A stretch of DNA of 64,000 nucleotides from Halorubrum salsamenti (GTDB taxonomy: Archaea > Halobacteriota > Halobacteria > Halobacteriales > Haloferacaceae): NCBI RefSeq assembly GCF_007671685.1, contig NZ_VCNL01000002.1, positions 62,001-126,000 of the forward strand, read 5' to 3'. Position 1 is the stretch's first letter; every line of letters starts with the position of its first letter. The notes under the pieces were generated by a model. That model saw only the letters and a program-made list of their open reading frames with translations. It did no database searches and was not told the origin of the DNA. The position numbers and the translations under genes were made by a program. This document shows positions 1 to 64,000 of the stretch, piece by piece.

Positions 1-289
1 CCCCGATGTTGAACAGTCCGGCGTACCCCCACTGGAGGTTCAGCGCGAGCGCGGCGAGCGCGTACACGAGCCCGAGGAACGTCAGCGTCCGCATCAGCCC
101 GACGACGCTGTTGAGCCCGTCGGTGAAGGTGAGCACGGTCGCGGCGAGGTACACGAGAAGCAGCGTCCCGAGTACGATCCCGAGGTCGCTCTGTCGGGCC
201 GCGTCGAGCAGGGCGGCCGTGGCGCTCTCCGGGGCCGAGTCCTCGGCCGGCGCGTCTCCGTCGCCCGACGGTGACGAAGCGTCGCTCAT
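1..289 (-). CDS. livM: Branched-chain amino acid ABC transporter permease, LivM type (N-terminal part only)
   Basis: Membrane permease of a Liv-type ABC importer; it would pair with LivH to form the pore for branched-chain amino acids or a related ligand. Only the first ~96 residues are in the window. An acidic N-tail of about 30 residues is followed by hydrophobic segments and ends in LNLQWGYAGLFNIG, the conserved LivM stretch. The ATG at 289-287 overlaps the stop of the upstream permease by 4 bp (ATGA), so the two are translationally coupled in the order livH-livM. The C-terminus and any ATPases lie beyond the left edge. Family assignment is firm; the substrate is not shown by sequence. Confidence 0.85.
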   Translation of the reverse strand, partial: MSDASSPSGDGDAPAEDSAPESATAALLDAARQSDLGIVLGTLLLVYLAATVLTFTDGLNSVVGLMRTLTFLGLVYALAALALNLQWGYAGLFNIG

Positions 290-1407
290 GCGGTCGAAAC
301 ACCTCCGAAGAGCCCCTCGGGACGCAACAGGAGCATGGTGATCATCACGGCGAAGGCGGCGGCCTCGTTGAAGTCGGAGGGGATCCAGATCGTCGACGTG
401 GTGAAGACGATCCCGATGACGAGCCCGCCGGCGATCGCCCCGTACACCGACCCGATCCCCCCGAGGATCACGGCGGCGAAGATCAGGAGGAGGAGCAGCC
501 AGCCGAAGTCGAACTGGATCGTCCCGCGGAGCAGGACGTAGAGGTACCCCGAGGCGCCCGCCAATCCCCCGCCGATGATCCACGTCGCGGTGACGACGCG
601 CTCGGCCGGGATTCCGGTGACCAACGCCAGATCCTTGTTGTCGGCCATCGCCCGCATCGCGGTGCCGAGCTTCGTGTGCTGGAGCATGAAGTGCATCGCG
701 AGCATCAGCCCGATCGCGGCGACAACGATGGACAGCTCGTGGGCGTTGACGGAGAGCCCGAGGGGGTCGAACGCCAGGTTCGAGGCCTCGACGCTCGCCG
801 TGACGCCGCGCCGGTCGGAGCCGTAGACGAACTGGATCACGTAGCGCACGATCAGCGCGGCGCCGATCGACGCGATGAGGATCGAGATGCCGTCGCGGTC
901 CCGCATCGGCTTGTAGAACGCGCGGTCGAGCGCCAGCGCGACGGCGGCGGTGATCGCGAACGCCGCGAGCAGCCCGACGAGTATCGCGACGGGCGTCGAG
1001 ATGATGTGCGCCCCGATATCGCCAGCAGTCGCGTCCCCGGCGTCCCGAACGCTCAGCAGTGCCCGGACCGGCACGTCGCCGAATCCGGCGATCAGGAACG
1101 CGACGCCCCAGCCGGTGAACGCCCCGGTGCTGAGCAGGTCGCCGTGCGAGAAGTTCGCGAACGAGAGGATGCTGTACGTCATCGAGAGGCCGATTCCGGC
1201 GAGCCCGATCACGAGCCCGATCACGACCCCGTTCCAGAGGTTCGAGCCGAGCCGATCGGCCGAGATCGCCCCGCCGATCGGGAGCAGCGAGAGCCCGGCG
1301 AGCTTCGCGGCGAGGTCGACGAGCAACAGGCCGCCGAGGAAAATAACGAGGAGAAGCCCCGGCCGGGCCCGAGCCGAGTCGACGATCGACGATTCAGTTG
1401 TACCCAT
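286..1407 (-). CDS. livH: Branched-chain amino acid ABC transporter permease, LivH type
   Basis: First permease of the Liv-type importer, 373 residues, with about eight to nine hydrophobic segments. The LivH hallmark FANFSHGD is at residues 83-90. A cytoplasmic loop near residues 255-270 (DNKDLALVTGIP) corresponds to the ATPase-coupling helix of this family. An extra extracytoplasmic loop near residues 115-135 is longer than in bacterial LivH. The stop overlaps the livM start by 4 bp. A TATA-like box lies about 40 nt upstream of the ATG and a palindrome lies just upstream of that, so this is probably the first gene of its operon within this window. The ligand is unknown; Liv permeases also carry amides or urea in some organisms. 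Confidence 0.9.
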   Translation of the reverse strand: MGTTESSIVDSARARPGLLLVIFLGGLLLVDLAAKLAGLSLLPIGGAISADRLGSNLWNGVVIGLVIGLAGIGLSMTYSILSFANFSHGDLLSTGAFTGWGVAFLIAGFGDVPVRALLSVRDAGDATAGDIGAHIISTPVAILVGLLAAFAITAAVALALDRAFYKPMRDRDGISILIASIGAALIVRYVIQFVYGSDRRGVTASVEASNLAFDPLGLSVNAHELSIVVAAIGLMLAMHFMLQHTKLGTAMRAMADNKDLALVTGIPAERVVTATWIIGGGLAGASGYLYVLLRGTIQFDFGWLLLLLIFAAVILGGIGSVYGAIAGGLVIGIVFTTSTIWIPSDFNEAAAFAVMITMLLLRPEGLFGGVSTA

Positions 1408-1445
1408 GTGTGCGTCTCACTGACGCAGGGTGAGTCGTGGAGAGG

Positions 1446-1506
1446 TAAATAACTCGCTGTTTCGACAAAAGTCGATACCTCAGAAGTGCCTGACAGCTGT
1501 CGAAAC
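1446..1506 (-). promoter_or_regulatory. Promoter and inverted repeats upstream of livH
   Basis: Reading on the minus strand, an A/T box at 1452-1446 (TTATTTA) sits about 40 nt before the livH ATG and fits an archaeal TATA element. Directly upstream is a perfect 5-bp-arm palindrome, TCGACAAAAGTCGA, at 1462-1475. A wider 9-bp inverted pair, GTTTCGACA at 1459-1467 and TGTCGAAAC at 1498-1506, encloses it. The position beside the TATA box suits a repressor or activator site. No regulator is identified. Confidence 0.4.
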
Positions 1507-1552
1507 GGGGGATTTTCCGATGCGCCTAACGGGGGAAGTATCCGATCCGCCT

Positions 1553-2491
1553 TCAGTCACCGCCCGCGGCCCGCGCGTGTCGCCGGGCGTCCTCGGGCGT
1601 GCGCCCCTCCCGGAGCAGCGCCTCGACGAACAGCTCGCCGGCCTTGTACGACGAGCGGACCATCGGTCCCGAGGCGCAGTAGAGGAAGTCGAACTCCGTC
1701 TCGGCGACCGCGCGCCACGTCTCGAAGGCGTCTGGATGGACGTACTCGAACACGTCGAGGTGCGAGCGCGAGGGCTGGAGGTACTGCCCGAACGTGACCA
1801 CGTCGACGCCCACCTCGCGGAGGTCGCCGAGTGTGCGGTACACCTCGTGGTCGTACTCGCCGACGCCGAGCATGAGGCTCGTCTTCGTGTGGATGTCCGA
1901 CTCTCGATCCACCCGATCGAGCACCGCGAGCGACTGCTCGTAGTCGGCCCGCCGGTCGCGGACCGGCCACTGGAGCCGCTCGACCGTCTCGACGTTGTGG
2001 GCGATCACGTCCGGTTCCGCGTCGACGATCCGGTCGATCGCCTCGGGGTCGCCCTGGAAGTCCGGGATCAGCGTCTCGACGAGGATCTCCGGGTCGCGCC
2101 GCTTGATCTCGCGGATCGTCTCGGCGAAGTGCGCGGAGCCGCCGTCCGCGAGGTCGTCGCGGTCGACCGACGTGAGCACGACGTAGTCGAGGCCGATCTC
2201 GGCGACCGCGTCCGCGACGTTCTCGGGTTCGTCCGGGTCGAGCGGCTCCATCCCGCCCGTCGCTACGTCACAGAAGTTACACCCGCGCGAGCAGCGGTCG
2301 CCCATGAGCATGAACGTCGCGGTGCCGGGACCGTCCCGACCGGACCAGCACTCGCCCATGTTGGGGCAGTTGGCCTCCTCACACACCGTGTGGAGATCGC
2401 GCTCGCGGAGGCGCTCTTTGATCTCCGTAAACCGGGAGCCGGACGGGGGACGAGACTTCAACCAGTCCGGCTTCCGACGGCCGCGTTGCAT
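1553..2491 (-). CDS. lipA: Lipoyl synthase
   Basis: Radical-SAM enzyme that inserts two sulfurs into protein-bound octanoyl chains to make lipoyl cofactor for 2-oxoacid dehydrogenases and the glycine cleavage system. All cluster ligands are visible. The auxiliary 4Fe-4S motif CX4CX5C is at C37, C42 and C48; the radical-SAM motif CX3CX2C is at C67, C71 and C74. GPMVRSSYKAGE near the C-terminus carries the conserved serine (RSSY) that ligates the auxiliary cluster. Length (312 aa) is normal. It is monocistronic here, in a divergent arrangement with the MATE gene. A lipoate ligase-like gene at 27872-28591 could supply the acylated substrate. Confidence 0.95.
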   Translation of the reverse strand: MQRGRRKPDWLKSRPPSGSRFTEIKERLRERDLHTVCEEANCPNMGECWSGRDGPGTATFMLMGDRCSRGCNFCDVATGGMEPLDPDEPENVADAVAEIGLDYVVLTSVDRDDLADGGSAHFAETIREIKRRDPEILVETLIPDFQGDPEAIDRIVDAEPDVIAHNVETVERLQWPVRDRRADYEQSLAVLDRVDRESDIHTKTSLMLGVGEYDHEVYRTLGDLREVGVDVVTFGQYLQPSRSHLDVFEYVHPDAFETWRAVAETEFDFLYCASGPMVRSSYKAGELFVEALLREGRTPEDARRHARAAGGD

Positions 2492-2553
2492 ACCGGAGCC
2501 ACGACGGCCGGGCGCAAAAACGTGAGGGTTCGGGTGACCGCCGACGCCGAGAG

Positions 2554-2588
2554 AGATATGATATCTAACATCAGTACCCTTTTATTAT
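2554..2588 (+). promoter_or_regulatory. MATE-gene promoter with adjacent 13-bp palindrome
   Basis: AGATATGATATCT at 2554-2566 is a perfect palindrome (6-bp arms around one base). It lies just upstream of a TATA-like TTTATTAT at 2581-2588, which is 25-32 nt before the ATG at 2613, so the transcript is probably nearly leaderless. The site lies between divergent lipA and the exporter gene and could be bound by an efflux regulator; that is inference from position. Confidence 0.4.
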
Positions 2589-2612
2589 CTACATCCGATA
2601 CGGAACTACCCG

Positions 2613-4079
2613 ATGTTCGACGTCGACCGCGAGGCGATCACCGACGGGCCGGTCGGGCGGGCGCTCCTGCTGCTTGCGGCCCCGCTCGTCGCGCAGAACC
2701 TCGTGTACGTCGCGAACGCCCTCGTCGACACGTTCTGGCTCGGTCGGGTGAGCGAGGACGCGGTCGCCGCGGTCGGGCTCAGCCTCCCGATCCAGTCGCT
2801 TCTCGGCGCGGCGGTGGTCGTCGCCGCGGTCGGGACGCAGATCCTCGTCGCGCAGCGCGCCGGCGGCGAGGACGACGCGGGCGCGCGTCGCGTCGCGGTC
2901 AACGGCGCGCTCGTCGCGCTCGCGCTCACCGGAGCGATCGCGATCCCCGTCGTCGCCTACTCCGAGGAGCTGGTGCGGTTCCTCGGCGCGGACCCGACGC
3001 TCGCCGGCACCACCGCGACGTACCTCGCGATCATCGTCACCGTCCTCCCGCTCGGCGCGGTCGGCGACACGGTGGAGAACTGCTTCACCGCCTACGGCGA
3101 CACGCGCGCCGTCCTGCACGTGAGCGTCGTCAGCGTCCTCGTCAACCTCGCCGCGGCGCCCGCGCTCATCTTCGGCGTCGGGCCGGTCCCGGCGCTCGGC
3201 GTCGCCGGCGCGGCCCTCGGCACCGTCCTCTCCGGCGTCGTCGGACTGGTCCACGTGCTCGCGTACGCGGCGGGGCTCGGGCGGGACACGTTCCGGCTCA
3301 CTCGCGACGCGCTCGCCGTCGATCTCTCGGTCGTGCGCGAAGTCGTAGCGGTCGGGGTCCCGCTCGGCGGCCAGCGCGGGGCGAGCGAGCTGGTCCGCGT
3401 GCTCGTCGTGAGCCTCGTGGCGATCGCCGGTGGCGCGGCCGGCGTCGCGGCGTACACGGTCGGCGCGCGCGTCTCCACGCTCGCTATCGTCCCCGCGCTC
3501 GGGATGCAGCAGGCGGCCCAGTCGATGATCGGTCAGAACCTCGGTGCGAACGCCCCGAGACGCGCCCGACGGACGACGGTGGTCGGCACCAAACTGGTCG
3601 TCGCGGCGTTCCTCGCTCTCGGCGCCGTCCAGTTCCTGTTCGCCGGGGCGATCACCGACCTCCTCGCGCCCGATCTCACGGCGGTCGGCCGGTCGCTATC
3701 GGTGTTGTACTTGCGGATTCTGGCGGTCACCTACTGGGCGCTCGGCGGGACGTACACCCTGCTCGCCGGCTTCAACGGCACCTCGCGCACCCGGACCTCG
3801 TTCGTTGCGGACCTGATCAAGTACTGGGTGATCCGGTTCCCGATCGCCGTCGCCGCGGTGCCCGCGACCGCGACGTTCGGCGCGTTCGGCGTCGCCGTCG
3901 CCCCCGGTCTCGGCTTGGGGGTCGAGGCCGTCTTCTGGGCGGTCGCCGCCTCGAACGCCGCCGGCTTCCTCGGACTGGGTGCGTACTTCGCGTACACCGC
4001 CCGACGAGGGATGTTCGCGAACGCCGCGGAGCGCGCGAGCGGCGACACCGACGGAAACGCGGACCCGGCGGACGACTGA
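2613..4079 (+). CDS. MATE family multidrug/toxic compound exporter
   Basis: Cation-coupled exporter of the DinF/NorM superfamily, 488 residues, with about twelve membrane segments arranged as two pseudo-repeats. Typical MATE sequences are seen: an N-terminal LAAPLVAQNLVYVANALVDTFWLG, a second-half GMQQAAQSMIGQNLGAN near residue 300, and a helix-rich C-terminus ending in a short acidic tail. The start is chosen because the TATA box lies ~28 nt upstream. The exported compound cannot be read from sequence. The gene is followed convergently by the isochorismatase-like gene. Confidence 0.9.
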   Translation: MFDVDREAITDGPVGRALLLLAAPLVAQNLVYVANALVDTFWLGRVSEDAVAAVGLSLPIQSLLGAAVVVAAVGTQILVAQRAGGEDDAGARRVAVNGALVALALTGAIAIPVVAYSEELVRFLGADPTLAGTTATYLAIIVTVLPLGAVGDTVENCFTAYGDTRAVLHVSVVSVLVNLAAAPALIFGVGPVPALGVAGAALGTVLSGVVGLVHVLAYAAGLGRDTFRLTRDALAVDLSVVREVVAVGVPLGGQRGASELVRVLVVSLVAIAGGAAGVAAYTVGARVSTLAIVPALGMQQAAQSMIGQNLGANAPRRARRTTVVGTKLVVAAFLALGAVQFLFAGAITDLLAPDLTAVGRSLSVLYLRILAVTYWALGGTYTLLAGFNGTSRTRTSFVADLIKYWVIRFPIAVAAVPATATFGAFGVAVAPGLGLGVEAVFWAVAASNAAGFLGLGAYFAYTARRGMFANAAERASGDTDGNADPADD

Positions 4080-4120
4080 GGAGAACCCCTGAACCGACCG
4101 ATCCGGGCCGCCACCGACGC

Positions 4121-4708
4121 CTAACGCAGATCGCCGCTCCCGACGACGGTCGCGAACTCGCCGTCGAGGTGCGCGAGGGCGACGCGGTGGGAGGTCTCCG
4201 GGTCGATCCGGTCGCCGTCGTGAGTCGTTCGGGCGTGGGTCGCGGTGGCGTCGGCGACGACCGAGACCTCGTACCCTCGGTTCTCGGCCATCCGGACCGT
4301 CGTCGAGACGCAGTGATCGGTGGTGAGCCCGCAGACGACGAGCGACTCGTGGCCCGCCTCGCGGAGCCACTCGTCGAGCCCGGAGTCGAGGAGGGCGCCG
4401 TTGACCGACTTCTCGAAGGTGGGCTCGCCTTCCCCCGGAGCCGTCTCCGGCTTCCACGCGAATCCCGGCGCGTCGGGGCGCAGCGGGGAGTCGGGCTCGG
4501 TCGAGGCGTGTCGCACGTGCGCGACCGGGCGGCCGGCCTCGCGCCACCGCGCCAGCAGCGCGGCCGCGACCGACTCCGCGTCGGGGTTGTTGCGCTCGCC
4601 CCATCCCGGCTCGTCGAACCCGGTCTGGAAGTCGATCAGGAGGAGGACGGCGTCGTCGCGGAGCGCGGGGGCGGCGTCCGCGGCCGCCGACCGCGACGAG
4701 TCAGTCAT
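4121..4708 (-). CDS. Isochorismatase/nicotinamidase-family cysteine hydrolase
   Basis: A 195-residue alpha/beta hydrolase of the isochorismatase-like superfamily. The catalytic triad is visible: D26 in [10 protein letters not shown]100 in FEKSVNGAL and the nucleophile C133 in [11 protein letters not shown]. Members hydrolyse amides such as nicotinamide, N-carbamoylsarcosine or ureido compounds, and the exact substrate cannot be decided. The start codon overlaps the 3' end of the upstream YqcI/YcgG-family gene by 8 bp, so the two are probably co-transcribed. The N-terminal ~18 residues are a variable Asp/Ala-rich extension. Confidence 0.85.
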
Positions 4709-5570
4709 CGCCGAGCCCCGCGGTCACGGTCCCGTCGTCGCCGGGCGCGGGCGACTCGGCGAGCCGGCGCCACGCCCCCGGTTCCAGCAGCGCCTCGGGC
4801 GCCTTCGGGTGGTCGCGGGTCGGGTGCAGGGGACAGGAGTCCGGGCTCGCGTCGTCGTCCTCGCGGAACAGGTACTGTTTCCACTCGCGGTCGTCCTCGA
4901 CGCCCCAGTCTCCCAGATCGGCGTGGGGGCAGACCCCGTCGTACTCGTCCATGCGCCCGCGGATCGTCTCGCGGGCGCGCTCGCCCGCCTCCGTGTCGGC
5001 GGTGAGCCCGTCGAAGACGGTCCGCGGCTGGAAGGTGATCTCGAGCCCCACCGGCGAGTACCGGCTCTTGCGCTCGTCGTAGAACGGGGCACGAGAGGTC
5101 GGGAACAGCGCCTCGCCGCCGAAGCAGAACTCGAACCGGGGCGTGTCCGGGTCGGTCGGGATGTCGTCCGGCCACGGCTCGGGGTCGTGGACGTGGAGGA
5201 ACTCGAGGACGTGCCAGAGCCGCTCGTGGTAGTGCGCCTCGCCCCGGTCGCCGTCGGGCGGCCGGAAGAACACCGCGAGCGGGGCGCGGTCGGCGTGCTC
5301 CTCGTACGTGTCGAGGTACTCCGAGAGGGCGTCGCGGAGTCGGAGCAGGGCCGCGGGGTCGGTGGTCGACTCGCAGGCGGCGTACAGCAGGTCGCCCTCG
5401 CGCTCGACCTCGATACCGAAGTAGCAGGGGAACGGGGAGCCGTCGCGCTCGCCGAGCATCGACTCGCGGAAGGTCCGGTAGTGCTCCCGAAGCCAACCGG
5501 GCGCGTCGTCGAGCCGATCGTGGAGCGTCTCCTGGTCCAGCAGCACGCCCTCGGTTCCGGGCTCGTTCAT
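4701..5570 (-). CDS. YqcI/YcgG family protein
   Basis: A 289-residue soluble acidic protein. [22 protein letters not shown] near the N-terminus, the paired Trp/His region [56 protein letters not shown] and a C-terminal PLHP segment match my recollection of the YqcI/YcgG family, whose biochemical role is not established. The open frame runs further upstream, but the ATG at 5570 is chosen because translation beyond it is serine/arginine-rich shadow sequence running into the divergent DUF655 gene. It overlaps the downstream hydrolase by 8 bp. Confidence 0.75.
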
Positions 5571-5685
5571 ACCGTTGCTGGGGAACAGACGGTCTTTTGG
5601 CTTTCGCCGGTCGTCACCGATCGGATCCGTCGCCGTCCCCCCGTGCGCCAGCGGTTTTTTCACCGCGCGGAACGCTAAAACACGT

Positions 5686-6264
5686 ATGAGCGATCCCGAA
5701 GCCGACGCCTCCGACGCGGTCGATGGCCCCATGGTCGTCCTGTTGGACGTGATGCCCAACGGGCGGCCGGACGACGACCGCCCGCAGTACCGGAAGTCGC
5801 CGGTCGCGTACGGGCTCGGCACGGACGCGTTCCGGCTGTACGAGCTCACGCTCGACGAGGAGACGGACGTCGCCGTGAGCGACCGGATCGCGCTCGACGG
5901 TCCCGCAGTCGGTCGGTACCACGAGGTGTCGTTCGACGACCTCACCCGGAACGCGGCCGCCGAGATCGAGTACGCGGTCGAGGACATCGTCGAGAGCGAC
6001 GAGGAGCGGTTCGTCGACTTCTACAACGAGGCCGGGCCGATCACCCTGCGGCTCCACCAGCTCAACCTCCTGCCCGGGATCGGCAAGCAGCTCCGGAACA
6101 AGCTGCTCGACGAGCGGAAGCGCGTCCCCTTCGAGAGCTTCGAGGAGGTCTCGGAGCGCGTCGGCGGGCTCCACCGCCCGAAGGAGGTGATCGTCGAGCG
6201 GATCGTGGAGGAGATCCGCGAGGAGGACCTCAAGTACCGACGGTTCGTCGGGTACGAGGAGTGA
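5686..6264 (+). CDS. DUF655 family protein (putative RNA/DNA-binding, HhH-like)
   Basis: A 192-residue archaeal conserved protein. The N-terminal half has an OB-like MVVLLDVMPNGR...YGLGTDAFRLYEL region. The C-terminal half, LNLLPGIGKQLRNKLLDERKR, reads as a helix-hairpin-helix nucleic-acid-binding motif. DUF655 genes usually stand with rpl21e, rpoF, ksgA and hemK2 in archaea. Here ksgA follows after 75 bp, which supports a role in ribosome biogenesis or translation, although rpl21e and rpoF are not next to it in this window. The function is unproven. Confidence 0.9.
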   Translation: MSDPEADASDAVDGPMVVLLDVMPNGRPDDDRPQYRKSPVAYGLGTDAFRLYELTLDEETDVAVSDRIALDGPAVGRYHEVSFDDLTRNAAAEIEYAVEDIVESDEERFVDFYNEAGPITLRLHQLNLLPGIGKQLRNKLLDERKRVPFESFEEVSERVGGLHRPKEVIVERIVEEIREEDLKYRRFVGYEE

Positions 6265-6339
6265 GGCGCCGCCGACGCCGGTCCGGAGGGCGACGCCCCG
6301 AAACGGGACTTTTACCCGGAACGGCGGAGTAACGCGGCC

Positions 6340-7257
6340 ATGACCGATTCATCGACGGGCGCTGGCGCGGCGTACGGGGACCGCGACCCCGACGCGCTCG
6401 CCCGGCGGGCCGGGGAGCGCGCGAACCCCGACCGCGACCAGCACTTCCTCGTCGACGACCGCGTTCTCGATCGGATTCCCGCGTACCTCCCCGACGACGC
6501 CGACGCGAGCCGCCTCTTGGAGATCGGCGGGGGCGCGGGCGCGCTCACCGACCGGCTGCTGGCGGTGGCCGCAACGGGCTCGACCGCCGACCCCGACGCC
6601 GGACCCGCGCCCGGCCGCCTCTCCGTGATCGAGCGCGACGGGACCTTCGCCGACTTCCTCCGCGAGGAGTTCGCGACCGCGATCGACGACGGCCTCCTCG
6701 ACGTGGTCGAGGGCGACGCGCTCGACGTCGACCTCCCTTCGTTCACCGCCTGCGTCGCCAACCTCCCGTACGGCGTCTCCTCGGAGATCGCCTTCCGCCT
6801 GCTCCCCGAAGGGAAACCGCTCGTGTTGATGTTCCAGGCCGAGTTCGCCGACCGCATGGTGGCGTCGGCCGGCGAGTCCGAGTACGGCCGGCTCTCGGTG
6901 TCCGCCCAGCACTACGCCGCCGTCGAGATCGTCGAGCGCGTTCCGAAGGAGGCGTTCGACCCGCAGCCCGCCGTCGAGAGCGCCGTCGTCCGGTGTACGC
7001 CCCGAGATCCGGAGTACGAGGTGGGAGACGAGGCGTTCTTCCTCCGGTTCGTGAAGGCGCTGTTCACCCAGCGGCGCAAGACGGTCCGGAACGCGATTCG
7101 GAACACCGGTCACATCTCCGGGTTAGACGAGCCGGAGGCGGTCGTCGACGCCGCCGACGAGGAGCTCCTCCGCCGCCGCCCGGGAGATCTGGATCCGGCG
7201 GCGTTCGCCGCGCTGGCCGAGCTGGCGCGCGAACACGGCTCGCCGACGGAGGTCTGA
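6340..7257 (+). CDS. ksgA: 16S rRNA dimethyladenosine transferase (KsgA/RsmA/Dim1)
   Basis: SAM-dependent methyltransferase that dimethylates two adjacent adenosines in the 3' terminal hairpin of 16S rRNA during small-subunit maturation. Signs of the family: DQHFLVDDRVLDRI at the N-terminus, the SAM-binding LEIGGGAGALTDRL, and the catalytic NLPYGVSSEI (NLPY). The C-terminal lid has FLRFVKALFTQRRKTVRNAI, the typical substrate-binding segment. A ~20-residue Ala/Pro-rich insertion follows motif I, as is common in halophilic versions. The gene is clustered with DUF655 upstream and mscS-hemK2 downstream (9-bp gap). Confidence 0.95.
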   Translation: MTDSSTGAGAAYGDRDPDALARRAGERANPDRDQHFLVDDRVLDRIPAYLPDDADASRLLEIGGGAGALTDRLLAVAATGSTADPDAGPAPGRLSVIERDGTFADFLREEFATAIDDGLLDVVEGDALDVDLPSFTACVANLPYGVSSEIAFRLLPEGKPLVLMFQAEFADRMVASAGESEYGRLSVSAQHYAAVEIVERVPKEAFDPQPAVESAVVRCTPRDPEYEVGDEAFFLRFVKALFTQRRKTVRNAIRNTGHISGLDEPEAVVDAADEELLRRRPGDLDPAAFAALAELAREHGSPTEV

Positions 7258-7266
7258 GCCGATGAC

Positions 7267-8529
7267 GTGGTCGATGGGTCCGGTCGCCGACGGAGCGGAA
7301 TCGTGATCGCGCCCGTCCTCGCGCAGATCGCGACAGCCCTCCTCGGCCTCCTCGGCGATCTCTACGGTGCGCTGACGGGGAACGGTCAGCGCGTCGCGGT
7401 CTCCGCGTTGATCGTCGCCAGTGTGCTCGGCGTCCGGTTGCTCACCGGGTGGCTGAAGCGGCGGAACGGAGAGCTCTCCTCGACGCGCCGGCTTCTGCTG
7501 TCGGTAGCGGTCGCCGGGGCCACCGCGGTCGGCGCGCTCTCCCTGATCGCGGTGTGGGACCGCAGCGGGGCGCTCCTCGACGCGTACGAGTCGGCAGCGA
7601 TCGCGGACCAGCTGTCGAACGTCGTCCTCGCGGTGGTGCTTTTGGCGAGCGCCTACGCGGTCACGGACTTCCTCGGCGGCGTCATCCGCGAGATCTCCGC
7701 CGAGAGCACGATGCTCACAGACCACCAGGAGGAGGTGATCCGGCGGCTCACCCAGATCTCGGTGTACACCTTCGCGCTGTTGGTCGTCGTCGGGCTGTTC
7801 ACCGACAACGTCGGCGGGCTCCTCGTCGGGGCCGGGTTCCTCGGGATCGTGGTCGGTATGGCGGCCCGCCAGACGCTCGGGGCGATCCTCGCCGGCTTCG
7901 TGCTGATGTTCTCCCGTCCGTTCGAGGTGGGCGACTGGGTGGAGGTCGGCGACCACGAGGGGACGGTCACGGAGATATCGATCATGAGCACCCGCCTCCG
8001 GTCGTTCGACGGCGAGGTGATCACGCTCCCGAACGACGACGTGCGCTCGGGATCGATCGTCGACCGGTCCCGGCGGAACCGCTATCGGATCGAGATCGAG
8101 GTCGGCGTCGACTACGACACCGACGTCGAGCGCGCGGCGGCGGTGATCGAGGAGACCGTCGCCGAGGTCGAGGACGTGGCGGCGATGCCCGAGCCGAACG
8201 CCGTGACGAAGCGGTTCGGCGACTCGGCGGTCGTGCTCGGGCTCCGCTACTGGATCCGGAACCCGAGCATGCGCAAGCGCTGGCGCACGCAGACCGCCGC
8301 GATGAACGCGATCAAGACGGCGCTCGAAGACGAGGGGATCGTGATCCCCTTCCCCCAGCAGACGCTCTCCGCGCGGGATGCGGACGTGTCCGGCCCGCAG
8401 TTGGACGCGTCGGTCGAGGAGCGCGCGGCGACGCGCAGCGGGTCGCGATCCGACGCCGGGAGCGGCGAGGCGTCCGAGAGCGAGGGCGACGACGGCGACA
8501 CCGACGGCTCGGAGGGGTCGGACCGATGA
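7267..8529 (+). CDS. Small-conductance mechanosensitive channel (MscS family)
   Basis: A 420-residue channel that would release solutes on hypo-osmotic shock, a pressing need for halophiles. About five hydrophobic segments are followed by the pore-lining and beta-domain region: GAGFLGIVVGMAARQTLGAILAGFVLMFSRPFEVGDWVEVG, the diagnostic MscS sequence. The C-terminal ~60 residues are a disordered Asp/Ser/Glu tail. The start is a GTG at 7267; another in-frame GTG at 7303 is possible. The stop overlaps hemK2 by 4 bp. It is an insertion into the usual ksgA-hemK2 gene pair. Confidence 0.9.
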   Translation: MVDGSGRRRSGIVIAPVLAQIATALLGLLGDLYGALTGNGQRVAVSALIVASVLGVRLLTGWLKRRNGELSSTRRLLLSVAVAGATAVGALSLIAVWDRSGALLDAYESAAIADQLSNVVLAVVLLASAYAVTDFLGGVIREISAESTMLTDHQEEVIRRLTQISVYTFALLVVVGLFTDNVGGLLVGAGFLGIVVGMAARQTLGAILAGFVLMFSRPFEVGDWVEVGDHEGTVTEISIMSTRLRSFDGEVITLPNDDVRSGSIVDRSRRNRYRIEIEVGVDYDTDVERAAAVIEETVAEVEDVAAMPEPNAVTKRFGDSAVVLGLRYWIRNPSMRKRWRTQTAAMNAIKTALEDEGIVIPFPQQTLSARDADVSGPQLDASVEERAATRSGSRSDAGSGEASESEGDDGDTDGSEGSDR

Positions 8530-9119
8530 CCGGTGACGACCCCGACGCCGGTCTCGCGGAGCGGCGCGGGCTCGACGAGGCCGTCGTGTACCAGCCGGCC
8601 GAGGACTCCGGGCTCCTCGCGGAGGCGGCCGTCTCGGAGGCGCACGGGCGGGTGCTGGAGGTCGGCACGGGCTCGGGATGGGTCGCCCAGCAGATCGCCG
8701 AGGAGCGCGGGCTCGACGTGGTCGGCAGCGACCTCAACCCGCACGCGGCGCGGCAGGCCCGCGATCGCGGCGTCGAGGGGGTCGTCGCCGACCTCCTCAC
8801 GCCGTTCCGGGCGGACGCGTTCGACACGGTGTGTTTCAACCCGCCGTACCTCCCGACCGACCCGGACAACGAGTGGGACGACTGGATGGAACACGCCCTC
8901 TCCGGCGGCGAGTCGGGCCGCGAGCTCATCGAGCCGTTCCTCGACGACGCGGGGCGCGTCCTCGCGCCCGGCGGCGTGGTCCTGCTTCTGGTCTCGTCGC
9001 TGACGGGGTACGACGAGGTGCTCGCCCTCGCCGAGGATGCCGGGTTCGCGGCCGATCCGGTCGTCGAGGAGTCGTTCCCGTTCGAGACACTCACGGTGTT
9101 GGCGCTGCGGCGGGAGTGA
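8526..9119 (+). CDS. HemK2/Mtq2-type protein-glutamine N5-methyltransferase
   Basis: A 197-residue class I SAM methyltransferase. Motif I is LEVGTGSGWVAQQIA (residues 44-58) and the catalytic NPPY is at residues 105-108, followed by LP as in HemK2/Mtq2 proteins. Members methylate the glutamine of the GGQ motif in class 1 release factors (aRF1 in archaea). There is no N-terminal PrmC domain, which favours HemK2 over bacterial PrmC. The ATG overlaps the channel gene's stop by 4 bp, so it belongs to the ksgA-led transcript. Confidence 0.85.
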   Translation: MTGDDPDAGLAERRGLDEAVVYQPAEDSGLLAEAAVSEAHGRVLEVGTGSGWVAQQIAEERGLDVVGSDLNPHAARQARDRGVEGVVADLLTPFRADAFDTVCFNPPYLPTDPDNEWDDWMEHALSGGESGRELIEPFLDDAGRVLAPGGVVLLLVSSLTGYDEVLALAEDAGFAADPVVEESFPFETLTVLALRRE

Positions 9120-9187
9120 GGCGGGGCTCGTTCGCCAGCGCCGCCGATCACTGTTCGATTACTATAGAGCATAAAATACATTAGCAA

Positions 9188-9196
9188 ATATTATAC
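9188..9196 (+). promoter_or_regulatory. TATA-like promoter element of the metE pair
   Basis: ATATTATAC lies 24-32 nt upstream of the ATG at 9220 within an unusually A/T-rich 50-bp stretch between hemK2 and the methionine synthase genes. This spacing is that of an archaeal promoter giving a very short or absent leader. Confidence 0.5.
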
Positions 9197-9219
9197 GACG
9201 GCATACCGAACCTACGGTG

Positions 9220-10221
9220 ATGACTGAACGAGTCGCGGCCACGCCGGGGCTGTACCCGCTCCCGGACTGGGCGAAGGAGACGCTCTCCGACCTCAAGGGG
9301 CACCAGAAGGGTGACCTCCTGAGCGGCGACGAGAGCGAGGCGATCGTCGAGGAGTACGCCGAGGTGCGCGCCGAGTACGTCGACGACCAGTTGGACGCCG
9401 GCCTCGACCGCGTCGTCGAGGGGCAGGGGCGCTGGGACGACATGATCGCGCACCCGCTGACGGTCCACGACAGCGTCGAGACCGGCGGGATCGTGCGGTA
9501 CTACGACAACAACAACTTCTACCGCGACCCGCGGGTCGTCGACGATCTCGACTTCTCCGGCGACGTGGCTCGCGAACTGGAGCGGGCGACCGACCTGATC
9601 GACGGCGAGGCCCCCCTCGCGGCGACGCTCCCCGGACCGTACTCGCTCGGGGAACTCGCGACCGACGAGCACTACGGCGACGAGGCCGAGTTCCAGGCCG
9701 CGATCGCCGACTTCCTCGCGGGCGAGGTCGAGGCGTTCCCCGCCCACGAGACGCTGTTCCTCCTCGAACCGTCGCTGGTGACCGACTCGCCCGCGGAGGG
9801 CGAGGAGTCGGCCGCGACCGACGCGATCGCGACGGTCGCCGACGCGACCGACGCCGACGTGGTCGTCCAGACCGCTTACGGCGCGCTCGGCGAGAAGCTG
9901 TACGCCCACCTCGTCGACGAGGCGGGCGCGGACGCCCTCGGGCTCGACCTGGTCGCCGGCGACCGCGACGACACCGTTTATAACGTCCAGGAGTTCGGCG
10001 CCACCGACTCGCTCGCGCTCGGGCTCGTCGACGGGCAGAACACGCTCGTCGAGGAGCCGGAGACGGTCGCGGAGCGCGTCGAGTGGTTCGAGTCGCAGAT
10101 CCCCGCCGAGGGGTTCGACCGGACGTACCTGACGCCCAACACCGAGCTGTTCTACCTGCCGACCAACAAGTACCGCGCGAAGCTGAACACGCTGGCCGCC
10201 GCCGCGGAGGTGCTCGACTAA
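9220..10221 (+). CDS. MetE-like methionine synthase, N-terminal-domain-type subunit
   Basis: A 333-residue TIM-barrel protein of the cobalamin-independent methionine synthase (UROD/MetE-like) superfamily. It begins VAATPGLYPLPDWAKETL and keeps LVVEGQGRWDDMI-type and PGPYSLGELA segments. It lacks the zinc-binding cysteines found in the downstream partner, so it resembles the MetE N-terminal half or a methyl-donor-binding subunit. The ATG at 9220 is preferred over a GTG at 9217. The stop codon shares one base with the next start (TAATG). Archaeal short MetE proteins may use a corrinoid protein or methyltetrahydropterin donor; the donor is unknown here. Confidence 0.8.
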   Translation: MTERVAATPGLYPLPDWAKETLSDLKGHQKGDLLSGDESEAIVEEYAEVRAEYVDDQLDAGLDRVVEGQGRWDDMIAHPLTVHDSVETGGIVRYYDNNNFYRDPRVVDDLDFSGDVARELERATDLIDGEAPLAATLPGPYSLGELATDEHYGDEAEFQAAIADFLAGEVEAFPAHETLFLLEPSLVTDSPAEGEESAATDAIATVADATDADVVVQTAYGALGEKLYAHLVDEAGADALGLDLVAGDRDDTVYNVQEFGATDSLALGLVDGQNTLVEEPETVAERVEWFESQIPAEGFDRTYLTPNTELFYLPTNKYRAKLNTLAAAAEVLD

Positions 10222-11291
10222 TGGTCCGAAACCCGTCTGCCAACCGCGAACAGTTCCGCCCGCACGACCACCCGAACGACGCGTTCCTGCTGACGACAGT
10301 CGTCGGCTCGTACCCGAAGCCGAAGTGGCTCAACCGGGCCGACGAGCTCGTCGACGACCCCGACTCGAAGTTCGACGAGTCGGACCTCGAAGAGGCGCAC
10401 GACGACGCCTGTCGGCTGATCACCCACGAGCACGAGCGCGCCGGGCTCGACACGGTCGTCGACGGCGAGATGCGCCGCAACGAGATGGTGGAGTTCTTCG
10501 CCGACCGCATCGACGGCTACGAGTTCAACGGTCCCGTGAAGGTGTGGGGCCACAACTACTTCGACAAGCCGTCGGTCGTCGAGGAGGTCGAGTACGACGA
10601 GCCGTGGCTGGTCGACGAGTTCGAGTTCACGTCCGACGTGTCCGAGCGTCCCGTCAAGGTCCCGATCACGGGGCCGTACACGCTCGGCTTCTGGGCGTTC
10701 AACGAGGCGTACCCCTCCACCGAGGAGCTCGTCTACGACCTCGCCGACCTCGTCAACGAGGAGGTCGAGAAGCTGGTCGAGGCCGGCGCGCGCTACATCC
10801 AGATCGACGAGCCCGCGCTGGCGACGACGCCCGAGGACCACGCCATCGTCGGCGAGGCCCTCGAACGCATCGTCTCGGGCATCGACGAGGAGGTCCGGAT
10901 CGGCCTCCACGTCTGTTACGGCGACTACTCGCGGATCTACCCCGAGATCAACGACTACCCGATCGACGAGTTCGACGTGGAGCTGTGTAACGGCGACTTC
11001 GAGCAGATCCCCACGTTCACCGACCCCGAGTTCGAGCCCGACCTCGCGCTCGGCGTCGTCGACGCCCACACCGCCGAGGTGGAGCCGGTCGAGGAGATCA
11101 AAGAGAACATCCGGCAGGGCCTGCGCGTCGTCCCGCCGGAGAAGCTCACGATCTCGCCCGACTGCGGGCTGAAGCTGCTTCCGCGCGACATCGCGTACGG
11201 CAAGACCGAGAACATGGTGACCGCAGTGCGGGAGATCGAGGCCGAGATCGACTCGGGCGCGATCGACGTCGAGAACCCGCTCGACGACTGA
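10221..11291 (+). CDS. metE: Cobalamin-independent methionine synthase, catalytic (C-terminal MetE-type) protein
   Basis: A 356-residue TIM-barrel enzyme predicted to methylate homocysteine to methionine. It starts with TTVVGSYPKP, as core MetE proteins do. The zinc site is intact: H230 and C232 in GLHVCYGD, an acidic ligand near E254, and C315 in ISPDCGLK. PITGPYTL and QIDEPAL (195-200) are conserved homocysteine-side motifs. Start and stop overlap by one base with the upstream paralogue, which implies co-translation and probably a two-subunit enzyme equivalent to a split MetE. Confidence 0.88.
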   Translation: MVRNPSANREQFRPHDHPNDAFLLTTVVGSYPKPKWLNRADELVDDPDSKFDESDLEEAHDDACRLITHEHERAGLDTVVDGEMRRNEMVEFFADRIDGYEFNGPVKVWGHNYFDKPSVVEEVEYDEPWLVDEFEFTSDVSERPVKVPITGPYTLGFWAFNEAYPSTEELVYDLADLVNEEVEKLVEAGARYIQIDEPALATTPEDHAIVGEALERIVSGIDEEVRIGLHVCYGDYSRIYPEINDYPIDEFDVELCNGDFEQIPTFTDPEFEPDLALGVVDAHTAEVEPVEEIKENIRQGLRVVPPEKLTISPDCGLKLLPRDIAYGKTENMVTAVREIEAEIDSGAIDVENPLDD

Positions 11292-11364
11292 GCCGGCGCT
11301 GTTTCGGGTTCCTCTGACAGTCCGGTTCCCGCTGAGACGGCCGGGAGACCGCGATCGCTTCCTG

Positions 11365-11803
11365 TTCGATGGCGGGAGTACGTGTAGTACGTCGTGAGTG
11401 AGGCAATTTATAAAGAGAATTGGGATGTTGCTGTCGGCTGTTTATAAGTGAGTGACGCTGCCGGGATGGTGATCTCCAAAGCCCCAGTCGCGACGGCTCG
11501 CGCGCCTTGTTGCGCGCCTCGCTCGGTCGCTTTCGCTCCCTCGCTGCGGTGCTTACTGCGGCGTGCTTCGCCCTCGCGACTGCCCCTTTGAGCCCCACCT
11601 GCCCCGCACAGCAGCCTCACACCTCCCCAGCCTCGCGGCTCCCTTCGGTCGCCGCGTCCCTCGCGCGGTGCTGCTCGGCCGCGAGGCGGCCTCGCAGGCA
11701 CGCGCCACCGCACTTCATTTATAAGCGATTGTCGCTGTCGCTCACGATCGTTTAAATACTCGCACGCTGCCACCGCTCTGTAATACCTACTCTCCGCATC
11801 GCT
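11365..11803 (-). repeat. Dispersed ~440-bp element with terminal inverted repeats, copy 1
   Basis: This gene-free block is homologous, in opposite orientation, to 36394-36829. The left end carries TTCGATGGCGGGAGTACGT (11365-11383) and the right end, read on the minus strand, AGCGATGCGGAGAGTAGGT (11803-11785), an imperfect inverted pair. TATA-like boxes lie inside both ends: TTTATAAAG and TTTATAAGT on the left, TTTATAAGC and TTTAAATA on the right. The most conserved core is 11581-11635; over 52 aligned bases I count 44 identical to copy 2. A 121-residue open frame crosses it on the minus strand but starts and ends differ from those in copy 2. It may be a non-autonomous mobile element or a structured RNA locus. 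Confidence 0.75.
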
Positions 11804-11905
11804 CGGTGCTATGTCTGTACTAAGCGACTAAGGACACAACTGTCAAATTCTGAGTATTTCAACAAAGCTCTCAATTGAAACAGATAGCCACTAGATATTA
11901 AGACA

Positions 11906-12106
11906 TCACGTGTTATTGACAAGTTGGTAAAACATAGCGACAATTACCAAGAATAGCATTAGATAGACAAGACTTGAAACAATTTCAATAAGAACATTAT
12001 CAAGGATATTCGCAATACTCGGCGCGCGGATTGTCGCAATGACGAATATACCAACAACAAGTATTATTCCCGCAGTGAATATTTCGATTATATCGTCTGG
12101 ATTCAT
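11906..12106 (-). CDS. Small two-helix membrane protein, function unknown
   Basis: A 66-residue protein that I do not recognise. Two hydrophobic segments are clear: residues ~9-27 (IFTAGIILVVGIFVIATI) and ~42-62 (SSLVYLMLFLVIVAMFYQ). Its start overlaps the stop of the upstream small membrane gene by 4 bp, so they look like a coupled pair. Codon use is AT-rich and unlike the chromosome around it. It could be a subunit of a membrane complex, a toxin-like peptide or a remnant of an inserted element; none of these is supported specifically. Confidence 0.55.
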   Translation of the reverse strand: MNPDDIIEIFTAGIILVVGIFVIATIRAPSIANILDNVLIEIVSSLVYLMLFLVIVAMFYQLVNNT

Positions 12107-12348
12107 GATTCTCCTCGCTTCAATCGTTCAATCGTAATTCGGTTGTACAGGCTGATTAATAAGGCGATGAGCACAAATGAGGTGATACCAGATAATACGG
12201 CTGCTGAGGAAACTGGCAGATCCTGACTAAGAACACGGAATGCGCCGGCAAAAAGACCAGTTCCAGTGCCAGCAACACTCACGAATATCCCCGCAAACTG
12301 AGGGAAGCTTAGATCGATCACACTCTGAGCAGACTCCTCATCACTCAA
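12103..12348 (-). CDS. Small membrane protein, function unknown
   Basis: An 81-residue protein with an acidic N-terminus (MSDEESAQS) and two hydrophobic stretches, ~14-38 and ~47-67 (AAVLSGITSFVLIALLISLYN), ending in a basic tail (RLKRGES). First gene of the coupled pair; the next ATG overlaps its stop by 4 bp. An A/T-rich stretch at 12357-12400 could hold its promoter. Not recognised. Its low-GC codon use suggests transfer. Confidence 0.55.
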   Translation of the reverse strand: MSDEESAQSVIDLSFPQFAGIFVSVAGTGTGLFAGAFRVLSQDLPVSSAAVLSGITSFVLIALLISLYNRITIERLKRGES

Positions 12349-12521
12349 GGTTGTCTACTCTAATAGATTAATATGTATTAAAAGTTAACTTAAATATCAA
12401 CCTTTGTTGGACACAGTCATTTTCCTGTCTGAGCGGTTGTGCCCCAAGATACCAGCTGAATTGTAACAGAGCCACCGACCCGCGGCACCATCTATACAAA
12501 GCCGCCGCACCCACCGCCGAC

Positions 12522-13271
12522 ATGGACATCGGCCTCACCGTCGGCGACGACCTCGACCGGCTCGCGGCGTCGCCGGCGCGGTTCGACTTCTGCGAGCTCG
12601 GGGTCGGCGAGCCGACGCTCGTGCCCGGCGATATCGACCGCGGGCGCTTGACCGACGCGCTCGACGGCCGCGACCTGCTCGTCCACCTGCCGTACAGCCA
12701 GCGGCTGGCGACGTACGTCCCCGAGGTCAACGACGCCATCGTGGACTACCAGCGCCGGCTCCTGGAGGCCGCCGGCGACCTGGGCGCGGAGAAGGCGGTC
12801 CTTCACGCCACCTCCGCCGACCGCGACGACACCGAGTTCCGCGAGGTCGCCGCCGACCAGCTCCGGCGAGTCGCCGACGCCGGCCGCGAGGCGGGCGTCG
12901 AGGTCGTCGTCGAGAACGTCGGCCACCAGCACGCGGGGCTCCAGCTGTCGGTCCTCGGCGATCTCGCCCGGGAGACGGACACCCCGATCTGCTTCGACGT
13001 GGGCCACGCGTACATGGAGGGCGACAACAAGGCGATACAGCGGTTCCTCCGGAGCCACGGCGACCGGATCTCGCACCTCCACTGCCACGACGTGCGCCGT
13101 CGCGGCGACACCCACCTCCCCGTGGGGGCCGGCGAGGTCGACTACGGACTCGTCGAGTCCGAACTCGGCGGTTTCGACGGGACGGTCGCTCTCGAGGTGT
13201 TCACCGACGACGAGACGCTCCTCCTCGACTCGGCCGAGCGGGTCGCGGAGCGGCTCGGTGCCGATTTTTAA
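12522..13271 (+). CDS. Sugar phosphate isomerase/epimerase-like TIM-barrel protein
   Basis: A 249-residue protein of the xylose isomerase-like / AP endonuclease 2 superfamily. Metal-ligand segments are visible: VVVENVGHQHAG (Glu), CFDVGHAYMEG (Asp and His), SHLHCHDVRRRGDTHLPVGAGEVDYG (His/Asp) and VALEVFTDDE (Glu) near the end. The pattern fits an isomerase or epimerase acting on sugars, or an endonuclease IV relative; the metabolic role is not fixed by neighbours. A TATA-like TCTATACAAAG lies about 30 nt upstream, suggesting a leaderless transcript. Confidence 0.8.
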   Translation: MDIGLTVGDDLDRLAASPARFDFCELGVGEPTLVPGDIDRGRLTDALDGRDLLVHLPYSQRLATYVPEVNDAIVDYQRRLLEAAGDLGAEKAVLHATSADRDDTEFREVAADQLRRVADAGREAGVEVVVENVGHQHAGLQLSVLGDLARETDTPICFDVGHAYMEGDNKAIQRFLRSHGDRISHLHCHDVRRRGDTHLPVGAGEVDYGLVESELGGFDGTVALEVFTDDETLLLDSAERVAERLGADF

Positions 13272-13301
13272 GAGTCCCGCTACCGAGCGACGGCGCGGCG
13301 A

Positions 13302-14156
13302 TCAGGTCGAGTCGCGGTCTGTGTCGTCGTCCTCGTCGTCCTCGTCGACCGCTTCGCCGTCCAGCTCCTCTCCGGGAGAACTGTCGCCGTCGGCCGAATC
13401 ACCGTCGACGTCGGACGACCCCGTCTCGGCGTCCGTCTCCTCGTCCGTCTCGTCGTCGAACTGCCGCTTGATCGATTCGAGTTCCGACTCCACGTCGACT
13501 TCGGGAGCGGGGTCGTCGTCCGGGTCGTCCCCTTCCCCATCTCCGCCGCTCTCGCCGTCCGCGTCCGGGTCGGTCACGTCGATCCGGACGCCGCGGTCGT
13601 CGTTTGCTTCGTCGGGGGTCCGAGTCGCATCCGGCCTGTCTTCGCTCCGGGTATCGACCCGGTCCCGCCGCCCGCGCCGGGCCGCGTCGGCCTCGCGGCG
13701 GCCCTCGTCGATCCGCGCTTCGATCTCCGCCGTGAGGTCGCGCGCGTCTTCGATGATCGACCGAGAGGCGGCCTCCTCCGGGAGGTCGGCCTCCGAGAGC
13801 GCCGTCCGGAGCTCCGAGAGCGACCGCGACAGCCCGGCGCTCGCGCCGTCCCGCACGTCGCCGAGGCGGTCGGTCGCCGAGCCCGCCTCGTCGAGGCTCC
13901 GGCCGGGGTCGGCGAGCCGGAGGGTCCCCTGCACCAGTTCGAGCGACTTGATCGTCGTCTCGAGGAGGGCGATCACCGTCGGGATGGTGTACCGCTCGGT
14001 GAATCGGACGAGCTCGGAGAGCCGGGGCGGCCGAGGGGGACCGCGGCGGTCCCGCTCGGTCTCTCGGAGGTCGCGGCGGAGCTCGCTCAGCACGTCCTCG
14101 AGCTCGTCGAGCCGCTCTTCGAGGTCGTCGTCGCGTCGGTCGTCGCGGGAACTCAT
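13302..14156 (-). CDS. Acidic coiled-coil haloarchaeal protein, function unknown
   Basis: A 284-residue soluble protein. Residues 1-45 are a charged coiled-coil-like stretch (LEERLDELEDVLSELRRDLRETE). Residues ~50-165 are a conserved-looking helical region (LVRFTERYTIPTVIALLETTIKSLELVQGTLRL). The last ~120 residues are a disordered Asp/Glu/Ser tail. The ATG at 14156 is chosen because extending to the upstream alternative would break into a basic, unrelated stretch. It appears to be a haloarchaeal conserved hypothetical; no function is claimed. Confidence 0.75.
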   Translation of the reverse strand: MSSRDDRRDDDLEERLDELEDVLSELRRDLRETERDRRGPPRPPRLSELVRFTERYTIPTVIALLETTIKSLELVQGTLRLADPGRSLDEAGSATDRLGDVRDGASAGLSRSLSELRTALSEADLPEEAASRSIIEDARDLTAEIEARIDEGRREADAARRGRRDRVDTRSEDRPDATRTPDEANDDRGVRIDVTDPDADGESGGDGEGDDPDDDPAPEVDVESELESIKRQFDDETDEETDAETGSSDVDGDSADGDSSPGEELDGEAVDEDDEDDDTDRDST

Positions 14157-14226
14157 GCCGCGTCGTAGGCGGTCCGCGGATAAAAAGCCCGGCCGGGTCG
14201 TGAAGGAGTTTTTCGAGCGGAGCACC

Positions 14227-15516
14227 TCAGAACCCCTCGCGCAGATGCGTCCTCCGCGGCGGGAACACCGCGCGGAGGTCGGCGGCGGTCGGGGAATTGG
14301 CGGCAGTCGCGGAACCGACGGCGAGCCCGTCGCTCCGGACCGCCTCGTCGACCGACTTGTACCCGACGTACAGCTGCGAGAGGGTGCCGACGTCGACCGA
14401 GGCGTCCGGGGCGTCCGGGGCGTCCGCGGCTTCGGCCTTCGTCCTCTCGTCCTCTGCCCGATCTCCCTCGCCGTCGCTCACCGACTCGACCGTCACCGCC
14501 CCGTCGGCGACGGCGACCCGGAACGTCCCGTCGTTCCAGTCGACGAGGGGGTCAGTAACTGAGAGCGAGAACGCGGCCTCGACGGCCGGGTCGGGGTCGA
14601 GCGCTTCGAGGGCGGCGGCGACGTCGACGAGCCGGACCATCGGCCCGGTTCGGACCTCGCAGTCGACGGCGCGAGGGTCCCCGACGAGGTCGAGCAGGGG
14701 CGCGTCCGGCGGGGCGCGGATCCGGACCTCGACGACCTGCGAGTCGTGGTTGCGGAAGAACCGGAGCAGTTGGAACCACGCCTCGTCGTCCGCGACGGCG
14801 ACGTCGGTGACGCGCAGAACCGGGTCGTCCGCGTCGTCTACGTCGTCGTCGAAGCTGTACGCGCAGATCGCGCGGAGGTCGCCGTCGCGCTCCCAGCCGT
14901 AGACGAACGGGTCGGTTTTCCACCCTTGAACAGCGCGCTCGCGCCACCACTCCTCGGTCCAGTCCATCGTCAGGTCGTAGCGCTCCGCCATCGCCGCGAG
15001 TACCGGCTTCACGGCCTCGTAGTCGTCCTCGTCGAGCGGACGGAAGGTCCCGGCGTCGTCGCCCGCAGTCGCGATCAGATCGTCGACGAACCCGAGCCGG
15101 TCAGGGGGCGCGGTGAGGCGGCGGTAGCGGCTCGCGGTCGCCCAGCCGTAGCCGGCGTAGAAGGGGTACTCGAAGGGCCACAGCGTCGAGACGTGGACGC
15201 CGCGGTCGCGGTACTCAGCCAGCGACTCCCGGAGCAGACGGCCGACGTTCCCCTGCCGTCGGTGTTCCGGGGGAGACGCGACCGCCGAGAGGCCGGCGAC
15301 CTCGCGGTCGGCGCCGCGGATCCGCAGCGAGAAGTAGTGGTGCGCGCAGACCGCGACCGGGTCGTCGGCGGCGTCGAACAGGCCCCGCGTCTCGGCGATG
15401 GTGTCCTGATCGTCCGCCTCCTCGGGGTCGTACGGCCCCTCGGCGGGAGCGAACGCGTACCGCATGAACGCGTCGAACTCGTCGGCGCGCTCGTCGGGGA
15501 ACTCTCGGTACTCCAT
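14227..15516 (-). CDS. GNAT N-acetyltransferase, Eis-like
   Basis: A 429-residue protein with the Eis-type layout. The N-terminal GNAT domain contains REVAGLSAVASPPEHRRQGNVGRLL (acetyl-CoA loop RRQGNVGRLL), a central second GNAT-like domain follows, and the C-terminal ~110 residues form a sterol-carrier-like domain ending VFPPRRTHLREGF. Eis proteins acetylate amines of aminoglycosides or proteins; the archaeal substrate is unknown. A ~30-residue acidic Glu/Ala/Asp/Pro insertion interrupts the SCP2-like domain, a halophile feature. Monocistronic. Confidence 0.85.
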   Translation of the reverse strand: MEYREFPDERADEFDAFMRYAFAPAEGPYDPEEADDQDTIAETRGLFDAADDPVAVCAHHYFSLRIRGADREVAGLSAVASPPEHRRQGNVGRLLRESLAEYRDRGVHVSTLWPFEYPFYAGYGWATASRYRRLTAPPDRLGFVDDLIATAGDDAGTFRPLDEDDYEAVKPVLAAMAERYDLTMDWTEEWWRERAVQGWKTDPFVYGWERDGDLRAICAYSFDDDVDDADDPVLRVTDVAVADDEAWFQLLRFFRNHDSQVVEVRIRAPPDAPLLDLVGDPRAVDCEVRTGPMVRLVDVAAALEALDPDPAVEAAFSLSVTDPLVDWNDGTFRVAVADGAVTVESVSDGEGDRAEDERTKAEAADAPDAPDASVDVGTLSQLYVGYKSVDEAVRSDGLAVGSATAANSPTAADLRAVFPPRRTHLREGF

Positions 15517-15592
15517 ATCCCGTCGGCTCGCGGGAGCGGAATAAGTCTTCCCGGAGCGTGCGGGGGGTTCTCGTCCTCGCTGGCGACCCGCC

Positions 15593-16693
15593 TCAGTCGA
15601 ACCGACCGCGCCGGTACTGCACCGGCCACTCGACGTCGGCGCCGAGCTCGTGGGCGGCCTCGAGCGGCCAGTACGGGTGTCGGAGCATCTCGCGGCCGAG
15701 CGCGACGAGGTCGGCCCGCCCGTTTCGGACGAGGGCGTCGGCGTGGGTCGGCTCCGTGATCCCGCCGACCGCGGCGACGGGGACGTCGGTCCCCTCGCGG
15801 ATCGCCTCGGCGTACGGCACCTGATACCCCGGCCCCGCGCCGGGGAGCCGCTGGTCCGGATGGATCCCGCCGCCGGAGACGTCGATCAGGTCGGCGCCGG
15901 CCTCGGCGAGCAGGGGGGCGAGTCGGACGGAGTCGTCCACATCCCACGAGTCGCGGTCGGGGAGCCAGTCGGTCGCGGAGATCCGGACGAAGACGGGCTC
16001 GTCGTCGGGCCAGACCTCGCGGACGGCCTCGACGACCTCGCGGAGCAGGCGGGTGCGGTTCTCGTAGCTCCCGCCGTACTCGTCGTCCCGGTCGTTGGTG
16101 ACCGGGGAGAGGAACTGGTGGAGCAGATAGCCGTGGGCCGCGTGGACCTCCGCGACCTCGAACCCGATCTCGCGCGAGCGCTCCGCGGCGGCCGCGAACG
16201 CGTCGATCACCTCGTCGATCCCCTCGCCGTCCAGCCGGCGGGTCGACGCCAGTTCTCCGTCGTCCGCGTCCGGGTCCGGGTACGGCGCGTCGGTCGCGGA
16301 CACCGTCTCCCAGCCGCGCTCGCGGTCCTCCGGGATGGGATCGCCGCCCTCGGCCGGGGGTCGGTGCGAGGCCTTCCGACCGGCGTGGGCGAGTTGGATC
16401 CCGGCCGTCGCGCCCTGCGATTTGACGAAGTCGACGATCGGCTCGATCGCCTCGGCGTGCTCGTCGGACCAGATCCCCAGGCAGTTCGGGGTGATCCGCC
16501 CGCGCGGCTCGACGGCGGTCGCCTCAGTCATCACGACCCCGGCCCCGCCGGCGGCGCGGGAACCGAGGTGGACCCGGTGCCAGTCGTTCGCGAACCCGTC
16601 GTCCGCGGAGTACTGGCACATGGGCGACAACATCACGCGGTTGCGGAACTCGGTGTCGCGCAGCGTGAACGGAGTGAAAAGCGAATCCGGCAT
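15593..16693 (-). CDS. NADH:flavin oxidoreductase / old yellow enzyme, YqjM type
   Basis: A 366-residue FMN-binding TIM-barrel enzyme that reduces activated C=C bonds of enones or enals with NAD(P)H. YqjM-class motifs are clear: MLSPMCQYSADDG near residue 20 with the class-specific Cys, QLAHAGRKA (FMN/substrate), HAAHGYLLHQFLSP (substrate His pair) and a C-terminal LVALGREMLRHPYWPLEAA (phosphate binding). Length is normal. The physiological substrate is unknown and the neighbours do not clarify it. Confidence 0.9.
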   Translation of the reverse strand: MPDSLFTPFTLRDTEFRNRVMLSPMCQYSADDGFANDWHRVHLGSRAAGGAGVVMTEATAVEPRGRITPNCLGIWSDEHAEAIEPIVDFVKSQGATAGIQLAHAGRKASHRPPAEGGDPIPEDRERGWETVSATDAPYPDPDADDGELASTRRLDGEGIDEVIDAFAAAAERSREIGFEVAEVHAAHGYLLHQFLSPVTNDRDDEYGGSYENRTRLLREVVEAVREVWPDDEPVFVRISATDWLPDRDSWDVDDSVRLAPLLAEAGADLIDVSGGGIHPDQRLPGAGPGYQVPYAEAIREGTDVPVAAVGGITEPTHADALVRNGRADLVALGREMLRHPYWPLEAAHELGADVEWPVQYRRGRFD

Positions 16694-16833
16694 CGTCTCG
16701 TCTGACGGACGCGACGGGCTAAGGGGATCCGATCCCCCGCACGCATCGCCGCCGCCGAAACGCCCTCGGTCGGTTTCCCACCAGTTTAGGCCGACCGAAA
16801 CCTATAACCCCCCGTGCCCCTGACGGACCGGTA

Positions 16834-16995
16834 ATGACAGCCGGGGACCGGATCGAACGCGAGGTCGAGGAACCGTCGGACGCACGGCCGCGGGTCGAGG
16901 CGAGCCGCTGTTCGCCCGAACGCACCGTCTTCACCGAAGAGGGGAACACGGACGCGTGGATCGCGACCGATCTGACCGTCGAGCTGGAGCGATAG
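16834..16995 (+). CDS. Small haloarchaeal protein (DUF7331-like)
   Basis: A 53-residue protein: a charged N-terminus (MTAGDRIEREVEEP) and a compact C-terminal part, VFTEEGNTDAWIATDLTVELER. The WIATDLTVEL ending resembles a family of very short haloarchaeal proteins that I recall as DUF7331; this is from memory and not certain. The gene sits alone between the old yellow enzyme gene and the next hypothetical, with TATA-like CCTATAACC 24 nt upstream. The function is unknown. Confidence 0.65.
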   Translation: MTAGDRIEREVEEPSDARPRVEASRCSPERTVFTEEGNTDAWIATDLTVELER

Positions 16996-17053
16996 CGAGT
17001 CGACGCTCCCCGCTGTTCTCCACCGTTCTCTCGCGGTACCGTCGCCGTACCGC

Positions 17054-17500
17054 TCAGCGCAGCCGCTGCGTCACCGCCCGCCACAGGCGGCCGACGATCC
17101 CCGAATCGCTCGACCGATCGGGGTCCGAGAGCCTCCAATCCGCCTTCTCGGCCGCCTCGTCGATCGGCACGTACTCGAAGCCGACGTGGGTCGCGACGCG
17201 CCGGCTCGCAGTCGACGTGCCCACGAACACCGCCCGCGGAGCGTCGGTCTCCTCGTGGATGTCGCCGAGCGTCCCCCACTTGTCCCAACTCCGGAGCGCG
17301 TAGTCGTTCTCGACGCCCGTCTCGCGGACGAACCGCTCGACGGCGTCCGTGTCGTTGGCGACGATCCCGACGTGGCGGCTCCACTCCCGCGCGTCGGCGA
17401 ACGCCGCCTCCGGCTCCGCGAGCCGCCGGGCGGCGCCCAGCGAGAGCACGAGCGTCACCTCGCCGGTTCGGTCGTCGGGGTCGTCGACATCGATGCCCAT
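17054..17500 (-). CDS. Conserved haloarchaeal hypothetical protein
   Basis: A 148-residue acidic protein with alternating beta and alpha pattern: VTLVLSLGAARRLAEPEAAFADAREWSRHVGIVAND at the start, YALRSWDKWGTLGDIHEETDAPRAVFVGTSTASRRVATHVGFEYVPIDEAAEKADWRL in the middle, and a basic C-terminus (VGRLWRAVTQRLR). The repeated WDKWG and VGFEYVPI elements look conserved. I do not recognise a catalytic motif; a HAD-like or Rossmann-like fold is conceivable but unsupported. Confidence 0.7.
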   Translation of the reverse strand: MGIDVDDPDDRTGEVTLVLSLGAARRLAEPEAAFADAREWSRHVGIVANDTDAVERFVRETGVENDYALRSWDKWGTLGDIHEETDAPRAVFVGTSTASRRVATHVGFEYVPIDEAAEKADWRLSDPDRSSDSGIVGRLWRAVTQRLR

Positions 17501-17603
17501 CTCTCGGGTACCCGTTCACGTCCGAGCGGGTAAACGGTGATGGCGGAAGTCGCCCGGCCCGTGTGGTGAGATTTATCCGCGAAGGAGGCGTTCGGTCGGT
17601 ATC

Positions 17604-18431
17604 ATGGAATTCGAGGCCACCTTCGACACGGACGCGCCGGTGATCGGCATGGTACACCTTCCGCCCCTCCCGGGGGCACCGAAGGCGCCGGACGACGGCG
17701 CCGCCGCGATGCGGGACGCGGTCGAGCGCGCCGCCGCCGACGCCCGCGCGCTCGACCGCGGCGGCGTCGACGGGATCATGGTCGAGAACTTCGGCGACGC
17801 CCCCTTCTACCCGGACGACGCGCCGAAACACGTCGTCGCGAGCGTCACACGGGCCGCGACGGCGATCACGTCCGAGACCGACCTCCCGCTCGGGATCAAC
17901 GTCCTCCGCAACGACGCGGAGGCCGCCCTGTCGGTCGCCGCCGCGGTCGACGCCGACTACGTCCGGGTGAACGTCCACACCGGCGCCCGGGTCACGGACC
18001 AGGGCGTCGTGCAGGGGAAGGCTCACGAGACGATCCGACTGCGCGACCGACTCGGCGTCGACCTGGGCGTGTTCGCTGACACGGACGTGAAACACTCCGC
18101 GCCGCTTTCGGCGGGGGGACACTCCGCGGAGTCGTTCGTCGACACCGCCGAACGCGGGCTCGCCGACGCCGTGATCGCCTCCGGACGCGGGACGGGCGAG
18201 GCGATGGACTCGGAGGCGCTCGAAGCGGTCGTCGCCGACCGCGACGCGCACGGGCTCGACACCCCGGTCCTCGTCGGGAGCGGCGTCCGCGCCGACACGA
18301 TCGGTGACGTGCTCTCGGTCGCCGACGGCGCGATCGTCGGCACCGCGCTCAAGGAGGGCGGCGAGACGACCGCCCCCGTCAACGCGGACCGGGTGGCGGA
18401 ACTCGTCGCGCGGGCGGACGAGGTGCGGTGA
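17604..18431 (+). CDS. BtpA/SgcQ family protein
   Basis: A 275-residue TIM-barrel protein of the BtpA family. It begins with the hallmark IGMVHLPPLPGAPK (residues 14-27) and has GGVDGIMVENFGDAPF, LPLGINVLRNDAEAALSVA and a C-terminal VLVGSGVRADTIGDVLSVADGAIVGTALK. In cyanobacteria BtpA is linked to photosystem I accumulation; SgcQ is in a sugar operon; the archaeal role is unknown, though a phosphosugar or nucleoside-related reaction is plausible. It is followed convergently by a PfkB kinase gene. Confidence 0.88.
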   Translation: MEFEATFDTDAPVIGMVHLPPLPGAPKAPDDGAAAMRDAVERAAADARALDRGGVDGIMVENFGDAPFYPDDAPKHVVASVTRAATAITSETDLPLGINVLRNDAEAALSVAAAVDADYVRVNVHTGARVTDQGVVQGKAHETIRLRDRLGVDLGVFADTDVKHSAPLSAGGHSAESFVDTAERGLADAVIASGRGTGEAMDSEALEAVVADRDAHGLDTPVLVGSGVRADTIGDVLSVADGAIVGTALKEGGETTAPVNADRVAELVARADEVR

Positions 18432-18468
18432 GGCGGCAGGAAGGGGAAGGCGGAGGCTCGCGGCTCCC

Positions 18469-19476
18469 TCAGAACCCCCGCTCCGCGAGGAACGCCTCCA
18501 CCTCGTCCCGGGTTGGGAGCCCCGGCTGGGTGAACCGGGACGTGCAGTTGATCGCGGCGACCGCGGCCGCGAAGCGGACGCCGTCTTCGACGCCGACACG
18601 CTCGGCGCGCGAGTCGTCGCCACCGGCGATCCACCGGTCGATCAGCGCCGCGACGAACGAGTCCCCGGCGCCCGTGGCGTCGACAACGTCGACGTCGAAC
18701 GCGTCGATCTCGGTGACTTCGCCGCCAGCGACGACCGTCATTCCGTCGGCGCCGTGAGTGAGGACCGCGCGGGGCCACCCGTCGCCGCCCAGCGACGACT
18801 GACCGTCGTCCTCTCGCGCGCGCTGCGCGGCGGCGACGCGGCCCACCGCCGCCTCCGGCCCGCCGAAGTAGGCGGCGGCCGCTACGTCGCCGGCGACGAA
18901 CAGGTCGGCGGCGTGGAGGAGCCGATGGACCGTCTCCGGCTCGGTCGACCTGTCGACGAGCTCCTCGACCGGGCCCGAGAGGTCGAAGACGAGCGCGGGC
19001 GGGTCGGCGGCCGACTCGATCGTGTCGAGCACCGCCCGCGAGACGGCGTCGGGCGTGTAGCCGGTGAGGAAGACGGTCTCGGCCGCCGCGAGTGCCTCAC
19101 GGTCCGCCTCGTCTAGTTGGAGGCGCCGGAAGCTCTCGCCCGCGGTGACGATGGCGCGCTCGCCCGCGGGGTCGCTGAGGATCACCGACCGCGTCGAGGG
19201 GTCGTCACCGACCGAGACGCGCGAGGCGTCGACGCCGGTGTCCGCGAGGTGATCGAGCGCCTGTCGGCCGTACTCGTCGTCGCCGACGCGGCTCACGAGG
19301 CCGACCTCGCGCCCGAGTCGGTCGAGCGCGACGCAGACGTTGGCGCCGACGCCGCCGAACGCGGTCGTCACCTCGCTCGCGAACGCGCCGCCGTCCGGCT
19401 CGGGGAGGTTGCTGACGGCGTACCACTCGTCGATCGCCGCGGCGCCGACCGCGAGGATCGGAGGCGGTCCGGTCAT
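18469..19476 (-). CDS. PfkB/ribokinase family carbohydrate kinase
   Basis: A 335-residue sugar or nucleoside kinase. It starts GPPPILAVGAAAIDEWY and contains the family sequence FGGVGANVCVALDRLG and the catalytic anion-hole motif DVVDATGAGDSFVAALIDRW with the base Asp in GAGD. Possible substrates include ribose, fructose, ketodeoxygluconate or nucleosides; none can be chosen. The ATG at 19476 is preferred to an upstream GTG at 19485. The stop codon faces the BtpA gene; a functional link with that TIM-barrel protein is possible but unproven. Confidence 0.87.
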   Translation of the reverse strand: MTGPPPILAVGAAAIDEWYAVSNLPEPDGGAFASEVTTAFGGVGANVCVALDRLGREVGLVSRVGDDEYGRQALDHLADTGVDASRVSVGDDPSTRSVILSDPAGERAIVTAGESFRRLQLDEADREALAAAETVFLTGYTPDAVSRAVLDTIESAADPPALVFDLSGPVEELVDRSTEPETVHRLLHAADLFVAGDVAAAAYFGGPEAAVGRVAAAQRAREDDGQSSLGGDGWPRAVLTHGADGMTVVAGGEVTEIDAFDVDVVDATGAGDSFVAALIDRWIAGGDDSRAERVGVEDGVRFAAAVAAINCTSRFTQPGLPTRDEVEAFLAERGF

Positions 19477-19506
19477 GGCCGCCACGCTCGCTCTCGTCCG
19501 CTCACG

Positions 19507-20070
19507 CTACGATTCACCGTACACCGCCTCGTGGAGATCCATCGCGGCCGCCTCGGCGATCGGTCCCTCGACCGCCGTGTCACCGTCGGCCCGGCGGATC
19601 ACCTCCGCGCAGGGGATCGACACCACGTCGCCCGTGAGGGCGTCGAGCGTCTCTCCCGCGACGCCGAAGACGACCCGACCGATCCCTGCGTAGTGGATCC
19701 CGGTCGCGCACATCGGGCACGGCTCGGTGCTGGCGTACATCGTGCAGCGGGCGCGCTCGTCGGCGGCGAGTTCGCGGCCGGCCCACCGCGCGAGCGTCAG
19801 CTCCGGGTGGGCCGCGAGGTCGTCCTCGGTCAGCGTCTCGTTGCGGCGCTCGGCGACGATCTCACCGTCGAGGACGAGTAGCGCGCCGAACGGCGTGTTC
19901 CCCGTCTCGACGGCCTCCTCGGCGAGATCGATCGCGCGATCGACGTACTCGCGGTCGGTCGGGCCGGTTTCGTCGCGGTCGGCCGAGTCGATCTCGTCGC
20001 CGTCGTTCGGATCGGTTTCGTCCGGCGCGTTGATGTCGTCCGCCGCGCCGCCGCCTCCCGGATCGGTCAT
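19507..20070 (-). CDS. Nucleoside deaminase, cytidine/guanine deaminase superfamily
   Basis: A 187-residue zinc-dependent deaminase. After ~45 residues of acidic tail come the core elements TPFGALLVLDGEIVAERRN, AHPELTLARWA (zinc His and catalytic Glu, with Pro where Ala is more usual) and TEPCPMCATGIHYAGIGRVVFG (two zinc cysteines). The C-terminal part (VSIPCAEVI) resembles guanine deaminase GuaD and tRNA-adenosine-deaminase-like proteins. The substrate is unresolved. The ATG at 20070 is preferred to an upstream GTG. It lies divergently from the PHP gene with an 81-bp gap. Confidence 0.85.
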   Translation of the reverse strand: MTDPGGGGAADDINAPDETDPNDGDEIDSADRDETGPTDREYVDRAIDLAEEAVETGNTPFGALLVLDGEIVAERRNETLTEDDLAAHPELTLARWAGRELAADERARCTMYASTEPCPMCATGIHYAGIGRVVFGVAGETLDALTGDVVSIPCAEVIRRADGDTAVEGPIAEAAAMDLHEAVYGES

Positions 20071-20151
20071 ACTCCCGTGTTCTCCCGCGGGCACCTAACC
20101 CTTGTCTGACGCGGCGGTCGCGTTTATATACCTCCCGGCGTTACCTCGGCT

Positions 20152-21048
20152 GTGTCCCGCGTCACCGTCAGCATCGACACCCACGTCCACTCGGACGACA
20201 GCTACGACGGCCACGAGCCGGTGGAACTCATCCTGGAACACGCCGCGGAGATCGGGCTCGACGCGGTGGTTATCACCGACCACGACGTGATCGGCGAGTC
20301 GAAGCGCGCGGCGGATATCGCCGACGAGTACGGGCTGATCGGTATCCCCGGAGTCGAGGTGTCGACCGCGCACGGTCACCTGCTCGCGATCGGCGTCGAG
20401 CGCATGCCGCCGCGCCGACGCCCCTACGACGAGACGATCGCGTGGATCCACGAGCACGGCGGCGTCGCGATCGTTCCCCATCCCTTCCAGCGGTCGCGCC
20501 ACGGCGTCCGCGAGCGGAATATCCCCGTGCCGGACCCGGAGGACGGGGAGATCGAGGCGAAGGCCGAAGTCGCCGATGCCGATGTGAACACGGAGCCCGA
20601 CGAGATAGCCGAGGTCGACGCGATCGAGGTGTTCAACGCGTGGCTGTTCACCGGCTATCGCAACCGTCGCGCACGGCGGTTCGCAGCCGAGTACGGCTAT
20701 CCGGGGATCGCCGCGAGCGACGCGCACCACTTGGAGTACGTCGGGCGCGCGTTCACCGAGGTCGAGATCGAGGGGCGCGAGTCGGTCGACGCGGTCACGG
20801 CCGACGACGTGCTCGACGCGGTCCGGAACGGAACGACGCGGGTGGACGGGCGCCGCGCGCCTATCCGGATGGCGGCGAAACACTACGTCGGCGCGGCTGG
20901 CCGCAAGTCGGGGTACTACGCGCGGACCGGAGCGGTGCGGAGCGCGACGGCCACGCGCCGCGGGGTCACCGAGGTCGTCTCGACCGTCCGGGTCGCCGTC
21001 TCGCAGGGCGCACACCGCGCCGCGCGCGTTCTCTCGTGGGTGACCTGA
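20152..21048 (+). CDS. PHP-domain metal-dependent phosphoesterase
   Basis: A 298-residue protein of the PHP family. Metal-binding segments are clear: IDTHVHSDDSYDGH at the N-terminus, VITDHD near residue 42, GVEVSTAHGHLLAIG, GGVAIVPHPF and GIAASDAHHLEYVG. Such proteins hydrolyse phosphates of nucleotides, 3'-phosphoadenosine phosphate or sugars. The last ~55 residues are basic and Arg/Thr-rich (VRSATATRRGVTEVV), an extension unusual for an acidic proteome. GTG start at 20152; a TTTATATA box 26-33 nt upstream supports it. Confidence 0.87.
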   Translation: MSRVTVSIDTHVHSDDSYDGHEPVELILEHAAEIGLDAVVITDHDVIGESKRAADIADEYGLIGIPGVEVSTAHGHLLAIGVERMPPRRRPYDETIAWIHEHGGVAIVPHPFQRSRHGVRERNIPVPDPEDGEIEAKAEVADADVNTEPDEIAEVDAIEVFNAWLFTGYRNRRARRFAAEYGYPGIAASDAHHLEYVGRAFTEVEIEGRESVDAVTADDVLDAVRNGTTRVDGRRAPIRMAAKHYVGAAGRKSGYYARTGAVRSATATRRGVTEVVSTVRVAVSQGAHRAARVLSWVT

Positions 21049-21119
21049 CGGCCCCGACCGGCGAATGACCGTCCCGTCACGGAGACGGGTTTTTGCACGC
21101 GGGCGCGAAACGACAGACC

Positions 21120-22400
21120 ATGAGTCACGACAGACGCGAGGCCGGATTCAAACGACGGACCCGCGTCGCGGACGCGCTGGCGACGCTGCTCGACGCGGCC
21201 GATCCCCACGGTCGGACCGAGTCGACGCCGCTCGCCGACGCGGACGGACGGATCGTCGCCGAGACGATCGACGCGCCGGCGCCGGTCCCGAGCTACGACC
21301 GCGCGGCGATGGACGGGTACGCGGTCCGGGCCGAGGACACCTTCGGCGCGTCCGATCGGTCGCCGGCAGTACTCCGAGCGGTCGACACCGAGGCCGACTC
21401 GATAGCCCCCGGCGAGGCCGCGCGCGTCCACACCGGGAGCGCGGTCCCCGAGGGCGCCGACGCCGTCGTGATGATCGAGCAGGTGGAGACGGTCGGCGGC
21501 GGAGACGGGGGCGTCGGCGAGGTCGAGGCGTTCGACGCGGTCGCCGAGGGCGAGAACGTCGGCGAGGCGGGCGAGGACGTGGCGGACGGCCAGCGGCTCT
21601 TCGAGGCGGGCCACGTCCTCCGGCCGTCCGACCTCGGGCTCCTGAAGTCGGTGGGGCTCGACGCGGTCCCCGTCTACGAGCCGCCGACCGTCGCCGTGAT
21701 CCCGACCGGCGAGGAGCTGGTGCAGTCCGACCCCGACCCGGGCGAGGTGATCGAGACGAACGGGCTGACGGTCTCGCGGCTGGTCGAGCGGTGGGGCGGG
21801 GAGGCCCGCTACCGCGACGTGGTCACCGACGACGAAGACGCGCTCGCGGCCGCGATCGAGGGAGACCTCGACGCCGACGTCGTCGTCACCACCGGGGGGT
21901 CCTCGGTGGGTGAGCGCGACCTGCTTCCGGAGGTCGTCGACTCCGTCGGCGAGGTGCTCGTCCACGGCGTCGCGCTGAAGCCGGGGCATCCGGTGTGTCT
22001 CGGCGTCGCCGACGACACGCCGGTCGTCTCGCTGCCCGGCTACCCGGTCGCCTGCATCGTCAACGCCGCGCAGTTCCTCCGACCGCTCCAGAAGCACGTC
22101 GGCGGGACGACCGCGGACCCGTTCCCGACGCGGCGCGCGAGGCTCGCCCGGAAGGTGCCGAGCGAGCCCGGGACGCGGACGTTCGCGCGGGTGTCGCTCT
22201 CGGAGGAGCCCGGCGACGGGGACGCCGCGAGCGACGGGGGAGCGGCGAACCTGCCCGCCGCCACGCCGACCCGCGCCAGCGGCTCCGGAATCCTCTCCAG
22301 CGTCGCGCTCGCCGACGGCTGGGTCGTCGTCCCCGAGCCGCGGGAAGGGCTCGACGCGGGGGAAGTCGTCGACGTGGAGCTGTGGGAGGCGAGCCCATGA
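21120..22400 (+). CDS. moeA1: Molybdopterin molybdenumtransferase MoeA
   Basis: A 426-residue enzyme that inserts molybdate (or tungstate) into adenylylated molybdopterin. Motifs: PSYDRAAMDGYAVRAEDT near residue 60, HTGSAVPEGADAVVMIEQVE (~110), IPTGEELV (~197), VVTTGGSSVGERDLLPEVV (~255) and VVSLPGYPVACIVNAAQFL (~305). The final third is MoeA domain IV with a Gly/Asp/Ala-rich insertion. The stop overlaps the second moeA by 4 bp. The ATG at 21120 is chosen over an upstream in-frame ATG because of the alignment with MoeA N-termini. Confidence 0.93.
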   Translation: MSHDRREAGFKRRTRVADALATLLDAADPHGRTESTPLADADGRIVAETIDAPAPVPSYDRAAMDGYAVRAEDTFGASDRSPAVLRAVDTEADSIAPGEAARVHTGSAVPEGADAVVMIEQVETVGGGDGGVGEVEAFDAVAEGENVGEAGEDVADGQRLFEAGHVLRPSDLGLLKSVGLDAVPVYEPPTVAVIPTGEELVQSDPDPGEVIETNGLTVSRLVERWGGEARYRDVVTDDEDALAAAIEGDLDADVVVTTGGSSVGERDLLPEVVDSVGEVLVHGVALKPGHPVCLGVADDTPVVSLPGYPVACIVNAAQFLRPLQKHVGGTTADPFPTRRARLARKVPSEPGTRTFARVSLSEEPGDGDAASDGGAANLPAATPTRASGSGILSSVALADGWVVVPEPREGLDAGEVVDVELWEASP

Positions 22401-24412
22401 GCGACCGCAAGGAGTTCCGCGACCTCGCGACGCCCGAGGCCGCCCGCGAGGCGATCGACGGCCTCGATCTCTCGCCGGAGCCGGAAACGGTTTCCCTGGA
22501 GGACGCCCGCGACCGGATCCTCGCGGAGCGGGTCGACGCCGCGATCGACGTGCCGGGGTTCGACCGCGCCTCGATGGACGGGTACGCGGTCCGCGCCCGC
22601 GACACCTTCGGGGCCGACGAGGTCGATCCCGCCGAGCTCGACCTCGTCGGCGCGGTCCACGCTGGCGCGGCGCCGGACGTGACCGTCGAGCCCGGGACCT
22701 GCGCCGAGATCTCCACCGGAGCCGTGATGCCGGACGGCGCCGACGCCGTGGTGATGGTCGAGCGGACGGACGAGGTCGGCGGGGATCCGGACGCGGGGGG
22801 AGGCGAACCCGACCGAATCGCGGTCCGGACCGCCGTCGCGCCCGGCGACCACGTGATGAGCGCGGGTGCCGACATCGCCGCGGGCGCCCGCGCGCTCGGT
22901 CCCGGGACGCGCCTGACGCCCCGCGAGATCGGCCTGCTCTCGGCGCTCGGCGTCGACGAGGTTCCCGTCGCGGGGAAACCCCGGGTCGGGATCGTCTCGA
23001 CCGGCGACGAGTTGGTGCGCCCGGGCGAGGATCTCGACCCCTCGCGCGGCGAGATATACGACGTGAACTCGACGACGATCGCGGCCGGCGTCGAGGAGGC
23101 GGGCGGCGAGCCCGTTCTCTACCCGCACGCCGGCGACGATTACGACGAGATGGAGCGGCTGCTCCGGCGCGCGGCCGACGAGTGCGACCTCGTGCTCTCG
23201 TCGGGGTCGACCTCGGCGAGCGCGGTCGACGTGATCTACCGCGTGATCGAGGAGCGCGGGGAGCTCCTACTCCACGGCGTCGCGGTCAAGCCCGGGAAGC
23301 CGATGCTGATCGGGCGGCTCGACCGCGGCGGGAACGAGGCGACGAACGAGAGCGACTCCGCCGGCGCCGCCGGCGGTTCCGGCGCTGCCATCCCTCGAAC
23401 CGGCGAGTCCGCCTACGTCGGTCTCCCCGGCTACCCCGTCTCCGCGCTGACGATCTTCCGGACGTTCGTCGCGCCCGCGATCCGCGAGGCGGCCGGCCGG
23501 TCGGAGCCCGCGACGGCGACCGTCGAAGGCCGGATGGCCGTCGGCGAGCGCTACGGCGAGGGGCGCATGCGCCTGATGCCGGTCGGGCTGCTCGATCTGA
23601 ACGACGGCGGTCTCCCCCTCGTCTACCCGGTCGACAAGGGGTCCGGCGCGACGACGAGCCTCGTCGAGGCCGACGGCGTCGTCGCGGTAGATCCGGACAC
23701 CGAGTACCTCGATCGGGACGAGCGCGTCACGGTACGGCTGTTCTCCCCCGACGTGCGTCCCCCGACACTGCTCGGCGTCGGCGAGGACGACCCGGCGCTC
23801 AATCGCCTGCTCGACCGCCTCGAACGCCCCCGATACCTGCCGGTCGGTTCCCGAGAGGGGCTCCGCCGGCTCCGCGACGGCGTGCCGGACGTGGCGGTCG
23901 TCGCCGGCCCGACCGACCGCGAGGTCGACGCCGTCGACCTCGGCGGGTGGACTCGCGAGTGGGGGCTGGTCGTTCCCGATGGAAACCCCGACGACGTGAC
24001 GGGGCTCGCCGACCTCGTCGACGGCGACCTGCGGTTCGTCAACCGGCCGACCGACTCGGGGCTCCGTCGGAGCCTCGACGGCGCGCTCGACGACCTCGCG
24101 GTCGACCGCGGCGCGTCACGCGGCGATCTCACCGACCGGATCGACGGCTACGAGCTGGCTGTCCGGGCGTTTGAGAGCCCGGTCAGGAAGGTGATCGCCG
24201 GCGACGCCGACGCCGGGCTCGGGCTCCGCGAGACGGCGGAACGGCTCGGCTGCGGGTTCGTCCCGCTCGGCGAGCAGGCGGTCGCCGTTCGCGCCGCGCC
24301 CGACCGGGTCGAGCGCGACGCGGTCGCGGAACTCGCGGACGCGCTCGATGGTCCCAGCGATCTCCTCGCCGATCTCGCTGGCTACTCGCGGAACAGCCGG
24401 AACGACCCCTGA
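22397..24412 (+). CDS. moeA2: MoeA fused to a C-terminal periplasmic-binding-protein-like (molybdate/tungstate-type) domain
   Basis: A 671-residue fusion. Residues 1-~445 are a complete MoeA: PGFDRASMDGYAVRARDT (~53-70), EISTGAVMPDGADAVVMVE, VSTGDELVRPGEDL, LVLSSGSTSASAVDVIYRV and YVGLPGYPVSALTIF. Residues ~450-671 are a PBP-like domain (LLGVGEDDPALNRLLDRLE, LRFVNRPTDSGLRRSLDGAL, DADAGLGLRETAERLGCGFVPLGEQAVAV) related to oxyanion-binding or LysR-type effector domains. It is predicted to sense or deliver the oxyanion for cofactor insertion. It is coupled to moeA1 by a 4-bp overlap, and its 3' end overlaps the convergent thioesterase gene by 31 bp. Confidence 0.9.
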   Translation: MSDRKEFRDLATPEAAREAIDGLDLSPEPETVSLEDARDRILAERVDAAIDVPGFDRASMDGYAVRARDTFGADEVDPAELDLVGAVHAGAAPDVTVEPGTCAEISTGAVMPDGADAVVMVERTDEVGGDPDAGGGEPDRIAVRTAVAPGDHVMSAGADIAAGARALGPGTRLTPREIGLLSALGVDEVPVAGKPRVGIVSTGDELVRPGEDLDPSRGEIYDVNSTTIAAGVEEAGGEPVLYPHAGDDYDEMERLLRRAADECDLVLSSGSTSASAVDVIYRVIEERGELLLHGVAVKPGKPMLIGRLDRGGNEATNESDSAGAAGGSGAAIPRTGESAYVGLPGYPVSALTIFRTFVAPAIREAAGRSEPATATVEGRMAVGERYGEGRMRLMPVGLLDLNDGGLPLVYPVDKGSGATTSLVEADGVVAVDPDTEYLDRDERVTVRLFSPDVRPPTLLGVGEDDPALNRLLDRLERPRYLPVGSREGLRRLRDGVPDVAVVAGPTDREVDAVDLGGWTREWGLVVPDGNPDDVTGLADLVDGDLRFVNRPTDSGLRRSLDGALDDLAVDRGASRGDLTDRIDGYELAVRAFESPVRKVIAGDADAGLGLRETAERLGCGFVPLGEQAVAVRAAPDRVERDAVAELADALDGPSDLLADLAGYSRNSRNDP

Positions 24413-24843
24413 CCGACGACGACCTCGGCGGTGTCGCCGTTCGTCGCACTGGTGACGGTCATGTCGCTGACGCCGATCGATCCGCCGGACCTGACGACCG
24501 TCGCTTCCGCCCGGAGATCGCCGGTCGCCGGCCGGAGGTAGTTCGCGTTGAGGTTCACCGTCGCGACCCCGCCCGAGAGTGGATCCTCGAAGGCGGTGCG
24601 CTGGGCGATCCCGCCCGCGGTGTCGACGAGCGTCGCGGCCACCCCTCCGTGGATGGTGTCGCCGTCGCTGTTCGTCAGCTTGTCGTCGTACGGGATCGAG
24701 AGGGCGACCCGTCCGCGCTCGACGACGTCGACAGACGTGTTCAGCCACGAGAGGTAGCCGTGCTCCTCCTCGATCCGCCGCTCGACGAGCTCGACCGCTT
24801 CCGCCGACAGCGGCTCCATCGCTTCGATCTCGCTCCGGTCCAT
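24382..24843 (-). CDS. PaaI-family hotdog-fold thioesterase
   Basis: A 153-residue acyl-CoA thioesterase. The hotdog core is seen: GYLSWLNTSVDVVERGRVALSIPYDDKLTNSDGDTIHGGVAATLVDTAGGIAQ, where HGG with the following ATLVDTAGG is the PaaI catalytic region, then VATVNLNANYLRP and a C-terminal AEVVVGQGSFRLF. The substrate may be an aryl- or hydroxybenzoyl-CoA. The 3' end overlaps that of moeA2 by 31 bp in convergent orientation. Confidence 0.87.
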   Translation of the reverse strand: MDRSEIEAMEPLSAEAVELVERRIEEEHGYLSWLNTSVDVVERGRVALSIPYDDKLTNSDGDTIHGGVAATLVDTAGGIAQRTAFEDPLSGGVATVNLNANYLRPATGDLRAEATVVRSGGSIGVSDMTVTSATNGDTAEVVVGQGSFRLFRE

Positions 24844-25088
24844 ACCCCACCGTCAGCGTCCCCCCGCTTGTAGCCCTCGGAACTCGCAACAACGGCAGCG
24901 GGGTTGGGGCGGTCGTACCGGGACGAGGACGCCCCACCCGACGTCTTATCCGCGATACCGCGCCATCTGTCCCGTGACCTGACGCGTCGCCCCGCGGCGG
25001 CCGAGGCGGGAGCCCGGCGAACCGCCGCGGCGGAGCGTTCGCGCCGGCTGTTCGCCACTCCTCTCGCCAGCCGCTGGTAGCTCCGAAC

Positions 25089-25976
25089 TCACCCGACGCC
25101 GAGCCGGATCGGATCGTCGCTCGGGGCGAGGGCGATCGACACGGTCTCATCGAGCTCGAACCGTCTGTCCGGACAGACGAGCTTCGCCCCGAATCCGCCG
25201 CCTCCGGCCGCGAACAGCGATAGCCCCACCGCCCGTTCGCCGTTCGCGAGCACGTCGACCGGCTCCCACGCGATGCCGCGTCCTCGCGCGACGCCGACGC
25301 GAGTTCCCCACAGCGACACCACCGTCCCGTCCTCGATCGCGTCGAAGGCGCCGCCGCCCGCGTAGTGTGCCAGCCCGCCGTCGAGGGGGACCCCGTCGTC
25401 GCTCGCGAGCGCCGCGAACCGCCGACCGGGGTCCGGGTGGATCGGCGCGTCGAGAACGACGTGCGTCGGGCCTCGTTCGACGACCGCGCCGGTTCCGTCC
25501 CACCGCATCGGCTCGACGGGCACGTCGACGTCGACCGGGAGCGATCCGCTCGCCCGGAGCGCGTCCGCGCCCGGCGGTCTAAATCCGAGATGAATGTGGT
25601 CGTCGACCCACTGCCCGAAGAAACCGGAGCGCGTCAGCGGGCCGAGCGCGTCGCCGACCGCGACGCGCTCGCCGGGCGACACCTCCGGGATCACGTGAAG
25701 GATCCGCGCGAGCGTCCCGGGCGCCGCACCGGCTCGTCGGCACCAGTCGTCGTCGAGCTCGACGACGATCAGGTGGTCCTCGTCGGCGGCGTACGGGCGG
25801 TCCGGGCAGCCGACGGTCCGCGTCTCGCGGACGACGCCGGCGACCGGCGAAACCCCCGTCTCGCCGTCCGGGTAGAGGTCGATCGCGCGTCCCTCGTCGT
25901 GTGCGGGGTACGGGGAGTTGAACCGAGAGAACCGTCGGTAGCGGTCGAGTACCGCGGCCGGGAGCGAAACGGTCAT
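25089..25976 (-). CDS. M23-like (lysostaphin-fold) domain protein, haloarchaeal
   Basis: A 295-residue protein with features of the M23/LytM beta-sheet fold. AHDEGRAIDLYPDGETGVSPVAGVV (~24-48) supplies the His and Asp; HVIPEVSPGERVAVGDALGPLTRSGFFGQWVDDHIHLGF (~93-131) supplies the glycine loop and the HxH (HIH) metal pair. The C-terminal half is beta-rich and unrecognised. There is no signal peptide, so it may act in the cytosol. Archaea lack murein, so the bacterial function does not carry over. It could be a structural rather than catalytic use of the fold. Confidence 0.65.
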   Translation of the reverse strand: MTVSLPAAVLDRYRRFSRFNSPYPAHDEGRAIDLYPDGETGVSPVAGVVRETRTVGCPDRPYAADEDHLIVVELDDDWCRRAGAAPGTLARILHVIPEVSPGERVAVGDALGPLTRSGFFGQWVDDHIHLGFRPPGADALRASGSLPVDVDVPVEPMRWDGTGAVVERGPTHVVLDAPIHPDPGRRFAALASDDGVPLDGGLAHYAGGGAFDAIEDGTVVSLWGTRVGVARGRGIAWEPVDVLANGERAVGLSLFAAGGGGFGAKLVCPDRRFELDETVSIALAPSDDPIRLGVG

Positions 25977-26062
25977 CGGATCGTCACGTGGGGCTCGACG
26001 GCCAAGTGGGCGTCGGAGTCGGCCATCGCGGTCAAATCCGACACGACCGTCTACGCCCCGGA

Positions 26063-27742
26063 TCAGTCGTCGGCGGGCTCGATTCCCGAGATCACGAAGC
26101 GTGCGCCACCGGACGCCGACTCCTCGACGGAGAACTCCCAGCCGTGAGCCTCGGCGATGTCGCCGACGATGGCGAGCCCGAGCCCGGTTCCGCCGCCGAG
26201 AGAGACGCCGCGCTCGGTCACCTGTGAGCGCTGGTCCGGCGGTACGCCGGGGCCGTCGTCGGCGACCGCAAGCGCGATACCGTCGTCGCGGTGTGCGATC
26301 TCGACTCGCACCGTCACGTCCTCGCCGGCGTGTTCGATCGCGTTGCGGAACAGGTTCGAGAGGAGCTGTTCGAGCCGATCGCCGTCGGCCAGCGCGGGTA
26401 CGTCCGGACCGTCGACCGACAGCGTCGCGTCTCCGGTTTCGAGCCGCGACCAGACGCGTCTGGCCGACCCGTCGAGCGAGACGCGGTCGACCTCGTCGAC
26501 CGACTTCCCGGCGGTCGCCAGCGACAGCAGCCCCTCGATCAGGTCGTCCATCCGCTCGTGAGCGTTCGCGGCGCGGTCGAGGGCGTCATCGTTGTCTGCA
26601 GGGGCGCTGCGGGCGAGTTCCACCGCAGCGGTCGCCGCTGCGAGCGGATTGCGGAGGTCGTGTGAGACGACGCCGGCGAAGTCCTCCAGCCGCTCGTTTT
26701 GCCGCTCTAACTCGGACTCGCGGCGCTCCAGCTCGGCCTGTCGGCGCTCGCGTTCAGTCACGTCTCGGAGCAGAAACACGTGTCCGCGGTCGGTCCCGCG
26801 AGGGTCCGTGATCGGGTCCTCTTGGATGTCGAACTGCCGTCCGCCGATCGATATCGGGTGTTCCACGCCGACCTCCAAGCTCGGGAACACGTCCGACAGC
26901 GATGATTCGACCGCCTCCGGCGGCAAGATCTCCTCTGCCGCCGGGTTGAGGTCTCGTATCTGGCCGTCGGAGCCGGCGACGATGACGGGGTCCTGCATCA
27001 CCTCGACGGCCGTGTCGCGGGCGACGACAGCCGCGTCGAGCGTGCCGAGCCAGAAGACGGTCCCGTACAGGAAGACCCCGTGGACCACCAGCCCCGCCGG
27101 GAACCACGCGAGGTTCGCGTAGCTCCCCACGTCGACGACAGTGACGATCCCGCCCAAGAACGGGAACAGCGTTCCGAGCAGGATCACGAACGTCTGGAGC
27201 CGGTAGCGATTCCCGGTCCGTCGATACAGATCGACGACGACGAGAGTGCCGGCGATACACAATCCGTAGGCGTAGAGCACGAACGCTGCGTCCGCGATCC
27301 CGAGCCCGAACGAGAGCAGCGTGAATGGCCCCTCGACAACGGCCGTCAGCGCTCGGCGAGAGAGCCCGTGAGTCCCACTTGACCAAGCGGTCAACACCCA
27401 GACGAACGCCGGGACCGCGAGCGCGACGGTTCGGTTCTCCGTACGCCACCGATCGTGGCCGGAGAACGCGAGCACGAACGCCATCCAGATGCCGGGGATC
27501 GCGGCGAGAAGCGGCGTCGAGAGGTTGAGTGCCACGACCATCGCCAGCTCGCTCGCGCTGGCGACTCTGACGGCGTACAGCAGCGAGATGCCACCCCCAC
27601 AGAGCAGGTAGAGTGCGACTTCGGTGCCGCCGGGCTCCTCCCGGTCGGTCCACGCGACGTGGCCGAGCCCCAGCCCGATGACCCCGGCGAGCAGGCAGGC
27701 TGCGAGATACGCCTGCACCGGCAGCGCGCCGAGATCGCTCAT
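26063..27742 (-). CDS. Seven-helix membrane sensor histidine kinase with PAS domain
   Basis: A 559-residue kinase. Residues 1-~225 form seven hydrophobic segments like the HisKA-7TM sensor domain. A PAS domain follows (~235-330; PVIVAGSDGQIRDLNPAAEEIL), then a coiled linker (~330-352), the H-box FAGVVSHDLRNPL (~354-366), the N-box LEQLLSNLFRNAIEHAGED, and G-boxes VADDGPGVPPDQ and GTGLGLAIVGDIAEAHG. All catalytic elements are intact. No receiver-domain gene is adjacent; haloarchaeal kinases are often orphan. The ligand or signal is unknown. Confidence 0.92.
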   Translation of the reverse strand: MSDLGALPVQAYLAACLLAGVIGLGLGHVAWTDREEPGGTEVALYLLCGGGISLLYAVRVASASELAMVVALNLSTPLLAAIPGIWMAFVLAFSGHDRWRTENRTVALAVPAFVWVLTAWSSGTHGLSRRALTAVVEGPFTLLSFGLGIADAAFVLYAYGLCIAGTLVVVDLYRRTGNRYRLQTFVILLGTLFPFLGGIVTVVDVGSYANLAWFPAGLVVHGVFLYGTVFWLGTLDAAVVARDTAVEVMQDPVIVAGSDGQIRDLNPAAEEILPPEAVESSLSDVFPSLEVGVEHPISIGGRQFDIQEDPITDPRGTDRGHVFLLRDVTERERRQAELERRESELERQNERLEDFAGVVSHDLRNPLAAATAAVELARSAPADNDDALDRAANAHERMDDLIEGLLSLATAGKSVDEVDRVSLDGSARRVWSRLETGDATLSVDGPDVPALADGDRLEQLLSNLFRNAIEHAGEDVTVRVEIAHRDDGIALAVADDGPGVPPDQRSQVTERGVSLGGGTGLGLAIVGDIAEAHGWEFSVEESASGGARFVISGIEPADD

Positions 27743-27871
27743 CGTTACCTGACACAGTCAGAGGGCCGGCAAAACGTTTGTGTCACGCGCTCGTGGCCGC
27801 CCCCAACCGCGGACGACACGCGACGGACACGCGCCGTAAGCGGCTTGTCCGGCCGCCCCCTCTCGGCCGAT

Positions 27872-28591
27872 ATGCGCGTGCTCAGGGGTCGAGACCCTCG
27901 TCCCAAAGCGGACCGAGAGCACACGGCGGAGCTGCTCGCGAGCGCGAGCACGGGCGCCGGGACGCCGGGGCTCCGGGTGTGGACACCGCCTCGACAGGTC
28001 GCCTTCGGTCGCCGCGACGCCACCGAGCCGGGCTTCGAGCGAGCGAAGCGGCTCGCCGCCGAGCGGGGGTTCGAGCCGATCGAGCGCGACGTGGGGGGGC
28101 GAGCCGTCGCGTATCCGGGCGACACGCTCGCGTTCGCGCACGCGATCCCGCTCGGCGACGGCCGCAATCTCGGGTCGATCGCGGACCGGTACGAGCGCGC
28201 AACCGAGACCGTCATCGGAGCGTTGCGGAGCCTCGGCGCGGACGTATCACCCGGCGAGCCGCCGGAGTCGTTCTGCCCCGGCGACCACTCGGTCCGCGTT
28301 ACGGGTGGCGGGAAGGTCGCGGGGATCGCTCAGCGGGTCCGAGGGGACGCCGCGCTCGTGGCCGGCTGTCTGGTTGTCACGAGGAGCGACGCGTGCGATA
28401 TCGCCGACGCCACGGGCGAGGTGTACGGTGCCCTCGGCGTTCCGTTCGACCCGGAGACGGTCGGGAGCGTCGCGGAGGCGGGCGGTCCGGAGAACCCGAA
28501 TCCCGCCGCACGGGCGCTGGAAGACGCGTTCGTCGACGGACCGTGGGGCGACGGTGACCCCCGGATCGACTGGATCGATCGCGACGGCTGA
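27872..28591 (+). CDS. Lipoate/octanoate protein ligase-like (LplA family)
   Basis: A 239-residue biotin/lipoate protein ligase-fold protein. Motifs: LRVWTPPRQVAFGRRDATEPGFERA, RDVGGRAVAYPGDTLAFAHAIP (the GGRAV loop where LplA usually has GGGAVYH) and FCPGDHSVRVTGGGKVAGIAQRVRGDAALVAGCLVV, which includes the conserved substrate Lys in GGGKVAGIAQ. It would transfer lipoate or octanoate to lipoyl domains; an octanoyltransferase role is also possible. lipA at 1553-2491 would then complete the cofactor. The ATG at 27872 is chosen because upstream residues lack homology-like order. Confidence 0.83.
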   Translation: MRVLRGRDPRPKADREHTAELLASASTGAGTPGLRVWTPPRQVAFGRRDATEPGFERAKRLAAERGFEPIERDVGGRAVAYPGDTLAFAHAIPLGDGRNLGSIADRYERATETVIGALRSLGADVSPGEPPESFCPGDHSVRVTGGGKVAGIAQRVRGDAALVAGCLVVTRSDACDIADATGEVYGALGVPFDPETVGSVAEAGGPENPNPAARALEDAFVDGPWGDGDPRIDWIDRDG

Positions 28592-28705
28592 GCGGCGATC
28601 GCCGCTCTCGACGCGGTTCGTGGACGGGTTGCGTGCGGATTCGGGCGGCTCTCGGCGGATCGCGGTTTCGACGTGCTTTTTATTCGCGGGGGTCTCGGTT
28701 CGCCC

Positions 28706-29104
28706 ATGGCCGAATTCAAAGTCGTCATCGCCGACCCCGACACCGGCGAGACGTTCCAGCGAGAGGTCGACGGACAGGACGCCAACCGGTTCCTCGGTCG
28801 CGAGATCGGCGACGAGATCGGCGGCGACGCCGTCGGGCTCTCCGAGCACACGATCGAGATCACCGGCGGCTCCGACGAGACCGGCCGCCCGATGCGCGAG
28901 GACGTCTCCGGGACCCGCCTGAAGGAGCTCCTGTTAGAGGGCGGCGTCGGCTTCGATCCGTCCCGGGAGGGCGAGCGCAAGCGTATCACCGTCCGCGGCC
29001 GCGAGGTCGACGACGACGTGGCCCAGATCAACGTCTCGGTCGTCGACGGCGACGACGTCGCCGCCGCGCTCGGCGAGGACGACGGCGACGCCGACGAGGA
29101 GTAA
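28706..29104 (+). CDS. rps6e: Ribosomal protein S6e
   Basis: A 132-residue small-subunit protein of the archaeal/eukaryotic S6e family. It begins MAEFKVVIADPDTGETFQREVDGQDANRFLGREIGDEIGG, followed by LSEHTIEITGGSDETGRPMREDVSGTRLKELLLEGGVGF, the S6e signature, and ERKRITVRGREVDDDVAQINV. An acidic tail replaces the phosphorylated C-terminus of eukaryotes. A T-rich stretch with CTTTTTATTCG lies about 30 nt upstream. The next gene starts 13 nt downstream. Confidence 0.96.
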   Translation: MAEFKVVIADPDTGETFQREVDGQDANRFLGREIGDEIGGDAVGLSEHTIEITGGSDETGRPMREDVSGTRLKELLLEGGVGFDPSREGERKRITVRGREVDDDVAQINVSVVDGDDVAAALGEDDGDADEE

Positions 29105-29117
29105 ACGTCCCTTTTCG

Positions 29118-29585
29118 ATGCCCCGCGTCCCCTCCGACGACGAGGGCGTCGCCTCGGTCCGCGTCTCGCTCGCCCGGAGCGGCGGCACTCGTCGGCCCTG
29201 CGTCCGGATCCCGAACGACGACGCGCTCGACGGTCGCGTCGAGTCCGGGAGCTGCGAGTCGCTGTCGCTCGCCGCGGGCGAGGTCGTTCGCGTCGCCATC
29301 GACCGCGAGGAGTACTACGCGCCGGTGCGAAGCGACGGCGAGGGGCGGCTCGTCCGGGGCGCGTTCGACAACCGACGGCTCGCGCGCGAGCCCGGCGAGG
29401 GGGCGAACCGCCTCGCCGAGTGGCTCGACGAGAACGACCGCGAACCGGGCGACGCCGTCGTCCTCGACGTCGTCGTTCCCGGCGAGCAGTACGGCCTCCG
29501 GATACCCGGCGAGCGAACGGTGTACGATGCGACGCGCGGTCCCCGGTCGTCGCTGTCGGACATCGCTCGCGACCTCGACGGCTGA
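29118..29585 (+). CDS. Conserved haloarchaeal hypothetical protein next to rps6e (DUF7112-like)
   Basis: A 155-residue acidic protein beginning MPRVPSDDEGVASVRVSLARSGGTRRPCVRIPNDDA and ending in RGPRSSLSDIARDLDG. It contains a beta-rich part around VRVAIDREEYYAPVRSDGEGRLVRGAFDNRRLAREPGEG. I recall haloarchaeal proteins of this kind annotated DUF7112 next to S6e, without a function; that label is from memory. It starts 13 nt after the rps6e stop and is probably co-transcribed. Confidence 0.75.
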   Translation: MPRVPSDDEGVASVRVSLARSGGTRRPCVRIPNDDALDGRVESGSCESLSLAAGEVVRVAIDREEYYAPVRSDGEGRLVRGAFDNRRLAREPGEGANRLAEWLDENDREPGDAVVLDVVVPGEQYGLRIPGERTVYDATRGPRSSLSDIARDLDG

Positions 29586-29672
29586 GTTCGGCCGGGCCGT
29601 CCCGACGCCCGCTGCTTTCTCAGCGACACGCGTGCCGGATCGCTTATTCTCACGCGGACCCGATCCCGGCGT

Positions 29673-30758
29673 ATGCAAGAGGTCGACGCGGATCTGACGG
29701 CGCTCGACCGCGGGATCATCAACGCCTTCCAGGGCGGGTTCCCGGTGACCGAGCGCCCCTTCGAACCGGCCGCGGCCGCGCTCCGCGAACACGGGATCGA
29801 CGTGACCGGCTCGGAGCTGTGCGAGCGCGTGCGCGAACTCGACGAGGCGGGGACCCTCTCCCGGTTCGGGGCGCTCGTCAACGCCGAGGAGATCGGCGGG
29901 GCCGCGTCGCTCGTGGCCATGCACGCGCCCGAGGACCGGTACGACGAGATCGCGGAGACGGTCAACGAGTTCACCGCGGTGGCGCACAACTACGAGCGCG
30001 AGCACCCGCACCTCAACATGTGGTTCGTCGTGAGCGTCGCCGACCACCCGGACCCGGACAAGGACGGGAGCGATCGAGTTGACGAGGTGCTCGCGGAGAT
30101 CGAGGCCGCGACCGGGCAGGAGACGTACAACCTCCCGAAGGTCCGCGAGTTCCACGTCGGCGCGAAGTTCCTCGTCGACGGCCCGGTTCCCGACGGAGAC
30201 GTGGATCAATCGGATCTCGGACCCGCGGTCTCGCCCAGCGACCGGTCGACGCTCACGCCCGAGGAGCGCGACCTCGTCGTCGAGATCCAGGGCGGGCTCC
30301 CGGTCACTGAGACGCCGTACGCCGACGTGGCGGCCGCGATCGGCGCCGACACCGACTGGGTGATCGAGACGATAAAGCGGTTCGACGCGGAGGGGAAGGT
30401 GCGCCGCGTCGGCGTCATCCCGAACCACTACGCGCTCGGGTACACCGAGAACGGGATGACCGTCTGGGACGTGCCCGAGAAGGCCCTCGACGAGGTCGGC
30501 CCGGCGGTCGCGGGACTCGGCTTCGTCACCCACTGCTACCAGCGCCCCCGGCACGCGGGCGTCTGGGAGTACAACTTCTTCGCGATGACGCACGGGCGGA
30601 CGGAGGCCGAAAGCGAGCGCCGGATCGCGGAGGTGAAGGAGCTGATGGACGAGTACTGGGAGGTCGGTGAGGGCGACTGGGACACGCTGTTCTCCACGCG
30701 AATCTTAAAGAAGACGGGGATCCGCATCGCCGACCGCGCCGACAGCAACACGGCGTGA
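29673..30758 (+). CDS. ahbAB: Siroheme decarboxylase, AhbA-AhbB fusion (Lrp/AsnC-like)
   Basis: A 361-residue protein with two tandem AhbA/AhbB modules, residues ~5-165 and ~190-350. Each has an Lrp-like winged-helix start (LDRGIINAFQGGFPVTERPF and ERDLVVEIQGGLPVTETPYADVA) and an RAM-like half with the conserved His/Tyr region (VAHNYEREHPHLNMWFVV; VTHCYQRPRHAGVWEYNFFAM). AhbAB converts siroheme to 12,18-didecarboxysiroheme in the alternative haem pathway. The stop overlaps the next gene by 4 bp. Similar proteins are often misnamed Lrp regulators; the duplicated form and the tetrapyrrole operon argue for the enzyme. Confidence 0.9.
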   Translation: MQEVDADLTALDRGIINAFQGGFPVTERPFEPAAAALREHGIDVTGSELCERVRELDEAGTLSRFGALVNAEEIGGAASLVAMHAPEDRYDEIAETVNEFTAVAHNYEREHPHLNMWFVVSVADHPDPDKDGSDRVDEVLAEIEAATGQETYNLPKVREFHVGAKFLVDGPVPDGDVDQSDLGPAVSPSDRSTLTPEERDLVVEIQGGLPVTETPYADVAAAIGADTDWVIETIKRFDAEGKVRRVGVIPNHYALGYTENGMTVWDVPEKALDEVGPAVAGLGFVTHCYQRPRHAGVWEYNFFAMTHGRTEAESERRIAEVKELMDEYWEVGEGDWDTLFSTRILKKTGIRIADRADSNTA

Positions 30759-31426
30759 TCCCGCTCTACCACGACTTCACCGGCGAGAGGGTGCTGGTGT
30801 TCGGCGGCGGCACCGTCGGATCGCGGAAGGCGTCACGGTTCGCCGACGAGGCGCGGGTCGTCGTCGTGAGCCCCGCGTTCGACGACCGGCTAGCCGCTCT
30901 CGCCGAGGGGGAGTCGGTGGAACTCGTCCGCTCCGCACCTGACCCCGACGCTGTCCGCGACTGGATCGACCGCGTCGACCCCGCACTCGTCGTCGCCGCC
31001 ACGGACGACGCGGCGATCAACGCGGCGGCCGAGGCGGCCGCGCTCGACGCCGACGCGCTCGCCAACCGGACCGACGTGTCGGCCGCGGACCGCTCGGGCG
31101 GCCGAGGGGCAGGGAGCGTCGTCGTCCCGGCGACGGTCGAGGACGGTCCGGTCGGAGTGGCGCTCTCGACCGGGGGCGCGAGCCCGGCGCTCGCGAAGGC
31201 GCTCCGCGAGCGGATCGAGACGGAGATCGACGGCGCCGGCGCGATGGCGGAGCTGTCGGGAACGCTCCGGGCGGAGCTCAAAGGCCGAGGCGTCGCGCCC
31301 GAGAAACGCCGAGAAGCGATCCGCCGCGTCGTGCGATCCGAGGGGGTTTGGAAGGCTTTACAAAAGGGGGATTCCTACGGTCGGCAAGAGGCGGATTCCG
31401 TGATCGAGGAGGTACTCACCAGATGA
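30755..31426 (+). CDS. Precorrin-2 dehydrogenase / sirohydrochlorin ferrochelatase-like (Met8/CysG-N type)
   Basis: A 223-residue NAD-binding protein that oxidises precorrin-2 to sirohydrochlorin, the step before siroheme. It starts MIPLYHDFTGERVLVFGGGTVGSRKASRFADEARVVVVSP, a GxGxxG Rossmann motif typical of SirC/Met8. It has ALVVAATDDAAINAAAEAAA (with the NAD-binding loop) and VALSTGGASPALAKALRERIE. The GTG start overlaps the ahbAB stop, and its own stop overlaps hemA by 4 bp. This supports coupled synthesis of tetrapyrrole enzymes. Ferrochelatase activity is not shown by sequence. Confidence 0.9.
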   Translation: MIPLYHDFTGERVLVFGGGTVGSRKASRFADEARVVVVSPAFDDRLAALAEGESVELVRSAPDPDAVRDWIDRVDPALVVAATDDAAINAAAEAAALDADALANRTDVSAADRSGGRGAGSVVVPATVEDGPVGVALSTGGASPALAKALRERIETEIDGAGAMAELSGTLRAELKGRGVAPEKRREAIRRVVRSEGVWKALQKGDSYGRQEADSVIEEVLTR

Positions 31427-32766
31427 AGGAGACGGGCGCTATTACGGGCGTGAGCGTCGCCCACTCCCGCGCGACGGTCGACGAGATCGAGGCCGCGGGG
31501 GGCGACGGCGTCCGCGCCACCGTCTCGGACCTGCTCGCGCGCGACGGGGTGGAGGAGGCGTTCGCGCTCCAGACCTGCAACCGCTCGGAGGCGTACGTCG
31601 TCACCGACCGGACCGTCGACGGCTCGGTCGCGCTGGAGTCGTTCGCCCCGGAGGTCCGCGGCGGCGCGGTCCGCCGACTCGACCACGAGGAGAGCCTGGA
31701 ACACCTGATGCGGGTCGCTTCCGGGCTCGAATCGCTCGTGCTCGGCGAGGACCAGATCATCGGCCAGCTCCGCGAGGCGTACGAGGAGTCGAAGTCCGCG
31801 GGGGGAATTGGTCCCGTGCTGAAAGACGGAGTGACGAAGGCGCTCCACGTCGGCGAACGCGCGCGCAACGAGACGGCGATCAACGAGGGCGTCGTCTCGC
31901 TCGGCTCGGCCGCGGTGCGGTTGGCCGCCACCGAGATCGACCTCACCGACGGCACCGCCGTCGTGGTCGGTGCCGGTGAGATGGGTACGCTCGCGGCTCG
32001 GACGCTCGACGACACCCCGGTCTCGGAGATCGTCGTGGCGAACCGAACGGTGCCGAACGCGGCGTTCGTCGCCGAGGAGGTCGACACCCCCGCGGAGGCG
32101 GTCCCCCTCGCCGACCTCCCGACCGTGGTCCCGGACGCCGACCTCGTGATCGCGGCGACCGGCAGCCCGGACCCGGTGATCGAGTCGAAGCAGGTAATGG
32201 GCGCCGGCCGGCTCGTCTGTATCGACATCGCGCAGCCGCGGGACGTGGATCCCGAACTCTCCGACCGCGACGGCGTCACGCTGTACGACATCGACGCCTT
32301 GGAGGACGTGACCCGTCGAACTCGCGAGAGCCGCGAGGCGGAGGCGCGGGAGGTCGAGGCGATCATCGACGACGAGCTCGACCGCATCTTGGAGGCGTAC
32401 AAGCGCAAGCGCGCCGACGACGCCATCTCGGCGATGTACGCCGGCGCCGACCGCGTGAAGGCCCGCGAGGTCGACCGCGCCGTCTCGAAGCTCGAGGCGC
32501 AGGGGGAACTGACCGACGAACAGCGCGAGGTCGTCGAGGATATGGCGGACGCGTTGGTCGGCCAACTGCTCGCCGCCCCCACTCGGTCGCTGCGAGACGC
32601 CGCCGGCGAGGACGACTGGGAGACGATCCGCACCGCGCTCCGGCTGTTCGACCCCGAGTTCGACACGCTACCGGAGGGGCCGAGCGGGAGCGAGTCCGGA
32701 CAGGACGTGGCCCCCGGCGACGTCGAAGCTCCGCCCGACTCGATCACCGAGGAGCTCGACGACTGA
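31423..32766 (+). CDS. hemA: Glutamyl-tRNA reductase
   Basis: A 447-residue NADPH enzyme reducing glutamyl-tRNA(Glu) to glutamate-1-semialdehyde, the first committed tetrapyrrole step. The catalytic Cys is C52 in LQTCNRSEAYVV; LESLVLGEDQIIGQLREAY (~97-115) and VVVGAGEMGTLAARTL (NADPH) are conserved. A dimerisation domain with long helices follows. An acidic C-terminal extension of about 40 residues is halophile-specific. It is third in the coupled operon after ahbAB and the precorrin-2 dehydrogenase; hemL is not in this window. Confidence 0.95.
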   Translation: MKETGAITGVSVAHSRATVDEIEAAGGDGVRATVSDLLARDGVEEAFALQTCNRSEAYVVTDRTVDGSVALESFAPEVRGGAVRRLDHEESLEHLMRVASGLESLVLGEDQIIGQLREAYEESKSAGGIGPVLKDGVTKALHVGERARNETAINEGVVSLGSAAVRLAATEIDLTDGTAVVVGAGEMGTLAARTLDDTPVSEIVVANRTVPNAAFVAEEVDTPAEAVPLADLPTVVPDADLVIAATGSPDPVIESKQVMGAGRLVCIDIAQPRDVDPELSDRDGVTLYDIDALEDVTRRTRESREAEAREVEAIIDDELDRILEAYKRKRADDAISAMYAGADRVKAREVDRAVSKLEAQGELTDEQREVVEDMADALVGQLLAAPTRSLRDAAGEDDWETIRTALRLFDPEFDTLPEGPSGSESGQDVAPGDVEAPPDSITEELDD

Positions 32767-32822
32767 CCCCCGATCGCGACACGAGTTTTTAAACGGTACG
32801 TGAGCGACCGCGACGACTCCCC

Positions 32823-34307
32823 TCAGTCCCCGGTGACGGCGAACCGCGAGGCGTCGCTGTCGGCGGTCGGCGCGGTGACGAGCGAGACGCCGACCGTGAG
32901 GGCCGCGGAGAGGACCATCAGCCCGAGCGCCACGTCCCAGCCGCCGGCGACGGTGCGGGGCAGCGTCGGCACGGCGCCGACGACCGCGGACAGCACCACC
33001 GCGAGGTACGCGATCTGCGGGACGAGGACGCCGGCGATCATGCCGGTGCGCGTCGTCCGGTCCCAGTAGAGCGCGCAGATCACGGGGAGCGCGAGCAGCG
33101 CGAACCCGGAGAAGGCGGTGTCGCCGACCTCGATCAGCGTCCCGGGTCGGAAGAGGCTCGCGATGAACGCGAGCAGCGCGAACGCGGCGACGCCGACCCG
33201 GGCGATCCACGCCTCCCGGCGCTCGGAGGCGTCGGCGTTGATCACGGGCCGGTACACGTCGCGGGTGAAGTACGACGACCCGGAGAGCAGCATCGAGTCC
33301 GAGGACGACATCATCGCGGCCACCGCGCCCGCGATCACGAGCGCCGCGAACCACGTCGGCGTGTACTCGTTCAAGACGACGGGAAGCACGTTGGCGCCCT
33401 CAGGCACCTCGACGGGCATCCCGACCGCCCACGCGCCGAGCATGAACGCGGGGAGGAAGAGGAGGAGGACGAGTACCGGCCACAACACGAACGACCGCTT
33501 CAGCGTCCCGCCCGACTTCGCGACGAAGAAGCGCTGGTTGATCTGCGGGAACATCGTCACGCCGAACGCGATGGTGATCGCGGTCGAGATTATGAATCCG
33601 GGCGTGTAGGTCCCGCCGCCAAAGCTCCCGAAGTCGGGCCGGGCGTCGAGCATGGCGCCGGTGGCGGTACCGACGCCACCGACCGCCGAGACCACCCACG
33701 CGGCGGCGATCCAGACCACCGAGAGCATGAAGAGCCCCTGTACCGTGTCGGTCCACGCGACGCCGCGCATCCCCGCGAGGACGACGTAGAGGATCATGAA
33801 GGTCGTGATCAGCGCCGCGCCGCCCCAGTAGGGGACGGCGCCGCCGGTGAGCCCCACGAGCGCCTCTCCCGCGCCCATCTGCTGGAGCATGACGTACGGG
33901 AACAGCCAGAGGAGGCTCACCCCGGCGACGAGCGCGCGCAGCCCTACGGATCCGAACCGGTCGCCGAGCATCTCTCCGAGCGTGACGTACCCGTTCCGGT
34001 TTCCGATCAGCCACTGTTTGTAGCCGATCGCGTACCACAGCACCGCGAACAACACCCCGTCGATCGTTCCCATCACGATCAGCCACTCGGGGCCGGCGGC
34101 GAACGCGAGGTTCGGACCGCCGAAGAAGGTGAACGCCGAGAGCAGGGTGGCGAACGTGGTGAAAAGCAGCACGACCGTTCCGATCGAGCGGTTCGCGAGG
34201 TAGTAGTCCTCGGCGGTGGCCTCGGAGACGCGGTAGGCGACGAGCCCGACCGCGAGCGCGAACAAGAGGTAGCCGGTGACGATGCCGAGCGACAGGCCGA
34301 GCGTCAC
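32823..34307 (-). CDS. Sodium:solute symporter (SSF family)
   Basis: A 494-residue transporter with about 13 hydrophobic helices. Family sequences include EDYYLANRSIGTVVLLFTTFATLLSAFTFFGGPNLAFAAGPEW near the N-terminus and AGAVAAMMSSSDSMLLSGSSYFTRDVYRP around residue 335, the SSF sodium-site helix with SSxDS. Start is GTG, overlapping the stop of the DUF3311 gene by 4 bp. SSF/DUF3311 pairs occur in transporters of monocarboxylates and related solutes; the substrate here is not determined. Confidence 0.92.
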   Translation of the reverse strand: MTLGLSLGIVTGYLLFALAVGLVAYRVSEATAEDYYLANRSIGTVVLLFTTFATLLSAFTFFGGPNLAFAAGPEWLIVMGTIDGVLFAVLWYAIGYKQWLIGNRNGYVTLGEMLGDRFGSVGLRALVAGVSLLWLFPYVMLQQMGAGEALVGLTGGAVPYWGGAALITTFMILYVVLAGMRGVAWTDTVQGLFMLSVVWIAAAWVVSAVGGVGTATGAMLDARPDFGSFGGGTYTPGFIISTAITIAFGVTMFPQINQRFFVAKSGGTLKRSFVLWPVLVLLLFLPAFMLGAWAVGMPVEVPEGANVLPVVLNEYTPTWFAALVIAGAVAAMMSSSDSMLLSGSSYFTRDVYRPVINADASERREAWIARVGVAAFALLAFIASLFRPGTLIEVGDTAFSGFALLALPVICALYWDRTTRTGMIAGVLVPQIAYLAVVLSAVVGAVPTLPRTVAGGWDVALGLMVLSAALTVGVSLVTAPTADSDASRFAVTGD

Positions 34308-34558
34308 CGTCGGTCACCTCCGAGCGCCGAGCCGTTTTCCGATTCCGGGCGGCGGCCCATGCCGCGCTCCCACGCGCCGCTCTCGACGAACCGCGAGAAC
34401 AGGACAGTACACAGTCCGAGCCACGCCACGTGCCACCAGATCCACACCGGCAGCCCGGCGACGACCCGATCGACTCCCCACAGCGGCCACGGCACCGCGA
34501 AGGCGACGAGGACCGCGAACGTCGGTATCCACACGAGATCTCTCCGAGATCGACTCAT
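34304..34558 (-). CDS. DUF3311 small membrane protein (symporter partner)
   Basis: An 84-residue protein with two hydrophobic segments (WIPTFAVLVAFAVPWPLW and VWIWWHVAWLGLCTVLFSRFV) separated by a short Val/Asp loop, and a charged C-terminus. The DUF3311 family is regularly encoded just upstream of SSF symporters and probably forms a small accessory subunit. The stop overlaps the symporter's GTG start, so the two are translationally coupled. The promoter would lie in the A/T-rich stretch at 34559-34640. Confidence 0.85.
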   Translation of the reverse strand: MSRSRRDLVWIPTFAVLVAFAVPWPLWGVDRVVAGLPVWIWWHVAWLGLCTVLFSRFVESGAWERGMGRRPESENGSALGGDRR

Positions 34559-34734
34559 GTGGAACGATATTGGAATTCACCGATTAAATACTATCGGTCT
34601 GATTCGTAGTAGAGTATCGAAGATAAATTTTCTTCAAACAGCGCCGGCGCAGGCGCGTGCGATAACTATTTTCGCCGACAGACACAACGACGCACGGGCG
34701 ACCAGCGCCGCCCGATCATCACCATTCACCCATC

Positions 34735-36279
34735 ATGAAAGACACAGAAAAATACCTCATCCACGCCACCATCGCGGCCGACGGGGTCGTCGAGCGGAGC
34801 GACGTCGTCGGCGCGGTGTTCGGTCAGACCGAGGGGCTCCTCGGCGATGAGTTGGACCTCCGCGATCTTCAGGAGTCGTCTCGGGTCGGCCGGATCGACG
34901 TCTCCGTCCAGTCGGAGAACGGCCAATCGTTCGGCGAGGTCACCGTCGCGTCGAGCCTCGACAAAGTCGAGACCGCGATCCTCGCCGCCGCGTTAGAGAC
35001 GATCGACCGCATCGGCCCCTGTCACGCCTCGGTGGAGGTGACGAGCATCGAGGACGTGCGGGCGGCGAAGCGCCGCGAGGTCGTCGAGCGCGCCAAGGAA
35101 CTCGTCGCCGGCGGCTTCGAGGAGACCAACCTCAGGAGCGACGACATCCTCGAAGAGGTCCGCGAGGCGGCCCGCGTCGAGGGGATCGTCGACTACGAGG
35201 ACCTCCCCGCCGGCCCGCGCGTCGGCGACTCAGACGCCGTTATCGTCGTCGAGGGGCGCGCTGACGTGTTGACCCTGCTCGAGTGCGGCATCAAGAACGC
35301 GATCGCCGTCGAGGGGACGAACGTCCCCGACGCGGTCGCGGATCTCACCGCCGACCGGACCGTCACCGCGTTCCTCGACGGCGACCGCGGCGGCGAGCTC
35401 ATCCTCCGCGAACTCGCGCAGGTGGGCGACGTCGACTACGTCGCGTTCGCCCCGCCCGGCGAATCGGTTGAGGACCTCGATCGGAACACCGTCTTCGAGG
35501 CGCTTCGCGGAAAGGTACCGTACAGCAGCCTCGTCGACGAGCCGAACCTCCGCGAGGCGGCCGCGGACGACTCGGGTGGCGCTCCCCTCGAAGGCGAAGA
35601 CACCGATCTCCCCGACGGGACGTCCGATCCGTCCGAGAGCGGAGACGAGACCGAGCGAGCGAGCGACGCCGGCGACGACGACGGCGCCGGCGTCGTCGCC
35701 GGCGGAGCGCGGAGCGCGACGGACCGCGAAGCCGCTGAGGCGGTCGAGGAGGCGCTAGCGCCCGCGGCGTTCGACGCGGAAGAGGCCGACGAGCGTCACG
35801 AGGACGGTAGCGACGACGCGGCTCATGACGACCCCGCCGAAGGTGACTCCGCCGCTCCCGACTCAGTCGATTCGGAGGCGGCGGATGCAGGGCCCGACGA
35901 CGGGACGAGCGCCGATACCGGCGGCGAGAGCGCGGAGGTAAGTGGAGAGCCCGACGACGCTCCCCTCGACGACGAGCCGCGTTCCATCGAGGAACACGTC
36001 CAGGAGGTCGTCGACGCCGGCAGCGACCGCGCCCGGCTCCTCGGCGACGACCGCGGCGTCCTCTCAGAGGTCGACGCGGTCGACGCCTTCGACGCGGTGG
36101 AACAGGCCGAGACGGCCCCGCACACGGTCGTCGTCGACGGGCTGATCGACCAGCGCCTGCTCGACGTCGCCGCCCAACGTGGGGTCAGCGAGCTGCTCGG
36201 CCGCGAGGTCGGCGAGTTCGTGAAACGGCCCGTGGGAACGCGGGTGCTCACGGTCGGCGACCTCCGGGCCGGGAGCTGA
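34735..36279 (+). CDS. dnaG: DnaG-type primase / archaeal exosome-associated DnaG
   Basis: A 514-residue TOPRIM protein. It starts MKDTEKYLIHATIAADGVVERSDVVGAVFGQTEGLLG, the archaeal DnaG signature; the TOPRIM core is DAVIVVEGRADVLTLLECGIKNAIAVEGTNVPD (Glu in VEGRADV) with TVTAFLDGDRGGELILREL (DxD-like acidic pair in DGDRG). Residues ~280-425 are a long disordered acidic insertion; the C-terminal ~90 residues (EHVQEVVDAGSDRARLLGDD) are conserved. Archaeal DnaG acts with the exosome (RNA degradation) and may retain priming activity. Confidence 0.94.
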   Translation: MKDTEKYLIHATIAADGVVERSDVVGAVFGQTEGLLGDELDLRDLQESSRVGRIDVSVQSENGQSFGEVTVASSLDKVETAILAAALETIDRIGPCHASVEVTSIEDVRAAKRREVVERAKELVAGGFEETNLRSDDILEEVREAARVEGIVDYEDLPAGPRVGDSDAVIVVEGRADVLTLLECGIKNAIAVEGTNVPDAVADLTADRTVTAFLDGDRGGELILRELAQVGDVDYVAFAPPGESVEDLDRNTVFEALRGKVPYSSLVDEPNLREAAADDSGGAPLEGEDTDLPDGTSDPSESGDETERASDAGDDDGAGVVAGGARSATDREAAEAVEEALAPAAFDAEEADERHEDGSDDAAHDDPAEGDSAAPDSVDSEAADAGPDDGTSADTGGESAEVSGEPDDAPLDDEPRSIEEHVQEVVDAGSDRARLLGDDRGVLSEVDAVDAFDAVEQAETAPHTVVVDGLIDQRLLDVAAQRGVSELLGREVGEFVKRPVGTRVLTVGDLRAGS

Positions 36280-36393
36280 CCCCTCGCTGGGCACCTCGGG
36301 CGGAACGGGTCTCTTCTTGAACCGCTCTGTCGAAGTCCTATTGGACGGACGGAACGTCGCCTGAAACCACCGTTCGTCGAAGGCCGCTTCTTG

Positions 36394-36829
36394 ATCGATA
36401 GCGGGAGTGAGTGTTGCAGATCGGTTGTGGAGATGCGATATTTAAAAAGACATGAGCGATCGCGACGATCGCTTATAAAAAACGATGCGGTGGCGCGCCT
36501 GCGAGCGGCCGCCATCGGCGGCCGCGAGCTAGCCCGCGAGGGACGCCGCGAGCGGAGCGAGCGGCGAGGTTGGGGAGGTATGAGGCTGCGGTGCTGTGCG
36601 GGTGGGACTCAAAGGGGCGGCCGCGAGGACGAAGCTCGGCGACGCAAGGACCGCAGGAACGAGCAACGCGAGTGACGAGGACCGCAGCGAGCCGCGCGAG
36701 TCCTCGCGGCCGGAGCTTTGGAGGTCGTCACCACAGCGTCGATCACTTATAAACCACCAACAGCCACATCCCGATCCGACTTATAAACGACCACACCACC
36801 ACACTGAGAGACGTACTCCCGCCATCGAT
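36394..36829 (+). repeat. Dispersed ~440-bp element with terminal inverted repeats, copy 2
   Basis: Homologous, in opposite orientation, to 11365-11803. The ends are ATCGATAGCGGGAGTGAGT (36394-36412) and, on the minus strand, ATCGATGGCGGGAGTACGT (36829-36811), 16 of 19 bases matching. TATA-like boxes are repeated inside both ends (TATTTAAA, CTTATAAAA; ACTTATAAA twice on the right). The conserved core is about 36568-36620. Open frames cross it (36391-36675 on plus) and share a GWGGxRLxCxAGGxQRG stretch with copy 1's frame. That similarity is expected from nucleotide conservation alone. No direct target repeats are apparent. Confidence 0.75.
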
Positions 36830-36899
36830 TGCCACAGCCTCCGTACCGGCCAGAACCGAGTCGGAACGTATTGCTCGCTGGGTATTCTAACAAAGCCCC

Positions 36900-37889
36900 T
36901 TAAACCAACCCGACCGCGCCGAGCACCGCGAACAGCGCGTCTCCGTACGTCAGCGAGACGAACAGCCCGATCGCCATCGGGACGACGAACGGCATCCCCG
37001 GCGACACGAACACGCGGTCCTTCCGGGCGACGACCGCCAGCCCGCCGCGGAGCGTCTCGGCGTCGGTACCGTACGCGCCGTGATCGATCTCGTCGAGGAA
37101 GCGCTCGGCCGCCCACGGGTCGTCGAAGCGGTCGACGTCGTCCTCGCTGTCGATTCCGGTCGCGACCCCCCCGTCTGTCCGCGGCCCGACGTGAGTCCCG
37201 CCGTCGGTCGGGTCGCGCGTCTCGCCGACGCTGTCGGGGTCGCGGAGGCGGTCCGGGTCCTCGCGCAGGCCCGCGAGGGTCAGTCCGCGCCAGCGCAGGT
37301 ACATCCGCAGCGCGTCCAGATCGAGGCCGTTCCGGGTCGTCCCGGCGTCGTCCTCGAACAGGCGCCCGTGTCGGTCAGGCAGCGAGTCGGTCGCCACCGG
37401 CCGCGCGAGGAACATCGTCGCCGAGCGCTCCCCGCGGAGGAGGTTGCTCAGGGCGAGCCCGAGGGGGTACGCGAGCGCGAGCAGGACCGTGTTCGTGAGC
37501 ACCGTCAGCGAGAACACGCCGAGCCGGGTGTCGACGACCGGGAGTTCCGCCCCGGCGACGACGTACTCCGGGAAGGTCGGAAAGAGGACCGCGATCGCGA
37601 TCAGCGCCTTCGCGTCGGCGCCCCCGAACGCGCCGAGGTACCAGAACGCGTAGCCCAGCGGCGCGACGAACAGCAGGCTGATCGCGGCCTGCACCGCGAA
37701 CCGAATCTCCTCGAACCCCGCGATCGGCCACATCGCCGCTATCTCCCAGACCAACAGCAGCGCCCCGAACGCGTACAGCGGCGGCCACAGTCGGTTCGGG
37801 AGGCGGCGGGTCCGAACGTCCCGCAGGGCCGCCCACGCGAAGACGGGGACGACGAACAGGCGGAGGGCGTCCGGCAGCGTCGCGAACAT
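36900..37889 (-). CDS. Prepilin/preflagellin (type IV) peptidase, A24 family, with large hydrophilic insertion
   Basis: A 329-residue membrane aspartyl protease that would cleave archaellin or pilin signal peptides. The first catalytic Asp is in WAALRDVRTRRLPN (~19-32), and the GxGD-like motif is GAFGGADAKALIAI (~87-100). About six helices are seen, of which the last (FVVPMAIGLFVSLTYGDALFAVLG) follows a ~120-residue charged insertion (~175-295; DPDRLRDPDSVGETRDPTDGG...). Usual archaeal PibD/FlaK is shorter (~220-240 aa). No pilin or archaellin genes are adjacent. Confidence 0.85.
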   Translation of the reverse strand: MFATLPDALRLFVVPVFAWAALRDVRTRRLPNRLWPPLYAFGALLLVWEIAAMWPIAGFEEIRFAVQAAISLLFVAPLGYAFWYLGAFGGADAKALIAIAVLFPTFPEYVVAGAELPVVDTRLGVFSLTVLTNTVLLALAYPLGLALSNLLRGERSATMFLARPVATDSLPDRHGRLFEDDAGTTRNGLDLDALRMYLRWRGLTLAGLREDPDRLRDPDSVGETRDPTDGGTHVGPRTDGGVATGIDSEDDVDRFDDPWAAERFLDEIDHGAYGTDAETLRGGLAVVARKDRVFVSPGMPFVVPMAIGLFVSLTYGDALFAVLGAVGLV

Positions 37890-38056
37890 GTCACCACGGG
37901 CGGCGCGGGCGTAATTAGGCGTTCGGGTTCGCGTATCGCGATCGATAGCGCGGCGTCGCGGTCCCGACGAAAGCTCGCCGCGCCGACGCGCCTGTCGAGG
38001 CGTTACCGCAGCTCGACGCTACAAAGCTTTTTGTCATTCGAAGAACCGTATCAGGT

Positions 38057-38923
38057 ATGAGAAACGACGGGATCGATCGCGGGCTCCGCCCCGGTCGCGA
38101 TTCCCTTCCACTGGTCGGTACCGTCGGCGCGCTCTACCTCCTCGTCGCGCTGGGTGAGCGGGCGCTCTCCGGAGTCGTGTCGGTCCCGGCGCTCTCGGTC
38201 GTCGATCTGACCGCGGCGCTCCCGGTTCCGGTGCTGTTGGCGGCCGGCCCCGCGGCGCTGTGGGGGATTCTGTTCGGGCACGTGCTGAGCGATGCGGCGA
38301 CGAGTTCGCTCGGACCGGGCACCCTCGTCGGCGCGGGCGCGCATCTGTATCTCGGCTACGCGACGTGCACACTCCTCCGGCGGTCCGACGCCCCCCGCGC
38401 CTCTGACTCGGCCGGCCTCGGTCGGTTCGTCCTCGCCGTCGCCGTCGCGGCGGCCGGCGCGGCGGCCATCTCCGGATGGGGCGGCGAGGCCATCCACCGG
38501 ACGCCGTTCTTCGTCGCCGCGCCCGCGGCGTTCGCCGAGTTCACTCTCCTGAGCGTCCCGTTCGCGCTCCCGCTGGCCGGTCTGTTCAGGCGGGTCGCGT
38601 CCGCGGGCGCGTCGGCGTTCGACATCACCGCCGCCCCGCGACGGCGGTTCGACGGCCATCCCGACCTCCGCCGGGTCACCGCCGTAACGGTCGGATGGGT
38701 CGTCGTCGGGACGGTGGCGAGCGTCGGCTACCGGATGTTCGAGACGGTCCCCGCCGGTGCGTTCACGAGTCGCGACCTGGATTTCGTCCTGCTGTTGCGA
38801 CAGCCGACGCTGTTCGGACCCGGTGCGGGCCGTCTACAGGTGCTTTTGGGTGCGGTACTCCTGTCGTTCCTCGTGGTCCTCTTGGCCGATCCGTCCGATC
38901 GAGGGGGGACCCCCGTCCGATGA
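38057..38923 (+). CDS. Multi-helix membrane protein, function unknown (ECF-S/MASE-like arrangement possible)
   Basis: A 288-residue protein with about eight hydrophobic segments. The N-terminal part contains GILFGHVLSDAATSSLGPGTLVGAGAHLYLGYATCTLL (~70-108), reminiscent of ECF-transporter S components or MASE-type sensors; this resemblance is weak. The middle has a short charged loop (RRVASAGASAFDITAAPRRRFDGHPD). The stop overlaps the next gene by 4 bp, so it is coupled to the subunit-3-like protein and the GMC oxidoreductase. It might anchor that complex or be a separate transporter. Confidence 0.65.
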   Translation: MRNDGIDRGLRPGRDSLPLVGTVGALYLLVALGERALSGVVSVPALSVVDLTAALPVPVLLAAGPAALWGILFGHVLSDAATSSLGPGTLVGAGAHLYLGYATCTLLRRSDAPRASDSAGLGRFVLAVAVAAAGAAAISGWGGEAIHRTPFFVAAPAAFAEFTLLSVPFALPLAGLFRRVASAGASAFDITAAPRRRFDGHPDLRRVTAVTVGWVVVGTVASVGYRMFETVPAGAFTSRDLDFVLLLRQPTLFGPGAGRLQVLLGAVLLSFLVVLLADPSDRGGTPVR

Positions 38924-39432
38924 GACTGACCAGACGGCAGGCCCTCCTCGGTCTGGTCGGCGCGAGCTCCGTGGGCGGCCTCGGCGTCTACGAGTTGCTC
39001 GACCGCACGGCGACTGACGCCACCATCTCCGACGCAGGGATGAACGGCCTGCTCACCGTCGCCGATATCGTCCACCCGGCGGCCCCCGAAGACGTCGAAC
39101 CCGTGATTTCGGCCTACGTCGGCAGACTGAGCCACGACCGGATTCGCGGAGTCGTCAGGGCGCTGTCCGAGCTCGACAGTCGATCGCGCCGCCACTTCGG
39201 CGCGTCGTTCGGGGCGCTCTCCCGCGCGCAGGGCGAGCGTCTGCTGACGACGCTCGGGGTGAACCGAGTTCAGTCGAGACCGGAGGGGACGCTGGCCGAA
39301 CGCGTCCGCTATCACCTCGTCAACGCCGTCCTGTACGCGCTGTTGACCCGGCCCGCCGGGACCGAACTGTTCGGGATCGGCAACCCGGTCGGCTTCCCGG
39401 GCGGGTTCGGCTCCCACGCGGGGGAACCGTGA
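38920..39432 (+). CDS. Gluconate 2-dehydrogenase subunit 3-like protein with Tat-type signal
   Basis: A 170-residue protein beginning MRLTRRQALLGLVGASSVGGLG, a twin-arginine export signal (TRRQALLG) with a hydrophobic core. The mature part, MNGLLTVADIVHPAA...LSELDSRSRRHFGASFGALSRAQGERLLTTL, matches the gluconate 2-dehydrogenase subunit 3 family, small partners of membrane-bound FAD (GMC) dehydrogenases. It overlaps the following GMC gene by 4 bp. The signal would let a folded flavoenzyme be carried across the membrane as a hitchhiker. Confidence 0.82.
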   Translation: MRLTRRQALLGLVGASSVGGLGVYELLDRTATDATISDAGMNGLLTVADIVHPAAPEDVEPVISAYVGRLSHDRIRGVVRALSELDSRSRRHFGASFGALSRAQGERLLTTLGVNRVQSRPEGTLAERVRYHLVNAVLYALLTRPAGTELFGIGNPVGFPGGFGSHAGEP

Positions 39433-41063
39433 GCTCGGACGACGAACGGGCGACGCAGGTCGATCGCTCGCCGTCGCCCCGGGCTGACGTCTGCGTCGTG
39501 GGCGCCGGCGTGGCCGGCGGACTCCTCGCGCACTCGCTGGCGACGGCGGGACTCGACGTGGTCGTCCTCGAAGCGGGACCGCGGTTCGAGTTCGACTCGC
39601 GAATCGAGCGGATGGAGCGCGCGCTCCGTCCCGACAGCGCCCGGTCCGTCTGGGACATGGGCGGCGAACGCGACGCGTACGCCTCCTCGGGGCCGAAGGA
39701 CTACGACCTCAATCACAGGCGAGTCAAGGGCGTCGGCGGCACGACGCTCCACTGGGCGGGGTACACCCCACGCCTTCACGAGAAGGACTTCGAGATGCGC
39801 TCGCGGTACGGCCTCGCGAGCGACTGGCCCCTCGGATACGGCGACCTGCGGTCGTACTTCGCCGAGGCGGAGACGGAACTGGGCGTCGCGGGCGGCGACG
39901 ACAACCCGTTCTCCCCGCCGCGCGAACAGGACCACCCGCTCCCACCGTTCCCCACGGGGCCGGCCGACTCGCGCTACGCCGAAGCGTGTTCGGATCTCGG
40001 GATAACGCTGCACTCGGCTCCGCAGGCCCGGAACTCCGAGGCGTACGACGGCCGGAGTCCGTGCGTCGGATACAGCACCTGCATCCCGGTCTGTCCCTCG
40101 GGCGCGAAGTACAGCGGCGACGTGCACGTCCGGAAGGCAGAGGAGGCGGGCGCACGCGTCGTCGACCGCGCACCCGTTCAGTCGCTCGAACACGACGACG
40201 CGGGGGAGGTCGTCGAGGCCGCGGTGTACAACACGCCCGACGCCACGGAACTGCGTCAGGAGGCCCGATACTTCGTGCTCGCGGGGGGTGGGGTCGAGAT
40301 CCCGCGCCTCCTCCTGTCCTCGACTTCGGAGGCGTACCCCGACGGGCTGGCGAACTCCAGCGGTCTGGTGGGAAACTACTTCATGGAACACCCCATCGCG
40401 AGCGTCCGGGGGACGATACCGAAGCCCGAGGGGCAGGAACCCATCTTCTGGTGGCCGCTCGAGTCCCACCAGTTCTACGACCACGAGGAAGCGACGCCCG
40501 GAAGCATCAAACTGGAGTTCAAGCAGGGGAGCCAGGCCGAACCGACCGACGCGATCCGCGGGTTCGACGGCCTCGCCACCCCGTTCACGGGCGACGACCT
40601 GTCGGTCGAGGGCGGCCCCGAGTGGGACGGTTGGCGGCTGACGATAAGCGCGCTCGTCGAGATGCTCCCACGGGAGCGCAACCGCGTTGCGCTGGACGAG
40701 AGCCGGACGGACGACCACGGCAACCCCGTCCCGAACGTCGTACTGGACATCGGAAATCGGGAGGTCGAAACGCTGGAGCGCGCTCTCGACATCGGCACAC
40801 GCATCCTCGAATCGATGGGCGCGACGGACATCGAGACGACCGACCCCGAGAACCCCGGCTACGCGTCGCACCACATGGGAACCACCCGGATGGGCGAGGA
40901 CCCGACCGAGAGCGTTGTGAACCCGCAGCTGCGGACGCACGACCTCGACAACCTGTTCGTCGCCTCGTCGAGCGTCTTCGTCACGGCGGGGGCGATGAAC
41001 CCGACCCTGACCATCGGGGCGCTGTCGCTCCGGCTCGCGGACCACATCGCCGATCTGGACTGA
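39429..41063 (+). CDS. GMC-family FAD-dependent oxidoreductase (dehydrogenase large subunit)
   Basis: A 544-residue flavoprotein. The dinucleotide motif ADVCVVGAGVAGGLLAHSLATAGLDVVVLEAGPRF (~18-52) and VGGTTLHWAGYTPRL (~101-115), plus the C-terminal GYASHHMGTTRMGEDP...NLFVASSSVFVTAGAMNPTLTIGALSLRLADHI with the conserved His and Asn, match gluconate/sorbitol dehydrogenase-type GMC proteins. It lacks its own signal; the coupled Tat-signal partner upstream could export it. GTG start at 39429 overlaps the partner's stop. The sugar or alcohol substrate is unknown, and no cytochrome subunit is seen. Confidence 0.88.
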   Translation: MSSDDERATQVDRSPSPRADVCVVGAGVAGGLLAHSLATAGLDVVVLEAGPRFEFDSRIERMERALRPDSARSVWDMGGERDAYASSGPKDYDLNHRRVKGVGGTTLHWAGYTPRLHEKDFEMRSRYGLASDWPLGYGDLRSYFAEAETELGVAGGDDNPFSPPREQDHPLPPFPTGPADSRYAEACSDLGITLHSAPQARNSEAYDGRSPCVGYSTCIPVCPSGAKYSGDVHVRKAEEAGARVVDRAPVQSLEHDDAGEVVEAAVYNTPDATELRQEARYFVLAGGGVEIPRLLLSSTSEAYPDGLANSSGLVGNYFMEHPIASVRGTIPKPEGQEPIFWWPLESHQFYDHEEATPGSIKLEFKQGSQAEPTDAIRGFDGLATPFTGDDLSVEGGPEWDGWRLTISALVEMLPRERNRVALDESRTDDHGNPVPNVVLDIGNREVETLERALDIGTRILESMGATDIETTDPENPGYASHHMGTTRMGEDPTESVVNPQLRTHDLDNLFVASSSVFVTAGAMNPTLTIGALSLRLADHIADLD

Positions 41064-41149
41064 TCCGGCCGTTCCGCCGCCGTTCGACGGGAACGAAACG
41101 CACCGGCGGATCGCCGCCGCTTTGTGGGGTCGTCACCGACCGGCAGGCG

Positions 41150-41671
41150 ATGCGTCGCCGCCTCGGAACCAGTCTGTACGCCGGGCTCCTCTTCACCGTC
41201 CTCGGCGCGATCGCGTGGGGGACCGGCCAGCCGTTCGTCTTCCCGAGCCTCGGCCCGTCGGCGTTCCTGATCGCCTTCGACCGACGGAGCGAGCGCGAGC
41301 GGGCCGCCCGGATCGTCGGGAGTCACCTCATCGGTGGCGTCGCCGGGCTCGCGGCGTGGTCGCTGATCGCGGCCGGCGCCAGCCTCACCGCGACGCCGCC
41401 CGCGTTCTCGCCGGAAGGGTTCCGCTTGGCCGCGAGCGCGACCGTCTCGCTCGTGGTCACCAGTTGGGCGATGATCGCCACCGACGCGGTTCACGCGCCC
41501 GCCTGCGCGACGACGCTCATCGTGTCTCTCGGCCTCCTCTCGACCCCGATCGAGGTGGCGATCATCGTCGCGAGCGTGACCGTGCTCGTTGGCTTTCACG
41601 CCGGCGTGATTCTGGTGTTCAAGCGGATCGTGGGCGACGCACACCCCCTCTATCGGTCAGAGGAGCGCTGA
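41150..41671 (+). CDS. HPP family membrane protein
   Basis: A 173-residue protein with four to five hydrophobic segments. It starts RRRLGTSLYAGLLFTVLGAIAWGTGQPFVFPSLGPSAFLIAF, and VFPSLGPSAFL is the typical HPP N-terminal motif. Then come IVGSHLIGGVAGLAAWSLI and MIATDAVHAPACATTLIVSLG (the HPPA-like segment, here HAPA), and GFHAGVILVF near the end. HPP members have been linked to nitrite transport in plastids and cyanobacteria; the archaeal role is unknown. The gene lies 86 bp after the GMC gene on the same strand. Confidence 0.85.
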   Translation: MRRRLGTSLYAGLLFTVLGAIAWGTGQPFVFPSLGPSAFLIAFDRRSERERAARIVGSHLIGGVAGLAAWSLIAAGASLTATPPAFSPEGFRLAASATVSLVVTSWAMIATDAVHAPACATTLIVSLGLLSTPIEVAIIVASVTVLVGFHAGVILVFKRIVGDAHPLYRSEER

Positions 41672-41680
41672 CCGCCTCGC

Positions 41681-42958
41681 TCAGTCGTCCGGCCGCTGCG
41701 CCCGCCTGTCGAAGACGGACAGCACCGGGTCGGGGTCCGCCAGTCCCGGGAGTCGGTACTCGTCGTCGCGGCGTTCGATCACGACGGTCTCGGTCCCGAG
41801 CCGCCGGTCGAGCCGCCCGCGTGTCACCCGCAGGTCGGTCTCGTCCCACGGCTCGACGCGCCACAGAGTCACGCCGAACAGGCGGTCGCGGGCGACGAGC
41901 GCGTCGTCGCCGGCGCGGTACGCGACGAGGCCGTATCGGAGTTCGTGGTCGAGCGCGGCGAGCCCCAGCGGGACCGCGACCGCGACCGCGGCGAGAGTGC
42001 CGGCGGTCGCCCGGTTTCCCCCGATCGCGAACAGCGCGGCGACGAGCGCGGGGAGCGCGGCGAGGTACCACAGCCCGGGGTGGCCGAGGGGCGTCGTCAG
42101 TACCCCAGCGAGCCGCGCGCGGAGAGGCTGGCGGACCGTCCGAACCGGCTCGCCGACCGAGCCGTCGGGCGGCTCGGGCGAGGGAGGCTCGTGCGAGAAC
42201 CCCAGGTCCAGCGCCGACGACTCGTCGAACGCCGCCAGCCGATCGCCGTACAGCCCGGCGAGGTCGAACGTGGCCTTCACCGCGACGATCCCGAGCAGGA
42301 GGGGGAGTCCGACGGCGTCCGGGTCGATGGCGCCGATCTCGGCCTCGGTGCCGACCGTCGCGGCGCCGACGAGCATCACCGTGAATATCGCTCCGAGGAA
42401 GATCGCCGCGGCGCGCGCGAACACGCCCCGGACCGCCGTCTGGGCGCTGTGGTCGCGGTACTCGCCGCGGCCGAAGTACTCGACGGCCGTCGTCGCCGCC
42501 CCGCCGACGAAGACGGCGACGATCGCGAGCGTCACGCTGTCGAGCACGTCCGGCGCGAGTCCGCCGTCGGCGACGACGCCGACCGTGAGACCCCCGACGA
42601 ACAGCCAGACGACCGCGAGGATCGGCACGGCGATCGGGAGCACGAGCAGCGAGGAGAGCCGGATCCGAAGGCCCGTTCGGGGGATCGACAGCACGACCCG
42701 TCGCTGTGCGAGCGGCCCGGCGATCAGAGCGTCACGCTCGATCTCGGAGGGACGCCCGGCGAACAGCGCGCGGACGACGGCGTAGAAGGAAGCGATCCCG
42801 AGCTCGAACCAGTAGAGCGTCATCAGCGCGGCCGCGTTCCAGCCGAGGGCGACCACGCCGACGAGCGGGAGGAGGTTGGAGACGAGCAGCGCGGCCGCCC
42901 GGGGGCGGCGACCCCGAGCGAGGGCGCCGAGAGGGGAGTCTCGGTCGGTGGAGGGCAT
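41681..42958 (-). CDS. DUF6498-like multi-pass membrane protein
   Basis: A 425-residue protein. The N-terminal half has about six hydrophobic helices, starting LLVSNLLPLVGVVALGWNAAALMTLYWFELGIASFYAVVRALFAG, which resembles DUF6498 membrane proteins. The C-terminal ~110 residues form a soluble beta-rich domain (DHELRYGLVAYRAGDDALVARDRLFGVTLWRVEPWDETDLRVTRGRLDRRLGTETVVIERRDDEYRLPGLADPD) that reads like a bacterial PH domain. No function is known. It is the last gene of a minus-strand cluster led by gatD. Confidence 0.78.
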   Translation of the reverse strand: MPSTDRDSPLGALARGRRPRAAALLVSNLLPLVGVVALGWNAAALMTLYWFELGIASFYAVVRALFAGRPSEIERDALIAGPLAQRRVVLSIPRTGLRIRLSSLLVLPIAVPILAVVWLFVGGLTVGVVADGGLAPDVLDSVTLAIVAVFVGGAATTAVEYFGRGEYRDHSAQTAVRGVFARAAAIFLGAIFTVMLVGAATVGTEAEIGAIDPDAVGLPLLLGIVAVKATFDLAGLYGDRLAAFDESSALDLGFSHEPPSPEPPDGSVGEPVRTVRQPLRARLAGVLTTPLGHPGLWYLAALPALVAALFAIGGNRATAGTLAAVAVAVPLGLAALDHELRYGLVAYRAGDDALVARDRLFGVTLWRVEPWDETDLRVTRGRLDRRLGTETVVIERRDDEYRLPGLADPDPVLSVFDRRAQRPDD

Positions 42959-43003
42959 CCGTTCGAGCGATCCGCTTCCGAGTTTATAAGCGGTCGGTCC
43001 GGG

Positions 43004-43243
43004 TCACCGCGCCGGTCCGACGTCGCGATGGAGGTACAGGTACGCGAGCACCGGAACGATCGTGAACAGGAGCGTCGAGAGGCCCCAGACGATCGCGTAG
43101 CGGCTCCCGCGCGCCCTCGCGTCGCGGTAGATCCACACCGCGGCGGCGACGACGACGCCGTAGATCACGAGCGTGAGCGGAAGCGACCACGGGAGCGCAA
43201 CGCCGGAGAGGAGCGCCATTGCCGTCGAGTCGGCCGCCGTCAT
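43004..43243 (-). CDS. Small membrane protein, function unknown
   Basis: A 79-residue protein with two hydrophobic stretches, PWSLPLTLVIYGVVVAAAVWIYRDA and YAIVWGLSTLLFTIVPVLAYLYLH, joined by ARARGSR; the loop suggests an inward-facing basic turn. It starts immediately after the GNAT stop codon on the same strand and is probably co-transcribed with it. Many haloarchaea have such two-helix proteins; no function is known to me. Confidence 0.7.
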   Translation of the reverse strand: MTAADSTAMALLSGVALPWSLPLTLVIYGVVVAAAVWIYRDARARGSRYAIVWGLSTLLFTIVPVLAYLYLHRDVGPAR

Positions 43244-44323
43244 TTATAAATCGTCGGTCGCGTCCGAGCCCGTGAGGTCCGCGGCCATCACGAAATCGGG
43301 TTCGGCCGCCACCGGAACTCGGTTCGCCCCCGTGTCGCTCACGTGATCGACCGTCTCGGGGATCAGCACGCGGGCGTCGGCGGCATCGACCGCGGCGGCG
43401 TCGGCCGCGATCGCGTCGTACAGCGCCCCTGCCGCGTCGACGTCGTGCCACGCCGCGACGCCGTAGGTCGCGATTTCGGTCGTCTCGCCGTTCTCCTCGC
43501 GCTCCGTCACGCGAGTACGGACAGCGAACCCGGCGAACGCGTCCGCGTCAGCGACGGCTATCAGCCGGTCCTCGGCGGCTGCGGTCGCCAGTCGCTCGCG
43601 GGTGAGCGCCGAACAGGCCCACGACTCGTCCGGATCGAGCGCGAGTCCGCGCAGGTGATCGCGGGCGTCGCTGTCGCTCCAGAACGCCCACGCCGCGTTC
43701 GGGTCGGGGTCGGCGAGGGTCGCACCGGGATCGGCCGCCTCCGGTCCCGGCTCCGGCTCCGCGAACCGGAACTCCGTCGCGGGCTCGAAGCCGACCGCCC
43801 GCGACTGGCCGAGTCCCATGATGTTCCACGAGAACACCATGTTTCGACACACCCGCGCGCCGCGCTCTCGGGACCAGTCGAGCGCGGCCTCCGAGAGCGC
43901 GGTGCCGACGCCGAACCCGCGCGCGGCGGGGTCGACGCGGATCCCCTGCCCCCACGCCTCCCACTCCGAGAGCAGGACGCCCTGGATGCAGCCGACGACC
44001 GCCTCCGGCTCGCCCGCCGCGGCCGCGCCCGTCCCGTCCCCCTCGACGAGCGTGTCGCCGGGTTCGCGGTCGCCGTCGTCCCCGATCGCGTCGCGCTCGG
44101 CGACCGCGCCCGGCTGCAGCGTCGCGACGAAGGTGCCGCGATCGGGGTCGTCGGACGCGGCCCACTCGGGGAACACGCGCGGGATGTAGTCGTCGTAGCG
44201 CTCGCCCCACGTGTCCCGCGCGAACGCGGCGACCGCGTCGGCGTCGGCGGGGCGGGCCTCGCGGACGACGGGGTCGGGACCCGAGCCGGAGGCGTGCGAC
44301 GACTCCCCGTTCGATCCCGTCAT
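43244..44323 (-). CDS. GNAT family N-acetyltransferase
   Basis: A 359-residue protein. The N-terminal GNAT domain has [80 protein letters not shown] (acetyl-CoA motif RGFGVGTAL) and [27 protein letters not shown] second, degenerate domain makes up the C-terminal half. The ATG at 44323 overlaps the gatD stop by 4 bp; the longer open frame upstream is the antisense reading of gatD. The substrate is unknown. Confidence 0.83.
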
Positions 44324-45612
44324 CGCCAGGGCTGCGACTCCTCGGTCAGCTCGCCGGCGAGGTCCCGGCCCATCGCCTCGGCGGGGTCCGAGCGGTTCGC
44401 GAGCGCCCACATCAGCTTCACCTTCGCGGTGCCGGGGAGGGTGTCGCCCGCCTCGACGACGCCGGCGTCGAGGAGGTCGCGGCCGGTGTCGTACACCCGG
44501 TCGCAGACGCGGCCCGCGAGACACTGGCTCGTCATCGCGACGACGGTCCCGCTCTCGACCAGCTCCTCGATCCGCGGGATGAGGTCGGTGTGGACGTGGC
44601 CGAGCCCGGTCCCCTCGATCACGACGCCGTCCTTGTCGTCGAGGTAGTCCCACGCGGCCGGGTCCATGCCGGGCGTGAACTTCACCAGCTCCACGTCGCC
44701 GTCGAGGGCCGGATCGAGGGTGGCGGTCGCGTCGTCCCCGCCTCGCGAGAGGAGCTCGCGGTTCCACTCGATCGCCGCGTCCGCGGCGTCGCCCTCCGCG
44801 CCCGCCTCGGCGGCGGCCTCGTAGTCGATGCGGCCGAGCGGTTCGGCGCCGACCGTCTCGAAGGCGTCGCGCCGGGAGGTGTGGTTCTTCCGGACGCGGG
44901 TGCCGCGGTGGAGCGCGCAGGCGTCGTCCGAGGGGCTCGCGTGCATGCAGACGAGCGTCTCGGCGTGATCGGCCTTCGCGGCCTCGACGGCGCACACCGC
45001 GTTCATCACGTTGTCGGAGGAGGGGCGGTCCGCGGAGCGCTGGCTCCCGGTGAACACGACCGGTACCGGCGAGTCGAGCATGAACGAGAGCGCGGACGCG
45101 GAGTACTGCATCGTGTCGGTGCCGTGCATCACGACCACGCCGTCGGCGCCGGCCTCGATCTCCTCGCGGACGGCCTCGGCGAGGTCGCGCCAGATGTCCG
45201 GCTCCATGTTCTCCGAGAGGATGTTGGCGACGACGCGCCCGCGGTAGTTCGCGCGGCCGGCCAGATCGGGAACGGCCCGCAGCACGTCCTCGGCGTCGAA
45301 CTGGGCGGTGACCGCGCCGGTTCGGTAGTCGACGGTAGAGGCGATGGTGCCGCCGGTAGAGATGAGCGAAACCGTCGGGAGGTCCTCGTCGAAGGTGATC
45401 TCAGAGGCCTCGCCGCCGCCCGCGTCGGCGCCCTCGTCGACGTCGCGGGCGGCGGATTCGAGCACTTCGGCGTCGGCCTCGTCGCGGTCGATACCGACGT
45501 TGTACCCCCCGTCGAGCTTGACGACGAGGTGGTCGCGAGTCGTCGAGGGGAGCAGAACGCCCTCGTTCGTTACGTCCCCGCGGTCGACGCGGACGCGATC
45601 TCCCGGTTGCAT
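44320..45612 (-). CDS. gatD: Glutamyl-tRNA(Gln) amidotransferase subunit D
   Basis: A 430-residue asparaginase-like subunit of archaeal GatDE, which makes Gln-tRNA(Gln) from Glu-tRNA(Gln). The N-terminal beta-barrel domain (residues ~1-75, [21 protein letters not shown]) is followed by the asparaginase core with TGGTIAS at 86-92 and HGTDTM at 163-168, both bearing the catalytic Thr/Asp set. The Lys motif is in [13 protein letters not shown]. gatE is not in the window. The stop overlaps the GNAT start by 4 bp. Confidence 0.95.
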
Positions 45613-45906
45613 ACCACCGGGTTCCCCTCCGGCGGACTTGAATCCAACCGTTCGGCGGTCCGGAGCGGGTGCAGCCGCACCAGTTCTTGTTGTATGCCAC
45701 CTCTGTGCATCATTCGAGATGCTCATATAGAATTGCTACCCAATTACGGTGCGCCTCCCCGTCGTCGTCGACGCGGCGGTGACCGGCACCGAGATCGAGA
45801 TCGAGAGCTAACCGGTCGGCCGCGCGACGCTCGGCTCGTCGCGACCGACCGACTCCCCGAGGCGGACACAGTACGTCTTTTTACCCGCGCCGCCGACCGT
45901 GAGCAC
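45613..45906. other. Intergenic gap between gatD and deoC
   Basis: This 294-bp divergent gap should hold the promoters of gatD (minus) and deoC (plus; TACGTCTTTTTACCCG lies about 30 nt before its ATG). A short open stretch at 45744-45811 reads [22 protein letters not shown] then stop on the plus strand. It has haloarchaeal codon character but no upstream continuation in frame, so it could be a decayed gene end. No RNA gene is seen. Confidence 0.4.
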
Positions 45907-46566
45907 ATGGATCGCGACGAATTCGCCGCCAGCATCGACCACACCGTGCTCGGCCCGGAGACGACGCGGGGAGACGTCGAGACCGTGCTCGCCGAGGCCG
46001 CCGACCACGGGATGAACGCCTGTATCCCGCCCTGTTACCTGCCCGATGCGACCGACTACGGCAACACCCCGGAGACGATCGCGACCGTGGTCGGCTTTCC
46101 GCACGGCCAGCACGCGCCCGCGGCGAAGCGCGACGAGGCGGTCGCCGCGTGGGACGACGGCGCCGACGAGATCGACCTCGTGATCAACGTCGGGCGACTC
46201 AAGGCGGGCGAGGACGACGCCGTCGCCGCCGAGATCTCGGACGTGGTCGCCGCGGTGCCGGTCCCGGTGAAAGTGATCATCGAGACCGCGCTCCTGACCG
46301 ACGGGGAGAAGCGCCGCGCCTGCGAGGCCGCCGTCGACGCCGACGCCGACATGGTGAAAACCTCCACGGGGTTCGCCGACGGGGGCGCGACCGTCCCGGA
46401 CGTGGAGCTGATGAGCGAGTACCTCCCGGTGAAGGCCTCGGGCGGCGTCGGTTCCTACGAGGAAGCGACCGCCATGCTCGACGCCGGCGCGGTCCGGATT
46501 GGCGCCTCCTCCGGCGTCGCCATCGTCGAGGGCCACCCCGAGAACGGGGACGGCGACGAGAACTAG
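45907..46566 (+). CDS. deoC: Deoxyribose-phosphate aldolase
   Basis: A 219-residue class I aldolase that cleaves 2-deoxyribose-5-phosphate to glyceraldehyde-3-phosphate and acetaldehyde. Motifs: [13 protein letters not shown] at the N-terminus, [33 protein letters not shown] (Lys of the substrate site) and [23 protein letters not shown], whose MVKTSTGF carries the Schiff-base Lys. The C-terminus [14 protein letters not shown] binds phosphate. Length is typical of short archaeal/Bacillus-type DeoC. Monocistronic. Confidence 0.95.
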
Positions 46567-46656
46567 CGTTCGGGGACGGCGAATCCCGCTCGTCGCGTTC
46601 TCTCACCGTGAGAACGCCGTCAAATCCATTTATGTTCCGAACTCCTACAGAGCAGT

Positions 46657-46887
46657 ATGAGTCACTCGGCCGGACCAGAATCGCGAGGGCTGGACCTTGA
46701 CGCGGCGTTCAAAGCGTTCGGTGCGGTAGGGATCCTCATCTCTGTCGCGCTCATCGTCGGCGTGCTCGTGCTGACGGACCCGCTCGGCGAATTCGTCACG
46801 ACCTCGCCGGCGGTGTTCGGGAGCCTGCTGTCGGCGGGGCTGCTCGTCGCCGTCGGCTACGCGGCGTACGCGCTGCGGCGTCGCTGA
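46657..46887 (+). CDS. Small two-helix membrane protein, haloarchaeal
   Basis: A 76-residue protein: an acidic amphipathic N-terminus (MSHSAGPESRGLDLDAAFK) then two hydrophobic helices (AVGILISVALIVGVLVLTDP and AVFGSLLSAGLLVAVGYAAYAL) and a basic end (RRR). TATA-like CCATTTATG lies ~30 nt upstream. Related small proteins are common in haloarchaea; I cannot assign a role. Confidence 0.75.
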   Translation: MSHSAGPESRGLDLDAAFKAFGAVGILISVALIVGVLVLTDPLGEFVTTSPAVFGSLLSAGLLVAVGYAAYALRRR

Positions 46888-46983
46888 CGGGGCACACCGG
46901 GCGATCGGTGGAGAACGAGAGGACGGAAACGGAGCCGACCACAGACGCGGGACCGGTGAAGCGCTCGGCGGGCGACCGTCCGA

Positions 46984-47388
46984 TCAGCTGGACGCGGCCG
47001 CGGATTCGGTCTCCGACCGGTCGTACTTCTCCTCGAACTCCTGGATGAGCTGGCCCATCTTCGCGTACCAGTCGTTGAGCATGCGCTGCATCTCGTTGGT
47101 GATCTTCTCGGGATCGGTGGGCGAGTAGACGTGGTAGTAGCCGCCCTGATCGTAGTTGATCTGCTCTTTGGTGATGAAGCCGGTCTGGAGCAGCCGCTGG
47201 ACCGACCGGTAGGCGGTCGAGCGCTCGCGGTCGACCTCCTCGGCGACCGCGTCGATGGTCAGGGGCTCGTCGCTCTCGACGAGCGCCCTGAAACACTCTC
47301 GATCGAGCGGCTTGAGCCCGTGGAAACACTCGAGTAGCCCCTCGCATTGCATATCGCTCTGAAGCTGTTCAGACAGGGAATCCGGCAT
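46984..47388 (-). CDS. Helix-turn-helix transcriptional regulator (TrmB/PadR-like winged helix)
   Basis: A 134-residue protein. Residues ~25-85 form a winged helix (RECFRALVESDEPLTIDAVAEEVDRERSTAYRSVQRLLQTGFITKEQ, recognition helix RSTAYRSVQRL). The rest is GGYYHVYSPTDPEKITNEMQRMLNDWYAKMGQLIQEFEEKY, a helical dimerisation tail rich in aromatic residues. The ATG at 47388 is chosen because upstream are a TATA-like box and two palindromes. These sites suggest autoregulation. Effector and targets are unknown. Confidence 0.85.
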   Translation of the reverse strand: MPDSLSEQLQSDMQCEGLLECFHGLKPLDRECFRALVESDEPLTIDAVAEEVDRERSTAYRSVQRLLQTGFITKEQINYDQGGYYHVYSPTDPEKITNEMQRMLNDWYAKMGQLIQEFEEKYDRSETESAAASS

Positions 47389-47401
47389 GATATTACCCGT
47401 A

Positions 47402-47445
47402 GGTACGACCCGTACCGGTAAAAGGCTTGTGTGAAGATAACACAA
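47402..47445 (-). promoter_or_regulatory. Promoter with two palindromes upstream of the HTH regulator
   Basis: Two inverted repeats flank a TATA-like box. GGTACGACCCGTACC (47402-47416) has perfect 6-bp arms around 3 nt; TTGTGTGAAGATAACACAA (47427-47445) has 6-bp arms around 7 nt. Between them, on the minus strand, CCTTTTACC (47425-47417) fits a TATA element ~30 nt before the ATG at 47388. A repressor bound here would block the basal transcription factors. Confidence 0.5.
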
Positions 47446-48180
47446 TCTTGCGATATCCTGCTAACGGAAACGAGGGGATCGATCGACCACGCGACGGAAC
47501 GGTGACGGCGAGAAGAGGTCAGTCGTCGGCCGGAGTGACCCGCTCGCTACGCCGTGCGCGGCGGCGGCACGAGGGAGACATCTCTGTCGCCGGGCGCTCT
47601 GTCGCCGGGCGACGGGCTACTTCGGGAACACACCCCGCTAGGAGCCGGCGGGATCGGCGAGGCGCCCGTCGGGATCGCCGTCATCGCTCGCGTCGCCCTT
47701 CGGCGACTCGACGCGGGCGAGCGTCACCTCCTCGGTCGCGTGTCGCGGGTACGCGAGCGCCCGAAAGCCGATAGCCGCTCGACGCGGTCGACGCGCGGCG
47801 GGACGACGGTCGGGCGGGCGAGATCGCGCACGGTCGGCCCGATCGCGCGGTTCGCGGGCTCTGCCCGCGGGATCCGATCAAGATGAGGTCGGCCGCGACC
47901 GCCTCGGCGGTCCCGTCGATCCGGCGGTGCGGCGTCTCGCGGACGACGTGAGTCTCGACCCGAACCCGGCGTTCTCGATCGTCGATCGGTGGGTCCGAAG
48001 CGCCTCGTTCCGACGGTTCCGGAAGTTCGTCCTCGGCGTCCCCGAGCGGACGTTCGAGGGGGAGACCGTCACGAAGCGGATCCGGTCGACGCTGCTCCGA
48101 TCGAGACGGGCGAGCCCCGTCTCGGACCCGTCTCTCACATGGTATTTTTTATACTGCACAATAATCACTTATAGGAGATC
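47446..48180. other. Gene-poor stretch with decayed coding sequence
   Basis: Apart from the remnant annotated at 47638-48135 on the minus strand, this 735-bp block holds no intact gene. A plus-strand frame at 47554-47886 is GC-rich and lacks any recognisable motif. The right end (48135-48180) is A/T-rich (ATGGTATTTTTTATACTGC) and could hold the promoter of the small gene at 48251. Confidence 0.5.
47638..48135 (-). pseudogene. Frameshifted remnant with a UspA-like segment
   Basis: Read on the minus strand, three successive reading frames give haloarchaeal-looking protein. The first has IRFVTV...NAG; the next RVETHVVRETPHRRIDGTAEAVAADLILIGSRG, the typical end of a universal-stress-protein domain (DLILIGSRG nucleotide-binding loop). 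A later frame gives ANRAIGPTVRDLARPTVVPPRVDRVERL and then RALAYPRHATEEVTLARVESPKGDASDDGDPDGRLADP with a stop near 47638. At least two frameshifts separate them; a lost G near 47960 would restore the first. It is probably a decayed gene. Confidence 0.55.
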
Positions 48181-48250
48181 AACCTCCGGTCGGATCGTGG
48201 CAGACCACGGACGGCAAGGGTATAACCCGGCGGCGACCGAACCGGCAGCC

Positions 48251-48418
48251 ATGAGCGACGAGCCGATCGAGGCCGCGGTCGAGCGGTTCCTCGACGAGAC
48301 CGAGTCCACGCTGGACAGCTACGATCAGGGGTACGCGGACGCCGACGCGACGATCACGGTGCTCCGGACGCACATCGACGAGCTGGCCGCCGCCGTCGAC
48401 GACGACGAGACGGAGTGA
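48251..48418 (+). CDS. Small acidic helical protein, haloarchaeal
   Basis: A 55-residue protein: MSDEPIEAAVERFLDETESTLDSYDQGYADADATITVLRTHIDELAAAVDDDETE in content, i.e. two amphipathic helices with strong acidic character, pI very low. TATA-like TATAACCC is ~30 nt upstream. It faces the ABC ATPase gene convergently with 26 bp between stops. Such short acidic proteins are common in haloarchaea; no function can be stated. Confidence 0.65.
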   Translation: MSDEPIEAAVERFLDETESTLDSYDQGYADADATITVLRTHIDELAAAVDDDETE

Positions 48419-48444
48419 GCGAGGACGGGGAGCGTCGACTCGCC

Positions 48445-49257
48445 TCAGGGTCCCGCGCCGATCAGCTTTCGCACGCGGGCGACGTGTTCGCCGAAGGCGG
48501 GGTCGCCGCGTTCTCGCGGACGCGACACGTCGACGTCGACGATCTCGGCGACGCGCCCCGGCTCGGCCGCCATCACGACGATCCGGTCGGCGAGCGTCAC
48601 CGCCTCTGCCACGTCGTGCGTGACGAACAGGACGGTCTTCCCGGTCGAGGCCCACACGTCGAGCAGCTCGCGCTGCAGCATCTCCCGGGTCTGGGCGTCG
48701 ACCGCGCCGAACGGCTCGTCCATTAAGAGTAGTTCGGGGTCGACCGCGAGCGACCGCGCGATGGCGACGCGCTGTTTCATGCCCCCCGAGAGCGATTTCG
48801 GGTACGAGTCGCGGAACTCGGTGAGCCCGACGAGGTCGAGCATCTCGTCGACCCGGCGCTCGCGCTCGGCCGCGCTCCGGTCGCTCCGTTCGAGCCCGAA
48901 CCCGACGTTCTCCTCGACCGTGAGCCACGGGAACAGGTGGTACTCCTGAAAGACGACGCCCATGTCGGTCGTCGGGCCGGTGACGGGCGCGCCGGCGACC
49001 CGGATCTCCCCGTCCGTGGCGTCAGTGAGTCCGGCGATGATCCGGAACAGAGTGGTCTTCCCGCAGCCGGACGGGCCGACGACGCAGACGAACTCGCCCG
49101 GCTCGACCCCGAACGAGACGTCGTCGAGCGCCCGGACCGGGGCCCCGGCGCCGTCGTACGTCTTGCCGACCGCGTCGACGGCGACGCCGGCGCTGCCGTC
49201 GGTGCCGACGTCCGCCGATCCGTCTCCCGCGTCCGGCCCCCGATTCACGCCTGCCAT
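48445..49257 (-). CDS. NitT/TauT-type ABC transporter ATP-binding protein
   Basis: A 270-residue ATPase. Walker A is VGPSGCGKTT (residues ~57-66), Q-loop VFQEYHLFPW, signature SLSGGMKQRVAIARSLAVDP, Walker B LLLMDEPFGAVD and H-loop VLFVTHDVAEAV. These are typical of the nitrate/taurine/sulfonate/bicarbonate class (SsuB/TauB-like). It is third in an operon, after binding protein and permease, and overlaps the permease 3' end by 13 bp. Substrate is not shown. Confidence 0.92.
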   Translation of the reverse strand: MAGVNRGPDAGDGSADVGTDGSAGVAVDAVGKTYDGAGAPVRALDDVSFGVEPGEFVCVVGPSGCGKTTLFRIIAGLTDATDGEIRVAGAPVTGPTTDMGVVFQEYHLFPWLTVEENVGFGLERSDRSAAERERRVDEMLDLVGLTEFRDSYPKSLSGGMKQRVAIARSLAVDPELLLMDEPFGAVDAQTREMLQRELLDVWASTGKTVLFVTHDVAEAVTLADRIVVMAAEPGRVAEIVDVDVSRPRERGDPAFGEHVARVRKLIGAGP

Positions 49258-50048
49258 GCTAACACCCGCCGTTGGACCGCGCGGAACGCCACGTCGACGA
49301 CGAGGTACATCAGGCTCAACACGAAGATGTACGCGATGGCCCGGTCGACGCGGAGGTTGTTGCTCGCGCGCAGAATCTCGCGACCGACGCCCGGCACGGA
49401 GAAGATCTCGGCGGCGATGACGAGCATCCAACACCGGCCGAGTCCGGTGCGGATCCCGGTTAAGATCCCCGGCAGCGACGCCGGGAGGACGACCGACCGG
49501 ATCATGTCGAGGTCGCCGCGCACGCCCAGCGTCCGCCCCACGTCGATCAGGTCCTCGGAGACCTCCTCGACGGCGCCGTAAGTCGCGTAGAAGTTGATCC
49601 AGAATCCCCCGATAGCGATGATGAACGCCGCGCCGGCGTGGTTGAGGCCGAACCACGCGATCGCGAACCCGATCAGCGCCAGCGGCGGCACGGGTCGGAG
49701 CACCCGCACCAACGGGGCCGTCACGTCGTCGAGCAGACCGCTCCACGCGAACGCGACGCCGGCGCCCACGCCGAGTCCCGTGCCGGCGATCGTGCCGGGG
49801 ACCCAGTGGCGAATACTCGACGCCAGCGCGTCGGGCATCGTCCCCGAGACGAACTGACCGCGGAACTCCGCCGCGACCGCGACCGGCGACGGCAACACGA
49901 TCGCCGGCTGCGTGAGCGAGAGGAGGTACCAGAGCGCGACGAAGCCGACCAGCCCCGCGGCGCCCCGTAACAGCCGCCGCGGGTCGTCGAGGCCGAGGCC
50001 GGTCTGCAGCCCGCTCCCGTCGAACTCCCGTCCGGTGTCGGTAGCCAT
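49245..50048 (-). CDS. NitT/TauT-type ABC transporter permease
   Basis: A 267-residue permease with about six helices. The BPD-type inner-membrane signature with the EAA loop is DVGRTLGVRGDLDMIRSVVLPASLPGILTGIRTGLGRCWMLVIAAEIF (~170-218). It starts 1 nt within the stop region of the binding-protein gene and overlaps the ATPase start by 13 bp, so the three are expressed together. Together with the Tat-lipoprotein binding protein it forms an importer for a small organic anion or thiamine precursor. Confidence 0.9.
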   Translation of the reverse strand: MATDTGREFDGSGLQTGLGLDDPRRLLRGAAGLVGFVALWYLLSLTQPAIVLPSPVAVAAEFRGQFVSGTMPDALASSIRHWVPGTIAGTGLGVGAGVAFAWSGLLDDVTAPLVRVLRPVPPLALIGFAIAWFGLNHAGAAFIIAIGGFWINFYATYGAVEEVSEDLIDVGRTLGVRGDLDMIRSVVLPASLPGILTGIRTGLGRCWMLVIAAEIFSVPGVGREILRASNNLRVDRAIAYIFVLSLMYLVVDVAFRAVQRRVLAWQA

Positions 50049-51073
50049 CAGAGCGAGTCGTAGACGTCGAAGTCGAAGATCTGGTCGTTCGTGAGCTGTT
50101 CGCCGATCTGGCCGTTGCTCGCCGCGAACTCCGAGAACACCGGGGTCGCCTCGCTGATGGAGGCGGGGTCGGTGACGAAGTTCGACAGCGGCGAGTCGAG
50201 CGCCGTCCGCGCCCGGTCGACCGGCATCCCGATCCCGGATTCGACGTGTTGGGCGGTCTCATCCGGGTTCTCGTCGATGAAATCGGTGGCGCGGACGTGC
50301 TGTTCGAGGAACTGCGCCGCGAGCGGTGAGTCCCGGACCGCGTCGCTCATCAGCGTCACCGCGGCGGGCTGGCCGGGGAGGATCTCGGCGGCCGTCCGGA
50401 GCATCGCGACGGACGAACCCTCCTCCTGTGCGATCGTCGGCACCGGCTCCATGATGGAAGTCCCGTCGATGTTCCCGCCGTTGATCGCTTGCCAGACGGC
50501 GCTGGCACCGTTTATCTCTCGGATCTCGATGCTGTCGTTCTCGTCGGGGTCGACGCCGGTCTCCCGGAGCCAGTACCGGAGCAGCACGTCGGGAACGCTC
50601 CCCTGCGGGAACGTGCCGAACCGGAAGGGGCGCCCCCGCTCTTCCTCCCACATCGCGAACGCGTCCCCGCCGTGTTCCTCGAAGGTGTCGTGGAACGAGG
50701 ACTCGGCCATGATCCCCATCGGCTCGCGGATGTTCGCCGCGGTCACCCGTGCGGGGATGTCGTTGTCGATCACGATCATCGCCGGCACGATCCCGAACAT
50801 GGCGACGTCGATGTCCCCGCCGCTGAACGCCTGCACGATCGCCGGGCCGTCGGTGAACTCTCGGCCGTCGATCTCGGCGTCGATCTCAGAGAAGTACCCC
50901 TCGCCCTCCATCACGTACCACTGGAGGTCGGGGTAGATCGGCATGTGCGCGACCGTCAACTCGTCGAGCCCGCCGCTGTCGCCGCCGAGACAGCCGGCGA
51001 GACCGACCGTGGCAGCGCCGCCCGCGGCCGTAAGAAACGACCGCCGCGAGGCTCCCGCGTTTCGCTCGGACAT
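50048..51073 (-). CDS. ABC transporter substrate-binding lipoprotein (NitT/TauT/ThiY-like), Tat-exported
   Basis: A 341-residue binding protein. It begins MSERNAGASRRSFLTAAGGAATVGLAGCLGG, a twin-arginine signal (SRRSFLTAA) and lipobox LAGC, so it is a haloarchaeal Tat lipoprotein. The mature domain has LTVAHMPIYPDLQWYVMEGEGYFSEID, GGDIDVAMFGIVPAMIVIDNDIP and GGNIDGTSIMEPVPTIAQEEGSS, typical of SsuA/TauA/NMT1-type proteins for sulfonates, taurine or the thiamine pyrimidine precursor. The ATG at 51073 is preferred to one nine bases upstream. thiL lies nearby, which makes a thiamine-precursor ligand worth considering. Confidence 0.87.
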   Translation of the reverse strand: MSERNAGASRRSFLTAAGGAATVGLAGCLGGDSGGLDELTVAHMPIYPDLQWYVMEGEGYFSEIDAEIDGREFTDGPAIVQAFSGGDIDVAMFGIVPAMIVIDNDIPARVTAANIREPMGIMAESSFHDTFEEHGGDAFAMWEEERGRPFRFGTFPQGSVPDVLLRYWLRETGVDPDENDSIEIREINGASAVWQAINGGNIDGTSIMEPVPTIAQEEGSSVAMLRTAAEILPGQPAAVTLMSDAVRDSPLAAQFLEQHVRATDFIDENPDETAQHVESGIGMPVDRARTALDSPLSNFVTDPASISEATPVFSEFAASNGQIGEQLTNDQIFDFDVYDSL

Positions 51074-51463
51074 ACCGATCACAGGAGTTCACCGTGCAAT
51101 ACACCCGCGCCACCAGCAACTGGAGCGTATACCGGTGACGGAGTGTATCTGGCAGAAACGCCGGTAGCCGTGGTTTCGGTCGGCATAGTCGGCGATACTC
51201 CGACGGAATCGCGTCCCCGATCCGCGCAATACTTGCGAGGCCGATCGGCGCGATCGCCGTCGGTCGCGACTCCGGCGACCGACCTACTACCGACCAGCCG
51301 CCGACCGCCCACCGACCGCCCACCGACCGCCCACCGACCGCCGACCGCCCACCGACCGCCGACCGCCCACCGACCGCCGACCGACCGCCCACCGACCGCC
51401 GACCGCCCACCGACCCGCAGCCGACCCGCCGTCGTTTATGAGGGCGCCCGCCAACACGCGCGT
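51074..51463. other. Intergenic stretch with promoters and GC-rich repeat
   Basis: This 390-bp divergent gap holds no clear gene. Upstream of the binding protein, on the minus strand, there are no strong TATA motifs. The 51291-51430 part is a tandem repeat. Just before menB, CCGTCGTTTATGAGG (51428-51442) could provide its TATA element about 25 nt upstream of the ATG at 51464. Confidence 0.45.
51291..51430 (+). repeat. Tandem 11-bp / 18-bp C-rich repeat upstream of menB
   Basis: A short-unit array built from ACCGACCGCCC (11 bp) and longer variants with an extra GACCGCC, repeated about ten times between 51291 and 51430, then breaking down into ACCCGCAGCCGACCCGCC. It lies between divergent genes, ending ~34 bp before the menB ATG. 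Such arrays expand and contract by slippage, so length may vary between strains. Translated it would give Val/Gly/Arg repeats, but no credible gene is present. Confidence 0.85.
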
Positions 51464-52375
51464 ATGGTCTCGGAGATCTTCGACCCCGACGCGTGGGAAC
51501 CGGTCACGGACGAGTTCGACGACATCACCTACCACCGCGGCGTCGACGTGCCGGTCGTCCGGATCGCGTTCGACCGCCCGGAGGTCCGGAACGCGTTCCG
51601 CCCGGGCACCGTCGACGAGCTGTACGCCGCGCTCGACCACGCGCGCAAGCAGGCGGACGTGGGCTGCGTGCTCCTCACGGGCAACGGCCCGTCGGAGAAG
51701 GACGGCGGCTGGGCGTTCTGCTCGGGCGGCGACCAGTCGGTCCGGGGCGGCTCCGGCTACGAGTACCGCGACGACGACGAGGCGGGCGACGAGGACGACG
51801 AGCTGGTTCGGGAGGCGCGCGCCGGCCGGCTCCACATCCTCGAAGTCCAGCGGCTGATCCGGTTCATGCCCAAGCCCGTCGTCGCCGTCGTCCCCGGCTG
51901 GGCGGTCGGCGGCGGCCACTCGCTGCACGTGGTCTGCGACCTCACGCTCGCGAGCGAGGAACACGGGAAGTTCCTTCAGACCGACCCCGACGTGGCCTCC
52001 TTCGACGGCGGGTTCGGCTCCGCGTACCTCGCGAAGCAGATCGGCCAGAAGAAGGCACGCGAGGTGTTCTTCCGCGGGAAGACCTACTCCGCCGAAGAGG
52101 CCGCGGACATGGGAATGGTCAACGAGGCGATCCCCCACGAGGAACTCGAAGAAGTCGCGCTGGAGTGGGCCGACGAGATGACGAAGAAATCGCCGACCGC
52201 GATGCGGATGCTGAAGTACGCGTTCAACATGACCGACGACGGGATGGTCGGCCAGCAGGTGTTCGCGGGCGAGGCGACCCGCCTGGCGTACATGACCGAC
52301 GAGGCCCAAGAGGGCCGCGACGCGTTCTTAGAGAAGCGAGAGCCGCAGTTCCGCGACTACCCGTGGCACTACTGA
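51464..52375 (+). CDS. menB: 1,4-Dihydroxy-2-naphthoyl-CoA synthase
   Basis: A 303-residue crotonase-fold enzyme of menaquinone synthesis that cyclises o-succinylbenzoyl-CoA. Characteristic sequences: FDDITYHRG and FDRPEVRNAFRPGTVDELYAALDHAR, GWAFCSGGDQSVRGGSGY (MenB oxyanion loop), VVPGWAVGGGHSLHVVCDLTLASEEHGKFLQTDPDVASFDGGFGSAYLAKQIGQKKAREVFF, and a C-terminal YMTDEAQEGRDAFLEKREPQF. An acidic loop (DDDEAGDEDDEL) is inserted as in halophiles. Other men genes are not next to it in this window. Confidence 0.94.
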   Translation: MVSEIFDPDAWEPVTDEFDDITYHRGVDVPVVRIAFDRPEVRNAFRPGTVDELYAALDHARKQADVGCVLLTGNGPSEKDGGWAFCSGGDQSVRGGSGYEYRDDDEAGDEDDELVREARAGRLHILEVQRLIRFMPKPVVAVVPGWAVGGGHSLHVVCDLTLASEEHGKFLQTDPDVASFDGGFGSAYLAKQIGQKKAREVFFRGKTYSAEEAADMGMVNEAIPHEELEEVALEWADEMTKKSPTAMRMLKYAFNMTDDGMVGQQVFAGEATRLAYMTDEAQEGRDAFLEKREPQFRDYPWHY

Positions 52376-52398
52376 AAAAGCCGTTCTGACCCCGGTCG

Positions 52399-53295
52399 TC
52401 ACCCGTGCGTGTACCCGCGGTCGGGAAGCGGGTCGCCGTCGGCGGTGACCCCCTCCGCGGCGTCGACGACGCTCCCCACGCGAGTCAGCCCGCCCGGACA
52501 CGCCTCGCGGGCTGGTTCGACCGCCTCCTCGGGGACGGCGCAGACGAGCTCGAAGTCCTCGCCGAAGTGCGCGGCCAGCTCGAAGCGCTCTGCCTCGTCG
52601 CCCTCGGCGATCTCGTCGACCGCGGGGTGAACGGGGAGCCGGTCGGGGTCGAGTTCGAACCCGACCTCGCTCGCCTCCGAGAGCTGGTGGAGCGAGCGCG
52701 CGAGTCCGTCCGAGGAGTCCATCATCGCGGTCGCGGCGTCCGCGAGCGCCAGCCCGTCGGCGACGCGGGGCGTGAACCGGAACAGGTCGTTGGCGCGCTC
52801 GACCGCCTCGTCGTTGCCCCTTTTGAATAGCCGGAGCGCGGCCGCGGACCGTCCCCACTCGCCGGTGACGCAGAGCGCGTCGCCGGGACGCGCGCCCGAC
52901 CGCGTGACGGCGCCCGCGTCGGTCGCGTCGCCGACCGCGGTCGAGGCCGTGGTGAACTCGTCGTGGGTGTCGAGGTCGCCGCCGACGTACTCGGCGTCGA
53001 CCGCCTCGCAGACGTCGACCGCGCCGGCGATGAACCGGTCGAGCTTCTCGTCGTCGAAGGCGGCGTCGGCGTAGACGGCGACCGCCGCGGTCGCCCTTGC
53101 CCCCATCGCCGCCACGTCCGAGAGCGACGCGCCGACCGCGCGCCACCCGGCGGTGTACCGCGTCGTCCCGGGCGGGAAGTCGGTCCGCTCGTGGAGCATG
53201 TCGGTCGTGATCACGGTGTCGCCCACGACGGCGGCGTCGTCGCCCGCGTGCGGGAGGTCGGCCGCGAGCGCCCGGAGCGCGTCTCGCTCGTTCAC
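52399..53295 (-). CDS. thiL: Thiamine-monophosphate kinase
   Basis: A 298-residue enzyme phosphorylating thiamine phosphate to the active thiamine diphosphate. The family features are HAGDDAAVVGDTVITTDMLHERTDF (~16-41; GDDAAV and TTDML metal/ATP site), WRAVGASLSDVAAMGARA, YVGGDLDTHDEFTTASTAVGDA and MMDSSDGLARSLHQLSEASEVGFELD. Length is normal. Convergent with menB (20-bp gap). A TATA-like GGCTTATAAGCG lies about 25 nt upstream of its ATG. Confidence 0.93.
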   Translation of the reverse strand: MNERDALRALAADLPHAGDDAAVVGDTVITTDMLHERTDFPPGTTRYTAGWRAVGASLSDVAAMGARATAAVAVYADAAFDDEKLDRFIAGAVDVCEAVDAEYVGGDLDTHDEFTTASTAVGDATDAGAVTRSGARPGDALCVTGEWGRSAAALRLFKRGNDEAVERANDLFRFTPRVADGLALADAATAMMDSSDGLARSLHQLSEASEVGFELDPDRLPVHPAVDEIAEGDEAERFELAAHFGEDFELVCAVPEEAVEPAREACPGGLTRVGSVVDAAEGVTADGDPLPDRGYTHG

Positions 53296-53397
53296 GATAC
53301 CGACGGATCGTGTCGGGACGGCTTATAAGCGATCGATCCGGATAGCGCGGGCTCGTCCCCCGATCGCTCACTTGAGTGCGGCTCGTTACCAAGAACC

Positions 53398-53406
53398 ATT
53401 TAAATA
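53398..53406 (+). promoter_or_regulatory. TATA-like promoter of the small ORF chain and aceA
   Basis: ATTTAAATA at 53398-53406 is followed by a strongly A/T-rich 60-bp stretch (TATTATCATTATCAATCATTATG) unlike the surrounding GC-rich DNA. The first possible ATG in the downstream chain is at 53482. A transcription start near 53435 would give a ~45-nt leader to that ATG, or ~645 nt to aceA. Confidence 0.55.
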
Positions 53407-53481
53407 GGTAATACACATTAACGGATATTATCATTATCAATCATTATGTTTATTACCCACCTCCCGCACCTACCGAGTGCA

Positions 53482-53583
53482 ATGACAGTATCCGTACGCG
53501 GACACGCAGCGCCCCGACCCGCCGACAGCACGATCACCAGACGACCACCGCAACCACCCACACGACCCGATGACGACGCCTAA
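53482..53583 (+). CDS. Possible 33-residue leader ORF, first of a chain before aceA
   Basis: MTVSVRGHAAPRP...PPTRPDDDA, a basic Pro/Arg-rich peptide. It begins ~75 nt downstream of a TATA-like box and overlaps the next small ORF by 14 bp. Codon use is ordinary for the window. No homology is apparent and it could be untranslated leader. It is listed because each subsequent ORF overlaps the previous one. Confidence 0.3.
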   Translation: MTVSVRGHAAPRPADSTITRRPPQPPTRPDDDA

Positions 53584-53923
53584 CGACACCACATCCACGG
53601 ACGACCCGACGAATCAGACGACCCGAACGACCGATCGAACGACGACCGATCGATCCTCGACCAACCGATCGACGACGGATCGAACGACGACGGATCGACG
53701 CGGCACCGACGCTTCTCCCCGGACGATCCCCGGGCGCACGCCGATCACCGAAGAGGCGGGCGCCCCGATCGTCCCGACGACACGTCCGACGACCGAGGGG
53801 TCGACCGCGACCGAAACCCCTCGACGCCCCAGTCCGCCGCCGAGCGACGGCGAGCGGGACGCCCCGCTGGTCCCGGATCTGCGACCGACGCGTCGCCCGC
53901 GGACCGCCGGGGGGTCGCGATGA
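53570..53923 (+). CDS. Low-complexity small ORF upstream of aceA (117 residues)
   Basis: Thr/Arg/Asp-rich protein. Residues ~1-45 are low complexity (RTTDRTTTDRSSTNRSTTDRTTTDRR) built on an underlying nucleotide repeat of GATCGAACGACGAC type; then comes a Pro/Thr-rich part (TITEEAGAPIVPTTRPTTEGSTA...). Its stop overlaps the next ATG by 4 bp. Not acidic like the proteome, so its real expression is uncertain. Confidence 0.35.
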   Translation: MTTPNDTTSTDDPTNQTTRTTDRTTTDRSSTNRSTTDRTTTDRRGTDASPRTIPGRTPITEEAGAPIVPTTRPTTEGSTATETPRRPSPPPSDGERDAPLVPDLRPTRRPRTAGGSR

Positions 53924-54084
53924 GCCCCGTCCCGATGGCGGGGACCGGACGCGGACCGCGACCGGACCGGACGACGTTCACGCGGCGCGCGACCGATCAG
54001 ACCGACCGGACTGACGCCGCCGCGCGCATCGACGACACGACCGACCAGTTCACCGACGACGCGACAACGGAGCGACATCAATGA
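53920..54084 (+). CDS. Small ORF immediately upstream of and coupled to aceA (54 residues)
   Basis: [20 protein letters not shown] then [34 protein letters not shown]; the last half is a Thr/Asp/Gln-rich helix-like stretch. ATG overlaps the previous ORF's stop and its own stop overlaps the aceA ATG (ATGA). This arrangement would allow translational coupling to isocitrate lyase. No homologue is recognised. Confidence 0.4.
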
Positions 54085-55121
54085 ATCCCAACGAACTCGA
54101 CGACGACGTCTTCACGAGAGATATCGACAACCCGGCCGGCCGCCGGCTCCGCGAGCTGTTCGAGGAGCAGGACTACACGTTCGCGCCCGGTATCTACCAC
54201 GCGCTCGACGCCCGCCTCGCGGAGATGGCCGGGCTCGACGCGGCCTACATGAGCGGCTACTCGACCGTCCTCGGCCAGTTCGGCTTCCCCGACCTGGAGA
54301 TGGTCACGATGAGCGAGATGGTCGAGAACGCGAAGCGCATGGTCGAGGCGACGAACCTCCCCGTCATCGCCGACTGCGACACAGGCTACGGCGGCGTCCA
54401 CAACGTCCGGCGCGCGGTCCGCGAATACGAGAAGGCCGGCGTCGCCGCGATCCACATCGAGGACCAGACCTCGCCGAAGCGCTGCGGCCACATCGCGGGC
54501 AAGCAGATCGTCTCCCGCGAGCAGGCGCGCTCGCGCTTCGAGGCCGCGGTCGACGCCAAGCAGAGCGAGGACACCGTCATCATCGCCCGCACCGACGCGT
54601 ACGGCTCCGCCAACGGCGACTGGGAGGAGCACCTCGAACGCGGCCGGATCTACGCCGACGCCGGCGTCGACCTCGTCTGGCCCGAGATGCCCGACCCGTC
54701 CCGCGAGGACGCGGTCGAGTACGCCGAGACGATCCACGAGACTCACCCCGACCTGGATCTCGCCTTCAACTACTCCTCCTCGTTCGAGTGGGGCGCGGAG
54801 GAGGACCCGCTCACGTTCCAGGAGCTCGGCGACCTGGGCTACCAGTACATCTTCATCACGCTGTACGGGCTCCACTCGGGCGCACACGCCGCCTACGAGG
54901 ACTTCGAGAACATCGCGCAGAACGACGAGGAGGCGCAGTTCGACCTCGAAGAGCGGTACATCGGCCACGAGACCGAGAGCCACCACGAGCTCTCCTTCGT
55001 CCCGCGGTACCAGGACATCGAGGCCGAGTTCGACCCCGAGGCGCGCAAGCGGCAGGAGGAGTCGGCCGGCTTCACCGAGGACGAGAACGACCCGATCACG
55101 GCCGAGAACAACGACGACTGA
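54081..55121 (+). CDS. aceA: Isocitrate lyase
   Basis: A 346-residue glyoxylate-cycle enzyme cleaving isocitrate to succinate and glyoxylate, allowing growth on acetate or fatty acids. It has the haloarchaeal form: [77 protein letters not shown], and [10 protein letters not shown] with catalytic C135 in K133-R-C-G-H (KRCGH, where bacterial ICL has KKCGH and 2-methylisocitrate lyase KRCGH). The rest matches my recollection of Haloferax AceA. Malate synthase is not next to it. A 2-methylisocitrate lyase role is not excluded. Confidence 0.88.
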
Positions 55122-55157
55122 TCGCGTCGGCCGACGACTGATTCCGGCGCCCGGCGG

Positions 55158-56399
55158 TCACCGATCCGGAATCGCGCCCCGATTTTTCAGCTCGGCGAGG
55201 TCGCCGTCGCCGTAGCCGTACTCCCTGAGGACCGCCTCCGTGTGCTCGCCCAGTGAGGGAGGATGCCGCCGAGCCGTCGTCGGCGTCCGCGAGAAGTGCA
55301 TCGGCGAGCCCGGCACCCGCATCGGTCCGGCGGTCGGGTGGTCGAACTCCGCGACCATGTCCCGCGCGGCCAGCTGCGGGTCGTCGAACACCTCCGCCAT
55401 GTCGCGGACGCGGCTCGCGGGAACGCCGTGCTCGCCGAGCCGGTCGAGGGCCTCCTCGGTCGCGAGTCCCGCGAACGCGGCGTCGAGCTCGGGATCGAGC
55501 GCGTCCCGGTTGCGCACGCGCTTCTCGTTGGTCTCGAACCGCTCGTCGGCCAGCAGGTCGGGGCGGTCGAGCGCCTCGCAGAGCCGCGGCCAGAACGCGT
55601 CGGACGCGCAGGCGACGACGACGTACCCGTCGCGCGTCTCGAACGCCTGATACGGGGCGATGTTCGGGTGTTTGCTCCCCATCCGCCCCGGCGGCTCGCC
55701 GCTCGCGAAGTAGTTCGCCGCCATGTAGCTGGTCCACGCGGCCTGCCCGTCGAGCAGGCTCACGTCGATCTTCTGGCCCGTCCCGTCGCCCAGCTCCCGT
55801 TCGAGGAGCGCCGCGAGGATCGCCTGCGTCGCGTACATCCCGGCGCCGACGTCGGCGAGCGCGACCCCGATCCTGACCGGGGCGCCGCCCTCGGTTCCCG
55901 TGATCGACATGAAGCCACCGCGCGCCTGCATCATGATGTCGTAGGCGGGCTTGTCGCGGTCGGGGCCCCACTCGCCGTACCCGGAGATGCCGCAGTAGAT
56001 CAGCCCGGGGTTCTCCTCGGCGAGGTCGGGGTAGTCGAGACCCCACTCGGCCATCTTGCCGACCCGGAAGTTCTCGACGAGCACGTCGGCCCCGCGGGCG
56101 AGGTCGCGGAACACCGCCCGCCCGGCGTCGCTCGCGAGGTTCAGCTCGACGGAGCGCTTGTTGCGGTTGACGCTCGCGTAGTAGGCGCTCTGGGCGCCGT
56201 CGCCCTCGCCGAAGGCGGGCGGGCGCCACGTCCGCGTCTGGTCGCCCTCGCCCGGTCGCTCGACCTTGATCACCTCGGCGCCGAGGTCGCCGAGCTGCAT
56301 GGTACAGAACGGACCCACCAACACCCGCGAGGCGTCGAGCACGGTGAGCCCGTCGAGCGGTCCCGCGTCGCCCTCGGGGTCGCGCGCCTCACCGACCAC
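55158..56399 (-). CDS. CaiB/BaiF family (class III) CoA-transferase
   Basis: A 413-residue CoA transferase. Motifs: LDASRVLVGPFCTMQLGDLGAEVIKVERPGEGDQTRTW at the N-terminus, SVNRNKRSVELNL, DVLVENFRVGKMAEWGLDY, KPAYDIMMQARGGFMSITG with the catalytic Asp (~174), and VADVGAGMYA-like and LPSLGEHTEAVL at the C-terminus. The acyl donor is unknown. It stands between aceA (convergent) and an SDR gene (divergent). GTG start at 56399 is chosen. Confidence 0.9.
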   Translation of the reverse strand: MVGEARDPEGDAGPLDGLTVLDASRVLVGPFCTMQLGDLGAEVIKVERPGEGDQTRTWRPPAFGEGDGAQSAYYASVNRNKRSVELNLASDAGRAVFRDLARGADVLVENFRVGKMAEWGLDYPDLAEENPGLIYCGISGYGEWGPDRDKPAYDIMMQARGGFMSITGTEGGAPVRIGVALADVGAGMYATQAILAALLERELGDGTGQKIDVSLLDGQAAWTSYMAANYFASGEPPGRMGSKHPNIAPYQAFETRDGYVVVACASDAFWPRLCEALDRPDLLADERFETNEKRVRNRDALDPELDAAFAGLATEEALDRLGEHGVPASRVRDMAEVFDDPQLAARDMVAEFDHPTAGPMRVPGSPMHFSRTPTTARRHPPSLGEHTEAVLREYGYGDGDLAELKNRGAIPDR

Positions 56400-56533
56400 G
56401 GGGGATCACCACCGATATCCGCCGCCGCGTCGCGTTCATGCCACCTGACTCGGGCGGACGGGTAATGAGCCTCCCGCCGGCGACGCCCGCCGCGTCGCCA
56501 ACGGTTAAACCCCGCCGTGACGATCGAACCCGT

Positions 56534-57328
56534 ATGGATCTCAATATCGAGGGGAACGTCGCGCTGACGACGGCATCGAGCAGCGGCCTCGGCTTCGCGT
56601 CGGCCCAGGCGCTCGTCCGCGAGGGCGCGAACGTGGTCATCAACGGCCGCGACGCCGACCGCCTCGCGGAGGCGAAGGCGGACTTGGAGGACGAAGCGGC
56701 CGGCGACGCCCGCGTCGTCGCCGTCGAGGGCGACATCACGGACCCGGACGACCTCGACCGGCTCGTCGAGACGACGCTCGACGAGTTCGGTCGGCTCGAC
56801 CACCTCGTCACGTCAGCGGGCGGACCGCCGTCGGGGGCGTTCCTCGACACCGACGACGAGGACTGGGAGGAGGCCTACGAGCTGCTCGTGATGAGCGTCG
56901 TCCGGCTCGCGCGGAAGTGCGCCGAGCCCCTCGCCGACGGCGACGGCGGCACCATCGTCACCATCGCCTCGCGGTCGGTGAAGGAGGCGATCGACGGGCT
57001 GGTGCTCTCGAACTCGGTGCGGATGAGCGTCGTCGGGTTGGAGAAGACGCTCTCGAAGGAACTCGGCCCGGACGTGCGCGCGAACGCGGTGTTACCCGGC
57101 TCTCACGAGACGAGCCGGATCCGAGAGCTGATCGATCAGGCGATCGAGCGCGGCGAGTACGACTCGTACGAGGAGGGGCTCGCCGACTGGGTCGACAACC
57201 CCCTCGACCGCATCGGCGACCCGATCGAGCTGGGGAACACCGTCGCGTTCCTCTCCTCGCCGCGGTCCGGGTACGTGAACGGACAGGCGGTCGTCATCGA
57301 CGGCGGCGGCGGGAGCTCGAACCTGTAA
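56534..57328 (+). CDS. Atypical SDR-family protein lacking the YxxxK pair
   Basis: A 264-residue Rossmann-fold protein. The N-terminus NVALTTASSSGLGFASAQALVREGANVVINGRD carries the TGxxxGxG-type motif (here TASSSGLG), and DITDPDD and SAGGPPSG are typical. Serine of the active site is in TIASRS, but where SDRs have YxxxK the sequence is LSNSVRMSV (Leu and Arg). It may use another mechanism or be regulatory. The C-terminal NPLDRIGDPIELGNTVAFLSSPRSGYVNGQAVVIDGG is standard. Divergent from the CoA transferase. Confidence 0.87.
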   Translation: MDLNIEGNVALTTASSSGLGFASAQALVREGANVVINGRDADRLAEAKADLEDEAAGDARVVAVEGDITDPDDLDRLVETTLDEFGRLDHLVTSAGGPPSGAFLDTDDEDWEEAYELLVMSVVRLARKCAEPLADGDGGTIVTIASRSVKEAIDGLVLSNSVRMSVVGLEKTLSKELGPDVRANAVLPGSHETSRIRELIDQAIERGEYDSYEEGLADWVDNPLDRIGDPIELGNTVAFLSSPRSGYVNGQAVVIDGGGGSSNL

Positions 57329-57396
57329 TCGGGTCGCCTCATTTGCCGAGCCGCTTTCGCAACCGTCAACCGGCGGAACCGCCACGGTCCGCGTAG

Positions 57397-58320
57397 ATGG
57401 AGGTCCTCGTCCGGCTGTCGGGGCTGCTCGCGCTGCTGCTCGCGGGGACGGGACTCCGACGCGTCGGCGTCCTCGACGCGGACCGCACGGAACTGCTCAA
57501 CCAGACCGCGTACTACGTCGCGCTCCCGGCGCTGGTGTTCGTCGCGACCTACGACCAGTCGATCGGCGACGTCGTCTCGTGGGAGCTGTTCGTCGCCGTG
57601 GTCGCCGCGCTCCTCGGGACCGCGCTCGTGGCGTCCGCCGTCCACCGGAACCGGTCGCCGAGCGCGCGGCGCAGCGTCGCGGTCGTCCAGTCGTACCACT
57701 CGAACCTGGGCTACCTCGGCGTCCCGCTCGTCGCGGCGACGTTCGACGCCGAGGTGACCGCGATCGCGAGCGTCATCCTCGGCATCGGCGCGCTGGTGCA
57801 GGTGCCGCTGACGGTGGTCTTGCTGGTGTCGATGAACGGGGCGAACGCCGAGGGCGCCTTGGGGCGACACCTCCGGTCGCTCGCGGGCAACCCCGTCCTC
57901 ATCGCGCTCGTCGCCGGCATGGCGATCGGGGGGTTCCGGCTCGGCGTGCCGACCGCGGCCGCGGCCGCCCTCGACTGGGTCGGGTCGCTGGCGCTCCCGC
58001 TCGCGCTGCTCTGCGTCGGCGCGACCCTGCAGGTCGACCCCTCGACGATCGACCGCGGGGCGACCGCCTCGGTGGTGGCGCTCAAGGTGGCGTGTATGCC
58101 CGCCGTCGCGTGGGCCGCCCTCGCGTTGCTCGGCGCCGACGCCGCGACGTTCACCGCCGGGGTCGTCATGCTCGGAACGCCGACCGCGGTGTCGACGTAC
58201 GTGTTCGCGACCGAGCTCGGCGGCGACGCCGGGTTCGCCTCGCTGAACGTGTTCGTCACGACGGTCGCGTCGGTCGCGTCGCTGACCCTGCTGATCGAGC
58301 TGGTCGGTGTCGCGGTGTAG
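57397..58320 (+). CDS. AEC family transporter (auxin efflux carrier-like)
   Basis: A 307-residue permease with about ten hydrophobic helices: LSGLLALLLAGTGLRRVGVLDADRTELLNQTAYYVALPALVFVAT at the start, SYHSNLGYLGVPLVAATFD, then a basic cytosolic loop (RHLRSLAGNPVLIALVAGMAIGGFRL) and a second bundle ending TPTAVSTYVFATELGGDAGFASLNVFVTTVASVASLTLLI. Prokaryotic AEC proteins carry malate/malonate or other organic anions. Spaced 68 bp from the SDR gene. Confidence 0.88.
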   Translation: MEVLVRLSGLLALLLAGTGLRRVGVLDADRTELLNQTAYYVALPALVFVATYDQSIGDVVSWELFVAVVAALLGTALVASAVHRNRSPSARRSVAVVQSYHSNLGYLGVPLVAATFDAEVTAIASVILGIGALVQVPLTVVLLVSMNGANAEGALGRHLRSLAGNPVLIALVAGMAIGGFRLGVPTAAAAALDWVGSLALPLALLCVGATLQVDPSTIDRGATASVVALKVACMPAVAWAALALLGADAATFTAGVVMLGTPTAVSTYVFATELGGDAGFASLNVFVTTVASVASLTLLIELVGVAV

Positions 58321-58406
58321 GCTGACTGACCCGACCGCGGCCTCGACCCGATCCGCGTCCAGCCGCAACCCGAATCCATTTGATCCGGGACGCCCACGGG
58401 CGAGCC

Positions 58407-58754
58407 ATGGAACACGTCGCGTTCGACGACGCGGAGACGTACGAGCCGGAGGACGGGTGGGCGCGCGCCGCGCTGGCGGGCGGCGACCGGTTCTCCTTCG
58501 AGTGGTTCGAGAAGCCGGCGGGCCACTCCTCGCCGATGCACGACCACGAGAACGAGCAGGTGTGCGTCTGTCTGGAGGGCGAACTCGTCGTCCACACCGA
58601 AGACGACACCGCCGTGTTAGAGCGGTACGACTCGGTCCACCTCGACGCGTGGGAGTCGCACCGCGTCGAGAACCGGACCGACGAGCGCGCGGTCGGCCTC
58701 GACGTGTTCGCGCCGGGTCGCGGCTTCGACTTCTGGACGGACCGGGAGGAGTGA
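58407..58754 (+). CDS. Cupin-domain protein
   Basis: A 115-residue single-domain cupin. Motif 1: HSSPMHDHENEQVCVCLEGELVVH (HxH...E...G with metal ligands His, His, Glu); motif 2: DSVHLDAWESHRVENRT (PxxxxH-like, with the His). Such small cupins bind metal and act as isomerases, dioxygenases or sensors. The stop overlaps the FAH-family start by one base, so it is probably in one operon with it. Confidence 0.86.
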   Translation: MEHVAFDDAETYEPEDGWARAALAGGDRFSFEWFEKPAGHSSPMHDHENEQVCVCLEGELVVHTEDDTAVLERYDSVHLDAWESHRVENRTDERAVGLDVFAPGRGFDFWTDREE

Positions 58755-59623
58755 TGGCGGGCGACGCGCCGCGGTCGGCGTCGGCGGGCGGAGACGCGGC
58801 GACGACCCGACTCGCCCGGAGCGTCGAGGGCCGACCCCTGCTCGGCGACGAGGACGGGTTCGTCCCGCTCGGAGCGGCCGGGAGCGACGGGATCGACGAC
58901 GCGCTCGGCGAGGCGACCGGGGCGTCGACGCTGCCGCCGATCGACGATCTCCCCGCCACGCGAACGCCGGCGGAGCGGCTCTCGTTCGGCGTCCCGTTCG
59001 ACCCCGGGAAGCTCTGGGGGATCGGGCTCAACTACGCCGACCACGCCGACGACCTCGACGCGGTGCGACCCGCCGAGCCCGCGAGCTTCATGCGGCCGGC
59101 GACGGCGCTGACCGCGCCCGGCGGGCCGATCCGGCTCCCGCCGACCGAGGAGGCGGCCCGGGTCACGGCGGAGGCGGAACTCGGGATCGTGATCGGCCGG
59201 ACCTGCACCGACGTCGACGAGGCCGAGTTCGGCGACGTGGTCGCCGGGGCCGTCCCCGTCATCGACGTGACCGCCGAGGACGTGCTCCAGCGCAACCCGC
59301 GCTTTCTCACCCGCGCGAAGAGCTACGACACGTTCCTCGTCGTCGGGCCGTGGGTGTCGGCCCCGGTCAGCGTCGACCGGCTCGCGGGAACGACCGTCCG
59401 GACCGTGATCAACGACGAGACGGTCGCGGAGAACACCGTCGACCGGATGCTGTTCCCGCCCGAGGAACTCGTGGGCGTCCACTCGCGCGTGATGACGCTA
59501 GAGCGGGGCGACCTCATATCGACGGGCACGCCCGGCGCGGGCGTGATCGAAGCCGGCGACACGGTCCGCGCTGAGGTCGACGGCGTAGGCGTGTTAGCGG
59601 CCGACGTGGTCGGGAGGGAATGA
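58754..59623 (+). CDS. Fumarylacetoacetate hydrolase family protein
   Basis: A 289-residue enzyme of the FAH fold. Core sequences: KLWGIGLNYADHADDL (catalytic His), EAELGIVIGRTC (Glu-x-Glu metal site), VIDVTAEDVLQRNPRFLTRAKSYDTFLVVGPWV (Asp/Lys), and DLISTGTPGAGVIEAGDTVRAEVDGVGVL at the end. Members include acylpyruvate hydrolases and sugar-acid dehydratases. The gene overlaps the cupin gene by one base. With the upstream SDR and AEC it may form a small catabolic module. Confidence 0.9.
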   Translation: MAGDAPRSASAGGDAATTRLARSVEGRPLLGDEDGFVPLGAAGSDGIDDALGEATGASTLPPIDDLPATRTPAERLSFGVPFDPGKLWGIGLNYADHADDLDAVRPAEPASFMRPATALTAPGGPIRLPPTEEAARVTAEAELGIVIGRTCTDVDEAEFGDVVAGAVPVIDVTAEDVLQRNPRFLTRAKSYDTFLVVGPWVSAPVSVDRLAGTTVRTVINDETVAENTVDRMLFPPEELVGVHSRVMTLERGDLISTGTPGAGVIEAGDTVRAEVDGVGVLAADVVGRE

Positions 59624-59686
59624 GGATCGATATCCACGTCGGAAGGAGAGGAAGAACGCGAGAACCGGACGAGCCGCACCCGAGAG

Positions 59687-59851
59687 TCAGGCCGGCAGCG
59701 TGTCGATACCGTTGACCTCGACGTAGCCGTACCCGCACTCGGGACAGCGCCACTTCGTCTTCTCGCCGAGGTGGAGGGTCATCGCCGCGGTCCGGTAGAA
59801 CGACTGGGCCTCTCCGCACGAGGGACAGTCCACGTCCTTTTCGAGCGCCAT
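59687..59851 (-). CDS. Small zinc-ribbon protein, haloarchaeal
   Basis: A 54-residue protein: MALEKDVDCPSCGEAQSF..., with two CxxC pairs (DCPSCG at ~9-13 and RCPECG at ~37-41) forming a zinc ribbon. The middle TLHLGEKTKW and tail YVEVNGIDTLPA are conserved-looking. It resembles very small haloarchaeal zinc beta-ribbon proteins (family number from memory, possibly DUF7838). Role is unknown; it could bind nucleic acid or a partner. Confidence 0.8.
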   Translation of the reverse strand: MALEKDVDCPSCGEAQSFYRTAAMTLHLGEKTKWRCPECGYGYVEVNGIDTLPA

Positions 59852-59923
59852 GTGCGCGGATCCGTCCGGCGCGGTTTTGAAGCTACTGATCCGGCTGTTC
59901 CCCGTCTCGCGTGACTCGCTCGG

Positions 59924-60619
59924 TCACGCCCCTCTGAGGGTCATGGCGATGAGCTTCTGTTCGGCGGCCCGGAGGTGCTGATGGAACGTCGGCGGGGAGA
60001 TGTCGAACCGATCGGCGAGCTCCTCGGCGGTGACTTCCCGCGGCCAGTCGTAGTATCCGGCGTCGTGGGCCGTTTCGATGATATCTCGCTGCCGATCGGT
60101 CAGATCGTCGTCGAGGGCCGCCCGGAGACACCCCTGTCCGAAGATCGGCGTCCTGTAGGGCCGCTCTCGTTTGCGCGTCAGTTCGGCGTCCGAGTAGGCG
60201 TCGAGGAACCGATCGACTACCGCTCCGGTGTCCTCGGACGGGGGTATCTCCGCGCCGATGGTTCCGCTTCCGTCTCTCGCTTCGACGGTGCGGGGAAGCG
60301 CCCCCGCCTCACCGAGAAAGACCGCGGGGCAGTGGTCGTCCACGACGAATTCGAACAGCCCCCCGTCTTCGAACCGTTCGACGAGGCTCGGGTCGGCCGA
60401 CGGATGGTCGCGGGCGAGCGAGAGGACGGCCTCGGGCTCGACGCCGCTGATCGAGAAGAACTCGGCGTAGCTCCCCCCGCCCCGTGGAATGAACTCTCTC
60501 AGCTGCATTTCCCCGCCTTCCAGCGCAGACACCGCGACGAACGGGTGCGTGGGACTCGAGAGGGAGAACTCGACGTACGTCACCCGCTCGTCCGTCCGAG
60601 GGCGATTCTGTGACGCCAT
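59924..60619 (-). CDS. Bat-like HTH_10 transcriptional regulator
   Basis: A 231-residue regulator with the bacterio-opsin-activator-type C-terminus: GCLRAALDDDLTDRQRDIIETAHDAGYYDWPREVTAEELADRFDISPPTFHQHLRAAEQKLIAM, the HTH_10 domain (helices from ~160 to 225). The N-terminal half is a ligand-sensing-like domain (YVEFSLSSPTHPFVAVSALEGGEMQLREFIPRGGGSYAEFFSI). Target genes are not evident. No sensory kinase is fused. A T-rich stretch (CGTTTTTACTC on plus) lies upstream. Confidence 0.9.
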   Translation of the reverse strand: MASQNRPRTDERVTYVEFSLSSPTHPFVAVSALEGGEMQLREFIPRGGGSYAEFFSISGVEPEAVLSLARDHPSADPSLVERFEDGGLFEFVVDDHCPAVFLGEAGALPRTVEARDGSGTIGAEIPPSEDTGAVVDRFLDAYSDAELTRKRERPYRTPIFGQGCLRAALDDDLTDRQRDIIETAHDAGYYDWPREVTAEELADRFDISPPTFHQHLRAAEQKLIAMTLRGA

Positions 60620-60828
60620 GTAGTACCAGTGCTATCCTCAGCGTTTTTACTCTTCTCCTCACGCCGGTCGGCGAGCGCCCGCTCTGGACGCGGGGTCGAG
60701 CGGAGAGAAATCGGCGTCGCGGGTCGGAATCGCGGATCGGCGAGGGGCGGAACCGAGGGGGATGGAACGGCGAACTGTCAGATGTGTGCCTCTGACGGTA
60801 ACACGGTGTGGCTCCTTCGGGATAGTCA

Positions 60829-60850
60829 CACACCCTAACGGATTAGGTGT
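60829..60850. repeat. Small hairpin 3' of arcS
   Basis: CACACCCTAA and TTAGGTGT (60829-60850) form an 8-bp stem with one bulged base and a CGGA loop. It lies 23 nt past the arcS stop, between arcS and the HTH_10 gene, both on the minus strand. It could be a 3' end or processing signal, or an operator of the HTH_10 gene. No T-tract follows immediately. Confidence 0.35.
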
Positions 60851-60872
60851 GGGGCCGGCGACGGCGGCCAGT

Positions 60873-62675
60873 TTACGTCTCGTCGACGTGCCGGACCTCG
60901 CTGGCGACGCCGCGCGTCGAGTCGACCATCTCCGGGCCGGACATCTCGGCTCGGCCGACCGCGAACGCCTTCGGCCCCTCGATGACGACCTCGTCGCCGA
61001 CGCGGATGTCGTCGTCCGCGTCGACGACGCCGGGCGCCAAGACGGAGCCGTGGGGGACGAACGGGTCGATCCGGACCCGCTTGGTCGGGGCGTCGCTGTC
61101 GGCCCACCGGCGCGCGCCGGCGAGGGTGAACGAGAGGGTACCGTACTGCGGCACCATCGTCGCGAGCTGCTCGCCCGGCTCGCCCTCGCGGCCGGCGTCG
61201 GGGTCGTCGCCCCACACCTGCAGCTTGGGGTAGCGCCCGGTGGTCCGGATGTCGGCCTCGCCCGGCCCGCCGAACAGGTCGTCGCCTGCGCCGTCGCCGA
61301 GCAGGTAGTCGGCGAGCGCCCGGACCGTGTTGTGCTCGCGCTCCCGCTTGCTGTAGGCGGGCTCGCCCTGTAAGGCGGCGTTCAGCTCCCCCAGCGACTC
61401 GTCGCTCGTCGGGTGACCGACGCAGGTGTACTCGAAGGGGACGTCGACCGCGGGATCGCTCTCGACGCGCTCGCAGATCTCGCGGTAGCCGTGCTCGGGG
61501 ACGTGAGCGATCACGCGGGAGTAGTCGTTCCGCTCCAGGTACCGGCGGAGCACCTCGGCGACGAACCCGATCTCGTCCTCGCTCCAGTCGCCGGTGACGA
61601 CCGCGTCGTAGTGCTGGGCGGGGTAGGTCGTCTCCAGCTCCTGGGGCACCACGCCGATCGGCGAGGTCATCGAGACGGTGTGGCCGCGCCACTGGATCGC
61701 GTCGTGGAACTGCCCGTGGCTCTGGGAGTCGCTGTACGGTTTGGTGGCCGAACAGGGCACCAACACGAGCGGCTGGTCGGAAAAGCGGTTCCGGTACCGG
61801 CTCGTGACGCGGTCGGCGAACCGCCTGATCTCGACGCGGTCGAGCGTCTCGCTCGTCGCCGCCGTCACCTCGGCGTCGCGCATGAGGGGAGTCCGCTCTT
61901 CGAGGTACCCCCACTGGTCGTCGAACTCGCGGAACGCGGCCGTGAGCCACTGCTCGTGACGGGTCTGGCCTTCGATGTAGTCCCGCAGGCGACCCGCCCG
62001 GATCCGCTCGCGGACGCGCCGAAGCTCGGCGCGGAGGGCGTTGACGTTGTGCTCGGCGCAGTCCGCGCGCGTGAACTCCCCGCGGGGCCCCGCGCAGGCC
62101 GGACAGGCGCACGGCAGCTCGTCGAGGTCCTCGAGGAAGTGCTCGGCGTCGGCGGTGAGATACATCCCTTCCGTCCCCTTCGTCCGCGCGAGCGACGCGT
62201 CCACGAGGTCGACGCCGGCGTACGCGAGGAGCGCGACGTTCCGAGGCGTGGCGACGCCCGACAGCGTGAGGGCGGTGTCGGCCGGCAGGGCCTCTTTCGC
62301 GGCAACGATCGCGTCGCGGAACGCCTCGCCGTGGCCGACGAACCCGGAGGCGTCTGCGAGGACGTACGCGTCGGCTCCCACGTCGCGCGCGCTCTCGCTG
62401 TCGACGACCGCGGCGGCGGGGTAGTCGACGTCGGGGTGATCGACCGCGAACGACTCGCGGACCTCCTCGCGGGTGCCCGCGGGGAACGCCCGGTGCGGCA
62501 GGACGGTGAGGGTCGCCTCGTCGCCGTCGGGGACCTCGCGGTCCCCGGCCCAGAGGCTGCCCGCGTCCGTGAGAAACGGGTCCGCGAGCGCCGGCGTCGT
62601 CACCGGCTCGGCGAGCCGGAGCTCGCCGAGCCGGGCGGCGCCGTCGCGCTCGTGGACCTCGAAGTAGTCAGTCAT
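60873..62675 (-). CDS. arcS: Archaeosine synthase (TgtA2/ArcS)
   Basis: A 600-residue protein that converts preQ0 at tRNA position 15 towards archaeosine. The TGT-like N-terminal domain has lost queuine-type catalytic residues. The ArcS-specific motif PCSATKPYSDSQSH is at ~310 (PC-x3-KPY-x2-S-x2-H). A zinc-like LPCACPACAGPRGEF cluster is at ~195-210. The C-terminal PUA domain (KRVRIDPFVPHGSVLAPGVVDADDDIRVGDEVVIEGP...) binds tRNA. tgtA lies nearby on the same strand. Confidence 0.95.
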   Translation of the reverse strand: MTDYFEVHERDGAARLGELRLAEPVTTPALADPFLTDAGSLWAGDREVPDGDEATLTVLPHRAFPAGTREEVRESFAVDHPDVDYPAAAVVDSESARDVGADAYVLADASGFVGHGEAFRDAIVAAKEALPADTALTLSGVATPRNVALLAYAGVDLVDASLARTKGTEGMYLTADAEHFLEDLDELPCACPACAGPRGEFTRADCAEHNVNALRAELRRVRERIRAGRLRDYIEGQTRHEQWLTAAFREFDDQWGYLEERTPLMRDAEVTAATSETLDRVEIRRFADRVTSRYRNRFSDQPLVLVPCSATKPYSDSQSHGQFHDAIQWRGHTVSMTSPIGVVPQELETTYPAQHYDAVVTGDWSEDEIGFVAEVLRRYLERNDYSRVIAHVPEHGYREICERVESDPAVDVPFEYTCVGHPTSDESLGELNAALQGEPAYSKREREHNTVRALADYLLGDGAGDDLFGGPGEADIRTTGRYPKLQVWGDDPDAGREGEPGEQLATMVPQYGTLSFTLAGARRWADSDAPTKRVRIDPFVPHGSVLAPGVVDADDDIRVGDEVVIEGPKAFAVGRAEMSGPEMVDSTRGVASEVRHVDET

Positions 62676-62764
62676 ACCTCCCCTCGCGGGGGGACGGTCA
62701 ATTCTCTTGTGTTCCGCGGTCGTCCCGGCCGAACCGTTAGGTTCCCGGCGATTGTACCGTACCT

Positions 62765-63211
62765 ATGGACATAACCGGCCCGTGGGACCGCGAACGCGTC
62801 GACGAGTTCCTCGACGGAGCGCGGATCCCGGTCCGTATCGGCTGTCGCACCCCGAGCGACGCCCCGTGGATCGTCTCGCTGTGGTTCTCGTGGGACGGCG
62901 CGGTCAACTGCGCGACGAGCGCGAGCGCCGACCTCACCGGCTTCCTCGCGCACGACGACCGCGTCTCCTTCGAGGTGTCGACGAACGACCCGCCGTATAA
63001 AGGGATTCGAGGGCGGGGCCGCGCGACGGTGACGGCGGACGCGGACAAGGAACTGCTCCGCGCGCTGTTGGAGCGGTACCTCGGTGGCGTCGACAACCCG
63101 ACCGGCGATCGGCTCCTCCGACCGGAGCGCGAGGAGGTCCGGGTGCGGATCGAGCCGGAGCGGCTGCACTCGTGGGACTACACGAATCGGATGGGAGCGG
63201 AGGAGCGCTGA
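62765..63211 (+). CDS. Pyridoxamine 5'-phosphate oxidase-fold protein
   Basis: A 148-residue protein of the PNPOx/FMN-binding split-barrel group: RIPVRIGCRTPSDAPWIVSLWFSWDGAVNCATSASADLTGFLAHDDRVSFEVSTNDPPYKGIRGRGRATVTAD. FMN contacts cannot be located with certainty. Members act on B6, F420 or haem. It is inserted on the opposite strand between arcS and tgtA. A TATA-like run is not obvious before the ATG at 62765. Confidence 0.78.
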   Translation: MDITGPWDRERVDEFLDGARIPVRIGCRTPSDAPWIVSLWFSWDGAVNCATSASADLTGFLAHDDRVSFEVSTNDPPYKGIRGRGRATVTADADKELLRALLERYLGGVDNPTGDRLLRPEREEVRVRIEPERLHSWDYTNRMGAEER

Positions 63212-63226
63212 TTCCGCTCCCGCTGC

Positions 63227-64000
63227 TCAGCGACCGAGGTGCCGCAGGTTCTCCGTCTCGACGCGGTCCGGAACCGCCTCGACCGCGCGCGGCACCCAAT
63301 CGTCGTGACCGAGGGTGAGTTCGGCCTCGGGGTTGGACTCGGCGAGGCTCGCGACGCCCTCGGCGGCCGCGACCTGCGCCGCGCCGTCGACCCGCTCGGG
63401 GACCTCCGCGGTGAGCGGGTACGTCTCCGAGAGCGCCCGCGGGAACGGACCGAACGGGGGTTTCACGCGCCACACCGCGTCGTAGTCGTGGTTCGACGGC
63501 GCGTCCGACTCGGTGAGGAGGAGCCGTTCGGGGACCGCGAGCCGCGCGAGGCGGTCGTGATGCCGACGGACCTCGGGGCGGCGGGCCGACTCGTGGGAGG
63601 TGTAGAAGAACGCGTCCTTCGAGACCGGGTCCGTCCGCTCCAGCTCGTCGGCGTGGTCGAGGAGGGTCCGGAGCCCGTCGAGCATCGCGGGGTGGCCGCG
63701 GGCGCGGCGATCGACGAGCTGGAGGAGGTTCCCGGACCGGATCGCGGCCTTCACGCGCCGCAGTTCCTCGAAGGTGACGTGGAGGTTGTGCTCGGCGAGG
63801 AGCTCCTCTGTAGCGTCCATCTCCCGGAGCTCCGCGGGCGTGTGCTCGGCGCAGACCGGACACGAGCAGGGGAAATACTCCATCTCCTCGAGGTGTTCGG
63901 TCCCCGAGACCGTCAGGTACCGGCCGTCGCGCGCCATCAGCGCGTAGGCGGCCGAGTCGAACAGGTCACAGCCCGCGGCGACCGCCAGCGCGAGCATCAT
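63227..64000 (-). CDS. tgtA: Archaeosine tRNA-guanine transglycosylase (C-terminal part)
   Basis: The last ~257 residues of archaeal TGT, which exchanges G15 of tRNA for preQ0. Visible are [49 protein letters not shown] with the zinc site CxCxxC (plus the later His of [43 protein letters not shown]), and a C-terminal domain [30 protein letters not shown]. The N-terminus lies beyond the right edge. It is in the archaeosine neighbourhood with arcS. Confidence 0.94.

Follow-up and report, generated by a model that had tools for sequence, protein, structure and literature searches.

Three overlapping genes, M, S and G, lie in the 64-kb stretch of haloarchaeal DNA analysed here (the window). They probably encode a three-subunit, membrane-bound, outward-facing FAD dehydrogenase, with M as the heme-free membrane subunit of an enzyme exported as a Tat hitchhiker. 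Judged from profile and model comparisons, M is a derived S component of an ECF transporter plus two helices, and the direction of change was presumably from transporter to dehydrogenase subunit. The sequences provide gene order, a gene fusion, homologies, a missing AxxxA pattern, a longer segment between two helices and co-inheritance; complex formation, localisation and electron route are what we infer for M-S-G. The earlier note on this DNA had predicted a hitchhiker flavoenzyme anchored by a novel membrane partner, without the usual cytochrome subunit. This model was largely right, although it missed the origin of M and the fact that S-G pairs more often lack M than have it, which counts against our reading. 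The features are as follows.

38057-38923, + strand: M, membrane protein, 288 aa, ATG start, intact ORF
38920-38923, + strand: M/S overlap, 4 bp, ATGA
38920-39432, + strand: S, small subunit with Tat signal, resembling gluconate 2-dehydrogenase subunit 3 (PF13618 score under the cut-off), 170 aa, ATG start
39429-39432, + strand: S/G overlap, 4 bp, GTGA
39429-41063, + strand: G, signal-less GMC flavoprotein of the FAD-GDH/fructose dehydrogenase large-subunit type, 544 aa, GTG start
41150-41671, + strand: ORF for a 173-aa multi-helix membrane protein, just 3' of G

All three ORFs are intact and both overlaps are exactly 4 bp, as had been described; the codon-position G+C pattern of M, S and G is coding-like throughout. 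The genes were called with a home-made program, and some of the called starts are wrong. The 173-aa ORF is found at the same position in two close M-S-G relatives (L124 and L125), and its product is a possible operon member.

A simple hydropathy count gives six helices in M, and the AlphaFold2 model (pLDDT 83.6, pTM 0.82), built from an alignment that took in ECF-linked relatives, shows the eight membrane helices named in the earlier note, with TM2 as a broken pair. The Lys/Arg counts fit an N-in/C-in topology in 25 out of 25 S-G-type rows. The S-component fold is predicted for residues ~11-196. Behind it come two additional helices, TM7 (204-230) and TM8 (255-277), with an extracytoplasmic segment between them (~231-254, VPAGAFTSRDLDFVLLLRQPTLFG); the C-terminal tail after TM8 has ~11 residues. 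Compared with TmRibU the model gave a VIA Z of 11.3 (rmsd 3.2, 151 aligned), and the eleven best VIA rows (Z 11.3 to 8.2) were all read as S components, the twelfth being a CbiMQO chain (7.7) and the next row scoring 6.4; VIA warns that a Z below ~13 can reflect the common arrangement in helical bundles. The Foldseek E for the model is only 0.4. The predicted fold of M is RibU/FolT/BioY-like and its relatives are QueT-like: hhalign points to profile-level homology with haloarchaeal QueT-like S components (pairwise E-values, not database-corrected), and control comparisons with two unrelated polytopic families returned probabilities of 0.0 and 0.1. PF06177 matched 4/4 ECF-linked and 1/1 LtrA-linked relatives scanned. 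No family match was obtained for the window M, PF06177 was found in 0/11 further S-G-type M scanned, and a profile of the ECF-linked relatives had no match among PDB sequences. Since profile and structure comparisons put M among the ECF S components, a novel fold is out, and the membrane partner is not novel in that respect. Cytochrome b is out as well, as His stays below 60% in every column of the S-G type. In M neither His nor Cys is conserved and we can name no cofactor site, which counts against our reading.

The N-terminus of S is MRLTRRQALLGLVG, and both arginines of the proposed Tat signal are invariant in 30 out of 30 aligned S proteins. PF13618 gave 19.5 bits with the window S (E 0.0013), below the curated cut-off of 23.4, and 29.9 bits, above the cut-off, with the fused orthologue described below. 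The bacterial small subunit was not matched by profile, Foldseek or VIA; because structure and profile gave no useful match, we assign S by PF13618, by its Tat motif and by gene order.

In G both GMC_oxred_N and GMC_oxred_C score above cut-off. The protein was correctly described as signal-less: it runs from its start straight into the FAD-binding motif, and the same is true for 22 of the 24 called M-linked relatives listed, the other 2 having been called from an internal start. Among solved structures its closest relatives are FAD-glucose dehydrogenase (Burkholderia) and fructose dehydrogenase (Gluconobacter), in each case the large subunit, with 296 bits for PDB chains 8hdd/6a2u and 290 bits for 7w2j. 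C212, C218 and C222 align with the same-numbered 3Fe-4S ligands of BcGDH, and His481/Asn524 with its catalytic His476/Asn519. The three cysteines and His481 are present in 107/107 G genes, Asn524 in 104/107. By homology, G is predicted to carry FAD plus one 3Fe-4S cluster, and from its family the expected substrate would be a sugar-like alcohol. The absence of the usual cytochrome subunit holds within the window, where CxxCH occurs in 0 of the 64 called genes; in 24 related loci the motif was found in 1 of 288 called genes, a 57-aa ORF resembling a zinc finger.

Searching 391 haloarchaeal genomes gave 58 M-like loci (25 beside S-G, 21 in ECF operons, 9 beside LtrA and 3 other), counts that favour the S-G type, as the search profile was built from S-G-type M; M of the L107/L115 type was missed by single-sequence search and found via gene order and profiles. 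By profile score, sequence type matches setting in 58/58 loci. The S-G-type profile scores higher in 25/25 S-G-adjacent loci and the 3 others, with most S-G-type rows belonging to the training set and 6 lying outside it, while the ECF-type profile scores higher in 21/21 ECF-linked and 9/9 LtrA-linked loci. A branch with 100/100 support separates S-G-type M (27 rows) from the remaining 19 rows. The TM7-TM8 segment measures 46-50 aa in S-G-type M (25 rows), against 17-35 in ECF-linked M (17 rows, one of which, L180, has an aberrant C-terminus) and 34-35 in LtrA-linked M (3 rows). In a phylum sample the S-G-type profile matches 11/196 genomes; 6 of these, outside the order, match only to ~residue 182 or less, L211 being the one examined further.

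The M-S-G arrangement is beyond chance. Among the 28 S-G-type M loci, 25 (in 23 genomes) have S within 600 bp, in two the distances are ~2.4 kb to a G and 4 kb to the S of that G, and one is a truncated remnant. The earlier note had named M standing alone in most genomes as evidence against its model; this was looked for, and the 25 loci, with two fused copies, show M tied to S-G instead. The reverse does not hold, as M is not a general partner of GMC/subunit 3 pairs: in a sample in which M is over-represented, 29 of 107 G genes have an M nearby, and its distribution is patchy even inside the genus, with a close M in 3/35 genomes. At L174 and L175 M stands outside the S-G operon, convergent across another gene, which also counts against our reading. 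On the G tree, which has long branches and too high a share of M-linked loci, the M-linked label needs 2 changes as compared to a shuffled mean of 25.7 (0/500 as low). Distance correlations, which include shared ancestry and near-copies, are 0.895 for M-S, 0.836 for M-G and 0.891 for S-G (28/29 loci), with permutation maxima of 0.25, 0.20 and 0.28, respectively.

M and S are joined in a single 444-aa ORF in two Haloferax genomes. Neither copy contains a stop, and in the fused copy whose DNA was read the former start of S is no longer a start codon. An internal LTRRDA Tat motif lies between TM8 and an additional hydrophobic stretch; in the L167 fusion RR is at ~residue 277, the hydrophobic stretch spans 279-297, and an Arg follows. 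Taken together with the model of the window M, this stretch suggests a ninth helix with the Tat motif directly before it. The fusion is probably one event; its occurrence in only 2/15 genomes of one genus counts against our reading. When the fused protein was aligned with separate M and S rows, MAFFT placed the C-terminal halves of M over S.

The enzyme that we consider probable would work as follows. G would fold in the cytoplasm, bind S and cross the membrane on the Tat signal of S; the prediction of hitchhiker export gains support by analogy, as the small subunit of FAD-glucose dehydrogenase, the enzyme related to G, is described as a Tat hitchhiker in the available text of PMC6719666. M would be the integral membrane subunit that tethers S-G at the outer membrane face. 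As haloarchaea rely on menaquinone and halocyanin (PMC8305020, as far as its available text goes), not on cytochrome c, M may also do the job that a cytochrome c subunit does in the bacterial enzymes. The 3Fe-4S cluster of G could hand its electrons either to halocyanin or to menaquinone, the latter at M or close to it. More tentatively, we speculate that M itself might be a heme-free quinone-reducing subunit in which the S-component substrate pocket or the TM7-TM8 hairpin was remade into a menaquinone site fed by the cluster; this is possible but doubtful. Since most S-G pairs examined are without M, M would not be needed for export or turnover in general.

An unlikely alternative is that M still transports, as a solitary S component or with an ECF module borrowed in trans, taking up the substrate or product of S-G, so that gene order would reflect a pathway and not a complex. 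The predicted S-component fold agrees with this, and BtuM and some BioY proteins are described as needing no ECF module for transport in the available text of PMC11109136. We also tried to exclude ECF coupling, in trans too, by a missing ECF module and failed: an EcfT/CbiQ gene is present in 24 of the 26 M-bearing genomes, and in 23/23 when these are narrowed to the more complete and less contaminated, the window's genome having one CbiQ-type T gene elsewhere. On the other hand, no ECF gene was matched in the DNA stretches around any of the 25 S-G-linked M. The parts available of PMC4820897 and PMC11109136 describe AxxxA as required for EcfT docking and as missing from S-fold receptors. A doubled form, AxxAAxxAA, is present in helix 1 of 17/17 ECF-linked and 0/25 S-G-type M, and residues invariant in the ECF-linked relatives are lost in the S-G type. 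The window M has no AxxxA in helix 1 and 10/25 S-G-type M keep at least one, the helix-1 stretch being short or gapped in a few rows. The covalent M-S fusion likewise argues against transport, as does the greater length of the TM7-TM8 segment, which is peculiar to the S-G type.

It is still harder to credit that M is an assembly or quality-control factor (or chaperone) for Tat export of S-G, absent from the finished enzyme. M does come first in the operon, one lineage has it fused to the subunit with the Tat signal, and no redox site is recognisable in it, but the fusion would keep such a factor attached for good, M-less S-G pairs are exported without it, if exported at all, and a longer outer-face segment would be odd for a factor acting on the cytoplasmic side. 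As for a sensor that reports the substrate or redox state of S-G, the S-component fold is also used by receptors without AxxxA, such as the 5TMR receptors (PMC11109136, in its available text), but M ends ~11 residues past TM8, which leaves no room for a cytosolic signalling domain, and we regard this role as very improbable.

The general features of the three-subunit dehydrogenase can be compared with those of known systems. DET-type FAD-GDH/FDH likewise have a GMC catalytic subunit with 3Fe-4S cysteines, and beside it a gene for a Tat-signal small subunit, the part predicted for S; M-S-G is haloarchaeal and has a membrane protein of predicted S-component fold instead of an adjoining multiheme cytochrome c gene. 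With the ECF S components (RibU, FolT, BioY, ThiT and the QueT family, PF06177) M shares the predicted six-helix fold and profile-level homology, but it has two extra helices (common to the haloarchaeal ECF-linked relatives), no doubled AxxxA, no ECF module beside it and a link to a dehydrogenase. A non-transport S-component fold without AxxxA is also described for 5TMR histidine-kinase receptors and MreD in the available text of PMC11109136; unlike these, M is without a signalling domain and its partner is a putatively exported flavoenzyme. The fused M-S resembles the dual Sec-Tat proteins (actinobacterial Rieske, Sco3746, NapH-NapG-type polyferredoxin), as far as they are covered by the available text of PMC5449189, in its twin-arginine motif directly before the last predicted helix, its predicted odd number of helices and the Arg after the last helix. 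It differs in having eight helices of the S-fold type plus a subunit-3 domain, and the layout belongs to the fused form only, not to the window. Among the literature matches listed, no title or abstract opening described the M-S-G gene set, subscription journals being thinly covered.

If our reading is true, the fold of a transporter subunit has been taken into an exported redox enzyme to serve a structural and perhaps an electron-transfer function. This would hint at how GMC dehydrogenases are fixed to haloarchaeal membranes in the absence of cytochrome c, and would provide for study a membrane dehydrogenase that is free of heme and occurs naturally as a fusion. Should M also reduce quinone, the S-component fold would have gained one more role in addition to transport and sensing, the enzyme would be a sugar-type dehydrogenase of a kind that works without a cytochrome, and the fused form would be a new dual Sec-Tat family. 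The electron destination of archaeal GMC dehydrogenases would thereby become testable in the genetically tractable Haloferax.

The genes of M (the eight-helix membrane protein), S (the Tat-signal small subunit) and G (the signal-less GMC flavoprotein) are joined in the window by exact 4-bp overlaps, and M/S overlaps of 4 bp are also present in three other families (loci L121, L162 and L168). There is no CxxCH gene among the genes called in the window.

Neighbours of the M-S-G operon in the window
36900-37889, minus strand: type IV prepilin-peptidase-like gene (PF01478, PF06847), upstream of M and divergent from it, gap 167 bp
Directly downstream of M-S-G: 173-aa membrane protein; a 173-aa ORF is at the same place in both close M-S-G relatives
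41681-42958, minus strand: DUF6498 membrane protein, convergent with the operon; a 425-aa ORF occupies this position in loci L124 and L125

The M protein of the window matched no Pfam family. QueT (PF06177) is matched by four distant relatives from other genomes, and ECF transporter A and T genes come after the QueT-like relative in each of the four loci read. An hhalign-type comparison of 13 M proteins of the S-G type, i.e. the sequence type found beside S-G pairs (window included), with 12 ECF-linked ones gave a probability of 99.7 (E 2.9e-25, 245 columns). A second S-G-type clade (11 rows) matched the ECF-linked profile with a probability of 96.5 (E 7.4e-10) and the two S-G-type clades matched each other with 98.0 (E 2.8e-13), while the control alignments, LtrA and EcfT, gave 0.0 and 0.1, respectively. 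The predicted structure of M (pLDDT 83.6) points to the same fold: residues ~11-196 of the model align best with RibU, FolT, BioY, PanT and ThiT (Z 11.3 to 8.2), followed by a CbiMQO chain (Z 7.7) and a next row at 6.4, values to be read with the tool's own warning that Z below ~13 can reflect a common arrangement in helical bundles. Foldseek gave a weaker result with this model (TmRibU first, E 0.4). Outside the haloarchaea, a 527-aa ORF (L211 of genome G423, 1297-2880) that adjoins an ABC ATPase gene combines, by eye, an EcfT-like domain with a QueT-like S component; this fusion is consistent with the M family having arisen from ECF transporters.

A search of 391 haloarchaeal genomes with an M profile found 61 matches in 55 genomes, which were merged into 58 loci: 25 beside S-G, 21 beside ECF genes, 9 beside LtrA and 3 in other settings. 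By sequence alone, the S-G-type profile outscores the ECF-type profile for all 25 S-G-linked M proteins and for the 3 in other settings, most S-G-type rows being part of the training set and six lying outside it (from G379, G339, G149, G236, G205 and G122); the reverse holds for 21/21 ECF-linked and 9/9 LtrA-linked M proteins. Two of the three other loci (L174 and L175) have M ~2.4 kb from the G gene of an S-G pair, on the opposite strand. The third, L195, and one of the 25 S-G-linked loci, L192, contain decayed copies, and that of L195 is likely a deletion remnant.

Decayed M copies
L195, 343-954: truncated M near the contig end, seemingly merged with the end of a G gene
L192, 3803-4460: M reading in two frames, upstream of the S-G pair

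A branch with 100/100 support divides the S-G-type M proteins from the remaining ones, and the segment between TM7 and TM8 is 46-50 residues long in the former as opposed to 17-35 in the others. The helix-1 pattern AxxAAxxAA is found in 17/17 ECF-linked rows but is missing from the S-G type. Single AxxxA motifs are not wholly lost there, as helix 1 retains one or more in 10 of 25 S-G-type proteins. Docking to EcfT is described as requiring AxxxA, and S-fold receptors and MreD as being without it (PMC4820897, PMC11109136). The distribution is patchy: a close M occurs in 3 of 35 same-genus genomes, and Halorubrum kocurii has a further, divergent M.

The LtrA-linked loci (L179, L181, L196, L145, L146, L149, L151, L152 and L153) contain QueT-like S components without an adjacent ECF module; the LtrA-type neighbour was assigned by a PF06772 scan in L179 and by similarity in the other eight. 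These could be another non-ECF use of the S-component fold. One same-genus genome contains two back-to-back ECF transporter modules (L122, 6270-13096).

When 107 G proteins are placed in a tree, those linked to M (29) fall into two clades, one of 17 that includes the window (support 95) and one of 12 (support 99). The M-linkage label changes 2 times on this tree versus a mean of 25.7 in shuffles, in a sample where M-linked loci are over-represented, many having been collected through M. With L170 left out for its incomplete M, the distances between M, S and G in the remaining 28 of 29 loci correlate at 0.84-0.90, and shared descent contributes to these values.

In two of 15 genomes of one genus, probably Haloferax, M and S form a single 444-aa protein, in the order M helices, RQEAIVLTRRDALITFAAAGAVAVGVVGAQRP, S domain; in the fused copy whose DNA was read, the codon at the expected S start is ATC. 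The fusion resembles dual Sec-Tat proteins, with a twin-arginine motif right before the last helix and positive charge after it. PMC5449189 proposes two routes to such proteins, one of them from neighbouring genes, and the available text of that paper does not name the M-S family.

The best matches of G are large subunits: that of FAD-glucose dehydrogenase from Burkholderia (8hdd/6a2u) scores 296 bits and that of fructose dehydrogenase from Gluconobacter (7w2j) 290 bits, and the next GMC enzyme, a pyranose oxidase, is far behind (66.6 bits). The 3Fe-4S ligands described for BcGDH, Cys212, Cys218 and Cys222 (PMC6719666), are present in the window G at identical numbers, and the three cysteines and His481 are kept in all 107 haloarchaeal G proteins examined. 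The Tat motif of S is invariant in 30/30. PF13618, the subunit-3 family, matches the window S below threshold only and the fused orthologue above the cut-off; since S found no match in profile or structure searches, its assignment leans on Pfam, signal and gene order. Both components are common, with some G match in 51 of 59 relatives and PF13618 in 283 of the 391 genomes.

S-G copies and G genes of note
L126, ~8000-13531: second, canonical S-G pair of the window's genome
L040, L044, L045, L050, L051, L057, L059, L082, L101, L112: G genes (10 of 107) without detectable S within 1.5 kb, though G-type proteins have no signal

In the G tree, the second copy lies within the Halorubrum rows. By eye, it has a divergent transporter-permease-like gene upstream and genes for a glycosyltransferase-like and a nine-helix protein downstream, and loci of Halorubrum and Natrinema show a similar layout. 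Several M-S-G loci (L169, L174, L168 and L192), also read by eye, are surrounded by flippase, nucleotide-sugar and sulfatase-like genes. These neighbours and those downstream in L126 hint at sugars.

M is predicted to have both termini inside, with a Lys/Arg excess on that side in 25/25, so the TM7-TM8 segment is placed on the outer side, the expected location of S and G. M is proposed to be a membrane subunit standing in for the multiheme cytochrome c of the bacterial enzymes. The one-electron carrier of haloarchaea is described as halocyanin, not cytochrome c, and menaquinone as also used (PMC8305020). M may hold the enzyme only or may also receive electrons. Since most S-G pairs examined have no M, S-G must in other settings be functional in its absence, perhaps with an acceptor that is soluble or lipid-anchored.
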